A stretch of DNA of 30,724 nt from the IMG/VR virus record IMGVR_UViG_3300048916_000091, positions 1-30,724 of that record; one strand, given 5' to 3'. The notes beneath the pieces are model-generated. The model did no database searches. It saw only the letters and a list, made by a program, of their open reading frames with translations, and was not told the origin of the DNA. The stretch is from a virus. Both the position numbers and the translations under genes were made by a program. Positions 1 to 30,724 of this stretch are shown here, one piece after another; within the stretch, counting starts at the first letter, position 1; each line of letters opens with the position of its first letter.

Positions 1-1525
1 TACCGACATTCACTGCCTGATAGTCTACCTGTTTCATTAGCTGACTAAAAAATGGGTCAGGTATGTTTGAAATATGTATAGGGAAAAGCCTTATGTGAAT
101 GTCACCAGAAATGGGTACAGCTGCCGTAGTAATTGAGTATGTCTGAAACTCTTTGGTAGATCGAACTTCTATTTCAAAAGAAGCAGGTACTTCTGAGCTT
201 GCTATAAGCCACCGATCATCACCATCTATTCCCTGGTAGCCATACGTCTGGCTATCTCCCACTATTCTAATGTCATTCAAAAGTGTAACAACTTTATCAG
301 AAGGGAATCCAGGTAAGCTTTTGTAGTCCTGATATTTAAAACGGATTGAAAACTTAATTCTTTCACCCTTTTTCACTTTACGGAATGCCACCGCCTCCAT
401 TCCCTGAACGCTTTTTGCCTGCAACGCATCCCACCAGTTAGACATGCGAATAACGAAAGGGTTGCTACGCCTTGTGCTGCCACCTCTTGCAATAGTTGTT
501 CTAAAATCTGTTCCGTTAGGGTGCGCTGAATAAATATTAAAGCTCCAATTTGGAAATGTATTGGTAAGACTATCGTAGTCAATGAAATTGCTGTTTTTAA
601 GCAGAGAAATAATATCCGCGTATGCGAACTGAATACTTACCTCCTTATTGGCCCGTTCACTTGTAATAGTTTCAGAGTTGTTTAGCAAAAAAGTTCCGCC
701 ATCGTTGAATGACTTTGTATTTACCTCTTCTGTTATTGGAGAATATGTAACTCCTTCTAATCCGTCTTTGTAGTGTATACGGATTGAGTCATTAACCAAA
801 GCAATAGGCGATCTAAAGTTTATAAAACCATTACTGTAGAAGGCATACATACCCATAGACACCATAATCCGGCCGATAACCTGATCGCACTTGATAGGTC
901 TGGCATTTGAATCTAAAAACACATCTGCCCATATTCCGGCCTGATAAAGTATATGTCCATTTACGTTCGAGTCTGAAATGTCAGCTCCATAATAACTTAT
1001 TACATGTTCTATCTTGTATTTCCAATAAGTATCATCTACAAGTGACGCACGTACCGAATCAAACAAGGCATCCAATAGCCTGATTTGATCCTGTATAAGG
1101 TTGCCGTCCGCATTTTGAAAGTAATTACCCTTTGTCTGACTAAACAGATCTACAGCTGTCAACGTTAGATAATAGCCATCAAGCTGCAGTTTCTTTTGCC
1201 GTTCGTCTGGTATTAACCACCCCTCCCATTTAAAAGAAACAGAAGGGCATTCTATTAGTACAAAAAAGGTCTTGTCTGTGATTGCTTCGGTGTCTGCGAA
1301 TATTTGCTGGTCGGTAGATCTAATGAATATTTGAAGAATAGCTTTAGACTTCCGTACGGTATCGAAAATGTTATCTTCATCACCATCATATCGAATCTTT
1401 AGCGGAGATGGGCCGCCTTGAAGCTCCATCAGAGCGCCAGAATAATTATCTAGCAGTAAGGTTACTATCCAAGTGGCTCCCCGCTGGTCATTAAACATCA
1501 TTCTATATCGTGGTACGAATGCCAT
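1..1525 (-). CDS. Phage tail protein, partial (runs off left edge)
   Basis: The minus-strand frame starting at the ATG at 1525-1523 stays open to the left edge, giving at least 508 residues (N-terminus MAFVPRYRMMFNDQRGATW). The start codon shares its A with the TAA of the tape-measure gene, a TAATG junction seen repeatedly in this operon. A large gene directly after the tape measure in a siphovirus is usually a distal-tail, tail-tip or baseplate protein. The sequence is mixed beta-like, rich in Tyr and Asp, with no signal peptide or membrane span. I do not recognise a specific family, so the role comes from position only. The stop codon and any C-terminal receptor-binding domain lie outside the window. 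Confidence 0.75.
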   Translation of the reverse strand, partial: MAFVPRYRMMFNDQRGATWIVTLLLDNYSGALMELQGGPSPLKIRYDGDEDNIFDTVRKSKAILQIFIRSTDQQIFADTEAITDKTFFVLIECPSVSFKWEGWLIPDERQKKLQLDGYYLTLTAVDLFSQTKGNYFQNADGNLIQDQIRLLDALFDSVRASLVDDTYWKYKIEHVISYYGADISDSNVNGHILYQAGIWADVFLDSNARPIKCDQVIGRIMVSMGMYAFYSNGFINFRSPIALVNDSIRIHYKDGLEGVTYSPITEEVNTKSFNDGGTFLLNNSETITSERANKEVSIQFAYADIISLLKNSNFIDYDSLTNTFPNWSFNIYSAHPNGTDFRTTIARGGSTRRSNPFVIRMSNWWDALQAKSVQGMEAVAFRKVKKGERIKFSIRFKYQDYKSLPGFPSDKVVTLLNDIRIVGDSQTYGYQGIDGDDRWLIASSEVPASFEIEVRSTKEFQTYSITTAAVPISGDIHIRLFPIHISNIPDPFFSQLMKQVDYQAVNVG

Positions 1526-3804
1526 TATCTGCCAAGGAATTTATTTGCTTGATTTATTACGTAGACTAAGTCGGTTCCTCTGATTACAAACTCGCCGGTA
1601 ACATCGACTGATCCATTTCCGGAATTACCCATTAAACTCTGAAGCTTATTCAATGGAGCTATTACTTCCGGATTATTTTTAGCGCCCCCATATTCACCAA
1701 CCATAGCCAGTGTCGGACCTGAAACAATTGCCCCATTAGCAAACTTTGGTATGCCAGACAAAAGAGAAAATAAACCCTGAAAACCGCTAACGGCGGCTCC
1801 GGTGGATGACAACAGGCTAAATCCAGGGATCAAAGACAATATTGCCGCTGTAGCAGCAGCAGCTGCCGCTGTAGCAACTAATCTCGTGATTATACTTTTT
1901 AGAGCATTTCCAAACGCAGCCAATGCGTTACCGCTTCCGCTGGTAAGTGCATCAAAGAAAGACTCTATTGGAGTTGTAAGGATATTGCTTATTGACGTGC
2001 CTACATATTCAAAATACTTGATCTTTTCGTTAATGGCCGCTTGCAGTTGTGCATTGTCCATTTCAAACGTAACCGGTATTTTAAGACGATTAGCTGTACT
2101 GAATAAGTTCCCACGATTAACTTGTTCCTGAACATGTTCAGCAGCCTTTTTATCCAATTCGGGAGTTACCTTAACCTTTAACCCTTCAGTGCTAGGGGTA
2201 GAAATTCTAGTAGCATCCTCAATAGCCTGTTGTAATTCAACAGCTAACTTTCTCGTATTTAACTGACGAACATCGCCTATTAATTTAGTAACAAGCTGAT
2301 CTTGCGGGGAGACATCTAGTTTTATAAGCTTATCTACCGTGGATAAAATAGCCTTTATTTCTTCATCGACCTTTTCCAGCGGCCCTGTTATTGGATTGTT
2401 TGCAATAGTCTCTCGCTCATTACCTAAATCCTTCAAAGCCGCTTTTATCCGTTCAATTCGTAATTCTTCTGGGCTTTTTTTGTTGTCCTTAGGCGGCGGT
2501 TTGAAAAACCCATCTCCTGCAGCCTTTGCGCTTTCTCGCGCATCATTTAGAAACCCAAGTTGTTCTTTCCTTGCTTCATCCAAAGCTTTGCCTACATTAT
2601 CCAGAGACTTCTTAGCTGCATTCGCGTTGGTGGCCGCATTTTGAAGAACAGCGGCGGTGCTTTCCTTTGCTGCTAAGGCAGCACTTGAATTTACCCTTTT
2701 GTAGGTCTTGTCAAGATTTTCAGCTGCAGCATTCGATTGCTTTAATGCCTCTCGCTGTTTCAATTGTAAATCATAAACCCTTTCTGATGCTTCGGCAAAC
2801 TTCTTTTCTGCTGCCTGGGCTGCTGCTCTATTCAGCAGAGCCTGCGTTACCTCATTAATATTCTTAGTCAGGTCAGCATTAAGGGCACTCTCAGTAGTAA
2901 GATTGCCAAAGTAACTTGGATAGGCTTTCTGCAAGTCTTCAACGGCCCTTTTGCGTGTTGCATAGGTTGCCGTAGCATCTTGTGCTATAGTGGTCAATAC
3001 GTTCAACCTAGCTATTTCCGTTTGCGCACTCCTGCGCTCGCTTGTATCTATATCGTCAAGTTTCTCCCGGTATTTCTTGAGTGCCTCGGTAGAGTCATCT
3101 ACTGCTTTTTTATTGCCTCCAAAAAGACGTGTCCAGGCGCTTAGCCCGAAGGTTGCGATAGAAAGGCCAGCAGAGACAGCAGAGAAGGCTAATATAAGGC
3201 CTCCGGGGCCTGTTAGTGACTTTAATAATATGGAGCCTATGGATTGTCCAGACTCTTTTGCCGCAGCAGATACAGCGCGGAAAGCGGTTGGTAGTACTTC
3301 CAGGTTATTCGCTATGCCGCCCGGTCCGAAGGGAAGATCTGAAATAACACGTCCAACACTTTGCAGTGCAAATCCGGCCTCTTTGCTACCAGCGGTAAGT
3401 TTACCTACATTGTTGACAAACATTTTTGTCCCTGCCGCAGCTTCGGCAGTAGAGTCCTTTACCTTTTTAGCAAGCGTATCTAACGCTGTGCCGGTTTGCA
3501 GGGCTTCTTTCTGAGTGCTTTCTAATGCAGGATTGAGTTTTGAATCAATAGTATTGGCAGATGCAGCTACATCTTTCTCTATGGTCTCCAGCGATGCCGA
3601 CATACCGGTTATGCTGCCTGCTGATGCTGTTGCAGATTCGGATATTTTACCCGTAGCGTTATTGAAAGTAGCCGCAACAGAAGAAAGCGACGCATCAACG
3701 CCACCGAATATCTTTGCAACAGTGTTGGCGAAGTTTTGCAGTGCCGATTCAGCCGGAGCCACATTGGCATCTAACGTTATGCTAAGTCCTGCTACTTCGG
3801 CCAT
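1525..3804 (-). CDS. Tail tape measure protein
   Basis: This 759-residue protein sets tail length and probably helps DNA entry. Residues 1-150 are Ala/Ser/Thr-rich with heptad-like helices. A hydrophobic stretch follows near 190-230 (LILAFSAVSAGLSIATFGL), then long charged helices around 230-600, and an Ala-rich hydrophobic region near 640-720. The C-terminal segment ending GPTLAMVGEYGGAKNNPEV is typical of tape measures. At about 0.15 nm per residue the tail would be near 110 nm, an estimate. The gene overlaps the upstream chaperone ORF by 23 nt and abuts the next tail gene with a TAATG junction. Its position right after a frameshifted chaperone pair is the standard siphovirus order. Confidence 0.93.
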   Translation of the reverse strand: MAEVAGLSITLDANVAPAESALQNFANTVAKIFGGVDASLSSVAATFNNATGKISESATASAGSITGMSASLETIEKDVAASANTIDSKLNPALESTQKEALQTGTALDTLAKKVKDSTAEAAAGTKMFVNNVGKLTAGSKEAGFALQSVGRVISDLPFGPGGIANNLEVLPTAFRAVSAAAKESGQSIGSILLKSLTGPGGLILAFSAVSAGLSIATFGLSAWTRLFGGNKKAVDDSTEALKKYREKLDDIDTSERRSAQTEIARLNVLTTIAQDATATYATRKRAVEDLQKAYPSYFGNLTTESALNADLTKNINEVTQALLNRAAAQAAEKKFAEASERVYDLQLKQREALKQSNAAAENLDKTYKRVNSSAALAAKESTAAVLQNAATNANAAKKSLDNVGKALDEARKEQLGFLNDARESAKAAGDGFFKPPPKDNKKSPEELRIERIKAALKDLGNERETIANNPITGPLEKVDEEIKAILSTVDKLIKLDVSPQDQLVTKLIGDVRQLNTRKLAVELQQAIEDATRISTPSTEGLKVKVTPELDKKAAEHVQEQVNRGNLFSTANRLKIPVTFEMDNAQLQAAINEKIKYFEYVGTSISNILTTPIESFFDALTSGSGNALAAFGNALKSIITRLVATAAAAAATAAILSLIPGFSLLSSTGAAVSGFQGLFSLLSGIPKFANGAIVSGPTLAMVGEYGGAKNNPEVIAPLNKLQSLMGNSGNGSVDVTGEFVIRGTDLVYVINQANKFLGR

Positions 3805-4054
3805 TATAAATGTCTTTTATCTTCTTAATGTTTTCCCTTACCAGGGCTATTTTTGCCTCATCTGCCCCTTTAGTATCATCCTCCAATGGCATGAACCGTT
3901 GTAAGGAATCCTTGCCTCCCATGACCCGGTAAATGGTAAATGCGACGGTTCGCGTGTGATGCCACTGATTTAATTGCCGCTTACCATAGCCTTCGCACTT
4001 GCGCGTATAATCCGCTAAGGTTAGGTGCCAGAAAGCCTGCGGGTCCAGGTCCAT
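3782..4054 (-). CDS. Tail assembly chaperone, downstream (gpT-like) part reached by -1 frameshift
   Basis: Read from its own ATG this is 90 residues (MDLDPQAFWHLTLADYTRKC). The frame is open further upstream. After a -1 slip on the A9 run at 4113-4105, the ribosome would read 17 more codons (SDKEITWGEIELFAIGE) and continue straight into this ATG. The extended sequence TWGEIELFAIGEMDLDPQAFW looks like one continuous domain, so the functional product is probably a gpG-gpT fusion of about 217 residues. In lambda-like phages the G and GT proteins chaperone the tape measure during tail assembly. The 3' end overlaps the tape-measure start by 23 nt. Independent initiation at 4054 is possible but less likely. 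Confidence 0.8.
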   Translation of the reverse strand: MDLDPQAFWHLTLADYTRKCEGYGKRQLNQWHHTRTVAFTIYRVMGGKDSLQRFMPLEDDTKGADEAKIALVRENIKKIKDIYNGRSSRT

Positions 4055-4074
4055 TTCACCAATTGCGAATAGCT

Positions 4075-4434
4075 CTATTTCGCCCCAGGTGATTTCCTTG
4101 TCACTTTTTTTTTCTCTTTCAGGCCGGTAACCTCTATGGAGGCATTAAGTTCTTCCGCCATCTTTTGCGCTAAGGCTTCAAGTCCACCCGACTCATCAAT
4201 CCAATCGCATATTTCCAGATCAGTGAATTGCCTTTCTTCTCCTTTCTTCACATAGTCGTATTCGGCAGCAGCACGCAGCAAGTTGATCACCGAGTCAAGG
4301 CTTAGCTTCTGAAGGCGGGTAAACATTTCGGTAAACTCGCAGCCTTCCAGAGCGCAGAAACGCTTTAATGACCATGTACATAAGCGTAGGGGAATTTGAA
4401 CATCTGCAGCAGTGATAGTAAATTGTCCGTTCAT
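4075..4434 (-). CDS. Tail assembly chaperone, upstream (gpG-like) part
   Basis: A 119-residue, mostly helical acidic protein that ends in a Lys-rich tail (KEKKKVTRKSPGAK). It lies between the tail tube gene and the tape measure, where siphoviruses encode the tape-measure chaperone. The first 110 residues would be shared with the longer frameshift product. Residues 15-60 (LRLCTWSLKRFCALEGCEF) look like the helical core of this chaperone class in Bacteroidetes phages. The assignment rests mainly on synteny and the A9 slippery site in its last codons. It is spaced 1 nt from the tail tube stop. Confidence 0.82.
   Translation of the reverse strand: MNGQFTITAADVQIPLRLCTWSLKRFCALEGCEFTEMFTRLQKLSLDSVINLLRAAAEYDYVKKGEERQFTDLEICDWIDESGGLEALAQKMAEELNASIEVTGLKEKKKVTRKSPGAK
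4105..4113 (-). other. Slippery A9 run, programmed -1 frameshift site
   Basis: On the minus strand nine consecutive A residues read as AAA AAA AAA GTG at codons 108-110 of the upstream chaperone. Slipping back one base enters the frame of the downstream ORF, which lies exactly in the -1 register. Upstream termination would otherwise come 10 codons later. The site sits in the right place for the conserved G/GT frameshift of long-tailed phages. No pseudoknot was worked out. Confidence 0.75.
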
Positions 4435-4435
4435 A

Positions 4436-4873
4436 TTATGCGGTTACTGTTTTCGTTAAACCATCCGCGTTTACCTGAATAGCACCAGTAAAGGTGGAAT
4501 TGGTGTTCACGCTGTCTGCTTCACCATAGGCTGTAAGAAAGCCACGGCCAGAATAAACGATATCGCCTGTGACTGGCGTGATGGGCCCGTACTTGAAATT
4601 GAATGACGCACCAGTACTTGCCAAATCGAATAAGGCACTAGCGCTTACCTTGTCATCGTCAGGATCTAACACCAAAACGCCAGATAAGGCCAGCGTTGTA
4701 GATATAGTGCCCGCCTCATTGATCGTACCGCATTTTGTTTCGGTCGTAATGTTGTTAATGGCCAGGTCAAAAGAGTTATCTGTCAAGCAGACAACAGCGT
4801 TGAATACTTCCGGAGTATCACCGTCACCAATGACGATAACCCGTGAGTTTGCGGATGCGTAATGTTCTGCCAT
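4436..4873 (-). CDS. Major tail (tube) protein
   Basis: A 145-residue, beta-rich protein with small polar residues, a run of Asp (DPDDDKVSAS) and a C-terminal segment TFTGAIQVNADGLTKTVTA. Length, composition and position between the tail terminator candidate and the chaperones fit the tail tube subunit that polymerises around the tape measure. There is no signal peptide. The start MAEHYASANSRVIVIGDGDT follows the upstream stop by 2 nt. The call is supported by synteny and general fold features rather than by a catalytic motif. Confidence 0.85.
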   Translation of the reverse strand: MAEHYASANSRVIVIGDGDTPEVFNAVVCLTDNSFDLAINNITTETKCGTINEAGTISTTLALSGVLVLDPDDDKVSASALFDLASTGASFNFKYGPITPVTGDIVYSGRGFLTAYGEADSVNTNSTFTGAIQVNADGLTKTVTA

Positions 4874-4875
4874 GA

Positions 4876-5316
4876 TTATACTATTTGAGTAGTTTTATGT
4901 TGAAATGTTATTATACGTTGTATAACTCTCATCATTCCATCATCAAATGATTCGAGCGTTATGTCATTAATCAATTCAGTGCTGACTACTTGGAAATTCT
5001 GACTCTCTATCTCGCTTCCCACGGTAGATGGATAAATCTTAGCCAATATCTGGGAAGCTATCATGTCGTTTGCTTGTCCACTATTGTCACCAAGTTCTTT
5101 ACTGATGATTGATAATTGAATAGAGCTATCTGTATTGAAGGATTGCTTTGTGTTTGTACCTGTTACCTGCTGATTGCTCACCAAAACGTAATACTGTGGC
5201 GTTTCACCAACCGACACCCACTGATTATATACTTTGACGGAAATGCCCTTATAATTCAGACTACCATCAAGTAGAGATATGTAAGCCTTTCTGATATCAT
5301 AGCTTGTTTCCTTCAT
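4876..5316 (-). CDS. Tail terminator / tail completion candidate
   Basis: A 146-residue protein (N-terminus MKETSYDIRKAYISLLDGSL) with a helix-then-strands pattern, a central region about displayed values (QYYVLVSNQQ) and a C-terminal strand (MMRVIQRIITFQHKT). It lies between the HK97 gp10-like gene and the tail tube gene, where siphoviruses encode the tail terminator (gpU-like or DUF3168-like) that caps the tube and joins the head. It overlaps the gp10-like gene by 20 nt. I infer the role from gene order; no diagnostic residues are visible. Confidence 0.7.
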   Translation of the reverse strand: MKETSYDIRKAYISLLDGSLNYKGISVKVYNQWVSVGETPQYYVLVSNQQVTGTNTKQSFNTDSSIQLSIISKELGDNSGQANDMIASQILAKIYPSTVGSEIESQNFQVVSTELINDITLESFDDGMMRVIQRIITFQHKTTQIV

Positions 5317-5887
5317 CTTCGATAACGAACTTTATTCTATCCAAAAGATCTTTTGTTCCTTCTTTGAATGCAGGATATAAGAATGGGTGCGGCTTAATAC
5401 CCTTAGCCAATATGGATCTAGCAATTAAATACGCTACCTCCCGATCCTGATTCTCTTGCAGACTCTTCTTCCCTGTTCTTTTCCGAGTCTTTACGCTATA
5501 TGTGCCCGCCAATCCTTTCTTATGCACCCACGCTGTCAAAGACTTTATAAATTCATCCCAAGTGCCGCCCGACTTACCTTTGAATTGGGCCGCATATTGC
5601 GACCATTCTGCCGGTATGCTTACTTTGCTGCCGGTTCCAAACTCTATGTAGGGGGCATACTTAGGAAGTACATTCACCTTTCTTTTCAAATCAGTTCCTT
5701 CTGCACTTATCCCATTCTGCAATAGCCCATCATTAACCGGAGCTTTTTGCTTTGCAAGTGTGACAATATCTTCTGCTGCTTTATTAAGTTCATCTTCAAT
5801 ACCATCTTTCACACCTTGGCTGAAACTCTTTAGTTTACCTGACAGCTCATTTAAGCCCTCTATCTTGTATGAAAAAGAACTACCCAT
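5297..5887 (-). CDS. HK97 gp10-like head-tail/tail protein
   Basis: Starting at the ATG at 5887 gives 196 residues (MGSSFSYKIEGLNELSGKLK). A longer frame begins at 5923, but the 5887 start forms the TAATG junction with the preceding gene that this operon uses elsewhere, so I prefer it. The family signature is visible: an N-terminal helix (FSQGVKDGIEDELNKAAEDI), AKQKAPVNDGLLQNGI, then YAPYIEFGTGSK, and a C-terminal PHPFLYPAFKEG. HK97 gp10-type proteins act in tail completion or neck assembly. The insert rich in Lys/Arg near residues 120-150 (KTRKRTGKKS) is longer than in compact members. Confidence 0.88.
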   Translation of the reverse strand: MGSSFSYKIEGLNELSGKLKSFSQGVKDGIEDELNKAAEDIVTLAKQKAPVNDGLLQNGISAEGTDLKRKVNVLPKYAPYIEFGTGSKVSIPAEWSQYAAQFKGKSGGTWDEFIKSLTAWVHKKGLAGTYSVKTRKRTGKKSLQENQDREVAYLIARSILAKGIKPHPFLYPAFKEGTKDLLDRIKFVIEDEGNKL

Positions 5888-6864
5888 TATGCTGGTCCCG
5901 TATCGCCTGGTACATCGCGCCATTCAATCACATCCCACTGTCTGCCACGCAATACATTTAGTTTTTCGGTCGCCACATACTGCCTTTCGCCATTGATTGT
6001 CACGAGTATTTCGCAACGACCACCGGTTAAACCCGCAGCAATCAACACATCAACCATTTCAGTTAATTCCGCAGCAGGTATTTCTGTAGCCCCTACGCCA
6101 ACGGTTAAGAGCGTCGAAGGGTAAGTCGGAAACGTTGGCAACTTATCCGCAATCAGCATCTTCCGTAAGCCTATTGGTATATCGCCCGTAACTGCTGTAC
6201 ATATGCCATTACCATTTCTGCTCTGCAACACCAGTTCTGTGGGTGTATCGTTATGGTAAACCTTAATATCCCCCGAAGGGATGCTATAGGGCTTCAATGG
6301 GCTTACCCCATCAGGATATTGCCATATCCCCGTATCATCACCCCAGTCAATCACCGATCCGTTTAATGCTTCCCAGGTTATGCCCTGTGCGCCGAAAGAG
6401 GAATAGGAGAATTGATACATTTTTGTGTAGCCAGCTGGCACCTCTTCCAGTGCAGTCCCTTTCTCCCACTTGTAGCTTCCATCGGGGTTATAGTTTCCTC
6501 CACCACCCGATCCACCATCACCAGCGCCGCCGAGTGATTGCTCGTAAGCGGTGATCTCAATAAACCTTTTACGGCGTTCAGTCTTTTCGTTGTAACCATG
6601 CACTCCCAGGTTTTTTCCCTCGTATTCAATGATGTTGGTCGTATTGATATTCCTTTCAGAGGAATACCGAATCTTCATCACATACACATTGCCGAGGACT
6701 TGAATACCCTGCAACTGCTTCCAGGCAGAAGATTTCTGTTCAACATCAGCCCGCGTTTCAAAGACCACTATTTCGGCTCCATTGCTAGTGCCTCCGGCCT
6801 CGTCCCTCACACCGGGTAAGGTTGATTTGACCTTTATCGGTCGTTGCATTTTGCCGATACTCAT
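5887..6864 (-). CDS. Head-closure/head-tail adaptor with C-terminal fusion
   Basis: This 325-residue protein has two parts. Residues 1-110 resemble SPP1 gp16/HK97 gp7-type head-closure proteins: MQRPIKVKSTLPGVRDEAGG, an ETRADVEQKSSAWKQLQG segment, and a final RRKRFIEITAYE strand. A glycine-rich linker follows at 111-123 (LGGAGDGGSGGGG). Residues 124-325 form an extra domain with VIDWGDDTGIW and repeated short strands, ending in WDVIEWRDVPGD. Typical members are about 100-120 residues, so about 200 residues are additional. The DWGDD motif resembles PKD- or BspA-like surface repeats; that is inference. The gene overlaps its upstream neighbour by 4 nt. Confidence 0.78.
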   Translation of the reverse strand: MSIGKMQRPIKVKSTLPGVRDEAGGTSNGAEIVVFETRADVEQKSSAWKQLQGIQVLGNVYVMKIRYSSERNINTTNIIEYEGKNLGVHGYNEKTERRKRFIEITAYEQSLGGAGDGGSGGGGNYNPDGSYKWEKGTALEEVPAGYTKMYQFSYSSFGAQGITWEALNGSVIDWGDDTGIWQYPDGVSPLKPYSIPSGDIKVYHNDTPTELVLQSRNGNGICTAVTGDIPIGLRKMLIADKLPTFPTYPSTLLTVGVGATEIPAAELTEMVDVLIAAGLTGGRCEILVTINGERQYVATEKLNVLRGRQWDVIEWRDVPGDTGPA

Positions 6865-7400
6865 ATAAAAAACTCGTTAAAGACTCTTCGATATCTTACA
6901 CTTAACTGCTTTGCCTCTGGCGCTATCTGACCATATATCGCATCGGCTTCGTCGCCCTTATGCTCATACATGAATAGTACCTGCGCTTTGATAGCCATTT
7001 TTAAGGATGATGGCAGTTCTTCAGCAGCATAACCACCGGTATAAACAGCCTTTATGTAGTTCAGTGTAGGACATTCAACACTCACATACTGATCGCCAAT
7101 CACGTCAACACCTGTCAGGATATCTCCGGCCTTGTTTGTGTAAACAATAGCGCCGGTAATTGGCCCCATTGGCAGTTCTTGACCACCGCAGGAGTTATTT
7201 ACTAAAGCCGTGATTTGCCGGCTCACAAAAGACACATTGAGGTACTTTTCCAGTATATCCCTGGCTGCCTTTATCATATCTGTCAGCACATCGTCATCCT
7301 GGTCTGTGTCAATAATGCAGTACAGCTTCACTTCGTCCAGCGTAACCGGTTCAGTATCTACTGCTGCAGCTTGCACATCTATGACGCCGTTGTATGCCAT
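6861..7400 (-). CDS. Head-tail connector (HK97 gp6-like)
   Basis: A 179-residue protein with the layout of gp6-type connectors: PVTLDEVKLYCIIDTDQDDDVLTDMIKAARDILEKYLNVSF in the first 60 residues, then a beta region (GPITGAIVYTNKAGD), then YTGGYAAEELPSSLKMAIKAQVLFMYEHKGD. The pattern of an acidic helix pair followed by LPxxLKxAI is characteristic of this adaptor, which binds the portal ring and forms the neck. It starts with TAATG shared with the 67-aa gene upstream and overlaps the head-closure gene by 4 nt. Confidence 0.88.
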   Translation of the reverse strand: MAYNGVIDVQAAAVDTEPVTLDEVKLYCIIDTDQDDDVLTDMIKAARDILEKYLNVSFVSRQITALVNNSCGGQELPMGPITGAIVYTNKAGDILTGVDVIGDQYVSVECPTLNYIKAVYTGGYAAEELPSSLKMAIKAQVLFMYEHKGDEADAIYGQIAPEAKQLSVRYRRVFNEFFI

Positions 7401-7603
7401 TATTTTTCTGCCTTCTCTTTTGCTGGTTTGTGTTCTGCTTTTTCTTTAACCGGATTTTTCTCTGACTTTTCGCCTAAAGAAACAAAGCCCTTTTCCTCCA
7501 GCTCCAAAGCCCGGTCATCGGTCACCTCTATTTCAGAGTCAACCAAATGCCTTTTCTTATTCAGCCGGTCCGTGAAGTCTTTCAGTACAATAACTTTTGC
7601 CAT
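7400..7603 (-). CDS. Small hypothetical protein in head operon
   Basis: A 67-residue protein. Residues 1-45 (MAKVIVLKDFTDRLNKKRHL and the following VDSEIEV segment) look like a small beta domain. Residues 46-67 are a Lys/Glu/Pro-rich tail with near-repeats of PVKEKAE and PAKEKAE. Similar short proteins with an N-terminal beta strand and charged tail occur between capsid and connector genes in other phages. I infer only that it belongs to virion assembly. Its stop overlaps the next start. Confidence 0.7.
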   Translation of the reverse strand: MAKVIVLKDFTDRLNKKRHLVDSEIEVTDDRALELEEKGFVSLGEKSEKNPVKEKAEHKPAKEKAEK

Positions 7604-7613
7604 AACAATTGCT

Positions 7614-8018
7614 TTAATTGCCTCCCACTATCTTTCCTGCACCAGATGCAGAGGATGTACCCGAACCGGTCCATCGCACGCCATAATACAGGAACTTGGT
7701 ATTGGTAATACTCCACGCTTTGCCCTGGGCTGCTACGTCGGTCAACTTCAGAGTATCAGTAGATATGTTGTAATAGTTTACCCCATCAAGGCTGCCAACA
7801 GGTATTACGTTTCCTGCTACGGTGCCGGATATCTTTGTAACATCAAACGTGAAGGTTTGAATGCTGAAGCCGGGTAGCTGTTTACTCCACACCTTTACCG
7901 CAGTATTGGTTACGGTATCACGAGTGTTGCCGTAAGTCGAAGTGGTCAGGTTACTCTGCGCTTGTGCGGCGGCAATAACCAGGAAAGAAAGTAACAAACA
8001 GGTAATGAACCTTTTCAT
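7614..8018 (-). CDS. Signal-peptide protein within the head gene cluster
   Basis: A 134-residue protein with a clear N-terminal signal sequence: MKRFITCLLL, then a hydrophobic core to about residue 16, with probable cleavage after AAAQA near residue 20. The mature part is Thr/Ser/Gly-rich, beta-like, and ends SGTSSASGAGKIVGGN. It lies between the major capsid terminator and the 67-aa gene. Exported proteins are unexpected among head genes. It could be a decoration-like or adhesive protein, or cargo acquired by the late operon. No family is recognised with confidence. Confidence 0.78.
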   Translation of the reverse strand: MKRFITCLLLSFLVIAAAQAQSNLTTSTYGNTRDTVTNTAVKVWSKQLPGFSIQTFTFDVTKISGTVAGNVIPVGSLDGVNYYNISTDTLKLTDVAAQGKAWSITNTKFLYYGVRWTGSGTSSASGAGKIVGGN

Positions 8019-8048
8019 TGTAATGAGTTGAACGGTGAATTATATAAA

Positions 8049-8066
8049 CCCCGGCCGTAACCGGGG
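8049..8066 (-). terminator. Stem-loop after the major capsid gene
   Basis: A perfect 6-bp GC stem CCCCGG/CCGGGG encloses the loop CCGTAA. On the minus strand it is followed by TTTATATAATT and on the plus strand by CTGTTTT. It lies just downstream of the capsid stop, where a partial terminator would raise capsid mRNA relative to the genes further on. The U-tract is interrupted, so strength is uncertain. Confidence 0.6.
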
Positions 8067-8075
8067 CTGTTTTCG

Positions 8076-9347
8076 TTATGCTGCTGCCAGTGCTGCTTTA
8101 GCCGCTGTGAACGTACCCTGAACAAAGGCGTTCAGGTAGTTTGTTTTCACATAGTTGGCTGCCCGGGCTTCTGCCAGGATAGTGATCAGGTTTTTGGTAA
8201 AGTCATCGTTTTCGTAACCGATAGAGATGTTCAGTTCTTCACGCATAGCCAGAATATCTTTGGCGAAGTCGCCGATCAGGAACGCATCCTGAGCAACGCC
8301 AGTGTTTTCAACACCCACCATGCCGGCTATCCTGCGACCATCAGGCGTGGTGAACGGAGGTATCACATAGCGACCTTCGTTGTCCTTGGTCAGGTCCATG
8401 ATAGCCGCCTGAATAGGATTGATCACGAAATAATTTGGCATGAACTGGTTGTTTACCACTTGCCATGCAGCGGCACGGATAACGTCGTATACGTTGGCAT
8501 CAGGAACACCATTTGCCAACGGAGTACCCGTAACGCTGAATGTTGGCGCATAAGAAAGGATGCCCTTCAGGTTGTTGCCCGTGCCATCGCCGCTCAACAG
8601 CTGTTCGTCCAGTTTCAGGTTTACCAGCTCAATCAATTCCTGGTTGATCTCAGAGGCCAAATAGCCAATGTCTGCCAGGGCTTCTTTGGAGGTCTTGATA
8701 TAAGCAGTAACCTTTTTAACTTCTGCAGTACGTTCAACAATGTCGAAGTCTGCCTGGCTTTTTACTGCACCTTCCGCAGTCATGCCCGCGCCACCATCAG
8801 GATTAGCCTGTTCGGCCCATGCCACATACTTAGAAGTAGTAGGACGAACGCTTACCAATTGGCGCATAAAAGGCTGACGCCTTACGATGCGTGCAAACTG
8901 AGGGTCCCAGGTAGTCAAACCATATGTGCCACCACTGTAGTTATTGTTGATGGTCATCGTGCCGGCCGCCTTTGCATTGAAAGCCTTAATAGTCAAGGCA
9001 GCATTGCCTTTCATATTATCTTTCATGCCTTCCAGGTCTGCGCTCTTTCCACGGATGGAATCTTCCAGTGTTTCCACGAAAGACTTTTGTTCGGCTTGTA
9101 AACTGCCGTTTTTGATCAACAGGAACACCTTATCCATGCCCTCTTGATTCTTTTTGTTGGCCTCTTTGATTTCATCAAGGGTGTCTTTCAGCTCCTTGAT
9201 ATCAGTACCGGCTTTTTCCAAAGCTTTCAGTTGTGTATCCAGTGCTTTGATTTGCGCTTCAACTTCGGCTTTCATCTTGGCGCTCATAGATTCCTCTAAT
9301 TTGCTTTTGAGGTCTGCTAGTGCCAATTCGAGTTCTTTCTTATCCAT
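8076..9347 (-). CDS. Major capsid protein (HK97 fold)
   Basis: A 423-residue capsid precursor. Residues 1-105 are a charged coiled-coil scaffold-like delta domain (LELALADLKSKLEESMSAKM), which the adjacent protease would remove. The HK97-fold part follows: RIVRRQPFMRQLVSVRPTTS, a middle region VKSQADFDIVERTAEVKKVT and AYIKTSKEALADIGYLASEI, then VINPIQAAIMDLTKDNEGRY and DGRRIAGMVGVENTGV. Length and order match HK97-type precursors. The ATG lies 5 nt after the protease stop. Confidence 0.95.
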   Translation of the reverse strand: MDKKELELALADLKSKLEESMSAKMKAEVEAQIKALDTQLKALEKAGTDIKELKDTLDEIKEANKKNQEGMDKVFLLIKNGSLQAEQKSFVETLEDSIRGKSADLEGMKDNMKGNAALTIKAFNAKAAGTMTINNNYSGGTYGLTTWDPQFARIVRRQPFMRQLVSVRPTTSKYVAWAEQANPDGGAGMTAEGAVKSQADFDIVERTAEVKKVTAYIKTSKEALADIGYLASEINQELIELVNLKLDEQLLSGDGTGNNLKGILSYAPTFSVTGTPLANGVPDANVYDVIRAAAWQVVNNQFMPNYFVINPIQAAIMDLTKDNEGRYVIPPFTTPDGRRIAGMVGVENTGVAQDAFLIGDFAKDILAMREELNISIGYENDDFTKNLITILAEARAANYVKTNYLNAFVQGTFTAAKAALAAA

Positions 9348-9352
9348 TGTGG

Positions 9353-10096
9353 TTAATTAAGTTGTATGGAGAATGATTTGATAGCGTCTATCAATTCACT
9401 TCCGCTCGGCTCAGTGGTGCGGTCATTGCCGCCCGGCTGAGTGGTTTCAGTAAGTGCCTTATACGCCTGTTCAATAGCGGATAACTCCGCAATGAGTATA
9501 TCGAAAGTGGCATCGGTGAAAGTGCCATTCTTGATAGCTGATTTGAGTAATGGAATACGAGCTAGTATCTGCTCGTTGGTCATTGATTTAAGGCCTGTTA
9601 ATGGGGTTTCGCTATTAGCGCCCCATGCCGTTAAGCTGCTGCCTTCCCATAGCTTTAACTCCTGTAATTCACGTACAGGGTAATCTTTACCGTACATGCT
9701 ATAGGTAGCGGTGTCGTGGTTGCGCCATTTCATTGTTTCGTATCCAATGGAGTGTTCGGTTATCAATCCGCTATCCACCATCTTCACGAAGTCAACTCCC
9801 AGATTATGAGAACCTGTTTGGCTTTCATAGTACAGCCCTTTTAAATCTTCCTTCAATACCTGTATTTCTCCCAGCGGTTGACGTACATCGTGGTTTAAAA
9901 GGTGCTTTACACGAGGCTTGGCGCTATTGGGCCCGCTTTCCGCAATGCTCTTAAGAAATGCTCCTGGTATGATAATATCCCCGTCGCTATCTACATTGTT
10001 GAAGCTGGCAAAATACCCGGTGACAATCCCTTTCTTTCCATCAACATCTTTAATGGAGGCTTTTAGTTCCTGCGGTATGCTGTAGATAGCTTTCAC
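9353..10096 (-). CDS. Prohead maturation protease (HK97 family)
   Basis: A 247-residue S78-type protease that cleaves the capsid scaffold domain and itself. The N-terminal barrel shows GIVTGYFASFNNVDSDGDII and PGAFLKSI. The likely catalytic residues are visible: His69 in KHLLNHD and Ser116 in ITEHSIGYE. A segment LWEGSSLTAWGANSETPL matches the family. The C-terminal 60 residues are helical and rich in Thr/Gly. It is the first minus-strand gene after the promoter-operator at 10108-10133, so it may be transcribed separately from the terminase operon. Confidence 0.93.
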   Translation of the reverse strand: MKAIYSIPQELKASIKDVDGKKGIVTGYFASFNNVDSDGDIIIPGAFLKSIAESGPNSAKPRVKHLLNHDVRQPLGEIQVLKEDLKGLYYESQTGSHNLGVDFVKMVDSGLITEHSIGYETMKWRNHDTATYSMYGKDYPVRELQELKLWEGSSLTAWGANSETPLTGLKSMTNEQILARIPLLKSAIKNGTFTDATFDILIAELSAIEQAYKALTETTQPGGNDRTTEPSGSELIDAIKSFSIQLN

Positions 10097-10107
10097 AGGA
10101 ACAAAAG

Positions 10108-10133
10108 TGTAGTATTATTTACTACACAGTAAT
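10108..10133 (-). promoter_or_regulatory. Promoter-operator of the protease/capsid operon
   Basis: The palindrome TGTAGTA-TTATT-TACTACA (10108-10126, extended by a G/C pair to 10107-10127) lies 11 nt from the protease start. On the minus strand its outer arm overlaps a promoter-like TTACTGTG, which sits 19 nt downstream of a TTTG. That resembles the Bacteroidetes TTTG-N19-TANNTTTG form with mismatches. The same 26-bp unit occurs at 15520-15545 upstream of the terminase operon with only three differences. Repression by a dimeric protein is inferred. Confidence 0.6.
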
Positions 10134-10168
10134 ATTTTATACTACTATTTCCAAAAATTGTAGTATTA

Positions 10169-10209
10169 TTGTATAAGGGTTATACAACTACACTTTAACT
10201 GTTATACAA
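10169..10209 (+). promoter_or_regulatory. Palindrome and direct repeat upstream of the RHH gene
   Basis: A perfect inverted repeat TTGTATAA-GGG-TTATACAA spans 10169-10187. A further direct copy, GTTATACAA, occurs at 10201-10209 and runs into the ATG of the 48-aa regulator, so the same 8-mer is present three times within 41 bp. Ribbon-helix-helix proteins typically bind short repeated or inverted sites, so autoregulation is likely. Confidence 0.55.
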
Positions 10210-10355
10210 TGGCAAAAGAGAAAAAGAAAGGCAGCAACTTCTGCCTGTCAGAAGAGGCTAAGAAAACACTGCGTGAGCTGGCAGCGAAAGAGAATCGCAG
10301 CTACACCAATATGCTGGAAACACTTATTCACCGGGAAAAACAAAAGCAGGGCTGA
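10209..10355 (+). CDS. Small ribbon-helix-helix DNA-binding protein
   Basis: A 48-residue protein (MAKEKKKGSNFCLSEEAKKT) with the ribbon-helix-helix layout: a basic start, a short strand (NFCLS), helix one (EEAKKTLRELAAKE), a turn (NRSYT) and helix two (NMLETLIHREKQ). Its size equals minimal CopG/Arc-type repressors, which act as dimers. It is transcribed opposite to the late genes, and its start overlaps the repeated TTATACAA motif. It is a good candidate for binding the palindromes at 10107-10187 and perhaps the terminase operator. Target choice is inference. Confidence 0.82.
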   Translation: MAKEKKKGSNFCLSEEAKKTLRELAAKENRSYTNMLETLIHREKQKQG

Positions 10356-10412
10356 ATTGGAATATTTTTTAGCAACCATTTCCGCTTTAATTAAGCTTCA
10401 TAAATTCACAAA

Positions 10413-10769
10413 ATGAAAGACAACGAAGTAAGAATAGGCAACTGGATTGCTGAATCAAATGGAAAGCCTTTTCGGGTCGACCCGCGAACAATAGCGCTAT
10501 TATGGGAAGGATCTGCGCCATTATTTCATGGAATTGAATTAAATATTGAGATACTGAAAAATTGCGGGTTTGAGAAGCGGGCCGGAGGGTTTAACGGAGT
10601 ACTTAACTACATCATTTGGGTAGAGCCGATACATAAGATTAGGATAATAGAGGTGGGTAATTTATTCCAGTTCCATTATGTAGATCATACCCTCAATGTG
10701 GTAAGCTTACACCAGCTTCAAAACCTATATTTCGCTTTGACGGGCGAGGAATTAACCGTAAAATTGTAA
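10413..10769 (+). CDS. Hypothetical protein of a phage-associated family
   Basis: A 118-residue soluble protein: MKDNEVRIGNWIAESNGKPF, a central GIELNIEILKNCGFEKRAGG, and a C-terminus VVSLHQLQNLYFALTGEEL. The C-terminal LHxLQNLYFALTGEEL signature recurs in small proteins of Bacteroidetes phages, as I recall from family knowledge. Function is unknown. It forms a short plus-strand island with the ribbon-helix-helix gene and the next zinc-ribbon gene, opposite to the surrounding head genes. Confidence 0.8.
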   Translation: MKDNEVRIGNWIAESNGKPFRVDPRTIALLWEGSAPLFHGIELNIEILKNCGFEKRAGGFNGVLNYIIWVEPIHKIRIIEVGNLFQFHYVDHTLNVVSLHQLQNLYFALTGEELTVKL

Positions 10770-10771
10770 GT

Positions 10772-11287
10772 ATGACCATCATTAAAATAGACCGTAGCAC
10801 CATAAAGCGTAATGAAAACGCGGGAATGGAAACCACCTGCATGCCAGGACTCACAACCGGGCGGTTCAGTTTGAGTAAATCTATTCCGGATTGGCTCTTA
10901 AAGCCGGTAAGGACTGAATATGGTATTGAATGCCCGGATGGTATTATAGTAACCGAGTGGCAAGCAGATGAGGATGGAAAGGTAATATACGCATCTGGCG
11001 TAATAGAGGGCCCAGAGGCTGCGCAGATCTTTGATGGCATAGATGGGGCTGAAATAGCATTCACTACGGAAAGAATACGTTTCGATCACACTCCAATACC
11101 AGAATACTCGTACAGATACGAAGACCCATCTATACCATGCAGCAGCTGTGGAAAGGAAACTTTGTTAAGTCAGATACCAGAAAGGCAAGGCATTGACGAT
11201 GATTATCAATATTGCCCACATTGTGACGAATATGAACCCTTTCAATATACTTACGAAAAGTTTGACAGGTCTATGGTTGCCGTATAA
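10772..11287 (+). CDS. Hypothetical protein with C-terminal zinc ribbon
   Basis: A 171-residue protein. Residues 1-110 have no recognised motif. Residues 123-151 carry two CxxC knuckles, C123-x2-C126 (PCSSCGKE) and C148-x2-C151 (YCPHCDEY), spaced as in a zinc ribbon. It starts 2 nt after the upstream stop, so the two genes are probably co-transcribed. Its 3' end overlaps the convergent minor-head gene by 17 nt. A DNA- or protein-binding role is plausible from the zinc ribbon alone. Confidence 0.75.
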   Translation: MTIIKIDRSTIKRNENAGMETTCMPGLTTGRFSLSKSIPDWLLKPVRTEYGIECPDGIIVTEWQADEDGKVIYASGVIEGPEAAQIFDGIDGAEIAFTTERIRFDHTPIPEYSYRYEDPSIPCSSCGKETLLSQIPERQGIDDDYQYCPHCDEYEPFQYTYEKFDRSMVAV

Positions 11288-12050
11288 GCCTACCCCTTGC
11301 ATCCCTTATAGCTTCCATTCCGACAGTACAGCGGCAGTTGATCGTTTCTTTCGCTGGCCCATTAGGATCGCCGGGTTGTTTCATAGGGAAACCTCCAACC
11401 TGGAAAGAGTCATCGAATCCAACCGTTTGGCCATCTGCCAGCAAGTGATCGCGCCGGGTACGGTTGTCTTTGGCTGATATCCACACCTTACGCATTGCTA
11501 ATCCGGTCTTTCTGGCTCCTTCTATAGCTCCTGCATTGGAGGCGCGTACTGTTTCGGTGCGGGTAATAACGAGCGCCTTGTTTTTGGTGAAATCAGACCC
11601 GACCATATCATTCGCTATTTGCTCGAAGCTTTTACCTTCCGCCAATCCCTCCGTTATCTGCTCACGCACCCAATTGCGCAGGGTTGATGTTATAGGCAGC
11701 GCCGACTTGTTCAGGATATTTAACTCAAAATACTGGTCAATGTAATCCAGCAGCTCGCTATTAATATTGCTCATTCGCTTGAGCTGGTTCAACTCGCGAT
11801 AGGTCATCATACCCCACCTACCGCCGGCATCCCGATAGAGCGGCTTTAGCACCTTCATAATGGGCTCTATAGTGATCACCTGGTCAATGTGAGCAACCGC
11901 AAAGGGAAAGGTATGTATTGCAGCATAGTCGATAAACTGCTGGATCTGAGCAAGCAGGGCTTTGCGCATCGGCCCGCGCCATTTCGTTTCCATTTGAGCC
12001 TGGAAGATGTGGAATTGACGCCAGCGTTTATTTTGGTCATGTTTGGTCAT
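11271..12050 (-). CDS. Minor head protein (Mu F / SPP1 gp7-like)
   Basis: A 259-residue head morphogenesis protein. The N-terminal half is helical (TKWRGPMRKALLAQIQQFID). The C-terminal domain shows the family signature: ITRTETVRASNAGAIEGARK, then WISAKDNRTRRDHLLADGQT, and PGDPNGPAKETINCRCTVG. These proteins sit inside the capsid near the portal and are needed for correct assembly or DNA injection. It follows the 54-aa ORF with a 14-nt overlap and converges on the zinc-ribbon gene. Confidence 0.92.
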   Translation of the reverse strand: MTKHDQNKRWRQFHIFQAQMETKWRGPMRKALLAQIQQFIDYAAIHTFPFAVAHIDQVITIEPIMKVLKPLYRDAGGRWGMMTYRELNQLKRMSNINSELLDYIDQYFELNILNKSALPITSTLRNWVREQITEGLAEGKSFEQIANDMVGSDFTKNKALVITRTETVRASNAGAIEGARKTGLAMRKVWISAKDNRTRRDHLLADGQTVGFDDSFQVGGFPMKQPGDPNGPAKETINCRCTVGMEAIRDARGRLIRQP

Positions 12051-12201
12051 GTTGCACTATTGTTGGCGTCATTTGCTCCTGATACCATGCTTTTATGCGA
12101 TCAATGAGTTGCTTTCGGGCCTTCAGCTTTATCCCCTTTCCTATCTCGCATTCCTTCTTTGCGAAGGGGATAGCCTTTTCTGCTATTTCTTCCAGGGTCA
12201 T
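12037..12201 (-). CDS. Small helical ORF between portal and minor head genes
   Basis: A longer frame starts at 12285, but the ATG at 12201 overlaps the portal TGA as ATGA, so I choose that start. The product is 54 residues (MTLEEIAEKAIPFAKKECEI), amphipathic and Lys-rich, ending MTPTIVQHDQT. It overlaps the minor head gene start by 14 nt. The tight coupling suggests translation with both neighbours. No family is recognised. Confidence 0.65.
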   Translation of the reverse strand: MTLEEIAEKAIPFAKKECEIGKGIKLKARKQLIDRIKAWYQEQMTPTIVQHDQT

Positions 12202-13631
12202 GGCTGTGGATTGTTTGGATCGGTTACCAAAGGATCTACTACGATGGTAGCCTGTGAGAGTGGCGCGTAAGTATTGGGCACCCATGGTTCGTCCATTTCG
12301 GGCTCTGTACGTTTCTCAAACTTCTGCACCTCACGCTTTTCGTTGGGGGAAATCCACCAGGAAGCAGCAAGCCATTCAGCTGTTGTTTTCATGTCTGGCT
12401 GCAGCTCGCTTATGCCGGTTATATCGCAGTCAACCACCAGTTTCCTGCCTTTTGTTGAGAATGTAGGCGCCACATGAGTATTGAGTAGGTCGCGGTAAGC
12501 GTACACCTCTGGAAGTACTGCATTAGTGTATAGGCGCTTAATCATGTGGCCCACGTTGTTATCTGTGCCCGCCTCATGATTATTGAGCAAAACCGAGTCC
12601 ACGCCGTAAATGTTACACAGCTGATCCATGGTAAGCTTTTCACCCTCAATCTGGTTGAGGTCAACCGGAGAAATGCCGGTTTGATGAAACTGTGTATCGC
12701 CAGACATAAACATCCCTTTACCTCTATTCTCAGGTCCCGCATACTCTTTTTCGTGCCTCTCCTTTACTTTGGTTATCTGACTGACACTTGAATTGTCCGC
12801 CGAAATATCCTTATTCGACAATATCCAGGATGGACCGCCGTTTTGATACTGTGCCACGCTGGCGTCTTTAGCGGCGCTTGATCTCTCGGTTATCTTCAAA
12901 GCCACCTCAACAGGCGAAAGACCATAAAGCTGCGACCCTGATGTATTAAAACGAGGATTCCAATACCTCATGTGCAAAACCTCGGTCGTTTCCAGAAGCT
13001 TAACCCCATTCATAAGCATCTCGTAGCCCAACACAAAGGCGGGAAATCCTTGACTCGCAATGATGAAAGTGTATTCGGTGGGCATAGGGTAAAACCCTTG
13101 TATTTTGCCAGCATTTGCCCCCAAATCAAGGCGCGGCGTGTAAATGAATGAGTTACCAGATATTAACCGGTTACCATACACGGCCTCGTAATACTCTTGG
13201 CGACTCTGTGTTTCGTTTGGTCGGTCAAGCTTCATCTGCAACTCATCGTTGTCGCCCGCTATCTCAAGCGCTTTTTCCTGCTGCCGTTTGAGGTTATACA
13301 TGCCTTCCGGTGTATAATCCTTCTTGTTGCGCATATCGGCATACTTCTGATACTCCTTTTCATCCTTCTTAACGTACGACCACAGCTGTACCATAGCTGC
13401 CGTTTTATCTATCAATCGCACAATGGAATATAGGTCACTATTGGTGGCATAAACCTGGCTGCCCGGCTTGCCCTTGGTAAAATTGGGCACAAGCACTTGT
13501 GGCAGGTTGCTATTGAGGAATATACCTGACAGCTGAGCCTGCATTTCGGACCGGATCAACTCCTTTGCTTCTTCGATCCTTTGCTCCGCTTGTCGGGCCT
13601 TTGTTATCTCAAAACCGAATATTTTTGCCAT
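12198..13631 (-). CDS. Portal protein (HK97 type)
   Basis: A 477-residue portal subunit, forming the dodecameric DNA channel at one capsid vertex. Visible family segments are YSIVRLIDKTAAMVQLW near residues 65-85, RLISGNSFIYTPRLD and FYPMPTEYTFIIA near 155-190, then LHMRYWNPRF and YGLSPVEVALKITERSSAAK near 220-250, and GPSWILSNKD after that. The C-terminus (MDEPWVPNTYAPLSQATIVV) is Pro-rich. It lies between the large terminase and minor head genes, the usual order. Length is normal to slightly long. Confidence 0.94.
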   Translation of the reverse strand: MAKIFGFEITKARQAEQRIEEAKELIRSEMQAQLSGIFLNSNLPQVLVPNFTKGKPGSQVYATNSDLYSIVRLIDKTAAMVQLWSYVKKDEKEYQKYADMRNKKDYTPEGMYNLKRQQEKALEIAGDNDELQMKLDRPNETQSRQEYYEAVYGNRLISGNSFIYTPRLDLGANAGKIQGFYPMPTEYTFIIASQGFPAFVLGYEMLMNGVKLLETTEVLHMRYWNPRFNTSGSQLYGLSPVEVALKITERSSAAKDASVAQYQNGGPSWILSNKDISADNSSVSQITKVKERHEKEYAGPENRGKGMFMSGDTQFHQTGISPVDLNQIEGEKLTMDQLCNIYGVDSVLLNNHEAGTDNNVGHMIKRLYTNAVLPEVYAYRDLLNTHVAPTFSTKGRKLVVDCDITGISELQPDMKTTAEWLAASWWISPNEKREVQKFEKRTEPEMDEPWVPNTYAPLSQATIVVDPLVTDPNNPQP

Positions 13632-13641
13632 TGGTTTGCAT

Positions 13642-15051
13642 TTATGCTACTGCCCACATCTGCACGGGGCTTAATTCAAAGTACATTCGCATCATCAGTG
13701 TATCAGAATAGTCTGGCGATCGCCCTAAAAGCTCCTTAACCTCATCTTTGGGCACTATTTCCAGCTTTCCATCACTATCTGCGTTCTTTTTCTTCACCTG
13801 TTCCAGTTCTTCGACCAGCGCCTCTTTAATCTCTTCATTTTCGCAGTGGACATACATTTCGCCGGTGTTTACCACTTCTGAAAGCATGTAATAACACTGC
13901 GTTTTCAGGTTCTTATAGTTCTCGTCGGTCTTGCTCTTAGGGTTGGGCATTGGCTTGCCGTTATTCACGAATCCCTTACAATTCAATTGGTCAACCACAC
14001 CACCACCTACACCATCCTCATCGACAATCACATTCGACATTCCGATCTTATTCTTCCCCGCCAAGTGCTTAATGAAGGATGACACCTCGGTAGTGCTTTT
14101 GCCCCTCAGCACATGAACGCTTTCAACCCTGAACCCTGACCAAAGCATAATAACCGAATTATCCCGACCAAACCGGGCTATATCCGCTGTGATGTACTTT
14201 GTCCCACCGGCAACATATTCGTTTGTGAATAGGTTGGTGATGGTATCGTAATCCATCAGGGCGTTATCGTCATCGTCATAATCGAAGTTTCCAAACAGTA
14301 ACCGTTGCTTCTTCGTCTTGTCCTTGATCGCATGCAGCTGTTCGATATACACACTGTCGATAAACGGATTATCTGTTACCAGCGCCTGCAGGAACTTCAC
14401 GTGTGCCGGCAACGCACCTGTTTTAAACGGCTTCCAGAACGTAGTGTGACACCAGTTCTTTTTCGGGTTAAGTGTTACAAAGAGCTTTGGAATGATGCCG
14501 TATTTATCATTCAAATGCCTGCCTATCCTGGTCCTAAGCGTATCATAAGCGCCGAAATTTACTTCTCCCCCTTCCTCTATCCAGCCGCCGGTGTATTCTA
14601 TCGAACCATAACGCTCATACAGCGGATCGCTGGGCAAATACTTCAGATCCAGCAGGTCTATCCGGCTCCCATTCGTAAACTGGATAAAATGGTCCTGCCC
14701 GTTATACCTCCACCCTTCTATTCCGTAAGCCTTACAAACCTTGATAAAGGTCTGAAAGGTCGATTCCCGTAGCCTTTTTAGCTCTTCCCGGCCAATAAAC
14801 CACCTGGTGCCAGGGAAAGCTTCACACATATAGGCCAGCCAGCCGCAGCCCGTCCAGCTCTTTGCGCCGCCTGCAGCACCACCGTAGGCACATTCCCGCG
14901 TTGTGTCATCGGTGAGAATGCGTAAACATTCGTCCTGTATACTGTGATAATGCCCATTATGATGTGTGATAAAATCAAAATTCCGACGCTTAAAAAGCTC
15001 GGTGCGGAGTTCAGACAACCGTATTTTGCTGATTGCTTCACTGAGGCTCAT
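13642..15051 (-). CDS. terL: Terminase large subunit
   Basis: A 469-residue packaging motor and nuclease. The ATPase domain has a Walker-A-like GGAAGGAKSWTG at residues 57-68 and a Walker-B-like stretch YTGGWIEEGGEV at 153-164 with the catalytic acidic pair. The motif FVTLNPKKNW near 191-200 fits the coupling segment. The RNase-H-like nuclease domain shows D290 (ITADIARFGRD), D344-D346 (VIVDEDGVGGG) and a final SPDYSDTLMMRMYF. All three acidic positions look intact. It overlaps the small subunit gene by 14 nt. Confidence 0.96.
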   Translation of the reverse strand: MSLSEAISKIRLSELRTELFKRRNFDFITHHNGHYHSIQDECLRILTDDTTRECAYGGAAGGAKSWTGCGWLAYMCEAFPGTRWFIGREELKRLRESTFQTFIKVCKAYGIEGWRYNGQDHFIQFTNGSRIDLLDLKYLPSDPLYERYGSIEYTGGWIEEGGEVNFGAYDTLRTRIGRHLNDKYGIIPKLFVTLNPKKNWCHTTFWKPFKTGALPAHVKFLQALVTDNPFIDSVYIEQLHAIKDKTKKQRLLFGNFDYDDDDNALMDYDTITNLFTNEYVAGGTKYITADIARFGRDNSVIMLWSGFRVESVHVLRGKSTTEVSSFIKHLAGKNKIGMSNVIVDEDGVGGGVVDQLNCKGFVNNGKPMPNPKSKTDENYKNLKTQCYYMLSEVVNTGEMYVHCENEEIKEALVEELEQVKKKNADSDGKLEIVPKDEVKELLGRSPDYSDTLMMRMYFELSPVQMWAVA

Positions 15052-15520
15052 TTGATTTTTGGGCTTTCAATATCCTTTCCAGATGGGCCAGATCCTCGGT
15101 GGATACCGTGTCAAGATCCACATGGTTCGTCACCTTCACGTCTGATTTGCTCTCCACCTTGTCCACAAGGCCCAATTTGCGGGCGATAATATTGTGCTGG
15201 TAGATACCGACGGAAGCGCCTTCAAACTGATCTGTCTCAATGCACCGCTTAATGCGCGCAATGATGGGGGCGAATTCTGTGTATCGCTGTTCTTTATTGG
15301 CCTCGTAATCCTTCAATTCTGCAATAACTCCCTGTTCATCAAGGAATGACTCGAAGCCTACAAATGTCAAAGGCCGCTCGAGGCGGCGCTCTACTTCGTT
15401 GGCATCTTTACCTACGAAGTCATGCTTTAAAATAGGGTGAAGCTTAATCCAGTCGCGGTATGCAACAAAGAGATTCCAGAGTATTTCCGGCGTTTCGATA
15501 TTTTTCGGCCTTCCCGCCAT
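15038..15520 (-). CDS. terS: Terminase small subunit
   Basis: A 160-residue DNA-recognition partner of the large terminase. The N-terminus MAGRPKNIETPEILWNLFVA is characteristic of Bacteroidetes phage small terminases, followed by a helical domain (FVGFESFLDEQGVIAELKDY) and ARIKRCIETDQFEGASVGIY, then IARKLGLVDKVE. It is the first late gene. The start codon overlaps the inner arm of the palindrome at 15520-15538, so a protein bound there would block initiation or transcription of the whole packaging operon. Confidence 0.93.
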   Translation of the reverse strand: MAGRPKNIETPEILWNLFVAYRDWIKLHPILKHDFVGKDANEVERRLERPLTFVGFESFLDEQGVIAELKDYEANKEQRYTEFAPIIARIKRCIETDQFEGASVGIYQHNIIARKLGLVDKVESKSDVKVTNHVDLDTVSTEDLAHLERILKAQKSNEPQ

Positions 15521-15545
15521 GTAGTAATATATACTACAAAGTAAT
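15520..15545 (-). promoter_or_regulatory. Promoter-operator of the terminase (late) operon
   Basis: The palindrome TGTAGTA-ATATA-TACTACA spans 15520-15538 and touches the terminase start codon. On the minus strand it overlaps a promoter-like TTACTTTG, preceded by a TTTG about 21 nt upstream. Over 26 bp this unit matches the one at 10108-10133 at 23 positions. A further partial copy (TACTACC) lies at about 15552-15558. Coordinate control of packaging and capsid genes by one repressor is inferred. Confidence 0.6.
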
Positions 15546-15573
15546 AAAAAATACTACCATCAGGGCAAAAAAA

Positions 15574-15891
15574 TTATTTCCGGGCTTTCAGTTCCTGGAT
15601 AGTAAGCTCTAAAACGGAGATAAGATCGAGTGACTGTAGCTCATTTTGCGGGGATGAATACTTTGTACTTGACAGGCCCAATATCCAATTAGCGGAAACT
15701 CCGGATAGCTGGCAGATACTTACCAGTTGGGGAATAGTAAACCCGCTCTCCCCCCTTTTCAGCTTGCTGGTATTTCGGGAATTGAAACCAATACGCCTCA
15801 TTGCTTCGGAATTGCTTATTCCTTCCTTTAACTGGTATTCTTCCAGTACTTCCAGTATTCTTTTGTTATGGGGGAGAAGTTTGGGGGGCAT
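15574..15891 (-). CDS. HTH (XRE-family) transcriptional regulator
   Basis: A 105-residue protein with an XRE-type helix-turn-helix at about residues 10-70: RILEVLEEYQLKEGISNSEA, then MRRIGFNSRNTSKLKRGESG, then FTIPQLVSICQLSGVSANWI and LGL. The C-terminal 35 residues are a helix that may dimerise (LISVLELTIQELKARK). No peptidase domain is present, so it is not a RecA-cleavable repressor. It sits next to the terminase operator and downstream of the cargo genes. It could be a lysogeny regulator or a late-gene controller. Confidence 0.88.
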   Translation of the reverse strand: MPPKLLPHNKRILEVLEEYQLKEGISNSEAMRRIGFNSRNTSKLKRGESGFTIPQLVSICQLSGVSANWILGLSSTKYSSPQNELQSLDLISVLELTIQELKARK

Positions 15892-15921
15892 ATGCTGGTA
15901 AGGATATTGGATTTTAAGGAC

Positions 15922-16095
15922 CTATCGGCAAACACCACACTTTCCGCCGTTCTGATGACAGTGTTTGCATGAACTACAGTTCCGGCAGGCGGTACATGGA
16001 GTCGAACCGGTACATGTTCCGTCTTTGTCATCTTTAGCTGTACAGGATGAAATTAAAGCAGTTGCCAAAGCGGCAGCAAGTAGTAATCGTTTCAT
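15922..16095 (-). CDS. Cys-rich small lipoprotein
   Basis: A 57-residue ORF (MKRLLLAAALATALISSCTA at the N-terminus). Residues 1-17 form a lipoprotein signal peptide with lipobox ISSC, the lipidated Cys being C18. The mature part is only about 40 residues and holds eight further Cys: C28, then C34, C37, C40, C43 and C46 at three-residue spacing, then C53 and C56. That CxxCxxCxxCxxC ladder suggests metal binding or disulphide knotting at the outer membrane. A competing frame at 15828-16031 lacks these features. It is probably co-transcribed with the secreted-protein genes upstream. Confidence 0.85.
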   Translation of the reverse strand: MKRLLLAAALATALISSCTAKDDKDGTCTGSTPCTACRNCSSCKHCHQNGGKCGVCR

Positions 16096-16109
16096 TTTTG
16101 TTTTTTTGA

Positions 16110-16535
16110 TTATTGAATGGTATATATTTTTGACCCATTAACACTAGCGGACAGCCCCTCCATAGCCGCCCATGACTGCATAAATGCGCTTTTCCCGCTG
16201 CCCTGATAGCGAACCTTATCCCACCCTTCAAAACCTTGAAGCCGGAGTAAGCCGGTAAAAATCGCCTTGTTGCCCACAATCCTAACTGCTACCTTGTACC
16301 AGGCCATTATTCCCGACGCCCGCTTTTCTTCTGTTAGAATGGTGAATAGCTCCGAATCCTTCTTTTCGATTAAATAACCGTGATCCAATAAATTGGCACC
16401 AACAGCCCTAAATACGGAATCTGCTGATCCATTGAACTCAACTGTTATAGTATTGCACTTTTTAAATGGAATGCTATCTGATTGCGCAAATAGTGCTATG
16501 GGTGCAAGTAAAAGAAGGCACAGAATAGTCTTCAT
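16110..16535 (-). CDS. Secreted hypothetical protein
   Basis: A frame is open from 16613, but the ATG at 16535 gives a clean signal peptide (MKTILCLLLLAPIALFAQS), so I choose it; the product is 141 residues. The mature domain begins with a strand (NTITVEFNGSADSVFRAVGA) followed by a helix and a beta region (IVGNKAIFTGLLRL), with repeated Gly-Trp (FEGWDKV). It starts 1 nt after the end of the next secreted gene, indicating co-transcription. Function unknown; its placement beside the regulators is typical of lysogenic-conversion cargo. Confidence 0.82.
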   Translation of the reverse strand: MKTILCLLLLAPIALFAQSDSIPFKKCNTITVEFNGSADSVFRAVGANLLDHGYLIEKKDSELFTILTEEKRASGIMAWYKVAVRIVGNKAIFTGLLRLQGFEGWDKVRYQGSGKSAFMQSWAAMEGLSASVNGSKIYTIQ

Positions 16536-16536
16536 A

Positions 16537-17031
16537 TTATCTAAATGATTGAAAAAGAATACGTATTTGACTGTGCAGCTTTCGCAGGTAACCTTTGAAT
16601 TTGGCATTATCAATGTTCTCTACTGGATTATTACCAGCTTGCGCACCGGCAACCACATCGGCAGATTTAGTAATCACCAAGTCGGTCAGCGTAACGATTG
16701 CCCTATCTCCTTGGCGCGTGACCGTAACCGTCCCATCCGTCAGCGAATTGGCAAACATCTGCGAAACATTAAACCGAACATTCGCCACGACCATGGCGCT
16801 GTCCTCATAAGATATAACGTCACCAATCTTGTTTACCTGTTGAAAAATAGTTGAGTTATAAACAGAAACATACTTATTCAGGCCCACCTTGGCGGTCATC
16901 TGGAAATTACCATTCTTTAGCGGCACCGTGTCCATATAAACGACCTTGTATCCCTGGTAAGGCAATATGCCGGTTTTCTGAGCTGAAAGGGTTATCGGGA
17001 TTATAAATAACAATAAAGCAACTATTCTCAT
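16537..17031 (-). CDS. Secreted protein, DUF4468-like candidate
   Basis: A 164-residue protein with signal peptide MRIVALLLFIIPITLSAQ, likely cleaved near residue 17. The mature part shows KVVYMDTVPLKNGNFQMTAK and a segment of alternating strands (GTVTVTRQGDRAIVTLTDLV), a pattern like the TBP-fold DUF4468 proteins of Bacteroidetes. The C-terminal 30 residues are basic (KFKGYLRKLHSQIRILFQSF). It is the promoter-proximal gene of the cargo block. The family call is tentative. Confidence 0.8.
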   Translation of the reverse strand: MRIVALLLFIIPITLSAQKTGILPYQGYKVVYMDTVPLKNGNFQMTAKVGLNKYVSVYNSTIFQQVNKIGDVISYEDSAMVVANVRFNVSQMFANSLTDGTVTVTRQGDRAIVTLTDLVITKSADVVAGAQAGNNPVENIDNAKFKGYLRKLHSQIRILFQSFR

Positions 17032-17064
17032 ATACCTACTTTTAAGTATTTCGTGATAAGTCTA

Positions 17065-17107
17065 CCGATTTTAATGATTAATGAGTAATATTTTACCCGA
17101 TTTTAAT
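17065..17107. repeat. Two direct repeats upstream of the cargo operon
   Basis: The 11-mer CCGATTTTAAT occurs at 17065-17075 and again at 17097-17107, 32 bp apart, about three helical turns. The pair lies between the start of the secreted-protein gene and the divergent repressor region, in AT-rich DNA. A regulator-binding role is possible. Nothing else was recognised in the 214-bp gap 17032-17245 apart from the terminator at 17212. Confidence 0.4.
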
Positions 17108-17211
17108 TTGGCGTTACACCGCTTTTTTATAAATTCATTATCCCTCAGCATTTTAACCCACTGAAAGCATTGCATCTTCGATTAAAAACGCTCGCTATGA
17201 CTAAACAGGCT

Positions 17212-17232
17212 AAAAAACGCCCAAAAAGGGGC
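17212..17232 (-). terminator. Intrinsic terminator of the HTH gene at 17246
   Basis: On the minus strand GCCC-CTTTTT-GGGC forms a 4-bp GC stem, extended by a wobble pair, followed directly by GTTTTTT. It lies 14 nt after the stop of the minus-strand HTH gene. The stem is short but the U-tract is good. Confidence 0.55.
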
Positions 17233-17245
17233 AAGAAAAAACCAA

Positions 17246-17626
17246 TTAAAAAGCCTTCATCGCATCTAAAACTGCTTTGGCTCGCTTCGCATACTCCATT
17301 GTAATATCGTCAGCATTCCCCTTTTTATCGATCAAAACCCGCAGTTCTGCCACTTCCCTGGCCAGAACACGGATCATTGCGCGCTCTTCCATAAGTCCAT
17401 CATCAGGGAACGGGCTCTTTACTGCCTTAATGGTTGTTTTTTCCGTACCGACAGGAAATGTTCGCCTTACATTATTTATGACTTTCCTGGTAACGGCATC
17501 CTTGCTTATCACTTCGGACAAGTACTTTTCGGTGTAGCCAGCAGCTACGCTTATATCTTTCTGGGTTATACCTGTTGCTGTTTTGATAGAATTTATCAGA
17601 TCAATCAGCTCCTTTTTAGAATCCAT
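17246..17626 (-). CDS. HTH (XRE-like) regulator, probable lysogeny repressor
   Basis: A 126-residue protein. Residues 5-50 form a Cro/CI-type helix-turn-helix (LINSIKTATGITQKDISVAA, then GYTEKYLSEVISKDAVTRKV). Residues 80-126 are a coiled-coil-like helix (EERAMIRVLAREVAELRVLI) that would support dimerisation. No LexA-type peptidase segment is present. It is divergent from the Cro-like gene at 17754, with the palindromic promoter between them, the standard position for a lysogeny switch. Repressor identity is inferred from this layout. Confidence 0.85.
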   Translation of the reverse strand: MDSKKELIDLINSIKTATGITQKDISVAAGYTEKYLSEVISKDAVTRKVINNVRRTFPVGTEKTTIKAVKSPFPDDGLMEERAMIRVLAREVAELRVLIDKKGNADDITMEYAKRAKAVLDAMKAF

Positions 17627-17686
17627 CTAATTAAAGGCGGTTTGTTTTAAACAACTTCTAAATATTGCATTTTCCATACAAAACAC

Positions 17687-17728
17687 TTTGAAGTATGGAA
17701 AAAACAACCTTATCTTTGATATATCAAA
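17687..17728 (+). promoter_or_regulatory. Rightward early promoter with palindromic operator
   Basis: TTTG at 17687-17690 and TATCTTTG at 17711-17718 are separated by 20 bp, an exact match to the Bacteroidetes TTTG/TANNTTTG promoter. A perfect 14-bp palindrome TTTGATATATCAAA (17715-17728) overlaps the -7 element and the expected transcription start. A half copy (ATATCAAA) occurs just before the ATG at 17754. This would let a dimeric repressor shut off the early operon. Confidence 0.75.
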
Positions 17729-17753
17729 ACGATACAGCGCAAATATATATCAA

Positions 17754-17993
17754 ATGGCAAAGCAATTAACAAAAGACGCCCGGGAGGCTATACAGAATGA
17801 CCCTGAATTATTTGCTCAGGTGTGCGCGGAATTAGAAGTAAAGCCAGGCAGCTTAATTTCTGCCTTGAACAAGAATAGCCGCCGACTTACAGAGCATGGT
17901 GTAGTCGTTCTGATTTCCAAAAAGATAGGTATACGCCCTACTGAGTTAACGGAAGATGCGCCTGTCTCTACCAATACCCAAACAGCAGCTTAA
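17754..17993 (+). CDS. Small Cro-like early protein
   Basis: I choose the ATG at 17754 because an earlier TTG at 17688 lies inside the promoter. The product is 79 residues (MAKQLTKDAREAIQNDPELF), helical, with a helix-turn-helix-like central part (CAELEVKPGSLISALNKNSR) and a flexible Thr/Asn tail. It is the first gene of the rightward transcript and faces the minus-strand HTH gene, so it may be the Cro counterpart. The HTH call is plausible but unproven. Confidence 0.75.
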   Translation: MAKQLTKDAREAIQNDPELFAQVCAELEVKPGSLISALNKNSRRLTEHGVVVLISKKIGIRPTELTEDAPVSTNTQTAA

Positions 17994-18003
17994 ACCACCA
18001 GTC

Positions 18004-18198
18004 ATGACGAAAGAGCAACAAATCGAATCGGTTAAAAAAGAGCTGTCGAAAGTAGAAGCACAGCTTGAAAAGAACAGAACTACGGTTATGGCTGACGGAT
18101 GGCAAACAATGAGGCACGCAAAGAAGTCGCGTAATTGGGATTTCTATGCCCAACGGAAAAGGGATCTGCAAAACCAGCTCGACGAACTCACCGCTTAA
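18004..18198 (+). CDS. Small coiled-coil early protein
   Basis: A 64-residue protein starting at 18004 (MTKEQQIESVKKELSKVEAQ). The longer frame from 17956 overlaps the previous gene, so it was not used. Two charged helices flank a middle segment (WQTMRHAKKSRNWDFYAQRK). No known domain. The tight 10-nt gap to the upstream gene points to one early operon. Confidence 0.7.
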   Translation: MTKEQQIESVKKELSKVEAQLEKNRTTVMADGWQTMRHAKKSRNWDFYAQRKRDLQNQLDELTA

Positions 18199-18218
18199 AC
18201 CAAACACAACTATAAACA

Positions 18219-18383
18219 ATGATACACTTCAGCCCTACCGAATACCGCTGCATGATTGCGGGGATTGCTTGCTTCGCTGCCTTTATCTGGGCACTGAAAG
18301 CGCTCAACAGACAAAGTAAACAATTGGATGCGGAGATAGAAGATACTATCTCCGGCCCCTGGAACGATGAAACCATAAACTAA
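18219..18383 (+). CDS. Small single-span membrane protein
   Basis: A 54-residue ORF (MIHFSPTEYRCMIAGIACFA). Residues 12-29 form a hydrophobic helix (MIAGIACFAAFIWALKAL), followed by a basic then acidic tail (RQSKQLDAEIEDTISGPWND). It is too short for domain recognition but shows the positive-inside pattern of a one-span inner-membrane protein. Spacing fits the surrounding operon. Confidence 0.65.
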   Translation: MIHFSPTEYRCMIAGIACFAAFIWALKALNRQSKQLDAEIEDTISGPWNDETIN

Positions 18384-18393
18384 AACGATAGCA

Positions 18394-18675
18394 ATGGCAA
18401 GAGGTCCTGTAAAGCATACATGTCCTGATATAGACGCAGTGATTAAAAATATCAAGAGTTCTATATCCTGCTGTGAGGCTGCTTTAATGGCTGCTAGTGA
18501 TGGCCGAAAAGATGCCGAGATAAATGATGCAATCTGGTATCTCAGAGATCTGGAAGACGAAATGGAGCAGCTACGAAGAAGCAATCATTTGCTGCGCGAA
18601 TGGGGAGAAGAACAGGAAGACAGAGCGAACAACCTTGAAAATCAACTTTCAGAATTGCAAACCACGATAAACTAA
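18394..18675 (+). CDS. Coiled-coil hypothetical protein
   Basis: A 93-residue acidic protein (MARGPVKHTCPDIDAVIKNI). Residues 15-93 are mostly helix with heptad-like Leu/Ile spacing (LEDEMEQLRRSNHLLREWGE and ENQLSELQTTIN). Adjacent Cys (SCCEA) occur near residue 26. It probably oligomerises. Function unknown. Confidence 0.75.
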   Translation: MARGPVKHTCPDIDAVIKNIKSSISCCEAALMAASDGRKDAEINDAIWYLRDLEDEMEQLRRSNHLLREWGEEQEDRANNLENQLSELQTTIN

Positions 18676-18685
18676 TACCACTTAT

Positions 18686-18775
18686 ATGCAAACGATTGAC
18701 GCCTTACTTATGGTTGGTGCATTTGCACTACTGACAACCATATTCATTTTACAGGAAAAACATAAAAGGTCATGA
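18686..18775 (+). CDS. Tiny membrane peptide
   Basis: A 29-residue ORF (MQTIDALLMVGAFALLTTIF) with one hydrophobic helix over residues 5-22 and a basic tail (QEKHKRS). Its TGA overlaps the next ATG as ATGA, which favours real translation. No family recognised. Confidence 0.5.
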   Translation: MQTIDALLMVGAFALLTTIFILQEKHKRS

Positions 18776-19032
18776 ATATCGAACTATACGAGCAGAAGCT
18801 CAACGACGGTCTGAAAATACTCGACCAGATGAAGGGGCTCAAAGCGCTGGACAACGGAGATAAGTACTTTGCTGATACTATCGCCAGCACCGAACACAGA
18901 TTCTACTGCCACATCAAATCAATGAATGATCTCGTTGAAGAGGATCTGGCGAAAGCTACCGGCGGAACAGTCAGGATCATGAAAGACGTTCACGATGACC
19001 TCATGAGTCACTTCACCCGTAATACAATGTAA
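18772..19032 (+). CDS. Hypothetical early protein
   Basis: An 86-residue soluble helical protein (MNIELYEQKLNDGLKILDQM). It has one Cys and several His/Asp (STEHRFYCHIKSMNDLVEED). It starts inside the stop of the tiny membrane peptide. No domain is recognised; position suggests an early accessory role. Confidence 0.75.
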   Translation: MNIELYEQKLNDGLKILDQMKGLKALDNGDKYFADTIASTEHRFYCHIKSMNDLVEEDLAKATGGTVRIMKDVHDDLMSHFTRNTM

Positions 19033-19033
19033 T

Positions 19034-19213
19034 ATGGATAAGGCAACAATATTCATTCTGGTTTGCTCAGGTATTCTGCTTTTCCTGACAGGTATAACGG
19101 TAGGCATCAAGCTATGCGGCTGGTGCGACAGGCAGAAGAAAACGACCATTAAGATAGGTAGACAAGATTTAATTATCACCGTGCAGAGATCCGGTCACCA
19201 TTCTTCAAACTAA
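19034..19213 (+). CDS. Small membrane protein
   Basis: A 59-residue ORF (MDKATIFILVCSGILLFLTG). Residues 5-25 form a membrane helix, followed by a short Cys-containing segment (CGWCDRQKK) and a beta-like basic tail. It begins 1 nt after the preceding stop. Function unknown. Confidence 0.65.
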   Translation: MDKATIFILVCSGILLFLTGITVGIKLCGWCDRQKKTTIKIGRQDLIITVQRSGHHSSN

Positions 19214-19277
19214 TTGGTTTTAAGCAATAAGGGTTAGTCGGGACGTGTCTACGCCCTGGCTTTAATGTAAACTTCTT

Positions 19278-19355
19278 AGGCCACCCACTCAGCAATCAAC
19301 AGCAACGAGTTGGATTGGGACATGGAAATGGATGCGGGTTCTGGGTGGCCTTTTT
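19278..19355 (+). other. Nested inverted repeat ending in a T-run (structured RNA element)
   Basis: The 9-mer AGGCCACCC (19278-19286) pairs perfectly with GGGTGGCCT (19343-19351), which runs into TTTTT. Inside, CAATCAAC (19293-19300) pairs with GTTGGATTG (19309-19317) with one bulge. The element covers the TTG start of the next ORF. It may be a terminator with a large loop, a leader that controls that start, or a small RNA. Confidence 0.45.
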
Positions 19356-19554
19356 AAACTTAGTTTTTTTCATATGGCAAGCAATCGTTTACGGCCTGTG
19401 TTTCTACACCGGGCCAATTTTTAAAAGCTTGCGTAAAACAAAACGTATGGCTGCTGTAGCACTATTCCTTGCTGTTCTGGCAATACTCAGAAACAAGGAG
19501 TTGGACAAAGAGATAAAAGACATTAAAAAACAGATAAACAATAATTCAAAATGA
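19315..19554 (+). CDS. Two-span membrane protein (start uncertain)
   Basis: From the TTG at 19315 the frame gives 79 residues with two hydrophobic stretches (FWVAFLNLVFFIWQAIVYGL and MAAVALFLAVLAILRN) and a Lys-rich helical tail (KEIKDIKKQINNN). A shorter version could begin at the ATG at 19447. The protein-like character upstream of that ATG favours a start nearer 19315. It overlaps the next gene by 4 nt. The start sits in the stem-loop described above. Confidence 0.6.
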   Translation: MGHGNGCGFWVAFLNLVFFIWQAIVYGLCFYTGPIFKSLRKTKRMAAVALFLAVLAILRNKELDKEIKDIKKQINNNSK

Positions 19555-20024
19555 AAACATTACAACTTTCTGATGCAGACGCTCGTAAGCTTCACAAAGC
19601 TAATATACCTGGCGTAAAGGAGATTCTGGAATCTACCTGGTCAAAACAGTTCTTCAGTGCATCTATCATGGAGCGAGTAGCATCAGAAGAAGATATATTC
19701 TCCGAATTGGGCATCGACTTAAAGGACTGGACCGATAAACGAATCAGTATTGGCCTGCGTATGGATCAGATTGCCAAGGAGAAGCTAGAGTTGCTTACTC
19801 AGGTACTCAACGAGGGATGGAAACCTAACTGGAATGATTCCAGCGAGCGTAAATACTATGCCTGGTTCTACATGAATCAACCCGGCTTCCGGCTCGGCGC
19901 TACGTATTACGGTAGCGCGGATACGCTTGTCGGCTCCCGCCTTGTTTTCAAATCGGAAGGACTGTGTTTATATGCTGCCAGTCAATTTCTTTACCTATAC
20001 GAATTAGCATTCAGTTATGAATAA
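19551..20024 (+). CDS. DGR-target paralogue (third member, diverged)
   Basis: A 157-residue protein with the same layout as the two DGR targets downstream: an N-terminal helical part with an EDIFSELGIDLKDW-like segment, an amphipathic helix (RMDQIAKEKLELLTQVLNEG), WKPNW, then KYYAWFYMNQPGFRLGATYY and a VGSRLVF strand. The segment equivalent to the variable repeat is residues 111-131. It aligns to the template repeat without gaps but differs at non-adenine positions too. The tail SEGLCLYAASQFLYLYEL follows. No signal peptide; probably cytosolic. Function unknown. Confidence 0.82.
   Translation: MKTLQLSDADARKLHKANIPGVKEILESTWSKQFFSASIMERVASEEDIFSELGIDLKDWTDKRISIGLRMDQIAKEKLELLTQVLNEGWKPNWNDSSERKYYAWFYMNQPGFRLGATYYGSADTLVGSRLVFKSEGLCLYAASQFLYLYELAFSYE
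19881..19943 (+). repeat. Diverged variable repeat (VR3)
   Basis: Aligned to TR positions 7-66 without gaps, 15 of the differences fall at TR adenines and 8 fall at other bases. The core VGS codons (GTC GGC TCC) are identical. It is therefore homologous to the TR but is not a clean recent product of it. It may descend from an older template or be maintained by selection only. Confidence 0.6.
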
Positions 20025-20328
20025 GCTGATCACAGTAGCCAGCCTTAACGCTTCAAAAGCTTGGGGCGGCGCAGCAAGACCTTCCTTACCGCTTAAACGT
20101 TCAGTTATGCCTGAGACAGAAGAAGAGTCAATACGCAATGCTGTTGATGCCTTTGTCGAAGACGTTGATTGCGTTCACAAAAGCAGCGAATTGGCGAAAG
20201 CATTCATAGCCGGTATTAATTGGAAAGGCAAAAAGCTGCTGGAAGCATACGAGGTAATGAAGAAGATCAGCGCCCTCCTACCAGATGGAGAAGCGAAAGA
20301 CCTGGCAGAAGAATTTTTGAACACATAA
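20017..20328 (+). CDS. Hypothetical early protein
   Basis: From the ATG at 20017 the product is 103 residues. A second ATG at 20107 would give the acidic helical core only (MPETEEESIRNAVDAFVEDV). The N-terminal 30 residues are basic and low in complexity, so the shorter start is possible. The 8-nt overlap with the upstream gene supports the longer one. It lies just before the recombination genes. No domain recognised. Confidence 0.65.
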   Translation: MNKLITVASLNASKAWGGAARPSLPLKRSVMPETEEESIRNAVDAFVEDVDCVHKSSELAKAFIAGINWKGKKLLEAYEVMKKISALLPDGEAKDLAEEFLNT

Positions 20329-20378
20329 AAGGCCCCTGCTGTAACAGGAGCCAGTAATCAATCACACAAAGCAAAGAT

Positions 20379-21287
20379 ATGGAAGAAAACGTAAAAGTTG
20401 AAATCATGGACTTATCAACGCTAGAAGCTCAGGAAGGGGCACTTATTGATAAGCAGATTGCAACAGCTAAGAAATTCCCACGAAACATTCACAGGTGTAA
20501 GGATAATATAGTAGCTATCGCCTCTATGGATGAAGAAACAGCTAAAGAATGTGGATATGCTCTGCCGCGCGGAGGAAAAACCATTAATGGCCCCTCCGTT
20601 CATTTGGCAAGGATAGTAATACAGCAATACGGAAATCTCAGGGTAGAGGCTAAAGCGGGATTGGCTGACAAAACACACGTCATATGCCAAGCTACATGCA
20701 TTGATTTGGAAAACAACGTAGGCATTAGAGTGGAGGTAAAACGCAAAATACTTGATAAGTACGGGGTTAGATACAATGAGGATATGATTACCGTTACAGG
20801 TAGCGCTGGCGCCTCTATTGCTCTCCGAAACGCCGTTTTCAATGTGGTTCCTAAACCTGTTTGGAATGCAGGGTATAAGGCAGCACAGGAAAAGCTAATA
20901 GGCGATGTGTCCGACGAAAATAAGCTGGTTGCCAAAAGAAAAAAGACGCTGGACGAGTTCATGAAGTCATACGGCGTAGATGAAAAGGCCATACTCAAAG
21001 CGCTTGGCCTACGTGAAGCAACACAGATTAAAGCAGAAGAAATAAAGAACCTGGTGGGGCTATGGCAGGCCATTAAAGACGGCGATACCACAGTAGATGA
21101 AACCTTCTACCCTGAAAAGAAAAAGTCGAATGAAGAGTCTCCTGTTCCGCTGGAAGACATAACCGCTCTTTACGATCTGAAGAAAGATGCGCTGACGCCT
21201 GATGAAATAACCTCCGCCGATCGCATTATCAACAATAAAGAGGTGAACTCTTATAACAAGCTTTTAAAACTCCTTCAATCTAAGTAG
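20379..21287 (+). CDS. Phage recombination protein, annealase candidate
   Basis: A 302-residue soluble protein. The region GPSVHLARIVIQQYGNLRVE (about residues 71-90), the strand-rich block after it, and GSAGASIALRNAVFNVVPKP near 142-162 recur in phage proteins encoded beside exonucleases. The C-terminal half is helical (VDEKAILKALGLREATQIKA) with a charged linker. It precedes a YqaJ-type exonuclease by 2 nt. Together they would form an annealing protein plus exonuclease pair for double-strand-break recombination. RecT/Erf-type identity is inferred from context. Confidence 0.72.
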   Translation: MEENVKVEIMDLSTLEAQEGALIDKQIATAKKFPRNIHRCKDNIVAIASMDEETAKECGYALPRGGKTINGPSVHLARIVIQQYGNLRVEAKAGLADKTHVICQATCIDLENNVGIRVEVKRKILDKYGVRYNEDMITVTGSAGASIALRNAVFNVVPKPVWNAGYKAAQEKLIGDVSDENKLVAKRKKTLDEFMKSYGVDEKAILKALGLREATQIKAEEIKNLVGLWQAIKDGDTTVDETFYPEKKKSNEESPVPLEDITALYDLKKDALTPDEITSADRIINNKEVNSYNKLLKLLQSK

Positions 21288-21289
21288 CC

Positions 21290-22126
21290 ATGACAACGAA
21301 CATTGAAAGAATAGGTAACGCCACCAGTAGCGAAATAGTTGCTCTTACAACTAGCGACACGAAGGCCGGGTCATTTGGTGATCCATTTTACACCTATATC
21401 GAAGAAATCAATATGGAGAGGCTACTCGGGCGTTCTATCGACGACGAAAAGAACGCCAAACCTATGGTGTGGGGGAAAGTGTTGGAGCCATATGTTTTTG
21501 ATAAACTTGGACCAGAGTACACCTTTTCTTCCAATATCACTAAACTACACCCTACTGTATCAGGATGGGCTGGCAGCGACGACGGAACAATAGAGGGAGC
21601 TAAAAGAGGGGTGTACGATTTCAAATGCCCCTTCACATTAAAATCATTCTGCCAGCTGGTTCAACCCCTGTATGATGGTCTAACAGGAATGGCGGCGATG
21701 AACGCAATCCGCTTCGGATATACGGACCCGCGCGGACTTAAACACAAAAAGCACAAAGACGGTGAAAAGTTCTACTGGCAACTCGTTTCCAATTCCTGCA
21801 TACAAGATGTTCCCGATGCCGAGTTGATAGTATATGTGCCTTACGAATCGGAAATACCAGAGATTAAAGCAATGGTAGACGGAAATCCTGCCGCATACTT
21901 TATCTGGTCCGCAGGAACTAATGAATTGCCTTTCTTAAAAGACAACGGATACTACAAAAACCTAAATAAAATTCGGTTCGAGGTTCCGCAAGAGGATAAG
22001 GACTTCCTTACGACTCGCGTATTGGAAGCCAGCAAGTATTTCATTCCGCCTTTTCCATCCAACCAAGTAATCGAACCCTACATAGCCTCCTTCGACAACG
22101 ATGTAAAGGCAATGATTATTGAATAA
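21290..22126 (+). CDS. YqaJ-type phage exonuclease
   Basis: A 278-residue PD-(D/E)xK nuclease. Visible core elements are WGKVLEPYVFDKLGPEY with E66, WAGSDDGTIEG with the active-site acid near D97, and GVYDFKCPFTLKS with D110-x-K112. A later segment FYWQLVSNSCIQDVPDAELI matches the substrate-bridging helix and strand of YqaJ/lambda-exonuclease-like enzymes. It would resect dsDNA 5' ends to feed the upstream annealing protein. It ends 16 nt before the first DGR target gene. Confidence 0.88.
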   Translation: MTTNIERIGNATSSEIVALTTSDTKAGSFGDPFYTYIEEINMERLLGRSIDDEKNAKPMVWGKVLEPYVFDKLGPEYTFSSNITKLHPTVSGWAGSDDGTIEGAKRGVYDFKCPFTLKSFCQLVQPLYDGLTGMAAMNAIRFGYTDPRGLKHKKHKDGEKFYWQLVSNSCIQDVPDAELIVYVPYESEIPEIKAMVDGNPAAYFIWSAGTNELPFLKDNGYYKNLNKIRFEVPQEDKDFLTTRVLEASKYFIPPFPSNQVIEPYIASFDNDVKAMIIE

Positions 22127-22142
22127 TAAACACACAATAAAA

Positions 22143-22616
22143 ATGTCACTAACAAACTTGCAACTAGACTTGGCTACCGCCAGACAGGAGTATCCCAACG
22201 CCTCGGATACTATGAAAAAGATATTCGTAAAGTCTTTTCCGCCCGGCTCCTTCTCTGATGATCCTCGTGATCGCCTGCTTACATTAAGTGATGTTTTTGC
22301 AGAGAACGGAGTAGATGAAAAAGCCTTCTATTTAGCCTGTGCGGATCTGCCACAGGATGAAATAGGGTTCCGGTTGGCTAAACAAATAGCCTTGGCCTTC
22401 AACGGCGGTAAAAAGATCAATGCATTTGATGTGGATCAAAGGAAGTGGTTCCCATGGCACATAGTAGATACATCCGGCGGTTTCCGGTTCCACGACTCGG
22501 GCTGCGATAGCGCTATCTCGTTTGTCGGCTCCGGCCTTTGCTTTTTCGAAGAAAAATATTCAGACTGTGCCGGAACCAGGTTCATCGACGTATACAAACA
22601 ATTGAAAACAGCTTAA
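22143..22616 (+). CDS. DGR target protein 1
   Basis: I choose the ATG at 22143 because the longer frame begins at a TTG inside the exonuclease gene. The product is 157 residues. Residues 1-105 are a helical N-terminal module with LLTLSDVFAENGVDEKAFYL and ISK-like helix LAKQIALAFNGGKKI. Then come RKWFPWHIVDTSGGFRFHDS and a VGSGLCF strand. Residues 111-131 are encoded by the variable repeat. The C-terminal 25 residues (SDCAGTRFIDVYKQLKTA) are shared with the paralogues. No signal peptide or membrane span, so it appears cytosolic. Ligand unknown. Confidence 0.88.
   Translation: MSLTNLQLDLATARQEYPNASDTMKKIFVKSFPPGSFSDDPRDRLLTLSDVFAENGVDEKAFYLACADLPQDEIGFRLAKQIALAFNGGKKINAFDVDQRKWFPWHIVDTSGGFRFHDSGCDSAISFVGSGLCFFEEKYSDCAGTRFIDVYKQLKTA
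22474..22535 (+). repeat. Variable repeat VR1
   Basis: This 62-nt stretch aligns without gaps to TR 23023-23084. There are 14 differences and every one lies at a TR adenine (19 adenines in the interval). Outcomes are G, C and T. The 3' end shares GTCGGCTCC and GGC. About 7 nt later TTTTTC-GAA-GAAAAA (22542-22556) forms a hairpin, the position where DGR homing hairpins occur. Confidence 0.92.
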
Positions 22617-22626
22617 ACAATACATC

Positions 22627-22995
22627 ATGCCATTAGTAACATCAGTACAAGAAGCAGCCGAGTTTCACGGCGTTAATCCTGAAACAGTTATACCTGATCT
22701 GTCGGGATTCCCTGAACATTTACGTGGGCAGGCTACTGCAGCTTTGAGTCTGCTCTTAGTGAACTCTGCTATCAACGACAACAAGCCATTTGACTGGAAC
22801 AATGGTAAACCCAAAAGATATGCCTGGTGGGATCTGGAAGAGTATAAAGAAAGCCCCGGCGGTTTCCGGTTCGACGCTTCGCACTGCGCTAGCGATCTCT
22901 CGGTTGTCGGCTCCGGCTTTAGCTTTCATGAAGAAAAGGGCCTACAACATTCGGTGAAAACCTTTGAAGAACAGTGGAAGGCTTTCATAAAGTAA
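22627..22995 (+). CDS. DGR target protein 2
   Basis: A 122-residue paralogue of target 1 with a shorter N-terminal part (MPLVTSVQEAAEFHGVNPET, then LRGQATAALSLLLVNSAIND). It shares the KPKRYAWWDLEEYKESPGGF approach and VGSGFSF strand. Residues 76-98 are encoded by variable repeat 2. The C-terminal 24 residues are divergent but end in a similar helix (KTFEEQWKAFIK). It starts 10 nt after target 1 and lies directly upstream of the template repeat. No signal peptide. The family function is unknown. Confidence 0.88.
   Translation: MPLVTSVQEAAEFHGVNPETVIPDLSGFPEHLRGQATAALSLLLVNSAINDNKPFDWNNGKPKRYAWWDLEEYKESPGGFRFDASHCASDLSVVGSGFSFHEEKGLQHSVKTFEEQWKAFIK
22852..22920 (+). repeat. Variable repeat VR2
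   Basis: The 69 nt align without gaps to TR 23019-23087. All 16 differences fall at TR adenines (21 in total) and none of the other 48 positions differ. Changes include A to G, C and T. A TTCATGAA palindrome at 22925-22932 follows. The pattern is the signature of adenine-directed mutagenic retrohoming. Confidence 0.96.
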
Positions 22996-23007
22996 AATAA
23001 CAGGTTG

Positions 23008-23131
23008 TGTGCAGGAAGAGCCCCAGCAGTTTCCAGTTCAACGAATCGAACTACGATAACGATAACTCGAATGTCGGCTCCAGCTATGCTTAATTTTTTT
23101 GCCTGCACAGGCCTTGCCACTTGGCAAAAAA
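23008..23131 (+). ncRNA. Putative structured TR RNA
   Basis: The TR is bracketed by TGTGCAGG (23008-23015) and CCTGCACA (23102-23109), an 8-bp inverted repeat that would close a stem around it. Downstream are alternative stems: GCCTG-CA-CAGGC (23101-23112), TTGCC-ACTT-GGCAA (23114-23127), and TTTTTTGCC/GGCAAAAAA (23095-23103 with 23123-23131). DGR template RNAs need structured flanks for cDNA priming. The ends and function are inferred. Confidence 0.6.
23019..23087 (+). repeat. DGR template repeat (TR)
   Basis: The 69-nt donor begins AGCCCCAGCAG and ends CAGCTAT. Read in the target frame it encodes SPSSFQFNESNYDNDNSN then VGSSY. It is rich in AAC/AAT/AGC codons at the exact positions that vary in the two targets, the classic DGR design for maximal amino-acid diversity without stops. 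It lies in the gap between target 2 and the reverse transcriptase and is not itself part of a sensible gene. Confidence 0.96.
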
Positions 23132-23199
23132 TGATACTCTGAGAGGCTATTTAGTATCCCGTTCTGGTAGAGAAAGGCAGCCGATCCAAAGCAAAGCGT

Positions 23200-24252
23200 A
23201 TGAAACGGATAAATAATCTATATCAAAGCATTTGTTCCATTGAAAACCTTCAATTGGCTGATGAAAAAGCCAGGAAAAGGAAGGCATATCAATATGGTGT
23301 TAAGGTCCATGATAGGAACAAAGAAGTGAATATACAGGCCCTACACGATATGCTGGTGAATAAGACGTATAAAACATCTCCATACACCACATTCAAGGTT
23401 TATGAACCAAAAGAACGCCTTGTATTTCGCCTTCCATACTTTCCTGACCGGATTACGCACCATGCAGTAATGAATATTTTGGAGCCAATATTCCTTTCCG
23501 TCTTCACGGCTGACACCTATAGCTGTATCAAGGGAAAGGGTATTCATGCTGCTGCTAATGGCGTAAAATCAGCACTTAAAGATGTCCCCGGAACAAAGTA
23601 TTGTTTGAAACTGGATATTACTAAGTTCTACCCCTCCGTTGATCACGACATACTTAAATCTTTGCTTAGGCGTAAGATAAAGGACCGTGATCTGCTGTGG
23701 TTGCTGGATGAAATAATAGACAGCGCCGAAGGGTTACCGATCGGCAACTATCTGAGTCAGTACCTGGCAAACTTCTACCTGACCTATTTTGACCACTGGC
23801 TAAAAGAGGTAAAGGGTATCAAATACTACTTCCGTTACGCCGACGACTTGGTTATTCTATCTGACTCCAAAGAAGATCTTCATATCCTTCTGAAAGAAAT
23901 CACAATCTACCTGTCTACAGAATTAAATCTACAGGTAAAAGGCAACTGGCAGATATTCCCGGTAGAAAGCAGAGGCATAGATTTCGTTGGATACGTCTTT
24001 TTTCATACCCACACTCGCCTGCGCAAGAGCATAAAGAAAAAATTTTCTCGCAAAATGGCGACTAACCCGAATAAACAATCTGTAGCCGCATACTATGGGT
24101 GGGCAAAACATGCCAATTGTAATCACCTACTTAAAAAACTATGCAGCTATGAACAACTTCAAGGATTTAGGAATAACAGCAGACGCAAAAGGATTCAAGG
24201 GCGACAAAATAAAACTGGATCGTGTGATCAACCTGGAAATAAGAGTGGTTGA
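23200..24252 (+). CDS. DGR reverse transcriptase
   Basis: A 350-residue reverse transcriptase of the DGR/group-II-like class. Visible motifs: RLVFRLPYFPDRITHHAVMN near 73-92, the catalytic KLDITKFYPSVDHD with D139, GLPIGNYLSQ at 178-187 (the DGR-type motif 4), and YADD at 213-216 with both catalytic Asp. FVGY follows in the thumb. It copies the upstream TR RNA with adenine errors. The last 35 residues (after LLKKLC, basic and low in complexity) overlap the next gene in another frame, so the useful protein may end near residue 317. It begins 112 nt after the TR. Confidence 0.95.
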   Translation: MKRINNLYQSICSIENLQLADEKARKRKAYQYGVKVHDRNKEVNIQALHDMLVNKTYKTSPYTTFKVYEPKERLVFRLPYFPDRITHHAVMNILEPIFLSVFTADTYSCIKGKGIHAAANGVKSALKDVPGTKYCLKLDITKFYPSVDHDILKSLLRRKIKDRDLLWLLDEIIDSAEGLPIGNYLSQYLANFYLTYFDHWLKEVKGIKYYFRYADDLVILSDSKEDLHILLKEITIYLSTELNLQVKGNWQIFPVESRGIDFVGYVFFHTHTRLRKSIKKKFSRKMATNPNKQSVAAYYGWAKHANCNHLLKKLCSYEQLQGFRNNSRRKRIQGRQNKTGSCDQPGNKSG

Positions 24253-24442
24253 TTTTAAGGTAGAAAAGTCAAAGGTTAACGCCGGCAATTGCTTACACAT
24301 GCAGATAGAGTTAAACGGAATAGAGCATGTGATATTTACCGGATCATCGGCGCTGATCAGCATGATTCAGCAGGTACCAAAAGAAAAGCTCCCCTTTAGA
24401 ACCACAATTGTTCGTAAGGATAGACGAGTCGAATTTTCATAA
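24149..24442 (+). CDS. Small protein following the DGR reverse transcriptase
   Basis: A frame opens at 24095, but the ATG at 24149 starts a better-behaved 97-residue protein (MNNFKDLGITADAKGFKGDK). It is strand-rich: IKLDRVINLEIRVVDFKVEK, CLHMQIELNGIEHVIFTGSS, then a short helix and a final basic strand. That arrangement resembles a small OB- or nucleic-acid-binding fold, which is inference. It overlaps the reverse transcriptase by 104 nt in a different frame. It does not look like the helical Avd accessory protein of other DGRs. Confidence 0.75.
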   Translation: MNNFKDLGITADAKGFKGDKIKLDRVINLEIRVVDFKVEKSKVNAGNCLHMQIELNGIEHVIFTGSSALISMIQQVPKEKLPFRTTIVRKDRRVEFS

Positions 24443-24464
24443 CCCCGTTTTTTAATCCACCTAT

Positions 24465-24740
24465 ATGAACGACTTCACCACGGCATCGCCTGTCAACATC
24501 GAAAGGCTAAAGGGTCAAAACAAACGACTATATGACTATCTGGCGGCAGGCAATACAATACACTGCTTCCACCCTGCTCGTATTGAGTTGAGAATCGGTT
24601 ACCTGAACAGCCGGGCAAGTGATCTTATCAACCTGCACCATATTCCGGTAAAAAAACGCTGGATTAATGTTTTCGACGAAGCAGGTGAAAAAGTAGCCGT
24701 GGTGGAGTATTCTTTACCAAAAAACGAAGGTCATGTATAA
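24465..24740 (+). CDS. Winged-helix/HTH-like small protein
   Basis: A 91-residue protein (MNDFTTASPVNIERLKGQNK). It shows RLYDYLAAGNTIHCFHPARI, ELRIGYLNSRASDLINLHHI, then a beta wing (KKRWINVFDEAGEKVAVVEY). This order fits phage winged-helix domains that read short DNA sites. It overlaps the next ORF by 8 nt. The role in replication or regulation is inferred. Confidence 0.8.
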   Translation: MNDFTTASPVNIERLKGQNKRLYDYLAAGNTIHCFHPARIELRIGYLNSRASDLINLHHIPVKKRWINVFDEAGEKVAVVEYSLPKNEGHV

Positions 24741-24957
24741 TGTAATATTCAACCAGGAAGACTACCCTGTTAAAATATACGACATGAGTATCGAGGATGT
24801 AGATGAGAGGAATAAGAAAGCCTTGAAGTTCAAAAAGGCATCTGCGGCCGCTACGTTCTTGGGCATTCCGCCGAAAAACATTTACTGCAAAATCGGACCC
24901 GGTAAATACGCCCACCAGCCGGACGGTAAAAAATGGGCAGTGAGAAAAGTTAGTTAA
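24733..24957 (+). CDS. Hypothetical protein
   Basis: A 74-residue basic protein (MYNVIFNQEDYPVKIYDMSI) with a helix-rich middle (NKKALKFKKASAAATFLGIP) and a strand-rich end (GKYAHQPDGKKWAVRKVS). It may bind nucleic acid, given its charge. No family was identified. It overlaps the upstream gene by 8 nt. Confidence 0.7.
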   Translation: MYNVIFNQEDYPVKIYDMSIEDVDERNKKALKFKKASAAATFLGIPPKNIYCKIGPGKYAHQPDGKKWAVRKVS

Positions 24958-24980
24958 AGCATATAATCCCCCTGTTGAAT

Positions 24981-25871
24981 ATGGCAAGAATAAGAACGAT
25001 AAAGCCGACACATGTAAATGACAAGCAGCTGGCAAACATACAGCTTCAGTCTCACCTGCTATGGATCTTACTGTGGTGCTTTAGTGACGACGAAGGCGTA
25101 TTTGAACATGACGCTATATTGATAAAATCTCAGGTTTTTCCTAGGAGAACAGATATAACTATTGACCAGATAGAAGAGTGGCTGGACGAATTAGAAAGAG
25201 CCAGATTCATAATATCCTTCGATTATAATAATGAACAGTATTATGTTCATCGCACATTCAAATCACACCAAAAAATTGATAAACCGCAAGGCTCAAAGGT
25301 ACCTAAAGATCGCATCCAGTCTGTGTTACAGGAAAATTCGACGAACGTTCGTCGAACGGTAGCCGAAGACTCGTCGAACGTTCGGGGATCGGTCGCGCTG
25401 TATAGTAGTGTAGAGTATAGTAATAGTAAGAGAGTGGAAGAGGATTCGCCCGCGCAAAAAAAAGAAGAATCGGATTCGGTAAAATCCGAAGAAGAAAAAG
25501 AAAATCCCCAGGTTCCGCGCGCCCCCCTTTACAACACAGCGGAGCATATGGAGCAGGAATTATCAGAAATCGACGTCGGTGGATTCGTGCAGTACGCAAT
25601 CATCACCTGCCAAGCTAAAGCAATTACCGGCAATCGGATACGGGAACTATGGCGCGCTTTCAAAATTCAGCATTTCGGCGAAAAAGTGTATAAGGATTTC
25701 TCAGACTGCAAAAGTCATTTTTTGAACTCGCTAAAATTCATGATTCAAAATGGAAACGAATCTACGGGACGAACTAAGCAGAATGCCGGAAAAAGCGCAG
25801 GGGCACTCAGTATCCTTGACGACCTCAAAGCAGACTACGGTATTACTGACGAAAGAGGAAGAAGCGGTTAA
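24981..25871 (+). CDS. Replication initiator-like protein
   Basis: A TTG at 24975 extends the frame by two residues, but the ATG at 24981 is used here, giving 296 residues. Residues 1-100 are the winged-helix domain common to phage initiators (MARIRTIKPTHVNDKQLANI, ILLWCFSDDEGVFEHDAILI and LERARFIISFDYNNEQYYVH). Residues 110-190 are a Ser/Glu-rich linker; the C-terminal domain (FVQYAIITCQAKAITGNRIR) follows. The linker DNA holds palindromic iteron-like repeats, as in lambda gene O. It probably opens the phage origin and recruits host helicase. Confidence 0.82.
   Translation: MARIRTIKPTHVNDKQLANIQLQSHLLWILLWCFSDDEGVFEHDAILIKSQVFPRRTDITIDQIEEWLDELERARFIISFDYNNEQYYVHRTFKSHQKIDKPQGSKVPKDRIQSVLQENSTNVRRTVAEDSSNVRGSVALYSSVEYSNSKRVEEDSPAQKKEESDSVKSEEEKENPQVPRAPLYNTAEHMEQELSEIDVGGFVQYAIITCQAKAITGNRIRELWRAFKIQHFGEKVYKDFSDCKSHFLNSLKFMIQNGNESTGRTKQNAGKSAGALSILDDLKADYGITDERGRSG
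25337..25384. other. Candidate phage replication origin (iteron-like repeats)
   Basis: A perfect 20-bp palindrome TTCGACGAACGTTCGTCGAA spans 25337-25356. The core CGAACGTTCG recurs at 25375-25384, 33 bp from the first core. TCGTCGAACG also repeats directly at 25349-25358 and 25371-25380, 22 bp apart. An AT-rich stretch follows. Repeats inside the initiator linker are the arrangement of lambda ori. Confidence 0.55.
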
Positions 25872-26604
25872 TACGCTGCAATTCATCGAAAGGGCCTTTT
25901 CGCAGCTGCCGGCAGTAGATGTAACCAGGAAGATGAAGCAGGTTCTTTTCAACATTCATGTAATCACTGGTTGGCAAATGCCTGCCGATGAATTTCACAA
26001 ACAGGCCCTTTACAGCCAGTTTGAAAAGAAACTACTGGAAGATTACGGTAGCCTTAACGCACAGGAGATAGAATTTGCTTTTCGTTCTGGCGGCACTACA
26101 ATAGAGGATTGGGGTAAGGTATTCAACCTTAACCTGCTTGATAAGGTATTAATCCCCTACCTGCACCGCCGGGCATCCGTTAGGGAGATGACCGAGAAAC
26201 AAAGGGTTGATTTGCCGTCTTTGCCCGGTCCGGCTGCCGACTGGAAAGAAATGTGCGAATACTACTACCAGCAATTCTTAACCGGCACCTATAACCTTTC
26301 CTTGTGGCCGTGGCAGATGTATGATGAATTTGTAAGATGCGAAATGATGGCAGAAGATTTCTATACCAACGCGGTCAACTCAGCAGAAACGCATCTACGA
26401 GCTAAATACGTTGGCCAAATAACGAGGGAAGAGCTTTGTGGCAATAAAGTATCAGTTAGAGAATTACAAGCCAAAATTGAGGCTATAAATGCCAAACAGG
26501 GCAATGAGGTTATTTACTTGGCTAAGAAGATGGCAGTACGTTACCTCTACCAGCAGGCTAAGAAACAAAACATTGAACACTTATTCGTAAAAACAGAAGA
26601 ATGA
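25750..26604 (+). CDS. Replication-associated protein candidate
   Basis: A 284-residue soluble, helical protein (METNLRDELSRMPEKAQGHS). Core segments are ERAFSQLPAVDVTRKMKQVL, QMPADEFHKQALYSQFEKKL, IEFAFRSGGTTIEDWGKVFN and NLLDKVLIPYLHRRA. It overlaps the initiator by 122 nt in another frame, and its first 40 residues may be a consequence of that. The location suggests a helicase-loader-like or primosome role. No catalytic motif is visible. Confidence 0.75.
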   Translation: METNLRDELSRMPEKAQGHSVSLTTSKQTTVLLTKEEEAVNTLQFIERAFSQLPAVDVTRKMKQVLFNIHVITGWQMPADEFHKQALYSQFEKKLLEDYGSLNAQEIEFAFRSGGTTIEDWGKVFNLNLLDKVLIPYLHRRASVREMTEKQRVDLPSLPGPAADWKEMCEYYYQQFLTGTYNLSLWPWQMYDEFVRCEMMAEDFYTNAVNSAETHLRAKYVGQITREELCGNKVSVRELQAKIEAINAKQGNEVIYLAKKMAVRYLYQQAKKQNIEHLFVKTEE

Positions 26605-27746
26605 CTTATGTGGATAATCCCTTCAAATCTCCCCGGCTGCTTTCAATATGCACCGGAATACGCGGCATCGAAAGAGGAATTGAACGAGCGATTGGCTCAA
26701 TCAGAGCCGCTGCTTATGTGGAAATCGAAGCCTTTATCATCGAAAACCTTCTGGCTGGCATGGAAGCGGGTATGGTGGATGCAGCACCTATCTGGGCGAA
26801 TATTAAAACCTTCGATGCAGAGCCGTTTTGTAATTGCGTGGACGGAATCATTGGCGGATACCCGTGCCAACCATTTAGCACCGCAGGAGAACGAAGAGGC
26901 ACAGAAGACCCAAGACACCTTTGGCCGTATGTTGAGGGGATCATTCGCACAATCGGACCTATTTGGGGATTCTTTGAAAACGTCAGCGGACACCTTACCC
27001 TTGGATTCGATCAGGTTTATCAAAGTCTTTCAGGAATGGACTATGCAGTTGAGGCGGGAATCTTTACAGCGGAGGAAGTTGGCGCGCCACATCAGAGAGA
27101 ACGGCTATTCATCCTCGCAATTAGAAAAGACTGCTTGGCGTACACCCACGGCGCAAGCGCCAGGAATCAATCCAGATCGCCTAGATGGGGAAGCGGGCAG
27201 TCGGATGTACGACAAGCAGACAGGACGATTAGCCCAGTACGGTCTGGATCAACAAGTTCATATGTGGCACACCCCGTTAGTTCAGGACAGCCGCAACAGC
27301 GGAACGATGGAAAGCAGGCAGAAGAGAGTAACACAGGAGTTAGCTACTCAGGTCCAGAATTGGGGGACTCCACGAGTAGCAACAAATCAGATGATAGGCA
27401 ATACGGAAGCTCCAGAGAAGAGCAGACTGGAGGATCAGGTTCTGAAATGGTGTACCCCAGTAGCGACAATGTACAAGGGATCATCGGAGGGAGCATTAAT
27501 TCGCAAGGATGGGAAAGAGAGAAGCATAGATCGCCTGGACCTGGTGGTCCAGGCGATCTATGGCCAGCAAGACCAGGAGAACAGCAATACGACTGGGAAG
27601 CGCCGCACACAATTGAACCCGGCCTGGGTATTACAGTTGATGGGTACAACTTTAGAGAAGACCTTCTTCGTGCCGCTGGCAACTCAGTGGTTGAGCAAAC
27701 AGCAGAACTCGCTTTCAGAACCCTCTTAAAAAAACATGGTTTATGA
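26601..27746 (+). CDS. C5-cytosine DNA methyltransferase
   Basis: A 381-residue enzyme that methylates cytosine, probably protecting phage DNA from restriction. Motif I is LLSICTGIRGIERGIER (13-29), motif IV GYPCQPFSTAG with catalytic C89, motif VI FFENVSG (124-130), motif VIII GAPHQRERLF (161-170), and motif X AAGNSVVEQTAELAF near the C-terminus. Residues 180-330, the target-recognition region, are Ser/Gly/Gln-rich and low in complexity. A second long frame is open across nearly the whole gene. The sequence recognised cannot be told. Confidence 0.92.
   Translation: MTYVDNPFKSPRLLSICTGIRGIERGIERAIGSIRAAAYVEIEAFIIENLLAGMEAGMVDAAPIWANIKTFDAEPFCNCVDGIIGGYPCQPFSTAGERRGTEDPRHLWPYVEGIIRTIGPIWGFFENVSGHLTLGFDQVYQSLSGMDYAVEAGIFTAEEVGAPHQRERLFILAIRKDCLAYTHGASARNQSRSPRWGSGQSDVRQADRTISPVRSGSTSSYVAHPVSSGQPQQRNDGKQAEESNTGVSYSGPELGDSTSSNKSDDRQYGSSREEQTGGSGSEMVYPSSDNVQGIIGGSINSQGWEREKHRSPGPGGPGDLWPARPGEQQYDWEAPHTIEPGLGITVDGYNFREDLLRAAGNSVVEQTAELAFRTLLKKHGL
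26608..27729 (+). CDS. Overlapping frame-2 ORF within the methyltransferase (dual coding candidate)
   Basis: A 373-codon frame, offset by one, overlaps almost the entire methyltransferase gene. Its translation is not random-looking: it contains SDLFGDSLKTSADTLPLDSI, then four W-x-T-P repeats (AWRTPTAQA, MWHTPLVQD, NWGTPRVAT and KWCTPVATM), and LNPAWVLQLMGTTLEKTFFV. The LNPxWV-LMG and WPTP-type segments resemble parts of phage methyltransferase proteins I know of. This could be a genuine second protein, a remnant of an older frame, or an artefact of the low-complexity DNA. A 157-codon antisense frame is also open here, which argues for caution. Confidence 0.45.
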   Translation: MWIIPSNLPGCFQYAPEYAASKEELNERLAQSEPLLMWKSKPLSSKTFWLAWKRVWWMQHLSGRILKPSMQSRFVIAWTESLADTRANHLAPQENEEAQKTQDTFGRMLRGSFAQSDLFGDSLKTSADTLPLDSIRFIKVFQEWTMQLRRESLQRRKLARHIRENGYSSSQLEKTAWRTPTAQAPGINPDRLDGEAGSRMYDKQTGRLAQYGLDQQVHMWHTPLVQDSRNSGTMESRQKRVTQELATQVQNWGTPRVATNQMIGNTEAPEKSRLEDQVLKWCTPVATMYKGSSEGALIRKDGKERSIDRLDLVVQAIYGQQDQENSNTTGKRRTQLNPAWVLQLMGTTLEKTFFVPLATQWLSKQQNSLSEPS

Positions 27747-28222
27747 CCTACTTCCAACAGCGCCAGAGCTGGGCACAGGGAATGCCAAAGCCTGAAGTGG
27801 TGAAGAAAGTACACCAACTGAAAAAGTGTCCGTTGAAAAAGAAAACTGTAAGCCAGAAGGTAAGACCTGAAATGCCTATTCCAGAGCTATTACAGTTAGC
27901 GCAAATGGTTTTCAATAAATGGATCAGGGAAAGAGATAAAACCCTCCCCTGTATCTCCGGAGGTGGCAAATCGGAAGAGGCTGGACACTACTATTCAGTA
28001 AAACAATTCTCCGGCGTACGGTTCGATGAAATAAATGTCAATGGCCAGTCGATTGCTGACAACCGGCATGAACACGGTAATGCAGCCGGCTACGCAAAGG
28101 GCTTGATAGATCGGTATGGAATCGATGCTTACGAAGAACTCCGCCGCAGGGCTAATCTGACCAGGCTGAAGAAGTGGTCACGGGAAGAACTGGAACAAAT
28201 TATTAAAAAGTATAAGATATGA
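27743..28222 (+). CDS. NinG-like recombination protein with altered zinc site
   Basis: A 159-residue protein resembling lambda NinG (Rap), which acts on recombination intermediates. The shared core is KWIRERDKTLPCISGGGKSE, EAGHYYSVKQ, FDEINVNGQSIADN and GYAKGLIDRYG. In lambda the knuckles are CISCG and CxxC; here C70 remains but its partner is Gly, and the second pair is Ser/Asp (QSIAD). Metal binding is therefore probably lost or changed. The N-terminal 45 residues are basic. It overlaps the methyltransferase by 4 nt. Confidence 0.82.
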   Translation: MTYFQQRQSWAQGMPKPEVVKKVHQLKKCPLKKKTVSQKVRPEMPIPELLQLAQMVFNKWIRERDKTLPCISGGGKSEEAGHYYSVKQFSGVRFDEINVNGQSIADNRHEHGNAAGYAKGLIDRYGIDAYEELRRRANLTRLKKWSREELEQIIKKYKI

Positions 28223-28599
28223 AAGGCAAAACAATAACATATGCAGTTGCTAAAGAATTAGGGTATAAATATTTCATTAAAAAATACGATAACCAGATTC
28301 AAAATCTTGCAGACGTGACGGAAGAAAACATATCTGAGTTTAAAAATGGTGTTTACGAACTGTGCGGCAATGAAACCGTATGTTTTCAGGTATCTCCACA
28401 GGATATAGCAGAAGCAATTGAAAGTCTTGCTGAATGTCAGCAAGATTATGGTGATGAAGATGGCCAACTGATGGATGATGTGCAAGATGTTTTTAGGGAG
28501 AACCCGACACCATTTGAAGCATTAGCCTGTGCGCTTAATGAGCGCTTTGAAAAGATGAGGTTTCATATGACATGTGGAGTATACGTGTCCTTTATATAA
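28219..28599 (+). CDS. Hypothetical acidic protein
   Basis: A 126-residue soluble, acidic protein (MKGKTITYAVAKELGYKYFI). It includes four Cys and a strongly acidic block (QQDYGDEDGQLMDDVQDVF). No domain is recognised. It overlaps NinG by 4 nt (ATGA), indicating co-translation. Confidence 0.75.
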   Translation: MKGKTITYAVAKELGYKYFIKKYDNQIQNLADVTEENISEFKNGVYELCGNETVCFQVSPQDIAEAIESLAECQQDYGDEDGQLMDDVQDVFRENPTPFEALACALNERFEKMRFHMTCGVYVSFI

Positions 28600-28622
28600 C
28601 AACATCCCCCAACTGAAATCAT

Positions 28623-29075
28623 ATGAACGAAGAGGTAAAGATAAAAGTGGTTGAAATCGTAGCTCAGCAAACCGGCGTGGACTATATCGACATCATGACT
28701 CACACCAGGAAAACTTCAGAACAAAGACACTTGGCAATGTACATCATGAAGAAGATTTTGAATGTCGGGTGGTCTGAAATAGGACGATTCTTTAAGTATA
28801 ATCACGCTACCGTAATACATGGATGCGAAAGTGTTGAAAACAGGATAGAAACCGACTATGTATCCCTTCAGAACTATAAGCATATCAGAGAATCAGTAAA
28901 GCAAATAGACATAGAGGATAAAACAGAAAGCGCTATCAGTGCTGAGCTGTTCCGAAAATACGCTGAATTAAAGCACTCTGTGAGGCGCCTTAAGGAGGAA
29001 AACGAAAACCTTAAAGAACGGGTAAAGATCCTTGAATCCGCATTATCAATAGAGCAAAAACTATCGATCGCATGA
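28623..29075 (+). CDS. DnaA domain-IV-like DNA-binding protein with coiled coil
   Basis: A 150-residue protein. Residues 1-80 match the C-terminal DnaA-box-binding domain of DnaA: KIKVVEIVAQQTGVDYIDIM, then TRKTSEQRHLAMYIMKKILN, then GRFFKYNHATVIHGCESVE. HATVIHGC is the signature DHTTVLHAC loop that contacts the DnaA box. No AAA+ ATPase domain is present. Residues 105-145 are a coiled coil (EENENLKERVKILE). It could bind DnaA boxes to steer phage replication or block host initiation. Confidence 0.85.
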   Translation: MNEEVKIKVVEIVAQQTGVDYIDIMTHTRKTSEQRHLAMYIMKKILNVGWSEIGRFFKYNHATVIHGCESVENRIETDYVSLQNYKHIRESVKQIDIEDKTESAISAELFRKYAELKHSVRRLKEENENLKERVKILESALSIEQKLSIA

Positions 29076-29185
29076 AACAGTTAATCGCTTTCCTGCGCCG
29101 GCTGTTCCGCAGGAATAAGAAGCCAGAGCAGACGAGATACAGAGCATTCAAAAACTTCAACGATAAATACCGGACACATGAGTAA
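29072..29185 (+). CDS. Small basic peptide
   Basis: A 37-residue ORF (MKQLIAFLRRLFRRNKKPEQ) with an N-terminal amphipathic helix and many Arg/Lys. It overlaps both neighbours (ATGA upstream, 8 nt downstream), which supports translation. It may be a membrane-associated or nucleic-acid-binding peptide; no family known. Confidence 0.55.
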   Translation: MKQLIAFLRRLFRRNKKPEQTRYRAFKNFNDKYRTHE

Positions 29186-29522
29186 TACAGAAAGCAACCG
29201 GCTAATAGCCGAGTTCATGGGATGCACGCAAAGCTTTGATACATTTTTTAATAAAGAAGAGCAGTTCCATTTCTCAATTGAAGAGACAGAGTATCATTCA
29301 AATTGGAGTTGGCTTATGCCAGTAGTTGAGAAGATACGGTCTTTAGTATTTAGAGTGGATATTGATATTACACCAATAGATGTATCTATCCGCTTTCTTA
29401 AAGATGGAGTACAGTTTGCATGCGCTCCATACTGGAAAAACACAATAGATGCTGTATATAACGGTGTACTTGCCTTCATAGAGTGGTACAACAAACAAAA
29501 GGAGGTGCAGGATGGAAAGTAA
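29178..29522 (+). CDS. Hypothetical protein
   Basis: A 114-residue protein (MSNTESNRLIAEFMGCTQSF). It has aromatic-rich segments (FHFSIEETEYHSNWSWLMPV) and a strand-rich centre (VDIDITPIDVSIRFLKDGVQ), ending in a helix (VLAFIEWYNKQKE). A similar small family, recalled from Bacteroidetes phages, has no known role. It overlaps both neighbouring genes. Confidence 0.75.
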   Translation: MSNTESNRLIAEFMGCTQSFDTFFNKEEQFHFSIEETEYHSNWSWLMPVVEKIRSLVFRVDIDITPIDVSIRFLKDGVQFACAPYWKNTIDAVYNGVLAFIEWYNKQKEVQDGK

Positions 29523-29766
29523 ACAGCGGCAAAAGCTAATCAGGAACATAAAGAGAGTAAACACTTTTCTTTATTGCCCGGTTACCGGTAAAAGTTTTGA
29601 AGCCATTTCTTTTCCTCTTAGTCCTGGTGACGGGTGTAATGGTTTTTTATCCAGAATGCGCCGAATGATAAAGGCATATAAGGTTGCTAATTCTGGTATT
29701 CTTCGCAGACACCACGGGGCATTGTCTCATAATCTTGTCATCAAAGTAAAATATGTGTTTAAATGA
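29512..29766 (+). CDS. Hypothetical protein
   Basis: An 84-residue basic protein (MESKQRQKLIRNIKRVNTFL). It is preceded by AAAGGAGGTG, a strong Shine-Dalgarno sequence 6 nt from the ATG and unusual for this host group. No family recognised. It overlaps the next gene as ATGA. Confidence 0.7.
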   Translation: MESKQRQKLIRNIKRVNTFLYCPVTGKSFEAISFPLSPGDGCNGFLSRMRRMIKAYKVANSGILRRHHGALSHNLVIKVKYVFK

Positions 29767-30026
29767 GCAACACAACACTACCACCTGAGAAGGTGAAGAA
29801 GACGCCACAGGATTTTATTGTCGAAGTAGCTGAGGAAATGGGATTTGAAAATCCATTCATCGGCAATGTTGTAAGGCCCAAAATAGCAATAGAAGCAGCC
29901 GTACGCTACGCCGCATAACAAGTGGCCGCGAAGGAAGAAGAGATAGCCAAGCTGAAAGCGGATATTGACTTCCTGAATAAGCAACTCGATCAACACGATA
30001 CAAAGGATTACCAACATAATTTATAA
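29763..30026 (+). pseudogene. Small protein split by an in-frame TAA
   Basis: The ATG at 29763 gives a 51-residue ORF (MSNTTLPPEKVKKTPQDFIV) that stops at TAA 29916-29918 just after AAVRYAA. The same frame continues as a clean coiled coil (QVAAKEEEIAKLKADIDFLN) to the next stop at 30024-30026. That suggests one 87-codon gene with a nonsense codon, perhaps GAA or CAA changed to TAA. It could also be two real short genes or readthrough. Confidence 0.5.
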
Positions 30027-30043
30027 ACCAAAAGGAGGCTTAA

Positions 30044-30724
30044 ATGAAAACAGCAGAAGAAATACTAGAGGAGATGTATTATGCTGGCGATCCTGATACA
30101 ATGGGCCAGCATGCCGCGATGATTAAAGCAATGGAGGAATACGCCTCTCAATTCAAATTGCCTGATTTTCCAGAGGCAATCACAGAGGAGCTGAAAGAGA
30201 AATTTATATCCATTCTAAAGGCCGAAAACGGGGCTCAATATTTAACATATGATGACGCTTGGGCATCACTCCTACCTGCTATACAGGAAGTAATAGCAGC
30301 GGAGAAGCGTAAGAGCAATGCAAAGCTAACTCTGCTTAAAGCTGCCAAAAAAGGCCAAGAAAATACTTTGGATGCCGCACAGGAAGCTATATATGACTAT
30401 GCTCGCATTATAACCGCCAAAGATGCCGAAATACAGGCATTGAAAGATTTCTGCGATAAAGAAATTTTCAATCAAACTCAATTGGCCAACAGTAGAACAC
30501 TAGAGATTGTAGATCTTAAAAAGAAGCTGGAAGAAAGGACAGGCCCTGAATGGGACGAAGAATTTCCACCTAATAATGGATACTACTGTTGTAGGGTTAC
30601 AGAAAAAACCGGTCCACAGTTTACATATGCTCGCTTATACTTTAACGAAGCATTGAAAAGATGGGAGTGGGAAGGTGGATCTCCGGTGCAGCTTTATAGA
30701 AATGGGCTGCTATTAATAATTGGA
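30044..30724 (+). CDS. Coiled-coil hypothetical protein, partial (runs off right edge)
   Basis: From the ATG at 30044 the frame is open for 227 codons to the right edge (MKTAEEILEEMYYAGDPDTM). It is preceded by AAAGGAGG, a strong Shine-Dalgarno sequence. The central part is helical with charged repeats (KDAEIQALKDFCDKEIFNQT). Near residues 165-227 it shows a DUF551-like pattern (PPNNGYYCCRVTEKTG) and Trp-rich WEWEGG. The C-terminus is not in the window. Function unknown. Confidence 0.7.
   Translation, partial: MKTAEEILEEMYYAGDPDTMGQHAAMIKAMEEYASQFKLPDFPEAITEELKEKFISILKAENGAQYLTYDDAWASLLPAIQEVIAAEKRKSNAKLTLLKAAKKGQENTLDAAQEAIYDYARIITAKDAEIQALKDFCDKEIFNQTQLANSRTLEIVDLKKKLEERTGPEWDEEFPPNNGYYCCRVTEKTGPQFTYARLYFNEALKRWEWEGGSPVQLYRNGLLLIIG

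Follow-up and report, generated by a model that had tools for sequence, protein, structure and literature searches.

Which proteins does the retroelement in this viral genome diversify, with what machinery, and to what end? The window, i.e., the whole stretch of DNA analyzed, is the IMG/VR virus record IMGVR_UViG_3300048916_000091 (30,724 bases); below, the term sibling contig denotes IMGVR 3300048926_000118, another contig of this phage. A template repeat (TR) adjoining a reverse transcriptase (RT) gene is matched by two variable repeats, VR1 and VR2, in two tandem genes (Table 1), and there is hardly any doubt that the element works as a diversity-generating retroelement (DGR), that is, a system of a known kind.

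Table 1. Features of the DGR locus and of adjacent genes in the window
Feature	Coordinates	Strand	Evidence
Third target-family member, 157 aa	19551..20024	+	phrog_11581, E 1e-17; tblastn paralogue of targets 1 and 2; AlphaFold2 pLDDT 90.9
VR3, old or foreign variable repeat, TR match lost	19886..19944	+	14 A and 8 non-A mismatches
Neighbor, phrog_3657 (function unknown)	20379..21287	+	phrog match
Neighbor, YqaJ/exonuclease-like recombination nuclease	21290..22126	+	phrog_149 exonuclease, E 1e-6; weak Pfam YqaJ match
Target gene 1, 157 aa	22143..22616	+	ORF; paralogue; family alignment
VR1	22474..22535	+	14 differences from TR, all at A
Target gene 2, 122 aa	22627..22995	+	ORF; paralogue; family alignment
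VR2	22853..22920	+	16 differences from TR, all at A
5' arm of TR-enclosing stem, GGTTGTGTGCAGG	23003..23015	+	Covariation, 63 distinct sequences; arms not copied into VRs
Template repeat (TR)	23020..23087	+	Repeat scan and comparison with VRs
3' arm of TR-enclosing stem, CCTGCACAGGCC	23102..23113	+	Covariation
Structured spacer, TR to RT	23115..23194	+	Resembles Rfam RT-18 / RT-17 RNA
DGR reverse transcriptase, 350 aa, YADD, GLPIGNYLSQ	23200..24252	+	RVT_1, phrog_1423; nearest relatives are DGR-cassette RTs
Accessory protein, 97 aa, predicted OB fold, overlapping the RT 3' end	24149..24442	+	phrog_19665; model pLDDT 90.9

Read from the sequence, the divergence of the two VRs is strictly adenine-directed. 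Within the 62 nt of VR1, 14 of the 19 TR adenines are changed, and within the 68 nt of VR2, 16 of the 20, with no differences at any other position; under random placement, the probability that all differences fall on adenines is 4e-10 for VR1 and 3e-12 for VR2. Scanning the window on both strands reveals no other equally good match to the TR. The original prediction, which described one template and two targets, with all 30 differences at TR adenines and the remaining aligned bases identical, is exact in its counts, and there is indeed one TR with two currently matched VRs; the TR length of 69 nt that it gave is roughly true for the match to VR2 but not for the shorter match to VR1, and one static sequence does not warrant the phrase "direct evidence" of mutagenesis. 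Both VRs are located, as had also been proposed, in frame, without stop codons and at corresponding places of two paralogous genes, which the ORFs and the family alignment confirm, and the TR itself is non-coding. In the target frame FQFNESNYDNDNSNVGSSYA, none of the TR codons can be converted to a stop by changes at adenines. Among 154 TR/VR pairs, adenine is replaced by G in 1202 cases, by T in 654 and by C in 336, counts that come from a detection filter biased against non-adenine changes.

The YADD and GLPIGNYLSQ motifs, previously noticed in a reverse transcriptase located after the TR, are seen in the translation, and the assignment agrees with the matches of this protein to Pfam RVT_1 (E 3e-19) and phrog_1423 (E 4e-128). 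Almost all of its nearest relatives are accompanied by TR/VR pairs. In the RT tree, DGRs of the tandem-cassette type and those of the tail type do not form two clean clades, so that the type of target was probably switched more than once.

The gene for a putative partner protein follows the RT gene in 77 of the 78 viral and in 60 of the 78 genomic RT loci, the latter gathered from genome contigs with the RT as the query. In relatives, this ORF is read in a different frame from the RT gene and usually extends across the RT stop with an overlap of about 14 nt; in the Bacteroides phage BT-TP2, the respective domain is fused to the C-terminus of the RT, and in hankyphage p00 and BS-TP4, it is contained within the RT reading frame. 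The fusion and the gene overlap suggest that this protein works with the RT. The predicted order of secondary structure elements is strand-strand-strand-helix-strand-strand, and comparison of the model with the OB domains of SSB, PriB and RuvBL yields Z scores of 5-6.7 (4.6 for PRD1 P12), values in the range typical of common structural arrangements. At the sequence level, no match is found. Judging from the model, the accessory protein has a predicted OB fold and is probably a single-strand-binding protein. Avd is not universal among DGRs, and no avd gene is found here: there is no ORF of at least 80 aa between target gene 2 and the RT gene, and none of the genes scanned has an Avd-type match. 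In one Bacteroidales RT clade (L140-L159), the OB gene is shifted downstream by about 400 nt, and the VR found upstream is about 120 nt long, with no target-family gene nearby.

The TR is enclosed by a stem that consists of GGU, a bulge and then 8 bp. In an alignment of 63 distinct sequences, pairing holds in 96.1% of the cells and both-sided changes occur in 8 of the 11 pairs; the covariation score is 0.546, compared with 0.224 +/- 0.014 for shuffled and at most 0.207 for slid alignments. The overall thermodynamic stability of the TR-spacer RNA is ordinary relative to shuffled sequences (z 0.43), the stem being detected by the covariation test only. In nearly all of 101 pairs, the VR homology begins after the 5' arm and stops before the 3' arm, which indicates that the arms are not copied. 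The spacer in the window matches Rfam RT-18 with 37.5 bits, below the gathering threshold of 41.3 (E 5e-5), and in one relative (L172), an RT-17 match above the gathering threshold is located just 5' of the RT. A spacer is responsible for RT recruitment in BPP-1, where a 5' motif halts the enzyme (PMC12875486). By analogy with this arrangement, the stem may delimit cDNA synthesis. With respect to the 3' side of the target, 100 stretches downstream of VRs contain no stem-loop just 3' of the VR (mean best hairpin 4.0 bp against 3.9 bp in shuffled sequences, none of at least 7 bp).

The family to which the targets belong is a regular component of such loci. At least one member is encoded directly upstream of the RT in all 62 viral RT loci with enough upstream sequence, and at least two in 58 of these; among 70 RT loci from bacterial genomes, the closest of which come from Bacteroidota, 45 contain at least one target gene and 44 at least two. 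The gene order target 1-target 2-TR-RT-OB recurs among the relatives. Three relatives (L055, L076 and L101) possess extra VRs at a distance of several kilobases from the cassette, before or after the RT. Target-family genes are also present on three viral contigs, which may be incomplete, where no RT was found (L087, L088 and L092); the family may have a function independent of diversification.

The targets appear to be short, mostly helical proteins without a match to C-type lectins. For the third paralogue, AlphaFold2 modeling on the basis of 117 family members (pTM 0.84) predicts a mainly helical scaffold with two strands that form a beta hairpin (residues 102-107 and 114-120), followed by a low-confidence loop and C-terminal helices; the VR-like stretch, approximately residues 112-132, corresponds to the hairpin and the loop. 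A Foldseek search started with this model identifies no PDB match (best E 5.4), a result with which a degenerate lectin is still compatible, and the good matches in BFVD are uncharacterized phage proteins only. There is no convincing match to the family in Pfam, NCBIfam, PADLOC or solved structures, and no homologues were found on plasmids. Almost none of the 117 members has a signal peptide or a membrane segment: a hydrophobic 19-residue stretch scores above 1.6 in three of them, and a lipobox-like cysteine is present in one.

The modeled paralogue, which is encoded 2.1 kb upstream of target gene 1, was overlooked in the original prediction, as were the early-region character of the targets, the OB-fold partner and the TR-enclosing stem; a tblastn search identifies the third gene as a paralogue of both targets. 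It contains a counterpart of the VRs, VR3. The eight non-adenine changes in VR3 imply that the TR of the window no longer maintains it, and no TR among the sampled relatives fits it cleanly, the best one leaving 6 non-adenine mismatches in 55 nt. VR3 is therefore not an active target but, on the sequence comparison, an old or foreign VR that is now drifting.

In the window, the target genes are located beside the phrog_3657 gene, the product of which could be recombinase-like by position and inference only, and the exonuclease-like gene, upstream of a gene containing a DnaA domain; the terminase, portal, protease and capsid genes are on the opposite strand. The DnaA-domain gene (28623-29075) encodes a 150-aa protein of the early region with the C-terminal DNA-binding domain of DnaA (Pfam Bac_DnaA_C, E 2e-14). 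Elsewhere in the window, two long overlapping frames on the plus strand (26601-27746 and 26608-27729) each have phage homologues, one being a C5 cytosine methyltransferase (phrog_363, E 1e-45) and the other matching phrog_1008 (E 4e-13) and phrog_27243, so that dual coding across 1.1 kb is possible.

RTs of this lineage write tail proteins as well: the related RTs of crAss-like phages, with 50-58% identity, adjoin tail genes. When such tail-DGR phages were searched for the target family, remote members were identified. Seven phages combine an RT with a family member, and in every one of them the RT-adjacent TR matches the remote family gene over 63-118 nt with no non-adenine mismatches (cr53_1, 64 nt with 12 adenine changes; cr56_1, 65 nt with 16; cr52_1, 63 nt with 12; cr115_1, 65 nt with 16; LoVEphage, 113 nt with 19; Versailles, 107 nt with 14; BT-TP2, 118 nt with 13). 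A tail VR of the same TR is seen in all six phages checked for one, namely the seven apart from cr115_1. The remote genes are annotated as hypothetical or not at all, except for that of Versailles, labeled "tail protein". The latter gene is flanked by those for a NinB/Orf recombination mediator and a replisome organizer. In LoVEphage, methyltransferase genes are close to the family member, and in BT-TP2, the family member directly follows C1/cro-like regulators. For the TR of the window, neither a tail VR nor a further VR of any kind is found in the approximately 50 kb made up of the window and 19 kb upstream on the sibling contig. The contig of locus L089 also carries a tail-type DGR, but this distant element does not write the target-family gene of that phage. 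The BT-TP2 gene is unannotated and split by the arbitrary ends of the record (PQ571279.1; L190:44838-45224 and 1-324), and its junction contains a duplicated stretch (KALNEGWEPQF...) that perhaps represents the terminal redundancy of the assembly. A strict search of TR flanks in the tail-DGR phages detects a clear stem only in Versailles; the flanks in cr53_1, cr56_1 and cr52_1 look compatible with a stem by eye, which is not counted as evidence.

Phage DGRs are usually read as receptor-switching devices. The location of the present targets among recombination and replication genes, together with the lack of signal peptides and membrane segments, argues for a different reading, namely that they are probably early, intracellular binding proteins rather than virion components. 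Their randomized surface, with the variable stretch on the predicted beta hairpin and loop, would then meet variable factors of the host or of competitors, in counter-defense or in inter-phage conflict. Counter-defense is the most likely specific role, albeit with somewhat less than an even chance: the targets have no PADLOC match, and the neighboring genes are compatible with other early functions.

One alternative is that the targets act in lysogeny or superinfection immunity, as antirepressor-like proteins or exclusion factors, rather than against host defense. The position of the BT-TP2 gene next to the C1/cro-like genes and the abundance of cassettes in loci from bacterial genomes fit this scenario, but the family is also present in crAss-like phages and in other genomes is encoded amid genes for recombination or replication, at a large distance from regulators, which makes this alternative unlikely. 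Quite unlikely, too, are virion-associated or injected targets, such as minor tail or adhesin subunits that a DGR would vary for receptor switching as in BPP-1. Although in related phages the TRs in question also write tail proteins, the tail and early VR peptides of BT-TP2 are nearly interchangeable, and the Versailles gene carries its "tail protein" label, the latter gene is located between recombination and replication genes and that of BT-TP2 beside regulators, the targets in the window are among the early genes on the strand opposite to the head and terminase genes, signal peptides and membrane segments are lacking, and the phages with tail DGRs possess a separate tail target.

The sibling contig is 100% identical to the window over 12.5 kb, both VRs included, so that the phage itself provides no evidence of turnover; the identity may reflect an origin of the two contigs in the same or a related sample. 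Among relatives, one pair of contigs (L077 and L078) shows 25 differences over 13.1 kb, 11 of which are at TR-adenine positions within 172 nt of VR, compared with 14 in the other 12,867 nt, and in another pair (L019 and L022), 21 of the 25 differences are at such positions; the TR is unchanged in both pairs, as it is in most near-identical pairs. Thus, activity of the family is well supported by sequence comparison, and the earlier description of the DGR as "active-looking" is supported by near-identical relatives, which differ mainly at TR adenines in their VRs; the two contigs of this phage have identical VRs. Non-adenine differences as frequent as those at adenines, or frozen VRs in relatives, which the original prediction had named as counterevidence, are not what the family displays. 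That the element is inactive in this phage and VR1 and VR2 are fixed relics, as the identity of the two contigs and the decay of VR3 might suggest, is very unlikely given the absence of non-adenine changes in VR1 and VR2, the intact RT and OB reading frames, the intact stem and the apparent activity of the relatives.

Taken together, these observations are likely to be best explained by a phage-borne DGR of a Bacteroidota type that diversifies early intracellular binders. The TR transcript, looped by the conserved stem and flanked by the structured spacer, would be copied by the RT with errors opposite adenines, assisted by the translationally coupled OB-fold protein, which is probably single-strand-binding and would act in place of Avd, and the cDNA would then replace VR1 and VR2 in the two tandem early genes. 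The sequence itself shows the adenine-directed divergence, the arrangement of the genes, the covariation of the stem and the overlap between the OB and RT genes, whereas we infer the retrohoming step and the roles of the stem and the OB-fold protein from BPP-1 and from comparative data. More broadly, and only tentatively, Bacteroidota phages might deploy a single DGR family with two arms, one for tail adhesins and a general second one for a single early intracellular family of helical proteins, which would constitute a hypervariable, antibody-like anti-defense repertoire; in the lineage of the window, the second arm alone would be left, tandemly duplicated and combined with an RT, an OB-fold partner and a stem-clamped template. 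An early, predicted non-lectin family shared by the tandem cassettes and the tail-DGR phages would provide one candidate identity for unexplained remote VRs and a testable candidate for an antibody-like repertoire inside the host cell, and why phages randomize an intracellular protein becomes a question that can be addressed in isolates or inducible prophages. How the cDNA is defined and protected in DGRs that lack Avd may be approached through two new handles, the OB-fold partner and the TR-enclosing stem.

Compared with the archetypal DGR of BPP-1, the window contains the same core, i.e., a TR, VRs, an RT with the GxxxSQ motif, mutation at TR adenines and a structured spacer between the TR and the RT. 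A stem-loop 3' of the VR is a further feature of BPP-1. The window differs in that no such stem-loop is detectable, no avd was found and an OB-fold protein follows the RT instead, the TR is embedded in a covarying stem, the VR lies within the gene, followed by about 25-30 codons, and the targets belong to the early region and are predicted not to be lectins. The spacer resembles the Rfam RT-17 and RT-18 RNAs (RF03020, RF03021), but that match excludes the TR-enclosing stem. According to a large survey (Roux et al. 2021, PMC8144416), VR regions with an annotation are systematically C-type lectins, and in three virus-dominated DGR clades most of the viral targets are tail proteins. The tail protein is likewise the described target of the DGRs of crAss-like phages (PMC7290462, PMC11054128, PMC12386605), in which the TR is beside the RT as it is in the window; however, four of these DGRs also write a remote early member of the present family, whereas a tail VR is missing from the roughly 50 kb examined for the window. 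Remote VRs as a phenomenon are already known: Benler et al. 2021 (PMC8008677) described, for the Quimbyvirus DGR, an additional target that is not a structural protein and is encoded close to methyltransferases, and a 2025 Nature paper (PMC12629997) presented four species of gut prophages in which a remote second VR is located near counter-defense genes. These cases share with the present ones a second VR in a non-structural gene, and the LoVEphage target belongs to the present family and is TR-written. Both reports deal with single cases, one target being called a C-type lectin, whereas the remote targets of the seven phages described here form one family, whose members are the nearby targets, present as tandem copies, in the window and in about 60 viral relatives. 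In the open-licence literature searched, we found no description of a single family of remote targets, of such a family as the tandem targets in a Bacteroidota cassette that is widespread or of the predicted non-lectin fold, nor of the OB-fold partner and the TR-enclosing stem of DGRs. Thus, the core mechanism is that of an ordinary DGR, and what is new is the partner protein, the structure of the template and, above all, the targets.
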